Origin: Argopecten irradians
Lineage: Eukaryota; Mollusca; Bivalvia; Pectinida; Pectinidae
Reading direction: 5' to 3'
Assembly (NCBI RefSeq): GCF_041381155.1
Contig: NC_091140.1
Coordinates: 24,766,864 to 24,830,863, forward strand
DNA length: 64,000 nucleotides
Made by a program: the position numbers and the translations under genes. Of the stretch, positions 1 to 64,000 are shown one piece after another. Under the pieces are notes generated by a model, which saw only the letters and a list, made by a program, of their open reading frames with translations, was not told the origin of the DNA and ran no database searches. Position 1 is the first letter of the stretch. Each line of letters begins with the position of its first letter.

Positions 1-2
1 CT

Positions 3-1892
3 GTCCATTACAAGGGTCTGGATGACTTCCCTTTAATACCTAGTCATGGGGTTGGGGTTAGTGTCCGTAGTTATTCTTACGCTGACCGTATGAAACAAGA
101 ATGTGATCATCTTACTACTCAATTCAGGCCAGCCAGTGCCTCGCTACAACATAACAACTCCGCGAGAATTGCTACGCGAAACCTCGACAAGGAGATCCAA
201 CAACAGGGAATACTGGCTGGAAAATTGACTGGTTATTATGATATGGAAAGTGAAGGTCATTTGTCTCAGGAGAAGGTTAAAGTTTATCAAGTTCACCCAA
301 AACTTAAATCACCAGAGCATAAACAAGAAAGAAAGAACGGCGACAAAAGTAGCCCCCAAAAGGAGAATGTGTCTCCATACAAACTACCGGAAAGTAGACG
401 ACACGATTTGATCAGTTCAGAAAGTGAAGATCATTTACCATCATTGAATTCACCATGTCAATTATCTGATATGACAAGCATGTTTGTTTTGATGAACACT
501 TCTGGTAGGCAATACATAGCAGAAGAAAAAGAAGTGCCGGACAAATATCCACATTCTGACAATATTGTGTGTAACACACAACTTCAGTATTGTGTACCAG
601 AATGCTGGACTAGCCCGTCCCCAGCTGTCCAGTTAACTAGTCGTATAAAGTCAAAGGATCAGCAATCTGCTGACTGTCAAGGCTCTGGACACCCATACAG
701 GGAAGGTGTGGGAACTGAAGAGGAAGATTGTGGTAGTGCATCCTCTAGTGTTTACACTATCGCTGAATCACTGGGAGATGTTAATGATTGTGAGGATGAC
801 TCAAAGAATTTGTCTGCAGACAGCACAGACCATACAAAATCCACAGGAGGGCTTCTTTATCAGACTGTGGTTGAAGCTTTCAAAGATGCTGGAAATGATT
901 CATTCCGTTCCACACACTCTGCAGACATATCTAAGGAAAGTACCTGTGGCATTTTGGATACAACTTTAAACGCACAGACAGAGCATGAATCTCGTCAATG
1001 TTTAGAGTCTAACTTCAGCAGTAACTCGGGTCCAAAGACAAACGCTCAAGGTTCTGCAGATATTGTTTCTGCATCCCCAACATCATGCTCACCTGACTCA
1101 ATCTCCCCAACAAGTCTTTATGTCCCCAGTGAAAACTCCTCAGAGATGTTTACCTGTGTGGAATTTGATGCCTCTGATTTGAACAAGGATGTAAGTGAGT
1201 TCAGTTCGGGATCGGATGTAGAAGAGATTCCCTTGGATTGTCCCCAGCAGTCTTTCCATGACGCCTGGACCGGCAGCAGTGTTGAGATTCGTGCATGCCG
1301 CTCCATGCCTCTCAGTTCACAGATGCACAATATAGAAGGGTATGGAATGGATTTAAACCAGATTATTGATGCATGGGGCTCTAATCCAAGGGTCTCATCA
1401 AGTGACCCTGCCATTCGCCACTTTGAGCTGATAGAAGAAAACACGGAAAGCAAACCATTCTTGAATTATGCCTTTTGCAGAGGCTGTTCTGAAGACTCAA
1501 GGCCACAACATGTCCCTACCTCAAACCTTGGTCTGGTCAGAAGTCTTGACCACATTGGGATTAGTCCATCTGAGTCCAAACTTTGTGACCATATGATCTT
1601 GGTGGAAGACACAGAGTCCAGGGTGAGCCATACATACCTATTTTCCTCTGACTCGCTGATGTCCACTTCTTCTGAAGATATGCCTGAGGAGTCCGGCGAC
1701 TTCTCAACAAGGTCACCTTGCCGGCCCTCAAGATTGTCTAAAATTGATAACGATAATATGAATATACTTAGATTACAGGCCCCCAGTACTGAAGCTTTAC
1801 CCATTACAAGAAGTAGGTCTGCATGTGCAGTTAACATATTTGGGTTATTGAGGTTATATCTCACCTTCAATGTTCTACCTGATACATTGTAG
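3..1892 (+). CDS. Large 5'-truncated open exon, unrecognised protein
   Basis: The frame is open from base 3 to the stop at 1892, about 629 codons; the first ATG at 90 is internal because codons upstream are also open, so the exon probably starts outside the window. The product is hydrophilic, rich in Ser, Asp and Glu, with no membrane segment, signal peptide or zinc motif that I can see, so it is probably largely disordered. I do not recognise the family. Internal strong donors exist, for example GAT|GTAAGTGAG at 1191 and CAGG|GTGAGC at 1623, so the true exon may end before the stop. It lies 630 bp upstream of PDE2A-like exon 1 on the same strand. Neither of those donors gives the phase needed to join that exon, and the only phase-compatible site I noticed, near 1813, is weak. 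It could be the last exon of an upstream gene or an alternative exon of the phosphodiesterase gene. Confidence 0.55.
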   Translation, partial: VHYKGLDDFPLIPSHGVGVSVRSYSYADRMKQECDHLTTQFRPASASLQHNNSARIATRNLDKEIQQQGILAGKLTGYYDMESEGHLSQEKVKVYQVHPKLKSPEHKQERKNGDKSSPQKENVSPYKLPESRRHDLISSESEDHLPSLNSPCQLSDMTSMFVLMNTSGRQYIAEEKEVPDKYPHSDNIVCNTQLQYCVPECWTSPSPAVQLTSRIKSKDQQSADCQGSGHPYREGVGTEEEDCGSASSSVYTIAESLGDVNDCEDDSKNLSADSTDHTKSTGGLLYQTVVEAFKDAGNDSFRSTHSADISKESTCGILDTTLNAQTEHESRQCLESNFSSNSGPKTNAQGSADIVSASPTSCSPDSISPTSLYVPSENSSEMFTCVEFDASDLNKDVSEFSSGSDVEEIPLDCPQQSFHDAWTGSSVEIRACRSMPLSSQMHNIEGYGMDLNQIIDAWGSNPRVSSSDPAIRHFELIEENTESKPFLNYAFCRGCSEDSRPQHVPTSNLGLVRSLDHIGISPSESKLCDHMILVEDTESRVSHTYLFSSDSLMSTSSEDMPEESGDFSTRSPCRPSRLSKIDNDNMNILRLQAPSTEALPITRSRSACAVNIFGLLRLYLTFNVLPDTL

Positions 1893-2522
1893 ACAAGCTC
1901 TTTCACTTTCAATATTAAAACATTATGAAATGTTTCATAGAAAGAGCATGTGATTCCAAAGTAACAAGTAAAAAGCTTCTGTACCACTCATCAAAATGCA
2001 CTTGAAAGTTGGAATTGCTTGCCTTGTGTATAAAGGGTAGTGACAAATTTAGAGATTCTTTACAAAGTTAAGTTTTTGTATTGATTTAAATGTTTGTTAT
2101 TATATTTTGTTGGTGTTGAATTTGCATTGTTAACAGTTTGATTAGAGTTTTATAATGTTTACTATTTGTTTGTTTCTAATTTTGTTGAAATTGTTTGCCC
2201 TAGGTGCAAACTAGGTTTAAAATGAGAATTCAAATTATTTATTCTTTGACCAACTTTGCCATGGATAATAATCACAATGCTTATAATACCTATTTGGAGG
2301 AATTATCTCTACATAAAATAACGAACAGGCATAAAATGAGAAATTTTCCTTTAATTTTTTTACAGTGAATGCAGCCAACTATTGAAAAATATGTGTCATT
2401 TTAACTTCAATTTTTCCAATCTTATATCAAGAATATTATTGATTAAATACCATTTACAATGATGTCAGAAATGATGAATATTTGGACACATTACATTGAT
2501 CATGTTCTGCTCTTCCTTGCAG
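1893..2522. other. AT-rich gap: 3' UTR or intron
   Basis: No coding segment seen. An ATTAAA hexamer lies near 1913, just after the stop of the preceding frame, and could be a polyadenylation signal variant. The stretch ends in a good acceptor (ttccttgcag) for the next exon. Confidence 0.5.
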
Positions 2523-2586
2523 ATGACTTAACGAAACTTCTACGAGAAATTATGCAAGAAGCTAGGAATTTAACACAAGCAGAGAG
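2523..2586 (+). CDS. PDE2A: PDE2A-like exon 1 in window (start of GAF-B)
   Basis: 64 nt between ttccttgcag and gtaaga. It encodes [20 protein letters not shown] plus a split Arg codon, the first helix of GAF-B. The exon begins with the last two bases of a codon, so the upstream exon must end one base into a codon. The partner exon is not identified. Confidence 0.88.
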
Positions 2587-5500
2587 GTAAGACTTTAGAG
2601 CATGTGTCGTAATAAGACTCTCAGAAAGACATTTCCCATCTTAACTAGGATAAACCCAAACACCAATGAAAGTTTGTAGTACACAACACTAGCGCCTTCA
2701 GGTTACCACAGCCAACATGTTATTGATTTCACAGGAATCGTCAGGGTGTTTAATTTTAATCTCAAGTATTGCTTTGATGGATTGTGTAGCTTCAGAAAGG
2801 GTTTTATTTTCTGCGGTCTCAAAATAAAACAAGACTTGTTTGATTAAGAGGTTTTTCTTGTCCATATATTTAATTCGATCCTGCTTGATCATTATCAGAT
2901 GACATCAATGCGTACCTATTGAAATATACTGTTGTATTACTTTGATGTGTGTAAGGTATTATTCTTATGGTTTTCTAAGAGACCCAAGAAGTTGAAGATT
3001 TTTTTATATTTTTTTTTCAAATAGACCAATAGATGTTTGGTATTCTGTGATGATATGAAGTGTATTGTATTTTATAGATGTTTGGTATTCTGTGATGATA
3101 CGAAGTGTATTGTATTTTATAGATGTTTGGTATTCTGTGATGATATGAAGTGTATTGTATTTTATAGATGTTTGGTATTCTGTGATGATATGAAGTGTAT
3201 TGTATTTTATAGATGTTTGGTATTCTGTGATGATATGAAGTGTATTGTATTTTATAGATGTTTGGTATTCTGTGATGATATGAAGTGTATTGTATTTTAT
3301 AGATGTTTGGTATTCTGTGATGATATGAAGTGTATTGTATTTTATAGATGTTTGGATTCGTTTGGTATTCTGTGATGATATGAATTTATGTATTTTATAG
3401 ATGTTTGGTATTCTGTGATGATATAAGTGTATTGTATTTTATAGATGTTTGTATTCTGTGATGATATAAAAGTTTGGTATTGTAAGTGTATGTTATAGAT
3501 GTTTGGTATTCTGTGATGATATGAAGTGTATGTATTTAATTTGGTATTTGTTTGGTATTCTGTGTGATAAATGATGATATGAAGTGTATTGTATTTTATA
3601 GATGTTTGGTATTCTGTATGATATGAAGTGATGTGTATTTTATAGATGTTTGGTATTCTGTGATGATATATAAAGTGTTTTGTATTTTATAGATGTTTGT
3701 ATTCTGTAATGATATGAAGTGTATTGACTTTATAGATGTTTGGTATTCTGTGATGATATGAAGTGTATTGTACTTTATAGATGTTTGGTATTCTGTGATG
3801 ATATAAAGTGTATTGTATTTTATAGATGTTTGGTATTCTGTGATGATATGAAGTGTATTGTATTTTATAGATGTTTGGTTTCTGTTGATATAAGTGTATT
3901 GTATTTTTAGATGTTTGTATCTGTAATGATATGAAGTGTATTGTATTTTATAGATGTTTGTATTCTGTGATGATATAAGTGTATTGTATTTTATAGATGT
4001 TTGGTATTCTGTGATGATATGAAGTGTATTGTATTTTATAGATGTTTGGTATTCTGTGATGATATGAAGTGTATTGTATTTTATAGATGTTTGGTATTCT
4101 GTGATGATATGAAGTGTATTCTATTTTACAGATGCTCTGTATTCTTGATAGATGAAGAAACGGAAGAGCTAGTAGCCAAAGTGTTTGATGGAATCACTAC
4201 CAATGATAAGGAGGTACAGCATAGTTAACTTTCCATTGCACATTGTAAATGTTCTCCAAGATCTCAAATCTTATACAATTCTATTGAATAAGAAATAAAA
4301 TCTTTAGTCAAAGAAAAAACAATTCTATTGAATAAGAAATAAAATCTTTAGTCAAAGAAAGCTCCACTAGCTGCTCAACATCAAGTCAGCTAAAGGTCAA
4401 GGACATAGAAGCCTGAAGTTGAAGGACATAGAAGCCAAGCGTTTGGTTTTATGTCTTATATGCTATATGCATAGTGGAAAGAAAGAAAAAAACATAACAT
4501 GGAAGTGTCATATATAGTTTTTAATGTCATCTGATTCAGTGAAAGCAGAAGTCTTTCAGAGGCTGTACATGTTAAATAGATGGAGCTATGATTTGGTCTG
4601 TAATTCCTGAAATAGACATTATCAAGGCTATTATTTTTTCATTGTTGCATAACTGAAAATCACCTCACTTCTATAATCTGTTCATTCTGAACAAGATTTC
4701 ATTACATTTGCTTGTTCCATGTTCAATCTTTTCTCATTATATGTTGGTGGTCATTGATAAGTGTAGTGTGAAATCTCACCTTTGGATGTATGCATGCCAC
4801 CTAATTGTTTTCTAGTACATTGTTCCAGTATCATATCAATTGCAATCTGGACACCAAATGCCTGTTTGCTTTATTTGCCTGTGGTAAAATATTTACAGAA
4901 AAATTCAATACTTTTGATATTGGTAAAATATTTACAGAAAAATTCAATACTTTTGATATTGGTGTGAATTCAGGTTCAATCAGAGATCCGAATGCCAATA
5001 ATTCAGGGAATAGCAGGGCATGTAGCTACAACAGGTTAGTATCAGGAATGTCTTTATTATCTCCCTGTTATAAAGTCAATTGAATCTTTTACACATCTAT
5101 CCAATAAATATGGATTGTCCACATGGAGGTCCATTCCTCAGCCGCTGTTACCTGAGATCTATACTACATAATAACATTAATGTAGAAAGCTTGTATCTGC
5201 AGGCGATTACTTCTAATTACTTTTACTTGTGCTGGTATTTGGTCAATTGATTTTTTGATGGGAAAATAGAAACATTATGTTTAAAATATGTTTAGTCCAT
5301 TTCTGGTAGATTAACATCATGTTTCATTATAAAGTCCATATCTGGTAGATTAACATCATGTTTCATATTATAAAGTCCATACCTGGTAGATTAACATCAT
5401 GTTTCATATTATAAAGTCCATATCTGGTAATTAACATCAGTTTCATATTATACAGTCCATACTGGTAGATTAACATCATGTTTCATATTATAAAGTCCAT

Positions 5501-8500
5501 ACCTGGTAGATTAACATCATGTTTCATATTATAAAGTCCATACCTGGTAGATTAACATCATGTTTCATATTATAAAGTCCATACCTGGTAGATTAACATC
5601 ATGTTTCATATTATAAAGTCCATATCTGGTAGATTAACATCATGTTTCATATTATAAAGTCCATACTGGTAGATTAACATCATGTTTCATATTAAAAGTC
5701 CATATCTGGTAGATTAACATCATGTTTCATATTATAAAGTCCATATCTGGTAGATTAACATCATGTTTCATATTATAAAGTCCATATCTGGTAGATTAAC
5801 ATCATGTTTCATATTATAAAGTCCATATCTGGTAGATTAACATCATGTTCATACATATTATAAAGTCCATACCTGGTAGATTAACATCATGTTTCATATT
5901 ATAAAGTCCATACTGTAGATTAACATCATGTTTCATATTATAAAGTCCATATCTGGTAGATTAACATCATGTTTCATATTATAAAGTCCATATCTGGTAG
6001 ATTAACATCATGTTTCATATTATAAAGTCCATACCTGGTAGATTAACATCATGTTTCTAAAGTCCATATCTTAACATCATGTTTCATATTATAAAGTCCA
6101 TATCTGGTAGATTAACATCATGTTTCATATTATAAAGTCCATATCTGGTAGATTAACATCATGTTTCATATTATAAAGTCCATATCTGGTAGATTAACAT
6201 CATGTTTCATATTATAAAGTCCATATCTGGTAGATTAACATCATGTTTCATATTATAAAGTCCATATCTGGTAGATTAACATCATGTTTCATATTATAAA
6301 GTCCTATATCTGGTAGATTAACATCATGTTTCATATTATAAAGTCCATATCTGGTAGATTTAACATAAAGTCATGTTTCATATTATAAAGTCCATATCTG
6401 GTAGATTAACATCATGTTTCATATTATAAAGTCCATATCTGGTAGATTAACATCATGTTTCATACTGTAAAGTCCATACCTGGTAGATTAACATCATGTT
6501 TCATATTATAAAGTCCATACCTGGTAGATTAACATCATGTTTCATATTATAAAGTCCATATCTGGTAGATTAACATCATGTTTCATATTATAAAGTCCAT
6601 ATCTGGTAGATTAACATCATGTTTCATATTATAAAGTCCATACCTGGTAGATTAACATCATGTTTCATATTATAAAGTCCATATCTGGTAGATTAACATC
6701 ATGTTTCATATTATAAAGTCCATATCTGGTAGATTAACATCATGTTTCATATTATAAAGTCCATATCTGGTAGATTAACATCATGTTTCATACTGTAAAG
6801 TCCATATCTGGTAGATTAACATCATGTTTCATATTATAAAGTCCATATCTGGTAGATTAACATCATGTTTCATATTATAAAGTCCATATCTGGTAGATTA
6901 ACATCATGTTTCATATATAAAGTCATATTATTAACAATGTTTCATATTATAAAGTCAATCTGGTAGATTAACATCATGTTTCATATTATAAAGTCCATAT
7001 CTGGTAGATTAACATCATGTTTCATATTATAAAGTCCATATCCTGGTTTCATATTAACATCATGTTTCATATTATAAAGTCCATATCTGGTAGATTAACA
7101 TCATGTTTCATATTATAAAGTCCATATCTGGTAGATTAACATCATGTTTCATATTATAAAGTCCATACCTGGTAGATTAACATCATGTTTCATATTATAA
7201 AGTCCATATCTGGTAGATTAACATCATGTTTCATATTATAAAGTCCATATACCTGGTAGATTAACATCATGTTTCATATTATAAAGTCCATATCTGGTAG
7301 ATTAACATCATGTTTCATATTATAAAGTCCATATCTGGTAGATTAACATCATGTTTCATATTATAAAGTCCATATCTGGTAGATTAACATCATGTTTCAT
7401 ATTATAAAGTCCATACCTGGTAGATTAACATCATGTTTCATATTATAAAGTCCATACCTGGTAGATTAACATCATGTTTCATATTATAAAGTCCATATCT
7501 GGTAGATTAACATCATGTTTCATATTATAAAGTCCATATCTGGTAGATTAACATCATGTTTCATATTATAAAGTCCATATCTGGTAGATTAACATCATTG
7601 TTTCATATTATAAAGTCCATACTGGTAGATTAACATCATGTTTCATATTATAAAGTCCATATCTGGTAGATTAACATCATGTTTCATATTATAAAGTCCA
7701 TATCTGGTAGATTAACATCATGTTTCATATTATAAAGTCCATATCTGGTAGATTAACATCATGTTTCATATTATAAAGTCCATATCTGGTAGATTAACAT
7801 CATGTTTCATATTATAAAGTCCATACCTGGTAGATTAACATCATGTTTCATATTATAAAGTCCATATCTGGTAGATTAACATCATGTTTCATATTATAAA
7901 GTCCATATCTGGTAGATTAACATCATGTTTCATATTATAAAGTCCATATCTGGTAGATTAACATCATGTTTCATATTATAAAGTCCATATCTGGTAGATT
8001 AACATCATGTTTCATATTATAAAGTCCATATCTGGTAGATTAACATCATGTTTCATATTATAAAGTCCATACCTGGTAGATTAACATCATGTTTCATATT
8101 ATAAAGTCCATACCTGGTAGATTAACATCATGTTTCATATTATAAAGTCCATATCTGGTAGATTAACATCATGTTTCATATTATAAAGTCCATACCTGAT
8201 AGATTAACATCATGTTTCATATTATAAAGTCCATATCTGGCAGATGTTTAATATATAGTTTATATCAAATTTATTCTCTATTATGCTATAATTCTTGATG
8301 ATTTTGGGCAATTTGGCAGGTTAAATATAATGTACAGTGTTAGATAGATGTGTCATTGCAAAATGTCATCATTACTGATGTTTCTTAGTTAATTTACATT
8401 TTTTATTCCAGGTAAACTTCTAAACATTAAAGATGCCTACTCACACCCAATGTTTTACAGAGGAATTGATGATTCCACAGGCTTCAGAACAAGGTAAACT

Positions 8501-11500
8501 AATGTTTTATTTCCACAAAGATTTTGTCACAAATGTAGAATAATATGCTCCGATGATAATATTGCTGTATGGCGTAGCATCTTTTCCAGGAATTGCATCT
8601 TCTCAAAAGTCTTTCACCAGGGGCTGATTTCTCTGGCGCTCTTTCATTCTTCTACACATACTTTGTTTGAATGGGCTCCGTTTATCACTAATAGAAAATA
8701 GGTTGTTTAAGCCCTGTCTGCTTCACTACCGTACATGATTATGAAATTTTATGTTTGGTGTACACGTTCTCAACTTGGTAACAAGATAGAGTGACATGTA
8801 ACAAAAGAGATACTTTTAACTTATACATTAGATATTTGCCCTTCAGTAAAAAAAAAACCATTGAAGTCTTTGTAAAACAGCTTCTGGGTTCTTTTCTAAG
8901 AGAATGTTGTATTTATAATGTTAGTGATATTACATTTTTTTTTTATACAAAATTGCAGTTTAATTAGATTTTAACTCCCACAAATTCTGTGTGCTCTGAA
9001 ATGTTCTTTGTAGAAATATCTTTTAAAAATAATAACTTACTTATAAATTATGGAACTTGTGTTTTCCAGAAATATTCTTTGCTTCCCAATCAAGAATGAA
9101 GCAGGCAATGTGTTAGGAGTAGCCCAGCTATGTAATAAGAAGACGGGTCCGTTCTTCACAGTGTTTGATGAAGATGTTGCGTCCGCGTTCGCTGTCTACT
9201 GCTGCATCAGTATCAGCCATGTAAGTGTCACTGTCTCTATCTGTCACCAGTCCGTCTTGTTTTATAATTAGTATTACATATAGCTTCACCAGACCGTTGT
9301 CTGTCACATTGAGGTACGTAGTGTGGTATATATCTTTCAGGAATACTTTTCACTTAAGATACTACTTTCATAGCCTAGTAATGTATAAGGTGGTTAATTA
9401 TAAGCTGAGTATGATTATGTTGTTAAATTTAGACTCTGAATTAATTTGTTCTTAAATTATTTGTTCACAGTTTTTAAATTTTGACTTCGAAAAAAATATT
9501 TGAACATGATAGAATTATGATATATTTGAATAGCTACTGTTGATAGAATTATGATGTATTTGAATAACCACTGTTTAATATTTAAGTGAATATTCTGAAA
9601 TATATTCATTGAAAAATTGTCTGTGCTATCTTGTTAAGCTCTTCTTGTTTGTATATGAGTACTAAAACATGCTGCTATTTCAGTCTCTTATGTACCAACG
9701 TGTGATTGCGGCCCAGATCCGTAACAGTCTTGCCAACGAATTGATGATGTACCACATGAAGGTATAACCGCCAGCAGGTGGTCAGCATGTGGTGCCACTC
9801 TAGTGAAATGGTGCCACACCTATCTGGATGTGTTCCTTCATTCCTTTTTACCACTACTTTAATTTTATTTCAGTCTGCAATACCATAGCGGAAGACTTTT
9901 ATTTAATTCAGATCTTAACAACTTTTCAATTTCCAAGTCTTCAGTATTTTTCTATTTCTAATGCACATTATATTCCTATTGATTTAGCAGCGCAAAAAAA
10001 GTTACTCAGACATTATAAAATATAATTCATAAAGATATGGAAATTGAAGAATTGTAAACCTTATTTCTATTTGTGTCACAGAACAAAATATCTAATGGTG
10101 GAGGTATTTATTAGATGTAGTTTGAGACCTTTTATTACTTAATTTTTTTTTTTAAATTGTTTTCTTCCTTTTTAACTAATTTAAAACTCTTTAATGTTTT
10201 TGTCTCAAATGAATCCTTGATATTTCTACCATTGATAATTTGGTCTTGCTGTATGTTGTGTTGATATGATGTGTGTGTTTTCTGTAGTATATATGTGTTG
10301 TCTCCATATAAAGTGTCAACCATCTGTTGCTTTCAGAACTCTTTATTCTATACATGTTTTACCCACAGGTTCCACTCCTTGAACACAGCCATTTATTGAT
10401 TCACCTAGTTATACGATAAAAAAAATCACAACAAATGGTCATGGAAACCACGAAAAAATCATAACATTTGAACACAGAAACCACTACATCTCCATTGACA
10501 TTGTTATTTTCAATAGTCCACCTAAGACTGTTTATAATATAAATAGCCCATGTTAGATGTTAGGAATTGTTTTCCCTGAAAATATCTGTGAGCTGTTAAA
10601 ACTGACTTTTGGAGGAAACAAAAGTGATAAAAATGTAAAACCCAGGGAAAAATTAGAAAAGAACATTACAAGTGAAATTCTCGATTTCCAGTGATTGTAA
10701 CGATACAATGAACAGCTCCAGATTCATTAGAGTTTGTCAGGCTGCCAGCATTAAATCATATAATTAGTTACCAGATATCATAGATCGCTATGATAAACCT
10801 GCACATTGCTCTTTGAATTTGACATCCCGCTAATTAAATTGGAGATTTATTCTGATTAGAATGAATAAAAATGTTTCAAAGGAAAGTTTCAATTTATGTT
10901 GATCTTTGGATTACATGGAACATGGATCAATATAGCCATTTTTAAATCAATAAAATACTTTATCATTGTAGGCGATGTCACAATACAATGTAGATGTTCT
11001 TACTGTGACTGTGTCCCTTTCTAAATTGAACTGCTGATCAACCCATCTGGATATGCAAATAATGTAATTTAAGTCACACGTTGTGTGGAAGCTGCAATTG
11101 CAATGAGTTTAATGATATGGAGTATATGACTAATTGTGCAAAAGAGCCCAAGTGTTTTGGCAAAATTTTAGAGTTTGGATATTGGAGCATATTTGATTTA
11201 CAAAGAAGCAATCCCAAAACATTTGAAAAAGAAATAGAAAAAGGATGGGGTTGGGGTTAGGTGTAGAAATAGAAAAAGGATGACGTTGGGGTTCGGTGTA
11301 GAAATAGAAAAAGGATGGGGTTGGGGTTCGGTGTAGAAATAGAAAAAGGATGGGGTTGAGGTTAGGTGTAGAAATAGAAAAAGGATGGGGTTGGGGTTCG
11401 GTGTAGGGACCTTACACACTGTTACTACTTGAAAGCAGAGAGATGTGGAAAAGGTTTTAAAATAATCAACCACTGTATAATGCTAGACTGCCTAATTATG

Positions 11501-14500
11501 AATGAAAACCATTTTAAATGTACTAGTTATTGGTTTAAGACCAATAATCCTAAAGACAGTAACACAGTCCTGCAGGTGTCTCAGATACAACATATATGTC
11601 TGCTAATCCTAAAGACAGTAACACAGTCCTGCTGGTGTCTCGGATACTACATATATGTCTGCTAATCCTAAAGACAGTAACACAGTCCTGCTGGTGTCTC
11701 GGATACAACATATATGTCTGCTAATCCTAAAGACAGTAACACAGTCCTGCTGGTGTCTCAGATACAACATATATGTCTGCTAATCCTAAAGACAGTAACA
11801 CAGTCCTGCTGGTGTCTCGGATACTACATATATGTCTGCTAATCCTAAAGACAGTAAACACAGTCCTGCTGGTGTCTTGGATACTACATATATGTCTGCT
11901 AATCCTAAAGACAGTAACACAGTCCTGCTGGTGTCTCAGATACTACATATATGTCTGCTAATCCTAAAGACAGTAACACAGTCCTGCTGGTGTCTTGGAT
12001 ACTACATATATGTCTGCTAATCCTAAAGACAGTAACACAGTCCTGCTGGTGTCTCGGATACTACATATATGTCTGCTAATCCTAAAGACAGTAACACAGT
12101 CCTGCTGGTGTCTCAGATACTACATATGTGTCTGCTATTCCTAAAGACAGTAACACAGTCCTGCTGGTGTCTCGGATACTACATATATGTCTGCTAATCC
12201 TAAAGACAGTAACACAGTCCTGCTGGTGTCTTGGATACTACATATATGTCTGCTAATCCTAAAGACAGTAACACAGTCCTGCTGGTGTCTCGGATACTAC
12301 ATATATGTCTGCTAATCCTAAAGACAGTAACACAGTCCTGCTGGTGTCTCGGATACTACATATGTCTGCTAATCCTAAAGACAGTAACACAGTCCTGCTG
12401 GTGTCTTGGATACAACATATATGTCTGCTAATCCTAAAGACAGTAACACAGTCCTGCTGGTGTCTCGGATACTACATATATGTCTGCTAATCCTAAAGAC
12501 AGTAACACAGTCCTGCTGGTGTCTTGGATACAACATATATGTCTGCTAATCCTAAAGACAGTAACACAGTCCTGCTGGTGTCTCGGATACTACATATGTC
12601 TGCTAATCCTAAAGACAGTAACACAGTCCTGCTGGTGTCTTGGATACAACATATATGTCTGCTAATCCTAAAGACAGTAACACAGTCCTGCTGGTGTCTC
12701 AGATACTACATATGTGTCTGCTAATCCTAAAGACAGTAACACAGTCCTGCTGGTGTCTTGGATACAACATATATGTCTGCTAATCCTAAAGACAGTAACA
12801 CAGTCCTGCTGGTGTCTCAGATACTACATATGTCTGCTAATCCTAAAGACAGTAACACAGTCCTGCTGGTGTCTCGGATACTACATATATGTCTGCTAAT
12901 CCTAAAGACAGTAACACAGTCCTGCTGGTGTCTCGGATACTACATATATGTCTGCTAATCCTAAAGACAGTAACACAGTCCTGCTGGTGTCTGGATACAA
13001 CATATATGTCTGCTAATCCTAAAGACAGTAACACAGTCCTGCTGGTGTCTGGATACTACATATATGTCTGCTAATCCTAAAGACAGTAACACAGTCCTGC
13101 TGGTGTCTCGATACTACATATATGTCTGCTAATCCTAAAGACAGTAACACAGTCCTGCTGGTGTCTGGATACTACATATATGTCTGCTAATCCTAAAGAC
13201 AGTAACACAGTCCTGCTGGTGTCTTGGATACTACATATATGTCTGCTAATCCTAAAGACAGTAACACAGTCCTGCTGGTGTCTTGGATACAACATATATG
13301 TCTGCTAATCCTAAAGACAGTAACACAGTCCTGCTGGTGTCTTGGATACTACATATGTGTCTGCTAATCCTAAAGACAGTAACACAGTCCTGCTGGTGTC
13401 TCGGATACAACATATATGTCTGCTAATCCTAAAGACAGTAACACAGTCCTGCTGGTGTCTTGGATACAACATATATGTCTGCTAATCCTAAAGACAGTAA
13501 CACAGTCCTGCTGGTGTCTCGGATACAACATATATGTCTGCTAATCCTAAAGCTAAAGACAGTAACACAGTCCTGCTGGTGTCTCAGATACTACATATGT
13601 GTCTGCTAATCCTAAAGACAGTAACACAGTCCTGCTGGTGTCTTGGATACAACATATATGTCTGCTAATCCTAAAAACAGTAACACAGTCCTGCTGGTGT
13701 CTCAGATACTACATATGTCTGCTAATCCTAAAGACAGTAACACAGTCCTGCTGGTGTCTCAGATACTACATATATGTCTGCTAATCCTAAAGACAGTAAC
13801 ACAGTCCTGCTGGTGTCTCAGATACTACATATATGTCTGCTAATCCTAAAGACAGTAACACAGTCCTGCTGGTGTCTTGGATACAACATATATGTCTGCT
13901 AATCCTAAAGACAGTAACACAGTCCTGCTGGTGTCTCAGATACTACATATATGTCTGCTAATCCTAAAGACAGTAACACAGTCCTGCTGGTGTCTTGGAT
14001 ACAACATATATGTCTGCTAATCCTAAAGACAGTAACACAGTCCTGCTGGTGTCTCAGATACTACATATATGTCTGCTAATCCTAAAGACAGTAAACACAG
14101 TCCTGCTGGTGTCTTGGATACTACATATATGTCTGCTAATCCTAAAGACAGTAACACAGTCCTGCTGGTGTCTCAGATACTACATATATGTCTGCTAATC
14201 CTAAAGACAGTAACACAGTCCTGCTGGTGTCTTGGATACAACATATATGTCTGCTAATCCTAAAGACAGTAACACAGTCCTGCTGGTGTCTCAGATACTA
14301 CATATATGTCTGCTAATCCTAAAGACAGTAACACAGTCCTGCTGGTGTCTTGGATACTACATATGTCTGCTAATCCTAAAGACAGTAACACAGTCCTGCT
14401 GGTGTCTCGGATACAACATATATGTCTGCTAATCCTAAAGACAGTAACACAGTCCTGCTGGTGTCTCAGATACAACATATATGTCTGCTAATCCTAAAGA

Positions 14501-17500
14501 CAGTAACACAGTCCTGCTGGTGTCTCAGATACTACATATATGTCTGCTAATCCTAAAGACAGTAACACAGTCCTGCTGGTGTCTTGGATACAACATATAT
14601 GTCTGCTAATCCTAAAGACAGTAACACAGTCCTGCTGGTGTCTCAGATACTACATATATGTCTGCTAATCCTAAAGACAGTAACACAGTCCTGCTGGTGT
14701 CTCGGATACTACATATATGTCTGCTAATCCTAAAGACAGTAACACAGTCCTGCTGGTGTCTCAGATACTACATATATGTCTGCTAATCCTAAAGACAGTA
14801 ACACAGTCCTGCTGGTGTCTTGGATACTACATATATGTCTGCTAATCCTAAAGACAGTAACACAGTCCTGCTGGTGTCTCGATACTACATATATGTCTGC
14901 TAATCCTAAAGACAGTAACACAGTCCTGCTGGTGTCTCAGATACTACAATATATGTCTGCTAATCCTAAAGACAGTAACACAGTCCTGCTGGTGTCTCGG
15001 ATACTACATATATGTCTGCTAATCCTAAAGACAGTAACACAGTCCTGCTGGTGTCTCAGATACTACATATGTCTGCTAATCCTAAAGACAGTAACACAGT
15101 CCTGCTGGTGTCTTGGATACAACATATATGTCTGCTAATCCTAAAGACAGTAACACAGTCCTGCTGGTGTCTTGGATACAACATATATGTCTGCTAATCC
15201 TAAAGACAGTAACACAGTCCTGCTGGTGTCTGGATACAACATATATGTCTGCTAATCCTAAAGACAGTAACACAGTCCTGCTGGTGTCTCGATACTGATA
15301 CAGTACATACACATATATGTCTGCTAATCCTAAAGACAGTAACACAGTCCTGCTGGTGTCTCAGATACTACATATGTCTGCTAATCCTAAAGACAGTAAC
15401 ACAGTCCTGCTGGTGTCTCGGATACAACATATATGTCTGCTAATCCTAAAGACAGTAACACAGTCCTGCTGGTGTCTCGGATACAACATATATGTCTGCT
15501 AATCCTAAAGACAGTAACACAGTCCTGCTGGTGTCTGGATACAACATATCCTGTAACACAGTCCTGCTGGTGTCTCGGATACTACATATATGTCTGCTAA
15601 TCCTAAAGACAGTAACACAGTCCTGCTGGTGTCTCAGATACTACATATATGTCTGCTAATCCTAAAGACAGTAACACAGTCCTGCTGGTGTCTCGGATAC
15701 TACATATGTGTCTGCTATTCCTAAAGACAGTAACACAGTCCTGCTGGTGTCTTGGATACAACAATGTCTGCTATCCTAAAGACAGTACACAGTCCTGCTG
15801 TGTCTCAGATACTACATATATGTCTGCTAATCCTAAAGACAGTAACACAGTCCTGCTGGTGTCTCAGATACTACATATATGTCTGCTAATCCTAAAGACA
15901 GTAACACAGTCCTGCTGGTGTCTTGGATACAACATATATGTCTGCTAATCCTAAAGACAGTAACACAGTCCTGCTGGTGTCTTGGATACTACATATGTGT
16001 CTGCTATTCCTAAAGACAGTAACACAGTCCTGCTGGTGTCTTGGATACAACATATATGTCTGCTAATCCTAAAGACAGTAACACAGTCCTGCTGGTGTCT
16101 CGGATACTACATATGTGTCTGCTAATCCTAAAGACAGGGACAGTAACACAGTCCTGCTGGTGTCTTGGATACAACATATATGTCTGCTAATCCTAAAGAC
16201 AGTAACACAGTCCTGCTGGTGTCTCGGATACTACATATATGTCTGCTAATCCTAAAGACAGTAACACAGTCCTGCTGGTGTCTCGGATACAACATATATG
16301 TCTGCTAATCCTAAAGACAGTAACACAGTCCTGCTGGTGTCTCGGATACTACATATGTCTGCTAATCCTCCAGACAGTAAATCAGTCCTTTTCTCTGGGT
16401 TATCTGGGTTTCCTCCACCTCCTTAACCTGGCAGTTTATGGGCAAGGAGTAGGTCGAGCATTAATTTTTGGCTAATGGCACAATCACACTCCCAATATAA
16501 TACTGTGATTTAGACATCAAACTCACTACCATAACATATATCAGACACCCATCCCATTTTTTCCACATACTTTTTAGTTACAAGCGAAGTCCAAAGGATT
16601 GTTTGTTCATATATGATCTACCAAAGGGTTGTTGTTTGTTCATATATGATCTACATTATCTGTTCAGAGAGTTTGAAAATGTGTTGTTTTCATTCTTATG
16701 TCATATTCAAAATATCTGATAATAATGGCAAAAGATTTCAGCTAGAAAGCACCACATTTTGCATTCTCTACCTGTACTTTTAATATATGATATTTTAAGC
16801 CCACCATCATGATAACGGTGGGCTATTCAAATTGCTTTCTTCCATGGTCCATTGTCCGTCATTCTGTTCGTTCGTCCATCTCTTAATAATTCTTGTTATC
16901 GCTATTTCTCAGAAACTACTAAAGGGAATATTCTCAGATTTGTAGGTTCCCCTATGGCCCTAATTGTGCATATTGTATTTTGGGACTGATCGGTCAACAA
17001 GATGGCTTCCAGGCAGCCATCTTGGATTCTGATATTTAAAGTTTGTTATCGCTATTTCTCAGAAAGTACAGAAGGGATTGTTCTCAAATTTCATATGAAG
17101 GTTCCTCTAGGGCCTAAGTTGTGCATATTGCATTTTGGGACCTATTAGTCAACAAGATGGCGGCCTGTGTGTTTTGGGACCTATTGGTCAACAAGATGGC
17201 TGCCAGGCCGCCATCTTGGTTTTTGGTAGTTCAGGTTAAAAAAGTAGAGAAAAGATTGAACCGTCATTTGTAAGACATAGATCAATCTTTGGTGAACGCC
17301 TAGATCCCTCTGGGATCTCTTGTATAGTTTTACTGGGACCTTTCTTCTATTTTCCATAGTCCACTAATTTTCATACTTTTGCAAGTTTTAATTTGTTTTA
17401 TAATGAATCAGCAAATTATGTACTTTCAAACCTGTTTTATGCTTTTAAAACTTGCAAAAGTATAATTTTATGTTTTCTTTATTTTTAGATGGTACAGTGT

Positions 17501-20500
17501 ATTTCAATGGCTTCTGTTTTGTAACCTTATAATATCTCTTTCTTACCACCCAGAGTTCTGTTTGTGTATTTAGTCCTATCTTTTATCCTTGGTGGGTAAT
17601 TTTACTTCCAGTGTCTTATGTACAAGAAGTTACAAGACTCCCAGCACAGAAATAGACTTGCAAATGAACTTATGAATTATCACATGCAGGTTTGTGAGGG
17701 GTTTTATTTTCAATTTAATTTATTCTCTAGATATTTTAATCTTAATTGTATTAGTTCTTTTATTTCTAATTCTGCTTTTGATGTAATTATAGACTATATC
17801 CCTATAGTCCTAAAATGTCCTCTTGCTATAGATGTTGTTGTAGTTTAGTCACAAAACTATAAAACTAACTTTTCCATTTGCTTATGTAGTTCTTATCACT
17901 TATCATATAATTAAACCTCAATTTTGAATCATATTTGCTGAACTCAAATTTACACATACCGGGTAGGCAGCTAAAGTTCTCTTGATCAATGCATGTTTAT
18001 TTGATAATGATTTTTGTTAGGAAAAAAAAATCTGTAGAACCAATAAGTTACAGATTTGAAATTGAATTTGAAGAGAAATATATGAGTCTAGGACTAGTTC
18101 ATATGAGCTGTTACAGTAGTTTTAGTGACATACCAGATTAAACACTTGTGAATGGTTTTAATTGGAAACTGATAATAGTGAGGGTCAGACTGTATGGTAT
18201 AAAACTAATACTTTAGCATTACTAGCAAGTATTAAACAAAGTGAATGGTACATTACAGTCTAAGGAATGATGTGTTTGGAAACTGTTACTACAGTACTTA
18301 ATGTGTGTAACGTTCTCTCGACACGCACACGAAAGGAAAACGAAAAACCAAACGCAAACGAACGAAAACCCAAACAAAAAAGAACGAAGAACGAAAAACG
18401 CGTTCTCTCTAAACAATAAACGCAAAACGAAAAATGCAAGCTATCAAAGATGAACACAAAAGAAAAACGCAAAACGAAATACGCAAACGAAAAATGAAAG
18501 ATAAAAATCGCTGAGACCGGAAATTAAACGTGATCATAGCAATCGATCCGCACAACGGTTGTATAGTGATCCGGATTAGTCTATATATAGTTACAGCTAT
18601 ATATAGTATCTTGGTACTTGTTAACCTCGGCAAGCAATATCATGGCCAAGGGCACAATTACAAAAGCTTTGGTCACGGGTGTACTAAACAAAGGATGCAA
18701 GTATATACAATTTCATAAATGTACGTCCTTGCTGTACCGGCTTGCAAATACAATATTTTTTCAAAGATACATAAATAATAAAATTGTAAGTGTAATAACA
18801 TGAACAACACTGAAAACGATTGGCATTCAACAATAGGCATTTTATCAGTATCTTATAATATAAAAAACACACTTGAAAATTATATAACTATAATATATAC
18901 AAATATATTTTTTTTAAATACATATATATAATTTGACATTGACAATCATTTTCACGAGGTACATTAAATTTAGTGTAATAACTTTAAAGAATTACAAAAT
19001 TCTGGTAAATTTATCCAAGGATTTACAAGTAACAACACCAAGGACTTAGATGACCACGCTTACAAATCCTTGATTGATCTATTTTGCTTTTAAGAAAAGG
19101 TGAGAAAAGTGAAAAAGATGAGACATTTGCTGAAAATTTAATATCCATGGTATATGTATCACTTTCCGTCTCTTTTGTAATATAAATTGTATATTTGACA
19201 TGTTGTAACTTGCACTTATGGACCCTGAACGGTATAAAATGAATCGAAAAAACTCCCCTTTCAGACGCTCATCGGACCATGACCGAGACTGGGCGATTAT
19301 ATATGATAATTAATTAGTGTCACCTGATCACACCCAGCGGCAACGGCTAGACCGGAGCTCTGCAAATAACATGTATCTTATAACCTAAGTTACGGTCCAG
19401 ATGTTACCTGACTCACCGTACCGTAACAGGTAGTTGGTATTTCTACGTGTAGAAATTAAATTTAGATCGTTGTATATTAGTTAGTTTCAATTGACAGGAT
19501 CTTATTTAATGTAATGGAGTATCTAAGGATTTATAAGTAGATATATACGTCATTGATATATAATCCAAGTAAAAGATGTCCGTAAATTAATGTTACCGAA
19601 AATAGTTCTTAAATACAGAGATATCGTATTTGTTTTACATTTGTACTAGTGTAAATGTGATATTTGATAAACAAATATTTTTAGGAAAAGATGTTATATC
19701 TGGATCGGTTCAGCTTCAGACTACAGCTACAGTACAAAATGTACAGTAACTTCAGTAAATTATTAGAAATCCTGCACCCTGTTCCATATTCTATATAATT
19801 AAAGTTTCAAATGTTTTGGAACATACAGTGAAAAAGGTCTAGTGCTATACCGGCAGTTTACTCCATTTTTAGTTTTTGCTTGCGCATGCGCAACTAACAA
19901 TTCCCAATCAAAACGAAAAGAAGTACATCCGGTTGGCGAAACGCAAACCCAAATGAACGAAAACGAATTCCAATAAAAGCTCAAACGCAAACGAACGCAA
20001 ACAAACGCGAGCGAACGAAAACGAATCCCGAAGCGCAAAAGCATACGAAAAATGATAAACAAAAGGAAACACAAACGAAACTAAACGAAAGGTACGCAAA
20101 CGAAACCCAAACGCTTTTGAGGGAATGTTACACGCATTAAGTACTGTAACTAATTGGCCCTTAATCCCTAAATTAGATGTCTTCATGACATGTATGTTTT
20201 TACGTATTACAAGTTTCTACCAGTTATCCTAAGCTTACTTGAATTTCAAAACATAAATATTTATTGCCACATTGATTAATGCTTAGATCAGAAACAATGA
20301 ATATTAGAAAATATTACATTTTCCTGTAGAATAGCATTAAAAATATTAATTTCTTTGTGCAGCTTGTGCTGCTATGTTATTGGCATTGTATACCTGCTGC
20401 TTAAACAGATACTAGGTAGAATATATTTGGAACAGATTTATTACACAATTGATGAAAATGTAAAAGAAATATAAGTCTTTTTTTGAAAATGTAAAAGAAA

Positions 20501-23500
20501 TATAAGTCTTTTTTTGACATTTGAACTTTTATATGGTTAGGTGGCACAAGAAGAAGTCGACGAATTGGCACATAATGATATACATCCGCCCTCCTTCTGG
20601 CACAAAGACTTTGATAAATTCTCATTTCCTCCAAGAATGATACCAGAAGATGACACAGAGAAGGTAAGTTGTTTGGAAATTGTGTTTATAATGCTATTTA
20701 TATATTTAGCGACTATCTCCCAAGCCTTATAGAACTTGCGGTTTTGTAATGTATTTGACATTCACAAAGATGCTGACCCATTATTTCTTGTTTATTTTCA
20801 GGCTTGTTTAACAATGTTTGAAGATTTAGGATTTATATCAAAATTTAGAATCAAGAGAGATACTCTGGCAAGGTAAGAAAAATGAGATTCATTAGATTTT
20901 CAATTGAGTTTTAATCTTTTCATCACGTCCTTATGAAATTGTGGCATGTCCAGCCCTTCTGACACAGTTCCACTTTGATATAAGGAGACTAAAATGAGGA
21001 ATGCATGTACAATGATGGACCATCAAGAATCTGAACACTTGCTTCCCCATCCAAAACTATTGGAGTCCATATTATCACAGGTTCACTGTCGTTGAGATAA
21101 GCTAAAGATTGCATTAAAGTTGAAAGTGTATCTCACATGCAGACATTGAATAATATAGAAGAAAGTTTTGATTTTGAAAATGATTTGGTAAATGTTTCAG
21201 GTTTGTGCTGATGGTGCGACGAGGCTACAGAAATCCACCGTACCACAACTGGATGCATGCGTTTGCTGTGACACATTTCTGTTATGTTTGTATGAAGAAC
21301 CTGAAACTTACACAATATTTAGAGTAAGTACAGCTATACACCAGACAAGTTAAAATCATAGATATCATTTGTAAGTTTTATCATCTTTAGTAATATATTG
21401 TAACAATAAAACCAATATCAATGTTTCTTTTCTGCATTTTTTTTAAATTACCGTAGCCATCTTCAGGTCAAAGGAAATCGAACTGGCTAGGTGATCTATG
21501 ATAGCTGGGAAATTTGCACCAAACTGTCATATTGCATTTAGTGTTTAATCCCTTCTGGGAACAACATGTGGAAAATATAACCCTGACATCTACCCTTGAT
21601 GTGTATATGTAATAGATGATAAGTTATCTGGAATATTTTCATCAATTTAAGTTACATGTACATGTGTATTGTTTTAAGCACAATGCCAATTAATGTCTCC
21701 TCTGCCATTTCAGAGAGATAGAAATGTTTTCCTTGTTTACATCTTGTATGTGCCATGATATTGACCATAGAGGAACCAATAATTCATATCAGTCAGTATC
21801 GGTGAGTATAGACCAATCTGTCAGACATCAACTTATATTTAAGTTCTCCTTCAACATATATAGTCTTTCGTTCTGTAACCAGATTTATCATATATAATTT
21901 GATTTACCATATTCGACCCAATAAGCGCCCAGGACGCTTAAAAAGTGATAAAAATGAAAAGGTGCTAATAAGTCAAAATTATTGCAAATCTATACCGTTT
22001 TATGTAATTTTGGTCCTTATCCATGGGGAATTGAAATTGAGGCCTCAAAAAGGGGGAGGGGCGCTTATAGGGACATGGGCGCTTATTACGGTATACAAGA
22101 TTAACTTCAAATCTTTTTATTATTGTGAAAATCAATGATCCTTTGTTGTACGGATGCAGATTATTAGTCGTCAATCAAGCTTCATCAACTGTTCTGTTCA
22201 AAAATCATTATGACATTGTCAGTTTATATATTTTACTTCAAATTTCAAAATCCTTGAAAAAACGGGTTCAAAATTGTGGTTGTAAACAAATTGATTTAAA
22301 CTGCTATTTGTAATATTGGTAATTCTCAAAAATGAGGAAATTCCCCTCTTGCCTTTAAATAAAATACTTTCAATAAATTCTTTGTTAACTACTGCAGCAG
22401 TTATTTAATGGCTCAAAACAAGAAATGTTCCATTTCCAAAGGTAAACTAATCTTTGATTTAAAAAAGTGTTAAAGTTTTTCCCTACACATAGATACATGC
22501 AGATCACCGAGTGGTGTGGAGAGGTGACTCATAGATAAGAGTTGTTATATTGCTCTGAAAGTCAAGCCAAAGTGGTGTTACTAATAGATCTGGTAATGGA
22601 AATGTTGGTCTACATGATTTCTGAAATAGAAAAAGTGCAGATGCTGATCCTCTGCAGTGACGACATCACTTGTTTGTGCATGTATGTGAAATCTGTAACA
22701 CTGGTGTTGAGATAAGTATACACTGTTTGGCTTGCAGCTGTGAAGTTATCGGAGCTTGTATCATACAGCCAAATTGGTGTATATACCGATGGTAACACCA
22801 GAATATTGATTTTACTCCAGGATTGTAGTGTTTACTAATATTGTTCTCTGTTGTAGAAATCTGTTCTTGCTGCCCTGTATAGCTCGGAGGGATCTGTTCT
22901 TGAGGTACAAATTTACTCATCAGCGTCTTGTTTGTATAAAGTAAAACTTTGAAGAAAAAAAATGTATTTACCATTTTGTAGTTTGGTGGAATGATGTGAT
23001 GATAACTAATTATCAGATTTAAAAATAGTTGCTCAATTGAATTAGAATTTCTTCATTCAATTTGATGAACAAACGAAGGGGGGGGGGAATGTGACTTTAA
23101 AAAATGATATATTTTATTCTGTGATATGTCATTTCAAGCCATTGCTTTGGCTGCACAAAATGAATATAAATTTACTAATATATTTAAAGTGTACCTTTAG
23201 TTAGCTTTGACTGTGTAGATTGAGTTGAAGGTGATATGTCTGTCCCTGACCTTTGAGTGTATAGATTGAGTCAAAGGTCATTAGTCTGTCCCTGGCTTTT
23301 GACTGTGTAGATTGAGTCGAAGCTTAAGTCCGTAATTTAAAGTCTGTACCTAATCTGCGGGAGAAGATTTGAAGTCTGTCGCTAGCTTTTAGCTGCATGT
23401 GTAAATTGAGTATAAGTTTATAAGTCTGTTCCTAGACTTTTACTGTGTTATAAGGAGTGTTTAATTTTACATATATTCTTCAAATTTTACAATTCAACTT

Positions 23501-26500
23501 TCAACATGTAACCTGTACTGTTTTGTCTATAATTATATGTTTATGATTTCAGAGGCATCACTTTGCTCAATCCATGTGTATAGTCAACACAGATGGATGC
23601 AACCTCTTTGAGAACCTGTCTAGCAAGGTTTGTTAATACTAGTTAATTACATGTACTGCCATTGTGTCCAGAGCTCAGCATGTGTAAACAAACACATGTC
23701 TAAAAGGCAACAATTAAAAATGTTAAAATCTTCATTTTGTCTACCATGAAATTTATTTTAAATCAATTTGTGTGCTGACATGTTTTAATATAGAAACAAG
23801 AGATGCTATGTTTTAGCCAGCACCTTTACTGTCAAATGTCTTACTCAAGCATGTGATGTTATTCCTAACTATAATAGCATACACTTTCAAATACAGATAA
23901 GTGTTGGAATATTGTCATCCCTTTGACATTACGAGCTCAATTGATACCATATATGTCTTGTTCAACCTACAATCAAAGGGAAACATTGAATCGACCAATG
24001 ATCGCTGAATTTCCTACCAATGATCGCTGAATTTTATTGGTTGGTTATATTTTATGATTTTATAATTCAGGATTATCAGACGGCTTTAGACCTAATGAGA
24101 GATATCATATTAGCCACCGACTTAGCTCACCACTTACGAATATTGAAGAACATCGAATCCATGGCCAAGAGTGAGTATACACTGTTGTGTTGAAGGGGAG
24201 GTAATTCAAAGAACCCATTAGGCATGACTGTTTCAGAATCACATAACGATACATTATATCAGAGTCCTATTCGATTATGCAATTTGACTGGTTGGTTCTA
24301 GTTGTTTGTGAATTAAAGACAGATCAGGTGATTTTATTTTGTTATCAGAAAAGTCTCAAAAAAGCCCTCACAGGCCTGTATCAAAAACTGGAGGTCTGTC
24401 AAGATTTATACTTTAATATAAATAATGACTTTAAAACGGTTGAACCAATTGTTCTGATTAAACATAAACGGCCCAGCTAGTATTCAATATGAAGGAAATA
24501 AGAGAGGCATGAATGTCCACAATTTAGGAGAACTGAAAATTATAGATTGATGTATTGTAAAAATCCTTCCTCCAATATGATTTATATTTGAATCATTTTC
24601 TTTTTCATTCAATTATATTTAAATTAAATTATGATTAAAAAAAACCAACAACTACAGTACTAATTGATAAGTTCATCTGCTAGACGAGGAAGTGAACTTA
24701 TAGTGTGGTGTAGTGTTCATGATTCATCAGCATCTCCTTATAAAAATGTCTTCTGATAAACCAATAGTGTGGTGTAGTGTTCGTGATTCATCAGCATCTC
24801 CTTATAAAAATGTCTTCTGATAAACCAAACGGCCTACAGTAATTAGAAAAGTGTTTAGTATCACTAATCACAAATCTTAGATGTCGGGTCTACAGGAAGC
24901 TGAAATGAAGGCCTACAAGTGGTTTAAGTCCATTAATTAAGATCACAGAGACCAATTAGGATTAATTCCTTTTGGAAGTTAATGAGCAAGAAGCCTGAGG
25001 ATTTGATATAAAGCCTCTAGCATTCATCAGGATCTCTAAGTAGTGGGTGAGCCTTTCAGGTCCATTTGGTTTTTGTCTTTTGTTTACTCTTATATTCTTA
25101 TTTATCAGATACAAAAGTATGGTAAAGCTAATAGTTTTAACTGTTTTGTCTTGATTTTGTTGACCAGCTGGCTATGACAAAGAGAACATGAAACACCACA
25201 AACTACTGCTGTGTCTACTGATGACAGCATCTGATCTGTCCGACCAAACAAAGCCGTGGGACGCCACCAAACATATAGCTGTATGTACCGTCACATCATA
25301 TCTTGTTCATACAGATTCTTTCCTAGTCAATACATATTAGCGAATAGTTGACCTGATAGGTCAGCCAATTTAGCCAAATGAAATGTTAATACTGTCATAT
25401 AAATGTCTGTTGATCTTTTCAATAATTCTTTCTTTATCATCATTATAAACTATCTATTAAGTTTGTAATATTCAAATTCTCAGATTGAAGGACTTGCTGC
25501 AATAACAATGTTTCTGAGAATGAATTGATTGTAAAATTTTGTTGTAGAAAAATTCTCAACTGAATGGTTATTATTAATTAAGGGTATTCCTATTCCTTTC
25601 TTGATATGACAATTTTAATTTTTACCATCTTGATGATCCAACCTGTTTTTCTCCTTGAAGCGTTGCTCTCTTGATTACTTTTAAAACTTTGCTGTAAATG
25701 AGGTGTGAACTGTTACAGGCTCTGATCTACAAGGAGTTCTTCTCTCAAGGAGACTTGGAGAAGTCGATGGGACGCGAGCCTATAGAAATGATGGACAGAG
25801 AGAGAGCCCGTATACCAGACTTACAAATAGGCTTCCTAGACCATATTGCCCTGCCAGTTTACAAGTATGAATTTTGTTTGTCCTATTTATTCATCAAATG
25901 ATTTATAAATATGATTTACCCCAACAGGTTACTTGTAAAATTGTGGGAACAGAAAATTAAGATGTGATTTCTAATGCATCCTCTGATGAGAAGTTGACAC
26001 CTGTATACCTGTACAATATTAATGTCTACAAATTAATATAACATTCTAAATCATGGATTATGTATTGTAAATATTTCATTCTGATATCAATGTTTGATTA
26101 GTTTGCCCGCAGGGATATCTTCTTTTTCAAATATACAGTAAAAACACAGTTATAAAGAACCTCCAAAGACCAAAAAAATCACTTCGTTATTAGCACAGTA
26201 CATTATACATATTTTGCATACATCAGAACCTTGACAAGGAATGAAAATTACTACATAATAACCACGTATTTGTTGTAAATATTTTCAATATATATACATC
26301 TTTTATTGTAGTTATGATATTAAAGATGTCCATGATGTTATAAATGGATATAAAGTTAAGATGTGGACACTGTGATGCTTACTTACTATTTACAGGGTGC
26401 TAGCTGAACTGTTTCCCGAGGCGAATTGTGTTAGAATAGCTGTGGATGACAACCGTCGACACTGGGACAAAATATGTGCTCTCATTAAAATACGACGAGG

Positions 26501-26594
26501 TGGCAGCTGTGAACAGATGAGCTATGACCAGATATTAGCTCTGGAGGCGGAGGATCACTCGCCACAAACCAACCAGTCCAACCATATCCAATAG
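2523..26594 (+). CDS. PDE2A: PDE2A-like cGMP-stimulated cyclic nucleotide phosphodiesterase (3' part of gene)
   Basis: Sixteen exons (one present in two versions) join with GT-AG borders and consistent phases into 1604 nt, about 534 residues to the stop at 26,594. Family knowledge: PDE2 hydrolyses cAMP and cGMP and is activated by cGMP binding to GAF-B. In order, the sequence shows GAF-B with an NK..F..DE motif ([14 protein letters not shown]), a linker helix ending [10 protein letters not shown], then the catalytic domain. Metal and catalytic positions are visible: [31 protein letters not shown] and the nucleotide-binding glutamine segment [14 protein letters not shown]. The protein matches my recollection of PDE2A more closely than PDE5 or PDE11, especially the linker and the C-terminal part. 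The length equals the C-terminal 530 or so residues of vertebrate PDE2A, so the N-terminus and GAF-A must lie upstream of the window or be absent. No frameshift or lost catalytic residue was found. Confidence 0.92.
3031..4131 (+). repeat. 45-bp minisatellite, about 24 copies, derived from a splice acceptor
   Basis: The unit reads atgtttggtattctgtgatg followed by atatgaagtgtattgtattttatag. Units at 3031-3375 and 4001-4131 are regular; those at 3376-4000 carry many small indels. The last unit merges into the acceptor and first bases of the next PDE2A-like exon: 21 intronic bases differ by two substitutions and the first 26 or so exonic bases are largely alignable. In the regular blocks the unit is open in the frame of that exon and encodes [15 protein letters not shown]. 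Confidence 0.95.
4132..4213 (+). CDS. PDE2A: PDE2A-like exon 2 (GAF-B)
   Basis: 82 nt from ctattttacag to gtacag. It completes the split Arg and encodes [20 protein letters not shown] and on to NDKE, the second and third strands of GAF-B. It is immediately preceded by the 45-bp array, which copies this exon's own acceptor. Confidence 0.92.
4275..4360 (+). repeat. Tandem duplication, about 43 bp x 2
   Basis: The segment starting caattctattgaataagaaa and ending gtcaaagaaa occurs twice in a row in the intron after exon 2. Confidence 0.85.
4361..4881. other. Intron sequence without recognisable features
   Basis: AT-rich intron between PDE2A-like exons 2 and 3. No conserved coding segment seen on either strand. 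Confidence 0.6.
4882..4962 (+). repeat. 39-bp direct duplication next to a splice acceptor
   Basis: Two copies of a segment beginning ggtaaaatatttacagaaaa end about 10 bases before the acceptor of exon 3. Each copy carries its own tttacag, an additional candidate acceptor, and the duplication occupies the branch-point region. Confidence 0.9.
4974..5034 (+). CDS. PDE2A: PDE2A-like exon 3 (GAF-B)
   Basis: 61 nt from gtgaattcag to gttagt. It encodes [20 protein letters not shown] plus the first base of a Gly codon, the [10 protein letters not shown] turn of PDE2-type GAF-B. The acceptor has a poor polypyrimidine tract, but phase and homology fix it. Confidence 0.9.
5293..8241 (+). repeat. 41-bp minisatellite, about 72 copies
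   Basis: The unit is tccatatctggtagattaac followed by atcatgtttcatattataaag. It fills most of the intron between exons 3 and 4. Units differ mainly at one site, tatctgg versus tacctgg, with scattered one- to four-base indels and a few collapsed units near 6055, 6915 and 7045. The homogeneous copies suggest recent unequal exchange or slippage. Confidence 0.97.
8412..8493 (+). CDS. PDE2A: PDE2A-like exon 4 (GAF-B)
   Basis: 82 nt from ttttattccag to gtaaac. It encodes [20 protein letters not shown] and STGFRT, the segment lining the cGMP pocket in PDE2-type GAF-B (family knowledge). Phases agree with both neighbours. Confidence 0.93.
8494..9069. other. Intron between exons 4 and 5
   Basis: 576 bp, AT-rich, no repeat or coding segment noticed. 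Confidence 0.6.
9070..9220 (+). CDS. PDE2A: PDE2A-like exon 5 (end of GAF-B, NKFDE motif)
   Basis: 151 nt from tgttttccag to gtaagt. It encodes [20 protein letters not shown] followed by [20 protein letters not shown]. The N, K, F, D and E of the PDE GAF signature (NK..F..DE), which stabilises bound cyclic nucleotide, are all present. The exon ends in phase 0, as needed by both versions of exon 6. Confidence 0.94.
9221..9683. other. Intron between exon 5 and exon 6a
   Basis: AT-rich. A short imperfect duplication around 9507-9570 (tagaattatgat) is the only structure seen. Confidence 0.55.
9684..9761 (+). CDS. PDE2A: PDE2A-like exon 6a: linker helix, version A
   Basis: 78 nt (26 codons, phase 0 at both ends) from ctatttcag to gtataa. 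It encodes [20 protein letters not shown] and MMYHMK, the helix between GAF-B and the catalytic domain. Fifteen of 26 residues are identical to exon 6b. Because both copies keep the frame, either one can be used, or both in tandem. The changes between copies cluster in the first two thirds, and the LANEL..YHM core is kept. Confidence 0.9.
9762..11230. other. Intron sequence, no gene seen
   Basis: AT-rich intron after exon 6a. I see no third linker-exon copy and no conserved frame. Open frames at 9828 and 10,135 look like chance. Confidence 0.55.
11231..11405 (+). repeat. 35-bp tandem repeat, 5 copies
   Basis: The unit starts gaaatagaaaaaggatgggg and ends ttcggtgta. Single-base variants (ttag/ttcg, gacg/gggg) distinguish copies. 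G-rich tracts (ggggttgggg) recur in each unit. Confidence 0.93.
11544..16380 (+). repeat. 59-bp minisatellite, about 82 copies
   Basis: The unit is taatcctaaagacagtaaca, cagtcctgctggtgtctcgg, atactacatatatgtctgc. It fills the intron between the alternative linker exons. Copies vary at three places: ctcgg/ctcag/cttgg, tactac/tacaac, and atatatg/atatgtg/atatg. Many units differ in length by 1-2 bp. Both strands show long open frames through the array, which follow from the unit sequence and are not evidence of a gene. Confidence 0.97.
16386..16440 (+). mobile_element. SINE tail fragment
   Basis: The motif gggtttcctccacctcc and aacctggca resembles the conserved 3' part of tRNA-derived SINEs that I recall from molluscs. 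It directly abuts the 59-bp array. Confidence 0.5.
16441..16797. other. Intron sequence
   Basis: AT-rich. A short direct repeat (tgtttgttcatatatgatct) occurs at about 16,600 and 16,633; nothing else seen. Confidence 0.5.
16798..17345 (+). mobile_element. Dispersed molluscan-type repeat with internal tandem modules
   Basis: It begins with a small hairpin (gcccaccatcatgataac / ggtgggc) and contains two imperfect modules that start gttatcgctatttctcag and run through gtgcatattg.attttggga to caagatggc. A third partial module (ttttgggacctattggtca) follows. I recall this sequence type as a high-copy repeat in bivalve and cephalopod genomes. No transposase frame is visible, so it is non-autonomous. 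Confidence 0.6.
17612..17689 (+). CDS. PDE2A: PDE2A-like exon 6b: linker helix, version B
   Basis: 78 nt (26 codons, phase 0/0) from tttacttccag to gtttgt. It encodes [20 protein letters not shown] and MNYHMQ. It occupies the same position as exon 6a. The MYKK start is closer to the vertebrate PDE2A linker as I remember it. Distance to 6a is 7.85 kb, mostly the 59-bp array. Joining exon 5 to 6b and 6b to exon 7 keeps the frame. Confidence 0.9.
17690..18290. other. Intron sequence
   Basis: AT-rich intron after exon 6b, no feature noticed. Confidence 0.5.
18291..20147. mobile_element. 1.86-kb element with terminal inverted repeats
   Basis: The left end starts acagtacttaatgtgtgtaa and the right end finishes ttacacgcattaagtactgt, its reverse complement with one mismatch in 20. 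Near both ends lie 200-bp tracts made of aaacgaa/aacgcaaacg words, in the same orientation on both sides. No transposase-like frame is seen, so it is probably a non-autonomous DNA transposon. A palindromic NRF-1-like word tgcgcatgcgca lies near 19,881. Confidence 0.6.
20541..20663 (+). CDS. PDE2A: PDE2A-like exon 7 (linker to catalytic domain)
   Basis: 123 nt (41 codons, 0/0) from atatggttag to gtaagt. It encodes [20 protein letters not shown] and on to [13 protein letters not shown], the region before the catalytic helices. Confidence 0.92.
20802..20872 (+). CDS. PDE2A: PDE2A-like exon 8 (catalytic domain start)
   Basis: 71 nt from ttattttcag to gtaaga. It encodes [20 protein letters not shown] and TLA plus a split Arg codon. 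Confidence 0.92.
21201..21323 (+). CDS. PDE2A: PDE2A-like exon 9 (first catalytic His)
   Basis: 123 nt from atgtttcag to gtaagt. It encodes [20 protein letters not shown] and on to LKLTQYLE. The HNWMHAF segment supplies the general-acid His and the first metal-binding His of class I phosphodiesterases. Confidence 0.94.
21714..21801 (+). CDS. PDE2A: PDE2A-like exon 10 (metal-binding HD)
   Basis: 88 nt from tgccatttcag to gtgagt. It encodes [20 protein letters not shown] and TNNSYQSVS, with the metal-binding His-Asp of the HDxDHRG signature. Confidence 0.95.
21904..22096. mobile_element. MITE-like element with ataagcgccc termini
   Basis: The left end is accatattcgacccaataag then cgccc; the right end contains ggcgcttatagg and gggcgcttattacggtat. 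These are imperfect inverted repeats about 190 bp apart in the intron between exons 10 and 11. No coding capacity. Confidence 0.55.
22097..22856. other. Intron sequence
   Basis: Remaining intron before exon 11. AT-rich, no conserved segment noticed. Confidence 0.5.
22857..22904 (+). CDS. PDE2A: PDE2A-like exon 11
   Basis: 48 nt (16 codons, 0/0) from ctgttgtag to gtacaa, encoding [16 protein letters not shown] in the catalytic domain. It is short but phase-consistent and well conserved. Confidence 0.92.
22905..23552. other. Intron with degenerate 55-65-bp repeats
   Basis: Between about 23,200 and 23,450 four diverged copies of a unit containing 'gactgtgtagattgagt' and 'gtctgtccct' follow one another. 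A G10 run lies near 23,079. Confidence 0.7.
23553..23627 (+). CDS. PDE2A: PDE2A-like exon 12
   Basis: 75 nt (25 codons, 0/0) from atgatttcag to gtttgt. It encodes [20 protein letters not shown] and NLSSK, including the HHFAQ motif. Confidence 0.93.
23628..24070. other. Intron sequence
   Basis: Intron between exons 12 and 13. A short repeat (accaatgatcgctgaatt) is duplicated near 23,993-24,032; nothing else seen. Confidence 0.5.
24071..24170 (+). CDS. PDE2A: PDE2A-like exon 13 (ATDLAHH)
   Basis: 100 nt from ataattcag to gtgagt. It encodes [20 protein letters not shown] and [13 protein letters not shown] plus one base. The Asp of ATDLAHH is a metal ligand in this family. Confidence 0.94.
24171..25167. 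other. Intron with a 63-bp tandem duplication
   Basis: The segment from agtgtggtgtagtgttc to ctgataaacca occurs twice in a row at about 24,701-24,828, with one substitution (ttcatg/ttcgtg). The rest of the intron shows nothing notable. Confidence 0.75.
25168..25280 (+). CDS. PDE2A: PDE2A-like exon 14
   Basis: 113 nt from tgttgaccag to gtatgt. It completes a Thr codon and encodes [20 protein letters not shown] and [17 protein letters not shown], the DLSDQTK stretch typical of PDE2. Confidence 0.93.
25719..25864 (+). CDS. PDE2A: PDE2A-like exon 15 (nucleotide-binding glutamine)
   Basis: 146 nt from actgttacag to gtatga. It encodes [20 protein letters not shown], then [20 protein letters not shown] and DHIALPVY plus two bases. 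The Gln of LQIGF is the invariant purine-contacting residue. MMDRE and the following helices match PDE2A closely. Confidence 0.94.
25865..26395. other. Last intron
   Basis: 531 bp, AT-rich, no feature noticed. It ends in ttactatttacag. Confidence 0.6.
26396..26594 (+). CDS. PDE2A: PDE2A-like terminal coding exon 16
   Basis: 199 nt from tatttacag to the TAG stop. It encodes the end of the catalytic domain ([20 protein letters not shown] and [15 protein letters not shown]) and a short polar tail ending NQSNHIQ. A candidate AATAAA lies 104 bp after the stop, at 26,698. Confidence 0.93.
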
Positions 26595-29500
26595 GATTTG
26601 TACCACTTCATCAGTCATCAGTCCAATCAGTAGGTTATACAACGTACCGTAGATTGTACAGTCATCACAGAATACTCCTTCCACATGCATACAAAGAAAT
26701 AAATCCATTATTCTGGGAGTTTGTATAGGACTTGAGATGAGAAATGCAAAAAAATATGTTTTGTTCTAACATTACACACATTAGATTGTCTATTGTTGGA
26801 CTGTGGATGCTTATTTATTTTACTAAAATAGTACATGTTTTCTGGTTTTCTCACATGTTTAAGAAAGATTATCAACAACATATGTATTTATTTCCTGCCA
26901 AGATATATTTCTTGTGTCCTTCAGTGTTAAATTGATATGCACTTTTGTTTACAAAACAGAACAAAACCTGATGAATATTGTAGATACTTTTTATATTCAA
27001 TGATTTATGTATATATACTCATCTATACAGAATCTGCAATGTAATTGCTCAAACATATTCACAAACATCATTTCTACATATTAAAGTAGTAACATATTAT
27101 TGAAAAGTTCCTTGACATTCTTAATCAATTCTCCAGCAATTACATGGTGGTATTGTTTTCAGAATTAACCTCTGCATTTAAATTAGGGGTGTTTTACTGT
27201 TTATTTTTTATTCCATCGTCAACTTACTGAGTATGATACTGTTTAAAGTATGGTTACTTTTTTATTCTTCTCAACTTTGTATGGTATTTTAGTAATACTT
27301 TGTTCAACTCTTAAATCTTGCATATTAGGTTTAGATATATTGATTACATAGATATACATTTCATTGGAAAAAAAAACAAAAAAATTCAAAAGTCAATATA
27401 CATGTAGATGATGATAGTCCAAATTTTCCATTGATTCAAAAACAGTTCATTGTTTCATTCAGGGAGTTTATTTTAATGTGATTATTGTTATTAATATTTT
27501 ATTCATTTTTCATTTGTTTCATTCCACCTCTTCAAACAACTGATTCGAAGAACATCGATAGATGTGCTTGTCATATGCAACATGTCATCTTCACATTTCT
27601 AGTAAAAGGATCCATTTGTTTTCTTCATACTATTTACAATAGTGTGTAGCTCTTCACATCACGATTTACATAAACTAATGTAATACACATAGTTAATACA
27701 GACCAACATAAATCAGTTTACTGGATTATCAAAATGTTTCTCATGTTGTATTTCTTTACTTTATGAAGTCTGGATTGAATTTTTGCTTACATAATTTTTC
27801 AATTGTACATGCCATAAAATAACAAAAAAAGAAATGATTTTTCTTACAAAAACTGAAGCAGGAAGATATCTTACCATGAGGCATTGTGATTCATTAATTT
27901 GTTTTTTTCCTCGACAATTTGTATATTTCCTGAAGAAATGCTCACACTGTTTTAACAAACTTGTATTATAAGTTATTAATGCTATGAATGATTACCTCCA
28001 TTCAACCTGATTATGTTTGAGTTTATCTGTGAATGCTTAGCTATATAAGCATTTTTCTCCAACTGACACAGTAACGCCATGATAAATATATGATATGAAA
28101 ACCTAACCCACTCTGTATTTGTTCAGTGTCTGTATTTTCTTTACATCATACTTGTACTACATGTATATTTTGTTTATGACTTAAGCTATATTTAAAGTTG
28201 CTTTGTACCTATTAATTACAAATATATATACGTATCATAAAATTATATTAAAAGAAATCTTAATTGGAGAGAAATATAATAATAATAATTTATTATGTTT
28301 GTGATAGTAGCCTTTTTTGTCTTATTATAACTCTATTTATTATTTCTTATGTAGTTGCTTTGTATTTCTTCTTTTTTTTCATTTTTATACTAAGAGATAT
28401 TTTCATTTTATTCACTTTTTCACATGTCATTTTTTTACTATGCAATCTGTGCAAACATTTTTCTTTTCATCCCTTACAATTATATTTTTGTATTTTAGTT
28501 TATGTTTTTGGAATTTCTGTAATGTAAAAAAAAAACAAACAAAAAACAGAATTTCTATTTGTAATCTTCTTCTAAGTTTCTTATGATCTTTAAGTTTTGG
28601 TCTGCGAGTATGCATGTATATTGTATACAGCATATATATAAATAGTATGTACACCATACGTGCAATAAGTATTAGAGTTACTCCCCTTTAAAACATTTAA
28701 TAAGTGTAGTGGACTGCCATCATGCTGAAAGGTATAAAGTACATTGAATAAACTGTCCGCCACTAAAATCCTTATACATGGTCTAATTAAGATTAAAGTA
28801 ATTTAATTTAAGTATAAGAAGGTACACATCGTTAGTGCTATACAGATTGTACTTGAAAGGTATGATATATATGTAAAGTAAAGTTTTGTGTGGAAGGCCT
28901 ATAGCTATAGTGATATAACGCTAAGCACTGGTCAATGTAGAAAGTATTAAAACTATTATTGGTTGGTTTGTTTTTTTTAATTCTTTTGTGTCAAAATTTA
29001 GATACTGTTTAAAATGTATTTAAGTCTTGAATAAATGCCTATATATATACCACCTAATAAGAAGATACCCACTTAACAAAAGTTAGGCCAACTATTTCTC
29101 TGAATGTTTAAAAAAAATATCTTTATTAAATTCTAGAGCTTTTTAAACCTCATTTCAACAAAACCATACCAGATGGTTCTATGTGATGAAAACTTTTGTG
29201 ATACTATAACTGTGTGATAGCTTGTAATATAAATATTTCTTTATGGGTTTGAATCCAGTGTGGTATGTGCTAGTCTATAGTTGAAGGATTTTATTTTAGA
29301 ATTACTCCCTGATTGTAGTAGGTTCATCTAAACTGATAACATAAGAAATGTTGATGTTAAAGACTTGATGGTATATGATAAAACATCTTTGTTGTATGGT
29401 ATAGATATAAAGTCTATTTGTTGGATTCATTACACCAGATATATATTTATAAAAAGCCCCATCATTATGTTGGTAAGGTCTACTTTTATTTCCTTTCTCT

Positions 29501-30956
29501 GTTACCTGCTCTTACATTGATTAAGGAAATTGCAGTTGTAGCTTTATAGGGGTCTGATAGTTTCATGATTTCATGTCTCTTCCATTTCTACATCATATTT
29601 TACTTTGAACTTCCATATAAGTGAAACTAGTTATGGTTTATTTGCTTTAAAATACTTCCGATATTTTACATGCTTCCTTCCTTGCATTCTTATCTGTTGG
29701 AGGTACTTCCCTTAGTTTCACTTCTATAGATTCAACAGTAGCATGCATGAATACTCGTTAAACTTAAAAGGTTCAAACAACTATGAAAAAAAACTATGAA
29801 CTCTTATAAAATAAAATTTTGTAATAATGAAATGTGGATTTACGCATTAAAAACAACCTTTTAAACAGATGCAATTTACAGCAATTTAAATGTATTGTTT
29901 TAGAAACAATCAACAGAACACAATCAGGTTTGTTTGTTTATTTCCTAAATTCTTTTAAAGTTTAAGGTGCAAACTTGAGAGGTATAAGCATGATGCTATG
30001 TGGGTACACTTCTGTGTAAAATGAAAGTTATAATAGTATTTGAAGTGTTTTTGAACTGACTATGTTGGAGACTGTGTATGTTCAACTGTATATTAATTCC
30101 ACTACAGTCTATTTCGCTCAAGATATAATTTAGATGTTTTAGATTTAGATATAATTGGTATTATGATCTTTAACATTTAGTGTTTAGTTTTTAGGCAAGA
30201 TGTGTAATATCTATTAATAATAGTGTATTTTATACGATAAAGAACAATGTTATTTATATCTGTACATTTCACATTATTTTAAGATTTTCAAAGTCAGATT
30301 TAAATTCAACATTTAGGTACATATCGGCCAGTATACTCAAATGGAAAATGAAAATCATATCCTCATCCTTCAAACCTTTCAAGGGGAGATAATCAACAAA
30401 CAACCATTTAGGAATAGCATGATATTCTGTAATTTTGAATGTTAATGGAAGTGTCAAAGTAAGTGATTGGTATGTTAGACAGGTGAGCAATCCAAGCATA
30501 TTTTGGTATCATCATCATATTTGGACATTTTTATATCAAAGTCTACATGATGCCATCGAATTCATTCTCTTCCATTTCATTACCTGATACATTGTTCTTT
30601 TAATTGGTTATAAGATGTATAAATTGGATCATCAACTACTAAGATTATTTTAAAACCTTATTTAGTCATAATAAAATAGCTTTCATATTTATATAATCAC
30701 AACTATCCATAATAAACATTAACCTTTTCCTTCCTGGGAGGACACTCATCAACTTGTTACATAATATTTGACATTGTTGTAAGATAACTGACAATTTCTA
30801 AGTTATATATTAATTAGCTTTTATTAATTTTTATCCTGCTGTGTTTCAGTTGTTACTTAAATAAAAGATATTATATTGACTTCATGAATGGATTTTTTTG
30901 TCACAGAAAGTATCAGGTAAAGATTAAAAAATACTGACTGACCTCAAGAAGGCAAT
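26595..30956. other. PDE2A-like 3' UTR and AT-rich intergenic DNA
   Basis: No coding segment found. AATAAA hexamers occur at 26,698 and near 28,745, 29,029 and 30,858, so several 3' ends are possible. Composition is strongly AT-rich with poly-T tracts, and the open frames near 28,264-28,657 are T-rich artefacts. Confidence 0.55.
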
Positions 30957-32562
30957 CCTCTGACTGACCAGAGTTAGGGCTCAAAGAGACAGTTGGATGG
31001 TTGTTCCCTTGGGTATGACTCAATAAGGCGGCCTGTCAGTTGTTCCATTGACTGACCAGAGTTAGGGCTCGGAGAGACAGTTGGATGGTTGTTCCCTTGG
31101 GTATGACTCAATAAGATAGCCTGTCAGTTGTTCCATTGACTGACCATAGTTAGGGCTAGGAGAGACAGTTGGATGGTTGTTCCCTTGGGTATGACTCAAT
31201 AAGACGGCCTGTCAGTTGTTCCATTGACTGACCAGAGTTAGGACTAGGAGAGACAGTTGGATGGTTGTTCCCTTGGGTATGACTCAATAAGATAGCCTGT
31301 TAGTTGTTCCATTGACTGACCAGAGTAAGGACTCGGAGAGACAGTTGGAAAGATGTTCCCTTGGGTATGACTCAATAAGACGGCCTGTCAGTTGTTCCAT
31401 TGACTGACCAGAGTTAGGGCTCGGAAAGACAGTTGGATGGTTGTTCCCTTTGGCATGACTCAATAAGACGGCCTGTTAGTTGCTATATTGTCTGACCAGA
31501 GTTAGGGCTCAGAGAGACAGTTGGGTATTTGTTCCCTTGGGTATGACTCAATAAGACAGCCTGTCAGTTGTTCCTTAGACTGACCGAAGTTTGGGCTCGG
31601 AAAGACAGTTGGATGGTTGTTCCCTTGGGTATGACTCAATAAGACAGCCTGTCAGTTGTTCCTTAGACTGACCGGAGTTTGGGCTCGGAATGACAGTTGG
31701 ATGGTTGTTCAATTGGGTATGACTCAATAAGACAGCCTGTCAGTTGTTCCATTGACTGACCAGAGTTAGGGCTCGGAGAGACAGTTGGGTGGTTGTTCCC
31801 TTGGGTATGACTCAATAAGATAGCCTGTCAGTTGTTCCTTAGACTGACCGGAGTTTGGGCTCGGAAGACAGTTGGGTGGTTGTTCCCTTGGGTATGACTC
31901 AATAAGACAGCCTGTCAGTTGTTCCATTGACTGACCAGAGTTAGGGCTCGGAGAGACAGTTGGGTGGTTGTTCCCTTGGGTATGACTCAATAAGACGGCC
32001 TGTCAGTTGTTCCATTGACTGACCAGAGTTAGGGCTCGGAGAGACAGTTGGGTGGTTGTTCCCTTGGGTATGACTCAATAAGACGGCCTGTCAGTTGTTC
32101 CATTGACTGACCAGAGTAAGGACTCCGAGAGACAGTTAAAAAGATGTTCCCTTGGGTATGACTCAATAAGACGGCCTGTCAGTTGTTCCATTGACTGACC
32201 GGAGTTTGGGCTCGGAAAGACAGTTGGATGGTTGTTCCCTTGGGTATGACTCAATAAGATAGCCTGTCAGTTGTTCCATTGACTGACTAGAGTTTGGGAT
32301 CGGAAAGACAGTTGGATTTTTGTTCCCTTGGGTATGACTCAATAAGACGGCCTGTCAGTTGTTCTATTGACTGACCAGAGTTAGGGCTCGGAGAGACAGT
32401 TGGATATGGTTGTTCCCTTGGTTATGACTCAATAAGATAGCCTGTCAGTTGTTCTATTGACTGACCATAGTTAGGGCTAGGAAAGACAGTTGGATGGTTG
32501 TTCCCTTGGGTATGACTCAATAAGGCAGTCTGTCTCTTGTTCCTATGACTGACCACAGTTTG
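30957..32562 (+). repeat. 88-bp tandem array, 18 copies, each with TGACTCA
   Basis: The unit runs ttgactgaccagagttaggg, ctcggagagacagttggatg, gttgttcccttgggtatgac, tcaataagacggcctgtcag, ttgttcca. All 18 units keep ATGACTCAATAAG, while flanking parts vary (gttaggg/gtttggg/gtaagga; gacgg/gatag/gacag). The heptamer equals the AP-1 consensus. Confidence 0.95.
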
Positions 32563-34550
32563 GCTAAAGTAGGCTACCATGGTGTTCCATGGAAAGCTGT
32601 TGGGCGATTTTGCTGACTACAGGAGGACTGAAGAATACAATCGGGTAAATTGATCTATGATTGACCAGAAGTTTGACTAAAAAATACTACCATGGGATTA
32701 TTTCAAACGAATTATCATAGTTAAATATAGTTAGATATTTGAGAGGTTGTACCCTTCACTGACCATGACTAGTTCTAGGGGTCAAAAACGTGGCTGCAAC
32801 ATCCAGCAAGCCACTGCGTTGCTGACAAATCGGAGTTTTTTTCGTGACTGATTTTTTCACATGATATATTACCTTAAAGTGGACGTAATCTGTAGTGAGT
32901 TCATACCTCTTCTACATGATCAACTAAATTTTGTCAGTCTTAGACAGTAAGATTATACAATGGTAACTGTAAAACTACCAATTCCCGTGGACATTATTCA
33001 TGAATTCTTCCAGCGATCTCTTCTAGGAAGTCATATAAAGGATGGCGTCCCCAAGACAAACAAACAAAAAGAAAAAGAAAGAAAGCATCTATTATAATTA
33101 AGAATATGTGGTTAAAATTAAATATTGGTGTGATAGAATGCTCGTGCCTGATGTGCATTTTCATTATTCATCTCTAATTAACCTTAATATGGAATTCTAA
33201 TGTACATCGGTAAACTATACATTTCAATCATTTTTATAGAAAAATAAATATGTGTACATTAATGTGTGTGTACATTACTTTATTGACACCTTAATTTTAC
33301 CATAGATTATCTATACAGTATGTTAATTAAAGATATATTTTTGACACACTATCAGCTGTTTCATAGCATACCAGTCAATAGTATACATGGGTTAACAATA
33401 AACCTAAAGGGTGGCTGCGATCCTGTTGAAACACTCTATTAGTCTTGGGACTAACTATATGGAATGGTTGTCACTGTCGCATGTTCCGTACAACAGTTCA
33501 TCAAAGTGGTTTTGATACATGAACCACAGATATATGCATGTGCACAGATTTGACTACCGATGATGATGTCAAGAAAAGGTTATTTTAACCTGATGATTCA
33601 GAATCTACAAATGCAGGTTACAATTCGCCAAACAGTAAAATGTTCCAACTGTGGATTCTCCTATTCTATTTCGTATATACATGTACATGTATCTTCTTGC
33701 TTTCGAGTCTACATAGAGATCTTGTTCTATCAAAGATGTTGATATATGACCCGTCACTGCCCACTGGCCACTGGAGCTGCTTAACCAGAAATGGGGGACA
33801 TCATATAACTAACGTAAAGGTTCCATCCCCGACCATTGTGCCAATGTAAGCATTTTCGGAGTTACTCCGGATCCGTTCATGAGCTAAGTCATAGCCATTA
33901 TTGTCAAGTACTGGTATTACAGTGTATTTTTGTATCTTTTGAAATAGGGGTCTTCGCTGCTGAGAGTTTTGGCATTTTCCCACCGTTTAGTTGTTCGACA
34001 TCACATATCATTCCTCCCCAATCAGTCAGTAACAGTCTGATTTGAGGTTGGGGAAAGTGTCATATTTTTGCTTAGCCTATCGCTGAGGTGATTTCTTCAG
34101 TTTCAACCGCATTGCATTACAGTTGATCATTAGATAACTGTATAGTGTTTATCAGATAAATCGATGTCAAAGACTTAGATGGTGAACTAGATCTATATCT
34201 AAATACCTGCCGTTGTAACAGATTCGATGTTTTAAAACAATATCCTGGCTATGATAGAGAGCTTATAGATTGTTACGGTTTTGAAACAGCGTTTGTCTAT
34301 ATTGATCTTGCAATCCATCAACGCTTGTGTGAAAATTTATCCAGTTTCCCATATTTTGCCAAATGAATGCTTGGTGGATATTCGGCTAGAATTACGACAC
34401 ATTATTCCTCGTGTCAGTATTCAGAGCTGTTTTGACGCCTGCATTTGGTCCAGTCACGAATCCGCAATCAGCAATGACTATGATCCCGGCCCGTGGTGGT
34501 TTAGGCTAGTGGTACAGTAAGGAAACGTGATCAACGCAATTTACAATATT
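32563..34550. other. Intergenic DNA
   Basis: No gene recognised on either strand; open frames of 60-79 codons show no motif. Composition becomes less AT-rich after 33,400. Confidence 0.5.
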
Positions 34551-34589
34551 TTGTGTGTGTGTGGGGGGGGGGGGGGGGGGGTGAGGGTG

Positions 34590-34631
<42 letters not shown>

Positions 34632-34704
34632 GTGAGTGTGTGTGTGTGTGGGTGTGTGTGAGGGTGAGTGTGTGTGTGTGTGTGTGTTTTTTTGTTTTTT
34701 TTTT
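34551..34704 (+). repeat. Microsatellite: (GT)n with a G19 run
   Basis: A run of 19 G at 34,563-34,581 is followed by interrupted (GT)n with gagggtgag interruptions and a T-rich end. Confidence 0.97.
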
Positions 34705-34991
34705 CTCCTTTGATATTTGCTTCACTTGGCAACCACGAAAAATAGCGATTATCATATCAATGAACTTAAATACGCATTGTTATTTGATTTTTCATCACAG
34801 AGAATCTTACTTTTTTGCTTGGTGTCTTCGATGGCATGCTTCAATGATGCAGCACTATAAAAAGGTCACTATACAAGAAGACACGATATACCGCAGTCTC
34901 CCAAAACATACACCGCACACTATATACACGCTACACACCATTTACATGTGAGGCCGTCCTTACACGATCCTGGCTGTTAATGCTAGATTTA

Positions 34992-36198
34992 TGCTAGGTT
35001 CACATTATGTTCCCGGCGACCACGGTAGCCCCGTTTGCCCAGAACGTGGTGCGCCGTGGAATTTTGGCTATTTTTGTCTCTGTATTCAATTTGAGCTACA
35101 ATGTAGGTCTTGTGAAGTTTTGCCACGGTCTTTTACGGATTACGTGGTAGAACGTGGATATAGGGGAAAGTGCTGTTCTCAGAGGTTAAAGGTATACTAC
35201 GGCTTAAGCACGGTCTATCAAGGGTACCACTACGTTCTCTCTAGGCCTGTTACGATCTGATGAGGTTTGCTACGTTTTACAAGTTTTGATCAAGCTCCAT
35301 TGCGTTTTTCACAGTCCGCCAAAGCTTACTAGGGATGAAAGTCTGATGCCGGGCTTTTTTGGAGCAAATGAAACAATATTTATTGCCGAAAATGTAATTT
35401 TTTTAAAACACGTTTTGATTACAAAATTTTAATTATCATAGCCAAGTGTTTCTACGCAAATAATTTTTTTTCTGTAATGGTTCTCACTTAATCTGCCTTT
35501 TACAATAATAGTTTTGGTATAATTTGATGGTTTAAATGAGTTTGATAATGACTATTTCTACTTATTAATACAAATAACTCCATGAAGTAGCAAATATGTA
35601 CCAGGCCAGGCAATGATATTCCATCATATATTGCTTGCAACGCAAGACCGTAATAAGACGCCACACGCCGTATCACGTCGGGCTTTCAACCGCTACAAGC
35701 CGTGATGTGCCTTGACAAAACGCATCGAAACGGCTATCTTCCACCTTGGCTTGCCGTCAAAACCTTGACAAACCTGGACAAAACGGCACAAAACGTGCAG
35801 CCAACCTGCATCAACCGTGATAAAACGTGGAAAAAACTTAACAGAACGTCACAAAATTTGAAATCACCGTGATATTCCGGAAAAAGTGCTTGGTGCCCAT
35901 TCCACCACGGACCGTCTGGGAGTTTTTTGTTTCGGCCTCGTACGCACTGTTACGTTTTGTTACGTCAATCCCGCTTTATTACGTCCTGTGGGGTTCACCA
36001 TCTTTACCGTGACTGCCTTGGCAATTTTTTTGACAGTTTAAAAATCTGGCACGGCATCCACGGTATTCACGACCGCTTACGTTTGTCTATCGCGTCCTTC
36101 TGCGCTGTCTCACGTTGTCTCGCGGTCACCATGTTTTGTCCACGGTGGTCTGAAACGGGGCTGCCGTGGCCGCCGGGAACATCATGTAAACCTAGCAT
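34992..36198. mobile_element. 1.2-kb non-autonomous element with terminal inverted repeats
   Basis: The left end tgctaggttcacattatgtt then cccggcg.ccacgg recurs inverted at 36,160-36,197 (ccgtggccgccgggaac / atgtaaacctagca). The interior is rich in short cgttttg/caaaacg words, as seen in subterminal regions of DNA transposons. No transposase frame seen. Confidence 0.6.
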
Positions 36199-37312
36199 TA
36201 AACTATGTTTCCGGCGGCCACGGCAGCCCCGTTTCAGGCCACTGTGGACAAAACGTTATGACCGCGACACAACGTGAAACAACGCAGGAGGACGCGTTAG
36301 ACAAACGTGAGCGGTCGTGATTACCGTGGATGCCTAGCCCGAGATACTCTGACCCTGACACCAGACTTGGACATTATGACAGATAGATGTCTGGTTTAGC
36401 CTAAACCAGACATCTATCTGTCATATAATGTCTAAGTCTGGTGTCAGGGCCAGCGTATCTCGGGCTACGTGGATGCCGTGCCAGATTTTAAACTGTCAAA
36501 AAATTTGCCACGGCAGTCAAGGTACAGATGGTAAACGTAACATGACGTAATAAAACGGGATTGACGCAACAAAACGTAACAGTGCGTACGAAGCCCTAAC
36601 AGAACTTACGGATGGTCCGTGGTGGAACGGGCAGCAAGCACGTTCCCCAGTAACTCACGGTGCTTTCAAGTTTTGTGACGTTCTGTTGCGTTTTTTCCAC
36701 GTATTATCACCGTTGATGTAGACTGGCTGCACGTTTTGTCCCGTGTTGTCCAGATCTGTCGCGATTTTCACGGCAAGCCAAGGTGTATGGTCACCGTTTC
36801 GATGCGTTCTGTTAAAGCACATCCATCACGGCTTGTAGCGGTTGAAAGCCCGATGCGCCACGGCGTGTTGGGTCATATTACGGTCTTACGTTGCAAGCAA
36901 TATATGATGGAGTATCATTGCTTGGTCTGTTACATATTTGATACTTCATGTAAAATTTGTATTAATGGATAATAGAAATAGTCCTTATCAAACACATTTT
37001 AACCATCAATTAATACCAAAGCTATCATAAAAAAGGCCTATTAAGTGAGAACCATAACATAAAAAATGATTTGCGTTAAAACACTTTGCCATATTAAACT
37101 GCTGTTTCCTATTATTTAGCTGCTATATACTTGTAATACATTAAATATATAAAAATGATATATTTATACCAAATCTAGTTCAGATTTTTCTTTTCTTATA
37201 GTACACTCTGTAATTAAATGAGTTTTAAAGAAATTTTCGGAAATAGATATTGTTTTATATCTGAGTATTTTATTTCAACTTTAATACTCTGCTCCAAAGA
37301 GCCCGTCATCTT
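35340..37312. repeat. 2-kb inverted repeat centred near 36,198
   Basis: Left arm about 35,340-36,198, right arm about 36,199-37,312, diverged by substitutions and small indels. Matching landmarks include cacggcatccacgg / ccgtggatgcc..gtgcc and gcaatgatattccatcat / atgatggagtatcattgc. Outer pairing extends to gatgccgggctttttt against agagcccgtcatc. The right arm is longer because it contains the 133-bp foldback element. It looks like two copies of one element inserted head to head. Confidence 0.75.
36335..36467. mobile_element. 133-bp foldback element with 10-bp target duplication
   Basis: The ends are tagcccgaga and tctcgggcta; the arms pair over almost the whole length around a short loop at tttagcctaaa. 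The 10-bp duplication cgtggatgcc flanks it at 36,325-36,334 and 36,468-36,477. The duplication length fits Mutator-like elements (family knowledge). It sits in the right arm of the larger inverted repeat, so it is younger. Confidence 0.85.
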
Positions 37313-37427
37313 AAGATTTTTTATTGAGAACAAACGTGTTTTAAACATCAGTGCCTTTGTGTATACTTATACATTCTTGGTTCTTGTTATATATATATTC
37401 ATCAGTCCATCCACCAAATACTATAAG
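37313..37427. other. Short AT-rich spacer
   Basis: Between the inverted repeat and the next hairpin; nothing seen. Confidence 0.4.
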
Positions 37428-37574
37428 ACTCTTTCACATGTGGATAAAGGATAGGGATATTCTACCCGCGGGTCACAAAATGAAGTAAAACCCGAGGCTT
37501 GCCGAGGGTTTTGCAACATTTTGTGATCCCGAGGGTAGAATATCCCTATCCTTCATATCCACCTATGAAAGAGT
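37428..37574. mobile_element. 147-bp foldback element
   Basis: The arms start actctttcacatgtggat and end atccacctatgaaagagt. They continue through ggatagggatattctaccc paired with gggtagaatatccctatcc around a loop with aaaacccgaggcttgccgag. Confidence 0.8.
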
Positions 37575-37576
37575 TT

Positions 37577-37915
37577 TTTTTTCTTTCATACCTCGACGTT
37601 TTATTGCAATTTACAACTAAAATATCCCACAATTTTGAAATAAATTCGAAGAAATCCATGACTGGAAGTCAATTTTCCATACATGAAAAATTACGTGATA
37701 TTTTCAACACAAATTCTGTTGTCTGCATCTTGTATAGTGAAACCAGTCATATCTGTGAAAAAAGTGTTAAAATTTTACCGAGGAAATTTTTTTGACGCCG
37801 TGACGTCACAAGGCTTTATTGCATGGGTAGCCATGCAATACAGCCTCAGGCGATATGGGTGTATTGCCTGGACCAGCCAGTATTACATGTACACCCGCAG
37901 GTATGAAAGAAAAAA
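37577..37915. mobile_element. Candidate 0.34-kb element with 17-bp inverted ends
   Basis: ttttttctttcatacct at the left is the inverse of aggtatgaaagaaaaaa at the right. A CRE-like tgacgtcac and a hairpin (attgcatggg / ccatgcaat) lie inside near 37,800-37,835. It could form one composite unit with the preceding hairpin. Confidence 0.5.
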
Positions 37916-39696
37916 ATGTATGACAACATCCATTTTCATGAGTTGGCCCCTGTGATAAGTGGTATATTCTTAAAATTATGTCACTTACAAATGTGATTGA
38001 AAGTGATAAGCAAATGTTTATTTCCATTATTATTATTTCCTCAATCCATTGCCACTTCTGTACATTCCTTTGCGACACGTTTTGTACAACATATTGCCAA
38101 AATTGCTGTACATTCCTTTGCGTTGCGTTACCTTTTTGTACAACATATTACCAAGCTTTGCTCTCATATTATTGTATTCAGAGCCCAGCCGACTGTTTTT
38201 GTATTACACTTGGCTCCCACGGTACCTAACTCATCTGAGAGAAATGAAAATGTTACATGGGTGGATCAATACACAGATTCTGAGGGTCTTGCTGATTTTA
38301 GACTGTTCCCTATAACATAAAAAAAGAATATTGTTTAAAGCTGTACCTACAACGGAAGATAAGCAAATAATTAGATTGATCACAAATAAGACAAATGATT
38401 CTTTCATAAACATGGTACTGTAATAATGTATCATGGTAGGGCGTGATAATTAATGTACATGTAGCAAGGCATAATATTAATTTTGTAATTAAGTGTTTAT
38501 CGTCTTACAGCATAACACCACAATACATACAATGTATATAGTGTGACAGAATCATATATCCGGTACAGCTATATATGGAATTAAACTCTCTATATATTCA
38601 CATGTCAGTAAATAGTATAATGAATTACTTCAATGAAATAAACACCTGTTTAAACCCTATACAGTATACAACACACCAAGTGTAAACCCAGATATATAAT
38701 CAGTGATGTAGTACGTTTTGTATCGTGGCGGTAGTCGGTGCTTCCAGTGCCCGCTAGGGCTGGGTTATCGCAGCTTGTATTTTGTCAACCTTGAACTGAT
38801 AATAGAACATCAGCCACGTACATGCTGATGAGTGGGGCCATAACTACATGTACATGTAGCAGGAAATAAGGGTTTGAATCTAACTATACCTGACAACACC
38901 GTGTTTTCCTGCCTACACGCGGTGTACATGTGTGTACTTGTGATATTTAGTGCACTATGTGCATGCAGTAGCTGCAGTTTGTGATAGAGATCTTGTACTT
39001 GTTTCACAGTCACGTAGATAAGGAATCCTGTGTGTGCCGCTAAAACTTCGTCAGAAAAGTTCTTAAGATTAACAGGATTCCATTGTGGATAAAGCAGTTT
39101 TAACAGTGGATTTGAAAGTGGGTTTTATATTTCTTGATATACGTATACATTGTACACGTGTGCTGGACTAACGCCGATGTCAATGTTCCCGGGTACGCAA
39201 AGCCAATGTCCGAGGGCGACCCCAGGTCATTCAATGAGTTGACTATACGTCCACTACATGTAGGTTAGTGACATTAATTTAACCGTATCTGTTCTCCAGT
39301 GTCCGGTAGAGGTGATAAACCTATAGAGGGTATACGGCCTAGCGTGACCTGTCATTCCATTGATTGGAGAGTAATCAGATGTAACGACTAGATATTCCTT
39401 CCGTGGGATACACATGTCACAATTAACACTGACTTTATCGATCGACAGTCCCTAACCGACTCTCCTGTTTTTCCTGAATTGTTTTGGCCTAGTATTGGGA
39501 AAGTCACGTGGTTCCAAGTTAACCTTGGTCTATGTGTTTATCGATATTCCCTCAAGAGTATAACGTCATTTTTCTGTAAATTGTGCTAGATTATCAAGTC
39601 TATGGATCACGGGATTTCATTTTCACCATTTTAGTGTAAATTGCAGTTGGAGCCAGTACATTAGAACAATAGCACGTGCATGTAAATAACGTCACT
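37916..39696. other. Intergenic DNA and probable AnmK 5' region
   Basis: A roughly 55-bp imperfect duplication (gtacattcctttgcg ... tttgtacaacatatt) lies at 38,057-38,150. No gene recognised. A candidate acceptor (gtgtaaattgcag) ends at 39,646, 50 bp before the AnmK start, so a 5' UTR intron is possible. Confidence 0.5.
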
Positions 39697-40431
39697 ATGA
39701 CATCCTTTACAGGACTAGGGTGCATGTCCGGGTCCTCCCTGGACGGACTTGACTTATGTCATGTCGAGTTTACGGGTGACATAGAAACTGATATTTGGGG
39801 GTACCACATTTTGGAGGCAACCACAATTAAATACAGCCCGGAACTTACCGAACGTCTCCGAAACGCTGCCAAACTTTCCGGAGAGGAACTCATCAAACTA
39901 CATATGGAATATGGACATTATGTCGGGCGTACCATTAAAGAGTTTTTGGAAAACAAACAAGTGGATTTCGTAGCATCCCATGGTCATACGGTATTCCATC
40001 AACCCCATCTCGGGTACACCTTCCAGCTTGGAGATGGGGAGACAACCGCCTCTTACCTCAACAGTCCTTTCGTTTGTAACTTTCGCAACAAGGACGTTGC
40101 ACTTGGAGGCCAGGGTGCGCCATTAGTCCCTAATGGAGAGAAATTTCTGTTCAGTGCTAACGATATATGTATAAACCTCGGTGGTATCGCCAATATAGGC
40201 CTGAGGGGTCAAGGAGGGTACGATATTTGTCCATGTAACTCGGTTCTTAACAGACTGGCCAAAGAAATGGACCCGTCCCTAGACCAGGATACTGATGGTA
40301 CCATTGCCGCCAAAGGTTCCGTCATTCCGGAGGTACTGGACCGTTTGGAGGCCCTACCGTTCTACAGTAAAGAACCGCCAAAATCACTAGGAGCGGAGTG
40401 GATAGAGAAACACGTAGACCCCATTCTAAAC
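39697..40431 (+). CDS. anmK: AnmK exon 1
   Basis: 245 codons, phase 0 end, covering the N-terminal ASKHA-type lobe and the catalytic region through PPKSLGAEWIEKHVDPILN. It is a single long exon without introns, as expected for a gene of bacterial origin that later acquired one intron. Confidence 0.9.
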
Positions 40432-43400
40432 GTACGTATGGTAATCTTGTTGTAAATGTAAACACCTGTAAAGCAAATAGCATGAAAGCTTTTGATGATT
40501 AGTTGTTGATATTTCTATAATTTTATCGACCAGGCCATGTAAAGACGTGGTAAGGTTTGTTTGGTGGGTGAAAACCAGAGCACAATTTTATATGTACTTG
40601 GAAAAAAATTAACCGACCCACGATCAGCACCTTACAACTGCCACTTACAGCGATACCGCTTATTATTTAGCAAAACTTCAAACGGTAAATAGTTTGGATC
40701 CCTTTGTTCTCCCACACATCTCGGCGACGACCAGTTTGCAAAGCGTTTCGGATTGGCCGATTAGTCAGGGAACAGTATCGGCGTGAGAGTGATGTAATAC
40801 GTGGGTTTCGAACTCACGGAGAATGTTAAGGGTACTAGGTGTGGATTCCGGTTTGTAGCGGGTTTTTTTCAATAACGACTGTGTTTTAAAGTAGTTACAT
40901 CCGTAATATGGTTTACACATCATATAAGACCTTTTGTTGAAGGCTCTTGTCATGTGTTTCTGTGGTATAAAACAAGAATGTCTAGACGCCATCCCTTTGT
41001 CCGTATGTTATATTTTTGATCAGTTATAATAGCCTTAAGTATAAGATCTTTATAGTTTTGCATGTTAAACTGTACCTTTGTTATCTATTGCAGAATTAGG
41101 AACATGTTTCGTAGTTTGCTAAATGAACTCCTGGTATTCATTTATCTTCTGCTTTCACACTCAAACATTCACGATAAACAGATATGATCGAGTAAATTCT
41201 ACATATGAAGTTTGTTTGTCTGCGTGTTAGCCAAAGCCTTTTAGGGACGTGTCAGATAAAGATGGAGGAAAATCGGAGTACCCGGAGAAAAGCTACCATC
41301 ATACGTTCAGTAACTTTTGGACTCGCTGCCAAGAGGGCTAGTGGTATACATTCCATGTGTCGGGACACTTTATAAAGCTTGTTCCCTACTCCCTATCTCT
41401 GCAGAGACCGCGTGTAATGAAAGTATCGAACTACAGCTCCCCACCTCTTGACCGTGATTTAGAATAGAAATTAACATAGAAAAGTATCTAGGTATCGACC
41501 GTTTCTCCCTGGTACGTTTTAAACGTGTAACAGTGCGGTTATAGGGTTAAATGTGGTACATAGTTTTGGGGTCAGCTTTATGTTTAGATGTCATTTCATT
41601 GTGTACAAAGCTGAAAATATTTGACATGACATGCTGTTTTGTGTGGCTGTGAATTTTGTTTACACAAATCAACATCCGGCAATGATAGTAAATCTCTTTG
41701 TATTGGTGTTATAATAGATCCTCGTAAGCCGGAAGTAAGACATCAGTATTTTATTTAAACGTCTAATCACCTTTCTGGAATATAGCTTTTATGGAGCCCT
41801 ATAAGAATCTTTGACATTAAAAGCGGTCATGGGCATCATAATATATAATATGGGTCAAAAGTAATATCAATGAGTTACAAATGTACGCGGGATCTTTATA
41901 AAATGTATATATAAATTATACACAAACGTATTTCTGTAGGATACGTAGTCCGCTAAACCTGCCTATATTATTAGGCTTTTTAATTTATTTTTTTTGCCTA
42001 ATATATAATAGGCAAAAAAAAAAAAAAAAAAGCCTAATAATATAGGCAGGTTTAGCGGACTATAGGATACGGTCACTTCAAAATACATACATTGTAAATA
42101 AGGGAGAAGGAAGTAACCCAAACCACGTGTACAGGCAAACTAGATTGTCGAATTGTCAAGTCTGTCCCATAATCAGGACACGCATGATAAAACAAACACG
42201 GTCACATGATAGAAAAAGAATGTACAATATATTTATAATCTATTGTACTTTTTTCGTTAGAATAAATCGAGTGAATTGACCCATGGTCTGTGGTATGACT
42301 CTAGCAATTGGCTGTATAGTCGGTGTTACACACACAGGCCTTTCATTTTAAGAAAAATATTATATAAAATATCTTGGTGGGAAAAAAACCTGACCAATCA
42401 CGTGCCAGCAGAAACTTCAATTGAAGATTACAGAGCAACGTCTAACTTCAAAGCCAAACAATCAATCACATTGTACCGTTGTTCGATTCTTTTGACGTAC
42501 ATCGAAATATCAAATGCACGGTCTCATGTTCTGTCGCAGACAAAGTCATAAGTTTTTCTATGACTTGGTCTTGGTGTGGATATCATGGCAGTAATAGTAA
42601 CCCTTGGATTATCGAGGGTGGTACCACACATCTACATGTATAACCTGCAGTGGGGCCGCGGTGGCCGACACGTATTACCATTAGACCTATAATTTTAGGT
42701 TGCAAGTTCAGAACCCGCGCGTTGCCAGAACGTAACCAATAGTCGGTGGTTTTCCGCATGGTACCGCGTCTTACATAAAAGAGTTTCTGTTGTAGTGGAA
42801 AAGCTATCTCACTTCAGACTAAAGTTTCATAGTTAGATTGGGAAGGTGATATATTTTCCGCCCCAGCAGTAGCTACAATGTAGCTTTCATCCACCTTTAA
42901 ACCTGTTATGTCCTTAATACATGTAGATTATCGAATCTGGCTGTTAAAAGGACGTAAACATATAAACCTAAATGTGTAAACCTGCCCGCACTTAATAGCG
43001 AAATCTGCTTTGTTAAGGTTTGCTGTAGGAAACTACTTTTTAATTGAATTTCCCTGTACATTTGCACTTCCATGCATGTACGTGTAAATTGTTGGTCATT
43101 TTGTTGGCACACGTTGGAATTTAGATCGAATCCCATGTGGAATTGTTACCAGGTACTGGTCTCAAGATAGTCGTTTGCTTCGGGTACTTTGGTTTCCCTT
43201 GCACATTTGACGGATAGCCAGCTGTCAATCAAACCGCACGTGATTTTGCATTTCGTATTGTGTATGTATGCTACGTTGTTAGCTCCGACATTGAACAGAA
43301 ACACGTGCGTTTTCGAACACAATGCGTGGCTATTTTACACTTGGCGATCGGTTAATGACATTGGATGTAAATCCATTTGACTTAAATTACAAAGATGATC

Positions 43401-45300
43401 GTCTAGATATACTTTCTCAAATGTCGTAATAACGACTTTTTTTCACGTCATAACGACTTTTTTTCTCGTAATAACAACTTTTTTTTCTCGTAAATACGAT
43501 TTTTTTCTCGTAATTACGACTTTATTTTCTCGTTAAACGACTTTTAAAACCATTAATAACTTTTTTTTTCGTAATAACGACTTTTTTCTCGTAATTACGA
43601 GTTTTTTTTCTCGTAATGACGATTTTTACACTTTAAAACTCGTAATGACGACTTTTTTTTCGTAGAAACGACTTTTTTCTCGTAAGTATGACTTTTTTTC
43701 TCGTAATATCGACTTTTTTTCTCGTAATAACGACTTTTAAAACTCGTCATAACGACTTTGTTTCTCGTAATAACAACTTTTTTTCTCGTAATTACGACTT
43801 TATTTTCTCGTTAAACGACTTTTAAAACTCTTAATAACTTTTTTCTCGTAATAAGGACTTTTTTCGTAAAAACGACTTTTTTCTCGTAATAAGTTTTTTT
43901 CTCAAAATATCGACTTTTAAAACTCGTAATAACAATTTTTAAAACTCGTCATAACGACTTTTTTTTCCTCGTAATAACAACTTTTTTTCTCGTAATTACG
44001 ACTTTTTTTCTCGTAATAACGACTTTTTTTCTCGTAATTACGACTTTTTTTCTCGTAATAACGACTTTTTTTCTCGTAGTGTCGACTTTTAAAACTCGTA
44101 ATAACGACTTTTTTTCTCGTAATAATGACTTTTTTCTCATGACGTTTTTCTCGTAATATCGACTTTTTTCTCATGACTTTTTTCTCGTAATAACGAGAAA
44201 TTAAAAAATAAATCCCAGAAATAAATATGACCCCTTTCGTACCTTTCTAATATAATTATGTAACAGGAATGATACTTAAAAAACATTTGTAAATTTTAAG
44301 AACAACTTAAAAGCTGCTACTTCGCAAATATATAAATTGTATGTATAAAATTTAATTACATACAGTAGATATGAAAGAACTGATTAGATATATGCACGAC
44401 AACATACTTATATCTTCGTCATAGATATTAACGTTATTATACTGCATTTGTATCCGTGTCAACATAAGGATCAATGAGCTATATATTTAGGAGTAACACT
44501 CTAAAGTTCTTCATTTACAAGATCTGAATGTTTTAAATAGTGTCGGTAACAGTTCAGGTACCAACATGCATATAATAGTAGAATAATGAAGCACAATGTT
44601 TTGTGAATTTTTTTAACGTATTGTTAGGTTTTCTTACATTAGGTCGTCATTCTGGAAAATAAAAAGTTCTATGAAATGGAGGAACTTGAGTTTTAATTTG
44701 CGTGTATAATGTCGCGGACCATTGCACAAACAAGCTAACCGAACCAATTTCTCTGAAAGTCCAATACAAAAAAAATGTATATATAAATATGTAGCTTGCA
44801 ATTGTGCATTCTCTTTTCGATCGAGTTCAGCAACACTGGAGAGACTTTTAAGTATAACTCGACATATCCTAATCAATACTAAAACTCAGTTCATTATTGT
44901 TTTCCAGCAACGTCTACATCCTATTCAAGACCTGATGAGAACGTTTGCAGAGCACGTCGTGAGAAGACTGAAGGACGCATGCGTAATCAACGCCTCCCAA
45001 CTTCCGGCCGACGTGGTGCCAATCCTTGTCACTGGAGGGGGAGCCTTCAACAAATTCCTGATGGATCTATTTAGAAAGGCGCTCAGTGGGACTAAACTGG
45101 AAATAGAGAAAGTTGACGACGAGACTATTTGTTTCAAAGAAGCGTTGATATTTGCATTTCTTGGCCTACGTTGCATTCTCGGGGAAGAAAATGTTCTCAG
45201 CTGTATAACCGGAAGTAAGTGCGACTCGGTTTCCGGAAGTATTCACAGACCGCTCTCATCAGATGGTGTACCGGCAAAGTTCAAGCAATGCTATTTTTGA
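39697..45300 (+). CDS. anmK: Anhydro-N-acetylmuramic acid kinase (AnmK), two exons 39697-40431 and 44908-45300
   Basis: The spliced product is 375 residues, the usual AnmK length. Family role: ATP-dependent opening and phosphorylation of 1,6-anhydro-MurNAc to MurNAc-6-phosphate in bacterial cell-wall recycling. Visible motifs: GCMSGSSLDGLDLC (phosphate loop), ASHGHTVFHQP, GGQGAPLVPNGE, NLGGIANIG, YDICPCNSVLN with the conserved Asp, DTDG, PPKSLGAEW, VTGGGAFN and FKEALIFAFLGLR. The ATG at 39,697 has A at -3 and precedes the phosphate loop at the expected distance; the upstream in-frame codons contain no ATG. Exon 1 ends at aaac|gtacgt in phase 0; exon 2 starts after ttgttttccag. The HGHTVFHQP, DICP.N and ALIFAFLG words are those I associate with Bacteroidota AnmK. 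An intron and neighbouring animal genes argue against contamination. The terminal exon has a second copy downstream. Confidence 0.9.
40432..41263. other. AnmK intron, first part
   Basis: No coding segment recognised. Confidence 0.5.
41264..41295 (-). mobile_element. SINE remnant (minus orientation)
   Basis: gatggaggaaaatcggagta followed by cccggagaaaagc is the reverse complement of the 'tttctccgggtactccg..ttcctcc' block that I recall from molluscan SINEs. Confidence 0.55.
41296..41936. other. AnmK intron, unannotated
   Basis: No repeat or gene noticed. Confidence 0.4.
41946..42062. mobile_element. 117-bp foldback element with 9-bp target duplication
   Basis: The ends tagtccgctaaacctgccta and taggcaggtttagcggacta are perfect inverses. 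Arms extend through tattattaggctttt, and the A/T-rich loop holds a second small hairpin (gcctaatatataataggc). The 9-bp duplication taggatacg flanks it at 41,937-41,945 and 42,063-42,071. The termini TAGnCCG match those of the 133-bp element at 36,335. Confidence 0.87.
42072..42650. other. AnmK intron, unannotated
   Basis: No gene or repeat recognised. Confidence 0.4.
42651..42770 (+). mobile_element. Degenerate tRNA-derived SINE
   Basis: It begins tggggccgcggtggccgaca like a tRNA-derived head and has a B-box-like ggttgcaagttcagaaccc. This is followed by gttgccag and cggtggttttccgc, the order I recall for a widespread molluscan SINE. The box A region and tail are eroded. Confidence 0.65.
42771..43421. 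other. AnmK intron, unannotated
   Basis: No gene or repeat recognised. Confidence 0.4.
43422..44203. repeat. Degenerate 20-21-bp array: cgactttttttctcgtaataa
   Basis: About 38 irregular units of acttttttt + ctcgtaataacg, with occasional aaaactcgt variants. One strand is T-rich and C/T-biased, the other almost homopurine in each unit core. Lys/Arg-rich open frames on the minus strand are by-products of the unit. Confidence 0.92.
44204..44775. other. End of AnmK intron
   Basis: No feature seen before the duplicated block starts at about 44,776. Confidence 0.4.
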
Positions 45301-45614
45301 GTTTAAAAGGCTTCCCGCTCACAATTTGAGTGTATAGGATAACAGTAAATTACATGTACACTTTTATTACTTTAATTTTCAAAATGCTTTAATGAATCAG
45401 TGGATCCCGGAGCAATCGATGTTTCGGTTTTGTCTCGCGTAGACGATGTGCTCAATATATGAATCATTCTAAATCTTAATGGATATTTGTTAATCAAGGA
45501 AGGAAAAACTTGTACGAGATGATCTAATGTTATATTTAAGAAAATCGTTGATTTAATTAAATATGTATATGTGTATGACCAGTCATGCATGACTACGTTA
45601 CTGAGTTCCAATCA
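44776..45614 (+). repeat. Tandem duplicated AnmK terminal-exon block, copy 1
   Basis: About 839 bp that recurs at 45,762-46,600 (shift 986 bp). It covers the intron end, the whole terminal exon and about 310 bp downstream. The copies differ by few substitutions, so the duplication is recent. Confidence 0.93.
44908..45300 (+). CDS. anmK: AnmK terminal exon, copy 1
   Basis: 130 codons plus TGA. It encodes QRLHPIQDLMRTFAEHVVRR and on to VTGGGAFN, FKEALIFAFLGLRCILGEEN and a tail ending FKQCYF. The tail stops at TATTTTTGA because this copy has one more T than copy 2. Confidence 0.9.
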   Translation, partial: QRLHPIQDLMRTFAEHVVRRLKDACVINASQLPADVVPILVTGGGAFNKFLMDLFRKALSGTKLEIEKVDDETICFKEALIFAFLGLRCILGEENVLSCITGSKCDSVSGSIHRPLSSDGVPAKFKQCYF

Positions 45615-45761
45615 TGCGCAATTGCTAAGCCAAGAACGACAACCCCGTTGGGGTTTGTCGTCCTGGCTAAAACATCACGAGTAGTCTCCCTTGTTATATT
45701 TATATAAAATAATAATAACGATTACCGCTAAAACCATTTATGTTTAAGACACATAAATTAG
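45615..45761. other. Spacer between duplicate exon blocks, with hairpin
   Basis: 147 bp absent from the duplicated block. It holds an imperfect 39-bp palindrome (gccaagaacgacaacccc / ggggtttgtcgtcctggc) at 45,630-45,668. Confidence 0.8.
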
Positions 45762-46600
45762 TATATATACAAATATGTAGCTTGCAATTGTGCATTCTCT
45801 TTTCGATCGAGTTCAGCAACACTGGAGAGACTTTTAAGTATAACTCGACATATCCTAATCAATACTTAAACTCAGTTCATTATTGTTTTCCAGCAACGTC
45901 TACATCCTATTCAAGACCTGATGAGAACGTTTACAGAGCACGTCGTGAGAAGACTGAAGGACGCATGCGTAATCAACGCCTCCCAACTTCCGGCCGACGT
46001 GGTGCCAATCCTTGTCACTGGAGGGGGAGCCTTCAACAAATTCCTGATGGATCTATTTAGAAAGGCGCTCAGTGGGACTAAACTGGAAATAGAGAAAGTT
46101 GACGACGAGACTATCTGTTTCAAAGAAGCGTTGATATTTGCATTTCTTGGCCTACGTTGCATTCTCGGTGAAGAAAATGTTCTCAGCTGTATAACCGGAA
46201 GTAAGTGCGACTCGGTTTCCGGAAGTATTCACAGACCGCTCTCATCAGATGGTGTACCGGCAAAGTTCAAGCAATGCTATTTTGAGTTTAAAAGGCTTCC
46301 CGCTAAAAATTTGTGTGTATAGGATAACAGTAAATTACATGTACACTTTTATTACTTTAATTTTCAAAATGCTTTAATGAATCAGTGGATCCCGGAGCAA
46401 TCGGTGTTTCGGTTTTGTCTCGCGTAGACGATGTGCTCAATATATGAATCATTCTAAATCTTAATGGATATTTGTTAATCAAGGAAGGAAAAACTTGTAC
46501 GAAATGATCTTATGTTATATTTTGGAAATCGTTGATTTAATTAAATATGTATATGTGTATGACCAGTCATGCATGACTACGTTACTGAGTTCCAATCATT
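45762..46600 (+). repeat. Tandem duplicated AnmK terminal-exon block, copy 2
   Basis: Second copy of the 839-bp block. The acceptor tattgttttccag and exon are intact. Confidence 0.93.
45894..46322 (+). CDS. anmK: AnmK alternative terminal exon, copy 2
   Basis: 142 codons plus TAG. It is identical to copy 1 apart from an Ala-to-Thr change (TFAEHV to TFTEHV), silent changes and the C-terminus. One T fewer reads through the copy-1 stop and adds EFKRLPAKNLCV. Splicing exon 1 to this copy would give a 387-residue protein. Both copies keep their acceptor, so either could be used as last exon; the downstream one might equally be unused. Confidence 0.8.
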   Translation, partial: QRLHPIQDLMRTFTEHVVRRLKDACVINASQLPADVVPILVTGGGAFNKFLMDLFRKALSGTKLEIEKVDDETICFKEALIFAFLGLRCILGEENVLSCITGSKCDSVSGSIHRPLSSDGVPAKFKQCYFEFKRLPAKNLCV

Positions 46601-46824
46601 TACGATTCTCTACACCCCTGGACTATCTCATAGTAAAACTGAAGTAAGCCTAGAGAAAAAAATCTAAACCAATCACAGGCATGTAAAGATTTCCTTTGAA
46701 GACTGACGCCAAAATTTCAAAGCCACATACATGTATATAGTCAACCAAAGTGTACCTTTATACTGCTCTGTTGATGTACATGTGTAGATCGAGACCATAC
46801 ATATGTATATACATGCATGTGATT
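46601..46824. other. Intergenic DNA
   Basis: Nothing recognised. Confidence 0.4.
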
Positions 46825-47213
46825 GGAACCACTGGAGTATCGAGACGTTTAAGAGGTCTAAATTAAAAAAAACGATAAAAATCATACTACCGTTGGAAAG
46901 ATCGATAATTTTCCTTTCAAATTCATCCTATACATCTATACAAAGTGCCGTCATTAAGACGATTTAAGTCCCATTATGACAAACATCTTGAAGCCATCTA
47001 ATTAAAAATGCATACTGGTTTCGTGGCTGATATAATATGCACGAGCGAAGCTTCGGCTCTCTTCTCGGGACGTTGTACATACATCTGTGGACTTTTCATA
47101 GCCGGCCAATGAGATTGCAGCCATATATAGTACCATGTAGAGTATGATTTTTATCGTTTTTTAATCTAGACCTCTTAAAGTCTAAAATTGGTCTTGGGGC
47201 ACTCTGGTGGGTC
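46825..47213. mobile_element. 390-bp inverted-repeat element
   Basis: The left arm runs gacgtttaagaggtctaaat then taaaaaaaacgataaaaatcatact. The right arm is agtatgatttttatcgtttt then ttaatctagacctcttaaagtc, ending in actctggtgggtcca. A related end lies at 57,389. Confidence 0.7.
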
Positions 47214-47916
47214 CATGATTACATGTATATAATCTGTAACTAATTATCAGATCCCAGTGGCGGCGATGACAAACGATGATGATGTTGATGCTGTGAATGG
47301 ATAGTGGTGATGATGAAACTACAGTGTACTAATATGACGACATAAACTCTCTGACGACCACGATGGCGTGATTATGCGTAGCGTAATTAGTGTCATTATA
47401 CAATGTAATATACTCAGTACATCTCTGGTACAGTGAACCCAATTATCAAAGACATGCTGCATAGAAACTAGTCTATTAACATGAAATTAGTCGTCATTTA
47501 TTACATGTTTGATGTGTAAAGGCCTCCCTAACCATATTGATGATTTTTTTTCTATTTTGTGTCCGCGTGATGGTGGATCAGGATTGTGATAAACAAACAC
47601 AAATATTTTCTAAGGTAATTGGCAACAAAAGACAATTGAAGCAAAGAACTAAGGCTGCATGAACATGTTGGCAGTCTTCATTGATTACAGTACATGTATT
47701 AGGACAAATTGTGTAAACATGTTTCTCTGTTACCTGGTATTTTATAATCAATCTATGTTCTGTTATCATATGGACACGTATTGTGGCACGTATCATCTTC
47801 CCGGTAAAGACCGTCCATGAATACATGGAATTGTCGCCATATTGAAATCGTCAAATACAACTGATCCGTCTGTTGATGGAGATGTACAGTAATACTTTTC
47901 CTGACTCGACATAAGA
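47214..47916. other. Intergenic DNA upstream of TRIM-like pseudogene
   Basis: Nothing recognised; gatgatgatg-like low complexity near 47,270-47,320. Confidence 0.4.
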
Positions 47917-49345
47917 ATGGCGGCCCAGGCTCCAGTGCCGGGATGTACCAAACATCCAGGTCTGGGGTTTGTCTATGTCTGTAAGACGTGTAACAATGAT
48001 CTTATCTGTATGGACTGTGTTGTGGGTCGCCATAATAAACACGACCTTGGCAAGTTGACCGAATTTGTATCGGAACAGAAACTGCAAATACAACAATACG
48101 AGGACAAACTTTCAAAAAGTGACATTCCAAAGGTAGGGAGTGACATCAAAGAAAACGAGGACAACTTCAAAGAAAGCAGCAAAGAGTTTAGGAAAATGAT
48201 CGACGATATCAAAAGTCAGGGACAAGAGATGAAAAAGGAAATCGACCTTGTCACTGACAGGTTACGCTACTCTGAGGAGATTTTGAGAAGATGAATGAAG
48301 ACATCAAAGAGAAGAATAAAAAAGTACTGACAAAATATCTGACAGAAGGCCACAACTGGATAGGTGTCAGCGAGTACGGACTTCCGGTACAAACAAAGAT
48401 ACCATAGCTGTAGCTAAAGAAATCGAGAGTACTAGAACAACTACACCGTCACCCGTAACTACCTTAAAGTCCGCAGTTTTCAAACCCGGAACCATTTCGA
48501 GTGCCGCCCTTGACAGGATGTTGGGTACGGTATTAGTTGACAGAGAGCACGTGCTGTTCCACCATGTACGTGTACAGTCATATCAAGTTATTTTCATTTA
48601 TTTCAATGTGTGCCGTACATGTACAGACGACGAGGTTTTGGTTATCGTACTTGGATAAAGAACAAATTACAGAGTAGATCAGAAGGGAAACGTCAAGGAG
48701 AAGATCGAGTGTAAGGTCAAAGTCCAACCATTGGCCGTGTCACCGACTACAGGAAGGGTGTGGTTCTGTGTGAAGGCAGACAAGAATATCCGAGAGTAAC
48801 GTCTGATGGTAATATAGTGACACGTTTTAGTGTAGGATCGATCCCGAGGTCTTTATGTATCACACAGGAAGACATGGTAGTTGTGGGGATGGAAGATGGC
48901 ATATCCCGATACACCACAGACGGACGGAGGGTGACTGATGGAGCTGGTCGTGTCTGCAGACAGGTGGCAGACGTACCCATCGTATGGCGTACAGCACCAC
49001 TACAGGAGATGTCGCTGTTTCGGATTCTGAAAATGTGTCGTTTGTTGAGTACATGGCGGGTAAGGAATCAGGAAAACAACCCCGGGTCATTGTGATGGAC
49101 AAACATATGAAACTGAAGTTGCAATGTCGGTTCATTGGTGGTATGGAATCACAAGCAGGTGATAGTCAACAGTCCAGGTTCTATCCTTATGATGTTTGTT
49201 TGACGGAGCTGGTGATGTCCTTGTAGCGGAGGAGTTGACAAAGTCGGTGATGCTTATTGACGGTAACCATGGAACACAATTGTGTTCCGACATCTACTGG
49301 TCTGAAGATGTCTCTCTAGCCGATGGGCTGTTGAATATCGCCAGT
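47917..49345 (+). pseudogene. Broken B-box/coiled-coil/beta-propeller (TRIM-like) gene
   Basis: The ATG at 47,917 (aagaATGGCGG) opens a B-box zinc finger (CTKHPG, CKTCNNDLICMDC, GRHNKHDL) followed by a Lys/Glu-rich coiled coil. Near 48,283 a one-base loss gives an early stop at 48,294, and the sense continues in another frame (KMNEDIKEKNKKVLTKYL). At least four further frame changes follow, near 48,398, 48,660, 48,760 and 48,955, through propeller-like pieces such as QKGNVKEKIECKVK, DGNIVTRFSVGSIPRSLCIT and FDGAGDVLVAEELTKSVMLI. There is no RING. The architecture matches the intact gene at 54,083-55,663 and the large bivalve TRIM-like families. Indel errors in the assembly could mimic some breaks. 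Confidence 0.8.
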
Positions 49346-50691
49346 TTGTTCTTTCTTATTGGCTCTGCAATTGAGTTAAGGCGATGTTTAGTATAGGCCT
49401 GGAATTGTTGTTTGCCTTCATTCATTCTCTATATTCTGAACTGTTTGTACTATCGCCGAGTCATCTATGTCCCGTATGTAAAATCATAAAAGATTATGAC
49501 TCTCTTTTAAGAATGGATTCCCCATTTTCCCAAAACATCAACCATGTTGCAGGTATGATAACAAACAAGTTTTGCGATGACTTGTTTTGTCAAAGGTGTG
49601 GATTTTCTTGTCCATGTCGTTTGTGGGAGTTCTCAAAGGATGTATCGATGAATCTGACTAATTCTGGTCACGCATCCATACAAGTCCTCAAATCTTAAGT
49701 CTAATAACACCTCCTTCGTTCTTTATTATAGCATTGTTTTGCTCCTGAGCCAGGTCAATTGTTATAGATGTTTTGTTTTGTGCACTGCAAAGTGTCCCTT
49801 GTCAAACTCTGATGCTATTTGAGAATGCCTTTTCGCAGTGAAACCATATCTCTAATATGGACAGGAAACCATCTCGCATAGTTTGCGTCAGCCTTTCTCG
49901 ACAGAAATAAACAATTTGTACAGACTGGCCGCTGTCAAATGATGAGCGTGTTACGCCCTAGTTTCATAGAATGACTTTAGAAAATATTCTGCTATTCAAG
50001 CTGAGAACACATTGGCTTGCACTAAAAGCTTATACTGCCATAGAAACAATTCCGAATGGTTCCTTACAAAAATGTTCGATAACTGACTGTGGTATGGTAT
50101 TTGAAAGTTTTGGCGAAAATTCAATATGCGTTTATTTTTACTATAACGACACAACCGAGAGTGCGTCAAATATTAAACAACCTGCTGTGGAATGGTACTG
50201 GCACCATGAGGAAAACAATAAGCTAGGATAATAATAATAAATAGATAAAATCTGTTTCAAATGCATGTATGGCACTCATTTTTCGACTAATTTCACCTTT
50301 TCGGTGGCCATTTATTTGATCTCTGGGGGTTTTGTAATTTAATCATGCATGATCTCTATCACAGCACATGCGTCATTTCCAACATTTTGATACCTTAGTG
50401 TATCATCAGACTAATGTTTGACAATCCTATGAGATTTGTTTTGTTATTTTAGTGAAAAAGCTGTATGGCAGTCATCATGAGCTAAAATTAAACATGGGTT
50501 TAGTTGGCTCCTTATTGCCGTTGAAAGGTCAATGCAAAACGCCATGTGGAATCGTCATATAAAGGTCATGGCCGGTATACGCAGATTAAAAAGAAAATAT
50601 ATTTTTAAGATACGGCATTTGGTCGTTTATGAAATTATCTACACATGTATATATCGATATATCAAAGGTTAGTCCTGAATTATTCAAAAGC
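49346..50691. other. Intergenic DNA with two weak open frames
   Basis: Open frames at 49,384-49,698 (104 codons, several Cys) and 49,971-50,231 (86 codons) show no motif I recognise and no partner exons. I do not call them genes. Confidence 0.4.
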
Positions 50692-50873
50692 CGTTTACAC
50701 AGGCAATACATGTAGTTCTACACGTGAATTTCACGTGAACTGGTACAAAACAGTGAAAACATGAAAATTTCACATGGATTTCAAATGAATTACACGTGAA
50801 TTTTTTTTACATAAATTTCACGTGAAAGGGCCTTTACGTGAAATATAATGCAAAGAAATATTGCCTGTGTACT
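50692..50873. mobile_element. Small foldback element rich in cacgtgaa
   Basis: The ends tttacacaggcaata and attgcctgtgta are inverted. Inside, (t)tcacgtgaa palindromes or half sites occur five to six times (50,720-50,850). Confidence 0.6.
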
Positions 50874-51798
50874 TTTCCCGCTGTATTGATGAACATAACC
50901 GGACATATTCTGTGTTATACAATGTACTGACACCAGTTGTCAAACTGTGAACAACATTAGTGTGACCTTGGATATATCTTTTAATTCAACATTTGACCCT
51001 ATCTGTGTATAAGAGTGCTGAATGTTCCCAATTGCTGACATCTCCTGCCAACAACCCGTTAGATTTTGAGGAAAAAAGAATATAAAATACCATGATGTCT
51101 TAAACTAAATAAAATCTCTATGACAAAAAGAAGCGAACTGATTATTCCATTACTGGTACTACTCTGTCAATGGGACGTCCGATAGATTAACGTTGAGGTC
51201 TGCATCATAAACAATAATCTAAGATACAAAATTACAATCGGCTACGTTGAGACACATTTAACGATGCGCTACCAAAATGAACACTTTTAAAATAAGTGAT
51301 ACAGAATTTTCAGTTAACAACCTAAACTAACAATAAATGTCATGAACAAGAAAATCAAGATGCTGAATAGTTCTTATTTAAGCACGAAAATAATAAGATT
51401 GTGAACCAGTCAGGGAAACACCATATATATTAAAATAATATAAACAATTGCTGTGTGGAATATTTTGACAGATACATGTATATGACTTCAATAAATGAAA
51501 ACATGTTTGAACTTTCTTTAAATGAATTCACACATTTTTGTCATGTCTATTCATTTTATTAATCAAACCATATTTAGGAAGGGTTTATTTTGGATACTGG
51601 AAACCTGCTAAAACACAGGGCTGGACAGTGCATACTTCAAAAGCTCTCTATTTTGTTAACGTATATCTGAAATGGCCGGCGATGTGGGCATTGGAAAACT
51701 TTTGGATTTCAATGTACACATGTACTTTTCAGATTAAGCCAATATCAAAATATGTGCAAAGAAACATTTTGTGAAATTCAAAAGGTCGAGATTATTAG
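50874..51798. other. Intergenic DNA
   Basis: No gene or repeat recognised. Confidence 0.4.
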
Positions 51799-51938
51799 TT
51801 ATATAGTCAGTTACTGACCCCCTATAAAGGCATAGAGGGTCAGTAAGATTTATAGGGGGCGAGGGCGTAGCCCGAGCCTCCTATACTTCTTACTGACCCT
51901 CTATGCCTTTATAGGGGGTTAGTAACTGACTATATAAC
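51799..51938. mobile_element. 140-bp foldback element
   Basis: The ends gttatatagtcagttactga and cagtaactgactatataac pair. The arms continue through ccccctataaaggcatagag, and the loop has gggcgagggcgtagcccgag. A diverged hairpin with the same gaccccctataaag / atagggggtc words lies at 53,431-53,457. Confidence 0.8.
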
Positions 51939-54082
51939 GAATTTATCGCATCGAGGACCATTTATTTGTTTTATTAATTCTTTGTTGCCTATTTGTTTGG
52001 TCAAGAATCTGAAATCAAACTTAAATCATACTGGCACGAATGATAACAAACAATCGCCACTTTTAAAATAATTGGCCCAGGCTAAATATTTATCTACAGT
52101 ATGTATTTCTTTCAATAATTTTCAAATATACTGGATAAGGAACCTGCAGAATAATAATGAATTCATAAATCAACAATAATTTCGACATTCCTGTGTGCAC
52201 AGTAGGCCTACCTCAATACGACACCAGACCGTCTGTATATATTGAAAGCATCACAAACAATACTCCAACAATGTTAGAGGTATAGCACGACGAGACACTT
52301 TTGGAACATTACGTCGTGTCTAACCTCTAACTTCCGATAGGCCATTTACCCGATGCTGAGGGTAACATTTTCAAAGTTTGGATTGTGACAATTTAAAACG
52401 TTTAAATCATATATAAATCGTCATCAATGTCAAATACCTACCTCTTTTTCAAAAATCAACAAGTATTTTGACAAAATCAGCAGTAAAATCCATCTAAAAC
52501 AAATATTTACATCTCCAAACGTAAACTTTCATGACCCAGACAAAACTTCATGATGAAAGCGATCCGGCCGGTAAATAGAAAAAACGAATTGCAAAGTCCC
52601 CAAAACGCTTGATCTGCCTTTACTTTTACTTGCATGCTGCCCGCTTGAATTCACGTTCCGTTTTTTGTAGTAACCAGCCGCCATATTTAAAACTAGGTCA
52701 AAATGTTACGGAAGGGATTCATCATATCTAATCTGCTAAAACACTTTTTTATGAGGCCTCAAGTTATGGTTTTTCTAGATAAATGGGATAATTAATACAT
52801 AAACTGTAAGTACACGTCAATGTTATCACTGTTAGAGCAAGAAATAATGATATTATTGCTCTTTTCATTCCGCCTTCATCTGACGTCGGAAGCTGCAACA
52901 AAGAATTTAAATAGGCCTTCGGAAATGAGAGTCGACAGTCAGCAAAGTAACGTCCGATAAAAAAAACGGCTGACCAGTCGACTCTCATGTTATGGGAGTA
53001 CACAAACAAGAGTGACACAAACATCCATCTAACATTTTAAACACAATCTCCTTGATCATCTGTGCATTCTCGCTGAGATAACCACTTAAAAGTTATGCGC
53101 ATAAATTGATTGTAGATCTAGAGTGAAGATTGATCTGTAGGTACGAACACCTCCATTTGTTTATAATCACAGTCTAGAAAACGCTTGAATTGTTACGTTT
53201 GACTGTCGCCGCGTCATCAACTTTCAAACTGGCGTAGGGGAAGCAACTCGTATTTAAAAAATGCATTTCATGTGATTTGAAATATTAAAACGATTAGGGT
53301 TATTTTTACACAAAAATTAACAAGTAATATATAGTTTAACGGTAATGAAGTGGTATATTTAGTTGAAGATAATGTGTTTAAATTTTGAAGCGAGGGCGAG
53401 AGCCGCCATATTGCACCATAATAAAATTTACTGACCCCCTATAAAGTGATAGGGGGTCACCACGTGACGGCTCTCCGCCAATCATTTGAGGACATTTCTG
53501 TCCGAGGTGCGATAAAAATACTGATCGTGACAATATGAAGATTGTGGTCGTTAGATCTAGAAGCTTGCGCGTACTTGATAGTTATAGATGTACCGAGGTA
53601 GAAAACGAGGCCTTTAGGATAACATACAATTAATATCTTGTCGTTATCTATGTAACTGAAAGGCGCTTTTAACACGCGTCAATTGATCCCAAGACATTTC
53701 CCTTGTGTAGCTATAAAATACCATGTGTTTGGATCAATATTTCTAGGAGTTGGCATAAAATCGATGTTCTACAATACATATGTACTGTTGTAGAGGGAGT
53801 TTTATAGTGTAGTTTAATATAGCTTTGTAGATATAAGATCCCAAATGTCTCGGCAGACACTACAACTAGAGCTAAGCGGTTTTTTTTTTTTTAAACCAAC
53901 ACCTCTTTGTATCGATAACGTGGTAAATAGAAACAAAACATGTAAACGATGCCATAAGAGGGAAGAACAAAGTTTTATAGCAGAATAGTTCGTGGAATAT
54001 CGAACAGAAATAGCACAATATACACAACACAAATACAAATGAATTGTCAGTGAACAAACTAAATAAGATGATCTTTCAGTCC
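51939..54082. other. Intergenic DNA with small hairpins
   Basis: Hairpins at about 52,272-52,331 (gttagaggt / acctctaac), 52,926-52,988 (atgagagtcgac / gtcgactctcat) and 53,431-53,457. No gene recognised. Confidence 0.5.
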
Positions 54083-55663
54083 TTACAGAATTTTTGTTCC
54101 ATCTTCATCTCCCTTTTTCTCTGTAATTAGCTGCTTGTAATCAAATATGTAGATTTTTCTGTCGTCACATGCAACCCAAAGTTGACCTCTGACAAGTAAC
54201 ACAGATCTAGGTGACGTCAGCAGATGTTGTTGTGGCGCCACTAACATTTGTACCAATTTACCTTCCTTGTCTTGAAGGTAAATGGAGTTGTTTTTGTGAT
54301 CCGCAACGATGACTCTGCCTTCGCCATCAAAACATGCGTCGATGGGTCTACAAGCAGCGGACGGGTCATAACCGAATATTCCGGAGATTAGATAGCACTC
54401 TTGATCAGATTTTGCTTCACTCAATACGTGAACACTTTCCATTAGCGGGAAATATGACATTTTGATGTAATAGAGATTCCCAAATATGTCTTTCCGGAAG
54501 CGTACAAATGACAAATCAATGTCGTCCAATCGTTGGTCATTGACCTTCATTCCGTAACGATTGAACTCGGCTAGAGTAACAGGATGATGGCCCTCTTCCT
54601 GCATGACCACCAGTACGTTACATGTATCTGATAAGAACACGTAGTGTGGCTGACAAGGACACATGTTAGCAAACACTCTAGAAGCTCCGTTTGGAAGTAC
54701 CTGGTGAACGCATGTGTCGTCATTTTTAATAACAAGAGCTGTTCCGTCCGTCGTTATGGCAACGTCTTTCACATCCGACATAAACAACTTGCATTTGTTT
54801 GCATTTGTCTTGTAAAATGATTTCCCACTTTTGACGAAAATGTCTTCTGAACATGAAATGTGAAACATTTCATCAATGCAGACGGCGTCTTCTACGTCTA
54901 AAACAGACACTACACCTGTGCTGTTAATGTCGGTGATAGTTGCAGGAAACGAAATGGCATTGTTGTTTACAACTTCCGTCAAGCAATCAACTGTCATACC
55001 ATAACTAAGCTTTTGTCTGATTGAGCCAAATAATGTTTGAAGCGTGGAAAAGTCTTCTTCAGAAGAATGGCCGGTCTCTGCGTAGGCCAGCTCAACACAT
55101 GGTGTTGTGGGCCAAGTAGAAACTTTTGCAATCATCGACAGTGCCTTCTGTAGCTTCATCTCCGTCACGATCACTTGTATGTGCTTTGCCTCGCTCTGAT
55201 CTGGGTCATTCTCCGGATCTGTCGGATATCCCTGAACCGAACACAATACATCAGATAGTAACGTTTGGAAGTCATTCAGATAGCGATGTCGTCCTTCTGA
55301 AAAATCACGTAAAATTTCAGCGTAGTTTTCCTTAATGCCTTCCACTTCCTTCTGAAGGAATGATGCCCTGTTACTGATCTGACCCAGAACTACGTCGTGG
55401 TTCTTGGTCTCCAGCTGAATGTTTTCTTGTATGAAAGTCAGATTGGATTGCAGCAAAGATACCAAGGATTCCTTTCCTTCCGCTATAATTTCGTTCAGCT
55501 GCGTACGTTTCGACTTCCCAACGTCGTCTATTTTGGCGAAGTCGTGTTTCTTGTGATTATCAACCAAACAATTTGGACAAGAGAAGCATTCACAATCGTT
55601 ACAAAACAGGCCGATATTATCGGCACCACACTCACAAGTCACTGTTTTAACTCCGTCCGCCAT
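54083..55663 (-). CDS. RING-less B-box, coiled-coil, propeller protein (TRIM-like)
   Basis: A single uninterrupted exon of 526 codons. The first ATG is at 55,663 (cgaacATGGCGG), and the six in-frame codons upstream contain no ATG; a possible acceptor (ttgtcttgacag) lies just upstream, so a 5' UTR intron is possible. Residues 7-45 hold a B-box-like zinc finger (CECGADNIGLFCNDC, SCPNCLVDNHKKHDF). Residues 55-160 look helical and coiled-coil (TQLNEIIAEGKESLVSLLQS). The C-terminal half carries NHL/beta-propeller-like repeats (DVKDVAITTDGTALVIKND, CRPIDACFDGEGRVIVADHK, SPRSVLLVRGQLWVACDDRK). No RING finger, so ubiquitin ligase activity is not implied. Such proteins are numerous in bivalves and often immune-related (family knowledge); the exact role is unknown. 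It faces a broken relative 6 kb away. Confidence 0.88.
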   Translation of the reverse strand: MADGVKTVTCECGADNIGLFCNDCECFSCPNCLVDNHKKHDFAKIDDVGKSKRTQLNEIIAEGKESLVSLLQSNLTFIQENIQLETKNHDVVLGQISNRASFLQKEVEGIKENYAEILRDFSEGRHRYLNDFQTLLSDVLCSVQGYPTDPENDPDQSEAKHIQVIVTEMKLQKALSMIAKVSTWPTTPCVELAYAETGHSSEEDFSTLQTLFGSIRQKLSYGMTVDCLTEVVNNNAISFPATITDINSTGVVSVLDVEDAVCIDEMFHISCSEDIFVKSGKSFYKTNANKCKLFMSDVKDVAITTDGTALVIKNDDTCVHQVLPNGASRVFANMCPCQPHYVFLSDTCNVLVVMQEEGHHPVTLAEFNRYGMKVNDQRLDDIDLSFVRFRKDIFGNLYYIKMSYFPLMESVHVLSEAKSDQECYLISGIFGYDPSAACRPIDACFDGEGRVIVADHKNNSIYLQDKEGKLVQMLVAPQQHLLTSPRSVLLVRGQLWVACDDRKIYIFDYKQLITEKKGDEDGTKIL

Positions 55664-57388
55664 GTTCGACGTACCTGTCAAGACAACAACATGGGTAATG
55701 CAAACAGAATATGTGGATTTTGGTTACTCCTTTTGAATCCGCCACTCTTTGTCACTCAGTAGAACCTCATACTCTGGTATTCCTTTATACTGTACTTTGA
55801 GTACTATTGTACACAGCTTCGAGTGTTTCATAACATCGTGGCTAAACCTTTAAAGTTACTAGATTCTGCCTTCGGCCTCTGCTCCCAAACGGGACATTTA
55901 AGTATTTGTTTTTCTTTTTTTATTTCTTCTATCACTTAAATTTTTACCATGTGACTGTGTTTGTTTTATGTGTGTCTTGATAAAAGTCAGACTTCCTTGA
56001 AAATTCGACAATCTGTTCTGTCTACACAGTTGGAATTACTTCTTTGTCCACTAGTTCTTATTAATTGTTACATAAAATGTGCATTGTATATATCGCTTAT
56101 AAAATATCCGGAAGCTCATGTCCATGATAATTTGTATTGGAATTGCTCTGAAATGCAATTACATGTACTGTTTTTTTTGTGTGTAATGAGTTCCTAAGTT
56201 GTGACTATTGCTCAAAGTAGAAAAATGTTTATTTAACTTCCATTGAAAGTGAAAGTCATTTAAATGAAGAGTCTTCTTTTTCATTATTGTTATTTGCAGA
56301 TTAGGAGGATAATGGGCAGGGATTACATTACGTCTGCACAATAGACCAATCAATGGTGTTGTCTCAAGGAATCGCGTGCGAGCTCAGTCACATGTCATTG
56401 CTGTCCAACCAATGATCCTCGATCTTTAAATTTCACTATCTATACAATATATATGTGTAAAATGATACGATAAAGGTACGCAAAGGTAATTTAATGGCGC
56501 CTCTCTGTGTATTAACTCAAGGAATTTAAATAATCTTCAGATAACATTTTAAATCCCGTACTGATTGTCGTTAGCAAGGTAGTTAATTGATTTGGAATGT
56601 TTTTCTTTTCAAATTATGAATGAATTCACTAAGTCATTCAAATCGATATTAATTTATTTATTTACTGTCATATTTGACAAACAGAATTCCCATCACGGTT
56701 ATATATCATATGTGCAAGGTTTAAATATTACATGTTAATTTTAGTTTTAGCTGGACATGTGTTCTCTATAGGTGGAATGCAATGTCACAGTATAGGCAGA
56801 TCGCAGATTTGTTTTAGTTATTCAAGTATTTAAGAAGATGTTACGATTAACGGCTATTTTTCATTTATTTACGAATTGTACTCAAATTTATTCATAACAT
56901 TGTTGCTCTTTATACGTGTAATTGGCGCTAGAATTGTACCTGCTGCCCCATTGCATCATCGCAAAAGGCTACTATTTCGGATTTTTTTTTCTCTCTTCCT
57001 TACTTAGTTTGTCCGTACTCACGTCTCCTTCGACATCGCTTCACTTTTGGTCTGCAGTTTAAAATTCATCCCTGCGAGAAAGGCTCTGGCCACTGTCCCC
57101 GACGACTGGCATGACTAGCCCGTTGTCAGTATAATGTGACTGAATGGAATATAATGTTCTTTCCGGTATCTCAGGTGGTTTGTTTCGTAAGATATAAACT
57201 ATAAACACGACAAAATTCATGCTAAAAAAATATACAGTATGAATATTCCTCTGCCTCCCAAAACACACAAACGTTCACACACACACAGACACCCTAATAT
57301 AAATATGTATGTGTGTGTGTGTGAACTACCCTATATATAGGGTAGATTCACAGGGATCTGTGTATTAGTTACAATCTATACAAATATC
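55664..57388. other. Intergenic DNA
   Basis: Upstream region of the minus-strand TRIM-like gene. A 20-bp palindrome (ctaccctatatatagggtag) lies at 57,327-57,346 next to CA/GT runs. No gene recognised. Confidence 0.45.
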
Positions 57389-57475
57389 TGGACCCACCAG
57401 AGTGCCCTAAGACCATCATTAGGCGTTTTAGGGGTCTAGATAAAAAAAAAATCGGCAAAAAACATACTCTACATT
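57389..57475. mobile_element. Solo end related to the 46,825-47,213 element
   Basis: tggacccaccagagtgccct, aagacca, then a ggtctaga/poly-A/atcg tract ending acatactctac reproduces the right end of that element in inverse orientation. The partner end was not found nearby. Confidence 0.6.
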
Positions 57476-58128
57476 GTACTAGAGAGTGAGAGTGTATGTG
57501 GTGGTGCGTGTGTGTGTGAACGGGGAAGCACTGTTGGCAAGGTTTTATAACGCCCGTCAGAAGGAAGACGAAGATGTCGCACATCGAGTTGCAGACTAGA
57601 ATACATTTTAACAATGCGGTTAACAAGAAGGAAGTTGTCCATTCCTACACGGGTAATATGCTGAGAGCTATTTTCTGGACTGAACTGAGATGTTAGATGT
57701 TTACCTTGTGTCTTATCAGTTTATATTATTAATTATAGTTATCCTCGGTTTTTTTCTTCTCATTTTTGTGTATCTTATCTGGACTGTTAGTTATATACGT
57801 CTGGCAAGGATACCATATGTATCAAATAACTCGAATTATAAGTTAAAAAGGATAAAATATACATCTATCTCTTTCTCAAAGTTATTTCAACTTCGTAACA
57901 TTGCGTTCGCATGCAATATTAATTACACACGAAAACAGTTGCGTTTGAACGCAAAAGTACATGTATTGCGTGCGAAGACAATATAATGATCCATTCGTGC
58001 GCATTTAAATCTACATTTGTATTGCGCGTGAATGCAATGCTTTTGCGTGTGAGCGAAATTATATCGATTTCGCACACAAAACTATGGTGGCATATTTCTG
58101 CCATCGAATTGCCGACTTACGACTTAAT
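57476..58128. other. Intergenic DNA
   Basis: Nothing recognised apart from GT-rich low complexity near 57,500. Confidence 0.4.
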
Positions 58129-58347
58129 GATGTCGACATAATTAAGGCATTATGTCGACATCATATAGGAAGATGTCGACATAAACAGAAGAATATGTCG
58201 ACTTACCACATGTACCTGCCCACGTAATGATTCCAAGATAATTATGTAGAAAGTCGGTAACTCGGCGATTAATCGTGTTTATGCTCGGGTGTGACACCGA
58301 CTTGTCAGTTATTGATGTCGACATCTAAACTAAAAGATGTCGACATC
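58129..58347. repeat. Cluster of six TGTCGACAT palindromes
   Basis: Copies of (g/t)atgtcgacat(a/c) start near 58,129, 58,151, 58,172, 58,194, 58,313 and 58,335; the fourth ends ctta. Spacers are not conserved, so this is a cluster of sites and not a simple tandem repeat. Confidence 0.85.
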
Positions 58348-59052
58348 TGTCTTGAAAGTGGAAATCAAAGCCACTCTTTCATGACGCACTGTGTATATGC
58401 AGCAAGGTACCATACAGCAGAGATCGACGTTGATTTTGTTAATTCAGGTTTTTATTTATTTGATTTCAAAATTAAAAATTGTGATCCTGCACATCCCGGC
58501 CATGCAGCTGTAATTAACCTACGTGTACGTAGCTGTTAGTCCGAGCTGAGGAAGTTAGAGTGCAAGAGGACTCTGCTTTGTACAACGAATTTCCATCCTC
58601 TTTGCCATAATAATTTATTAATATAGGGGTACATTGTATAACCTTGGGTTGGAAATTCGTTTAAAAGCTGTGTGTGTGTTTTGTGGATTGGCATTCGTAC
58701 CAAGTCTATGTACTACATACCGTACTATACTATATTAAAAAATGAATGAAAAATTTAAAAAAAAATGCAAAACAATGATTTTTTCATGTTTTATTTTCTT
58801 GCGAATCACGAAAAATACCAGTTACGTAATTTAAAAGCTATAAAGGTCACAGTACAGGTACACAATACACATTGGGAAACCAGCTTCACTTGTTAGCTTG
58901 CCCTGTCAATACATATATATATATACAGTAGGTAAATATTTACATCCCTCGATACACTTATATAAAGGCACAATGAATTTTTGTTACGGTCTTAATAGCA
59001 AGATTCAACCTTTGGGCTAAAAATCCTGCCGGGACTATTTTTTGTAGTAAAA
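58348..59052. other. Intergenic DNA
   Basis: No gene or repeat recognised; poly-A rich near 58,740-58,770. Confidence 0.4.
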
Positions 59053-60151
59053 ACACGCGTTCTTTGTAGTCAAACGTGGTAAAAAAAAGTCACGTGCTTA
59101 TACTTCATTCAGGCCATTGGCCGGAGTATACAATTGTATTATGGGTAACTAGTGATCACGTGATTGTGTGTTTACTTCCAAATATGGTGATAGTTTGCTT
59201 GCCATTTCTTCGGAAAAAGTGATCTATTTGAAAATATTTGAACTCCAAAATGTTATTAATATTGCATGCATATGATTCTGACTTGCACATATGTACTGTT
59301 TTACTATAAATAATGAACTGAAATGAGTTATAAAATTGTCATTTCCTCGTTTTGTAAATAAATGATATAATGCGAATTGACCAATTCAATAGGTCTAACC
59401 GTCTAATCTAGGATCAGCGAAGATCGGCTACTCCCGGCTAAATTCGTAGAATTATAAATTTATCTTGATATATATATAATTACCCGCTTTAGGTTTCAGA
59501 ACAGATACATATAACACAGAGAAAATCAGATCTTCGTCAAAAGGCCAAATTATATATACTAAATACCAGGTCAGATAAATTACTCTATTTGGAAGTAAAC
59601 ACACACTCATATTAGCCTGGAGGCCCTACCCATAATTCCTAGCGGTGGGTTAGGGCCTGGTACACGTCCGATAATGGCGGCCCACATCACCGTAAACAAC
59701 ATGGCGGACGGCAGTAGACAGGTATAGGGATACGATAAAGAAACGTGTTTTCCATGTGTTATATCGGTGACATAGGGAAACTGGCGTGCACATGTTTTCT
59801 CCATCATCTATTCTAACAGTACAATGTGTTATTTTAGCATGTCATGTGTGATAATGGTAATTTATGATGGATTTGTAACGCTCTGAAGCATGCTGTCGTT
59901 TTTATACATTTGACAGTTACCAGTAGGCCAATGGCATGTTCGTAAAGTTAACTTATATGGACGACATAGTGAAACTGGTGGACATATATTTTCTTCATCA
60001 CCTATTTCACCAGTGCAGTGCGTTAATTTAGCATGTCATGTCGGATATATATGTGCAATATATACATTATTTATATCGCTCTATGTGTTTTGTTTACTTT
60101 TGACAGTTACCAGTATGGCATGTTCGGAACGTTAACAATTATGACAGAGTC
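59053..60151. repeat. Left arm of a long inverted repeat
   Basis: It pairs with 62,973-63,635. The inner 541 bp (59,611-60,151) are almost identical to the right arm. The outer part is interrupted by a 439-bp insertion. Within it, ataatggcgg and acaacatggcggacgg lie at 59,671-59,710, and a 66-codon frame on the minus strand is repeated in the right arm. Confidence 0.9.
59166..59604. mobile_element. 439-bp insertion with 18-bp inverted ends in the left arm
   Basis: The ends gtgtgtttacttccaaat and atttggaagtaaacacac are perfect inverses. The segment is missing from the right arm. No clear target duplication was seen, so deletion from the right arm is the alternative. Confidence 0.65.
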
Positions 60152-60461
60152 CATTCTCGGCACCCATCGGCTGTCAAGCTATCGCTATACCAACAGTTTC
60201 AAGGTTTTGAACAATTCAATTCCCCCATGAAAAAACTAGATCCTTCGAAAGAATTCACCTGGCAGGCCATTCAACGCAAACGTGCTTCGGTTGAAATGTG
60301 CTTGTAGTGTGCAGTGTACATGGTCTTGTTAGAATGACCTATAGCTAGGTAACTTTGTGTGATGTTTTGTATTACAATCGATACAAAAGTTCTTGGAAAA
60401 CTTGTCATTATAATCATCAAATTATCATGTGATATGTACATTGACTCCAATTGATTAAGAA

Positions 60462-60936
60462 TTTCATATGAGATTCTTTTTTGATCTGTGATAGTTAACA
60501 CCTGTTGTGGGAGTTACAAAGATGAGACTCTTGGAGAGTTTTTCGTTACAGTTGTACGTTAAATGTGTCAAGAAAGATTTCCTGATGAACATTGTGAGTA
60601 ACGATGCTGTATGACATACAGTGTGGGTTGTGGAAATACTTAAGATATTTGATTTATTTCAAGAGTTGTGTGTGTTAGCTTTAGTTGTTTGTTTGAATGA
60701 ATCATATGCGATTCTTTTTTGATCTGTGATAGTTAACACCTGTTATGGGAGTTACAAAGATGAGACTCTTGGAGAGTTTTTTTGTTACAGTTGTACGTTA
60801 AATGTGTCAAGAAAGATTTCCTGATGAACATTGTCAGTAACGATGCTGTATGACATACAGTGTGGGTTGTGGAAATACTTAAGATATTTGATTTATTTCA
60901 AGAGTTGTGTGTGGTAGTTGTTTGTTTGAATGAAAT
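60462..60936 (+). repeat. 238-bp tandem duplication
   Basis: Two near-identical copies starting at tcatatg(a/c)gattctttttt and ending agagttgtgtgtg, shift 238 bp. Confidence 0.9.
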
Positions 60937-61125
60937 TTTAATTTATTATTTAAGAATATTTAAAGATTTTCATATTGTTCTCGAACTTGTTTGTTTGAAT
61001 GAAATTTTAAACTGATTATTTAAAAATATTTAAAGATTTTCATGATGATCTCGTACTTGTTTGTTCGAATGAAATTCAAACTGATTATTTAAAAATATTT
61101 AAAGATTTTCATGTTGATATCATTG
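60918..61125 (+). repeat. About 69-bp tandem repeat, 3 copies
   Basis: Units begin ttgtttgtttgaatgaaatt and end ttaaagattttcat plus about 12 bases. Weaker copies continue near 61,283-61,470. Confidence 0.85.
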
Positions 61126-62414
61126 TCGTGATATTGTTTTAGGCATAATTATGATGTCTTTAATACATATTAATATGGCATTTTTCAGAGTGTGGAAGTT
61201 TTTTGTCCAAATAAGATGTGTTCCTGTATGACATATTTGAGTTGTAGATATTCTTTGTAAATTTCACAGTTTTGTGTAACAGGTGATTGTTTGAATGAAA
61301 TTTAAACCAATAATTTAATATTTTTTAAAGATTTCCTGATGATCTCATTGCATTGTCATGATGTTGGTTTTGGTATAATCATAATGTCTATAATATAGCA
61401 TATTTCAGAGTGTGGAAGTTGTTTGTTGAAACTGAATATTTAAGTATTTAAAAATTTTCTGATGATCTCATTGTCATGATGATGCTGCTTAAAGCATAAA
61501 CGCTCATCATTTTTATGTTTTTCAACACATTTAGTGATGACCACGTAGTTTTGTTTTGTAATATTGAAATCTTTGATGTTTTGTCATAATAAATTGAGAA
61601 CTTGAAAGATATTCAACTCTTTGTCTTCAATATGGTTCCACACATTTGTAGTCTATAATGCTTGATGTTGAATCAATCTGTTGGTTATATAACAGATCAT
61701 GGAGAACTTAACTCCAAAATTAACTGTATGGAAATTCTATAGACTGACAGAAGAATAATATGAATACATATATTTTAAGGAGCAATACAAAACACCTCTG
61801 TAATGCAATCTTTTTTCTTTTTTAAATTTGAAACACTGTCTGGAAAAGAGTCTCTAAACCTGTCTCTCAAAGTATCAATAAATCAATACCCTTAACACTT
61901 TTGAATTTGGTGTATATCCAGTGGGGCTCATTATCGGCCTTGGACGCTGCTTCAGTTTCTTTGGAGTACATTTCTTTGCATTAACAGCATAGGTATGCAG
62001 ATTCAGATGTTGAAAACTTGCACATCTTTCAGTAGCTTTGCAATAGCTATGGTCAAATGCCTGCAACAAAAATATAGGTTCTATAATGTCATAATACGTT
62101 TTGGGTATGGAAGATTGTGTATAACTTGTCAAAACAGGCCACCATTTAATCCGGATCCCTCTCTATTCCAGCATAATTGTATGGTATTGATTCACTTGAA
62201 TAATCCTGGCTATTCCAGCTTTATACATTTGTATGCTGATCACAGTGACATTTGATTTAGATAAATTACTCTGTATACTGTATGTGTAACTTCACTCATT
62301 ATCATGGTCAGCTGACACGTGATAACATTGTATGTCAACATGTATTTCAAAATAATCCTGAATTAAATGTAATTCACACAACATTCTTATAGTAAATCTT
62401 TAGCATAAATTTGT
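61126..62414. other. Interior of the inverted-repeat structure
   Basis: AT-rich. Degenerate copies of the 69-bp unit, then no recognisable gene. No transposase seen. Confidence 0.5.
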
Positions 62415-62545
62415 AACAGGAGAGGAGAAAATGCCACACCGGGATTCGAACCCGGGACCCTCCAAACACTAGCCAAGTGCTCTACGGACTGATCATGAGC
62501 TACCTGGTCACCGTTGATCAACTCAGTCCAATCCCGCTACAAATT
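62415..62545 (-). mobile_element. tRNA-like module (tRNA-derived SINE head or tRNA relic)
   Basis: On the minus strand gtagctcatgatcagtccgt then agagcac resembles box A with an insertion. cccgggttcgaatcccgg is a perfect T-arm with box B GGTTCGAATCC. The D-arm spacing is too long for a functional tRNA. Confidence 0.65.
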
Positions 62546-62598
62546 ATTAGCCTGTGCAATGTATCTCTTGACTGTTATTTTACACAAAAATGATCAAA

Positions 62599-62937
62599 AT
62601 TACCAAGTACACTCATTGATAGAACTAAAATAACCCCTGGTGATACATGTTTCTACATGTACGTACACATACATGTACCCGTAGATGTTGATAATAAATT
62701 ACCTATGACATTTTCCCAAAATCAATGTGTTGTCTTTTGCTTAAGCACTACATAATCAGAAGTACATATAAGAAAATGAAATGGTTACCAGCATGGCATA
62801 TTATAGATCTGAATTTTATATAAGGGAAAGGGTGATACATTAATGTAATTGTAATGTGTATAATGACAACAGCTAGGTTCCCTTGGAATTGAACCAAGTA
62901 CCCTCATGGATAGAACCACCAGAACCTCTAATAGTAT
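62599..62937 (-). repeat. Two copies of a tRNA-like 50-bp module
   Basis: ccaagtacactcattgatag near 62,606 and ccaagtaccctcatggatag near 62,892 begin similar 50-bp modules. The second is joined to a T-arm-like cttggttcaattccaag on the minus strand with a box B match. Confidence 0.5.
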
Positions 62938-62972
62938 CATTATACACTTATAAGAAACGATTTGCATAACTT

Positions 62973-63635
62973 GACTCTGTCATAATTGTTAACGTTCCGA
63001 ACATGCCATACTGGTAACTGTCAAAAGTAAACAAAACACATAGAGCGATATAAATAATGTATATATTGCACATATATATCCGACATGACATGCTAAATTA
63101 ACGCACTGCACTGGTGAAATAGGTGATGAAGAAAATATATGTCCACCAGTTTCACTATGTCGTCCATATAAGTTAACTTTACGAACATGCCATTGGCCTA
63201 CTGGTAACTGTCAAATGTATAAAACGACAGCATGCTTCAGAGCGTTACAAATCCATCATAAATTACCATTATCACACATGACATGCTAAAATAACACATT
63301 GTACTGTTAGAATAGATGATGGAGAAAACATGTGCACGCCAGTTTCCCTATGTCACCGATATAACACATGGAAAACACGTTTCTTTATCGTATCCCTATA
63401 CCTGTCTACTGCCGTCCGCCATGTTGTTTACGGTGATGTGGGCCGCCATTATCGGACGTGTACCAGGCCCTAACCCACCGCTAGGAATTATGGGTAGGGC
63501 CTCCAGACTAACACTCATATGATCACTAGTTACCCATAATACAATTCCATATTTATTTCGGCCAATGACATGAATGAGGTATAAGCACGTGACTTGTTTT
63601 ACTACGTTTGACTACAAAGAACACGTGTTTTGTGC
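62973..63635. repeat. Right arm of the long inverted repeat
   Basis: Inverse of 59,053-60,151 without the 439-bp insertion. It includes the inverse of the two atggcgg words (63,419 and 63,449 region). Confidence 0.9.
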
Positions 63636-64000
63636 CATTATTGGGCAAATCCCCCGCGGATCGTGGTTTCATTTCCACCATTTGAAATTGCTAAGCAATA
63701 CTATCATATAATTGTTTATTTTCTTTACAGACAAATAGTTATAAGCTTCCGTGTAGCGCACTTAGCTTTTTGGGAATCTAATACATGTGTACACATACTA
63801 AGGACACTGATGTGCATGCACGGGCTTATGTGCTTACATGGCAGCTTCACGCCTGGTAATTTGGGACCTAGGACCTAACTCATTGTGCTTCGGTAGGTTC
63901 TGTACGAAAACTCTTCATATACTGAAAGGTCTCAAGGCCCTCTACCAATATTGTGAATTTTATGGCCCTGTGGTCTCAGAATTGTCCCCAGGGGATAGGG
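63636..64000. other. Intergenic DNA to the window end
   Basis: No gene or repeat recognised. Confidence 0.4.

Follow-up and report, generated by a model that had tools for sequence, protein, structure and literature searches.

In the human IFI6 (6-16) gene, the repeat units of a minisatellite serve as alternative donors and give rise to three mRNA species (Turri et al. 1995, as cited in PMC4526556 and PMC2572611). An intronic VNTR in ABCA7 (PMC5954066) has been linked to exon skipping, VNTR6-1 in TERT (PMC11830802) to a splicing switch that involves a G-quadruplex, and the Rlec lectins of prawns contain variable coding repeats, the number of which is ascribed to slippage, together with alternative acceptor use in the same genes (PMC7536079). 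The 45-bp minisatellite analysed here resembles the ABCA7 and TERT arrays in being intronic and in having a length that is possibly tied to the splicing of its host gene, PDE2A. It differs from them in that its units are, by alignment, copies of a splice site, a feature that the passages describing the ABCA7 and TERT repeats do not attribute to those units. Among the literature matches listed, with subscription papers outside the scope, there was no acceptor-bearing minisatellite lying beside its source exon.

Results

The host gene and the exons flanking the array

The plus strand of the window, which is the whole 64-kb stretch of DNA analysed, carries the GAF-B and catalytic part of a gene that is, by its closest similarity in both of these domains, a PDE2A orthologue. 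PDE2A structures were the best match of the catalytic exons (~2e-91), with PDE5 as the next family (~2e-36), and the peptide spliced from the exons around the array matched PDE2A GAF-B at 9.6e-23 (best 1mc0). The 16 acceptors of the gene were placed from exon edges read by eye. On the plus strand, the intron that holds the array (2587–4131) lies between an upstream GAF-B exon (2523–2586), which ends within the split codon AG/A at the donor GAGAG/GTAAGA, and the GAF-B exon 3′ of the array (4132–4213), which opens by completing that codon (R) and ends at the donor AAGGAG/GTACAG. The native acceptor is contained in the last 17 intronic bases (4115–4131, plus strand; TTTTACAG), which have a matrix score of 9.19. 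The earlier note had assigned the exon beside the array to GAF-B, in agreement with the PDE2A match, and had numbered it exon 2 of the gene, which does not hold, since exon 2523–2586 precedes it and the window is itself preceded by GAF-A sequence. When the genome was searched with Pfam GAF, three matches were listed, the PDE2A gene not being among them; the GAF-B of this gene is split over exons.

Several other features of the region were observed. In a region made up of window positions 3–1889 and positions 9948–9999 of the stretch just upstream (L041), the last GAF-A-side exon (AMLEVAKNLFTHL) has a strong donor, CACCTAG/GTGAGT, and splicing of this exon to position 2523 yields FTHLDDLTKLL, as in PDE2A. 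Past this donor, the frame remains open for ~630 codons more and base use is skewed by codon position, so that the exon may have an alternative extension that inserts a long in-frame segment between the two GAF domains. No Pfam or NCBIfam model matched this 629-aa ORF at E 0.001. A tandem duplication of 2.4 kb (L040, 2416–4769 and 4767–7146; 98.3% identical), located approximately 13–17.5 kb upstream of the window, contains two copies of an exon-like sequence, LEDHTNAEFGFMLLVVPETQELYCQ, with CAG before and GTAAGA after, that are identical over the 170 bases compared. From its position and on visual inspection, LEDHTNAEFGFMLLVVPETQELYCQ looks like a GAF-A exon; compared with PDE2A GAF-A it scores 0.6 bits, short of significance. 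The window also contains, at 39673–40452, an ORF similar to bacterial anhydro-N-acetylmuramic acid kinase within this animal genome (1.1e-86; 291 bits vs a cut-off of 436).

Anatomy of the array

TRF placed the array at 3029–4157 of the plus strand with a period of 45, 24.7 copies, 88% matches and 9% indels. The 45-bp array described in the earlier note is thus present, and as a head-to-tail series of many units within the roughly 10–100 bp size range it is a minisatellite. It abuts the native acceptor at 4132 and reaches into the exon: because the TRF array ends at 4157, its last partial unit is the start of the exon itself, namely the first 26 bases of exon 4132–4213. Cutting the array at AG/ATG produced 23 upstream intervals, of which 13 measure exactly 45 bp (units 1–7, 15–17 and 21–23) and ten are off-length (53, 44, 54, 103, 44, 47, 43, 40, 43 and 43 bp). 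Nine of the 23 intervals are identical, which suggests recent turnover of the array, and the same nine identical units suggest that it is probably length-variable between alleles.

The series of about 24 tatag decoy acceptors reported earlier was recovered as a row of upstream acceptor-like sites, but with a different count, as TATAG is present in 21 of 23 upstream AG/ATG sites. TTTAG occurs at 3909, and the first site in the row, CAATAG at 3031, falls outside the best 45 of the 74 AGs of the intron by matrix score. A search of the genome's own DNA (one assembly) revealed no second allele and no processed copy of the exon among its best candidates. Folding of the last three units together with the exon showed no excess stability of RNA structure (z −0.28), with 76 of 200 shuffles folding as well.

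The unit as a copy of the acceptor and exon start

Sequence alignment supports the earlier proposal that the unit copies the acceptor and about 26 exonic bases: by this comparison, the unit reproduces, with some divergence, 17 bases from the end of the intron and 26 from the start of the exon, at a level well above chance. It differs at two positions from the intronic part, where the native sequence has C at −11 (G in the unit) and C at −3 (T in the unit), and it aligns with the exonic part over 28 columns with 22 matches, four mismatches and two single-base gaps. The start of exon 4132–4213 scored 14 against the unit and none of the other 15 exon starts of the gene scored above 2. This score of 14 was reached by none of the 59,670 plus-strand and 59,700 minus-strand 26-mers of the window outside the array (0/119,370), and by none of 20,000 mononucleotide shuffles. 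A stricter test, end to end over 28 bases, gave a weaker result, with 2 of 5,000 dinucleotide shuffles and 1 of 19,658 window 28-mers as good.

The peptide of exon 4132–4213 is conserved in PDE2A (AE.CSVFL.D) whereas the unit peptide is not, which points to copying from exon to unit, and the exon is taken here as the source and the unit as the copy. By the best alignment the source measures 43 bp and the unit 45 bp, so the length would have become divisible by three later than the duplication. At its left edge the array is without the 17-base intronic part, which a clean duplication would have left; either the founding duplication was not clean or that edge has since been lost. Perfect two-copy tandem duplications of 44 and 39 bp were also seen in the next intron, at 4275–4360 and 4882–4963, the second of which stops 10 bases short of the acceptor at 4974. 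They may be young seeds of the kind that started the array.

The likeness to the exon would be coincidental if the PDE2A array belonged to a dispersed family of 45–47-bp minisatellites. When the genome was searched with the unit, the best candidates included no close match elsewhere, and contigs C11, C12 and C13 matched at 70–71%. The C11 match was rejected as a related array, as it sits at an AATAC microsatellite. The arrays on C12 (L008, 1045–1800) and C13 (L009, 545–1592) have 46–47-bp units and flanks that look alike by eye; they match each other at 83–86% in four places and at 72% in a fifth, and are perhaps parts of a dispersed element. Both match the PDE2A unit at ~70%, a likeness for which the E-values are inflated by tandem repetition and which, for one C12 unit, was equalled by 2 of 400 shuffles, which would be an ordinary outcome in a genome with tens of thousands of arrays. 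In the whole genome, the 18-base junction word ATTGTATTTTATAGATGT was found only in the PDE2A array (15 matches) and the C12 array (12), against one match for the backward control, but the word was picked after the match had been seen. We count this sharing as chance after the fact, while allowing that a real tie is conceivable. As the match between exon and unit is far stronger than the likeness to C12 and falls in phase at the edge of the array, descent from a dispersed family appears very improbable.

Strength of the unit acceptors

The acceptor matrix was built from the 15 other acceptors of the gene and a generic prior. With 9.19 bits, the native acceptor at 4132 is the best of the 74 AGs in intron 2587–4131, and the runner-up, at 2899 (6.84 bits), lies outside the array. 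The acceptor of the standard unit scores 5.04 bits, 4.15 below the native site, with 3.2 bits of this difference arising at −3 and 0.95 at −11; 17 of the 23 array sites reach at least 5.04 bits and the remaining six are lower. T occupies −3 in all 23 array sites, and C is found there at the native site and in 13 of the 15 other acceptors of the gene. In a leave-one-out test, 5 of the 16 real acceptors of the gene fell below 5.04. The standard unit thus scores inside the range of real acceptors, which makes use of the units credible, though as weaker sites, and is in keeping with their earlier description as acceptor-like. By these scores the units carry plausible splice sites, as in arrays of the IFI6 kind.

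A high matrix score is not in itself enough for a splice site, as 32 of 846 AGs in 11 other introns reach at least 5.04 bits, and four reach at least 9.19. Within −50 to −15, the sole yUnAy word lies at −49 for the unit and the native site alike, in the TTTAT of the preceding unit, and such a word is present in this interval for 14 of the 15 other acceptors. As judged from sequence, branch-point words do not separate the unit from the native site.

Reading frame and possible transcript outcomes

A frame table of the 23 sites showed that the three 45-bp units at 3997–4131 (plus strand) open into the exon: exon starts at 3997, 4042 and 4087 are in frame and would add 45, 30 and 15 residues, respectively. 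The other 20 sites hit a stop before the exon. The last three units therefore run in frame into the exon with the peptide given in the earlier note, except that the first start is at 3997 rather than 4001 and the last unit reads ILFY rather than IVFY. Since 20 of the 23 sites lead to a stop, the "multiples" of the 15-residue unit that it envisaged amount to one, two or three in this allele, and the idea that the array in general stays in frame was not borne out. Only one of the ten off-length intervals is a multiple of three, giving no sign of coding constraint. A random 45-mer of unit composition is open in this phase in 19.8% of cases, or ~7% when the one-third chance of a period divisible by three is included, and units 1–7, from which reading ends at a stop within unit 8, are no less well preserved than units 21–23. 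For these two reasons the open frame was rejected as evidence of selection. The array sequence shows no sign of coding selection, and its last three units are too alike to be tested alone.

The frame data bear on in-frame exonisation, in which the last one to three unit acceptors would be used at a real rate, generating PDE2A isoforms with 15, 30 or 45 additional residues ahead of CSVFL and probably with altered cGMP binding, the choice shifting with allele length. Such isoforms would be compatible with the open frame from 3997, 4042 and 4087 and with a unit score inside the range of the gene's real acceptors, and the human IFI6 minisatellite provides a parallel as a supplier of alternative donors (PMC4526556). 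The units nevertheless fall 4.15 bits short of the native site, mostly through the T at −3, and the stops from 20 sites, the indels that ignore frame, the equal preservation of the stop-leading units 1–7 and the ~7% chance of an open, in-phase unit all count against exonisation, which we consider unlikely.

The stops themselves could be functional if the unit acceptors were used mostly out of frame, such that the length of the array lowered PDE2A mRNA through nonsense-mediated decay. Poison splicing of this type would draw on the 20 of 23 sites that give a premature stop and the 17 of 23 that score at least 5.04 bits, and in ABCA7 and TERT the length of an intronic VNTR has been linked with the skipping of exons or with splicing that leads to decay (PMC5954066, PMC11830802). 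However, the native site is the strongest of all 74 AGs in the intron, and a role in dose control seems quite improbable to us.

Minisatellites in the genome at large

To place the array in its genomic background, 20 regularly spaced stretches of 10 kb from two contigs were sampled (200 kb). They contained 18 arrays of at least five copies, covering 16.0% of bases, 5 points of which derive from one stretch that is wholly a 24-bp array. Extrapolated from 0.09 arrays per kb, the genome total would be ~76,000 arrays. The window has six merged arrays of at least ten copies, and two other large arrays, of 41 and 59 bp, lie in introns of the PDE2A gene. We take acceptors to occur about once per 4 kb, on the basis of general gene numbers; at this frequency and this density of arrays, mutation should often place the edge of an array near an acceptor. 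Of 25 arrays examined, 7, the PDE2A array included, had a unit that resembles an acceptor on one strand (at least 5.04 bits), and the notion that such a unit is a rarity among arrays was rejected on that count. In one of the sampled stretches, a 36-bp array (L038, 121–834) has a unit with the strong acceptor-like word TATACCTTACAG (10.06 bits).

Discussion

We think it likely that the array is a neutral minisatellite, probably variable in length, which has taken up a 3′ splice site, a by-product of a minisatellite-rich genome and not a selected isoform generator. Starting from what can be read directly, namely the array, its copy relation to the exon, the frame outcomes and the relative matrix scores, we infer the mode of expansion, the splice choice, neutrality and length variation. 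A local tandem duplication would have copied 17 bases at the end of a PDE2A intron together with 26 at the start of the exon that follows, and the copy would then have drifted away from this source, becoming two bases longer according to the best alignment. The near-identical units point to slippage or unequal exchange as the means of expansion to ~24 units. We take the native acceptor at 4132, which retains C at −3 and C at −11, as the main site, and the units would act as weaker 3′ splice sites that are spliced out with the intron. Leaky use of a unit would mostly lead to stops and decay-prone transcripts; only three sites would lengthen the protein, by 15, 30 or 45 residues placed immediately ahead of the GAF-B strand CSVFL. 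The insert would be positioned between the helix ending in QAE and this strand, which, going by the PDE2A GAF-B structure literature, presumably carries a cGMP-contacting serine.

Several points count against this reading. Use of the unit acceptors is credible from their predicted strength, with 17 of 23 sites at 5.04 bits or above and 5 of 16 real acceptors lower, and the three units adjacent to the exon are intact, in phase, open and of credible strength. The small basis of the matrix (15 sites and a generic prior), the step from a 43-bp source to a 45-bp unit and the missing intronic part at the left edge weigh on the same side. With the IFI6 donors and the ABCA7 and TERT repeats as parallels, the exonisation proposed in the earlier note is a fair hypothesis. 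At its fullest, such use would turn the array into an isoform ladder: a length-variable series of complete 3′ splice sites whose last in-frame units enter a share of transcripts, placing 15, 30 or 45 residues before the strand with which GAF-B, the cGMP-sensing domain, begins. The number of enzyme molecules that respond to cGMP would then be set by the length of the allele and the sequence of its units. We regard a ladder of this kind as distinctly unlikely.

Whether or not the captured splice sites are used, the array constitutes a natural titration of 3′ splice-site choice, in which 23 similar sites precede a single stronger one and only two bases separate the native site from the standard unit in the 17 before the exon. 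If units are used in cDNA, the worth of C versus T at −3 and of the tract becomes measurable, and the locus shows how a tandem repeat can turn intron into exon. If no unit is used, it shows robust acceptor choice in a minisatellite-laden genome.

Set beside the known systems, the PDE2A array shares with the prawn Rlec genes a repeat number ascribed to slippage and alternative acceptors, here as predicted sites, but the Rlec repeats are located in coding sequence and are not described, in the account given of them, as splice-site copies. As at NAGNAG tandem acceptors (PMC3250501), in-frame acceptors would compete at one exon start; the NAGNAG shift is three bases, whereas the PDE2A array offers 45-base steps and 23 upstream sites, mostly out of frame. 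The likeness to IFI6 lies in minisatellite units that carry splice sites at the edge of an exon. In IFI6 these are donors, with their use in RNA reported in the citing accounts, whereas in the PDE2A array they are acceptors, predicted from sequence.
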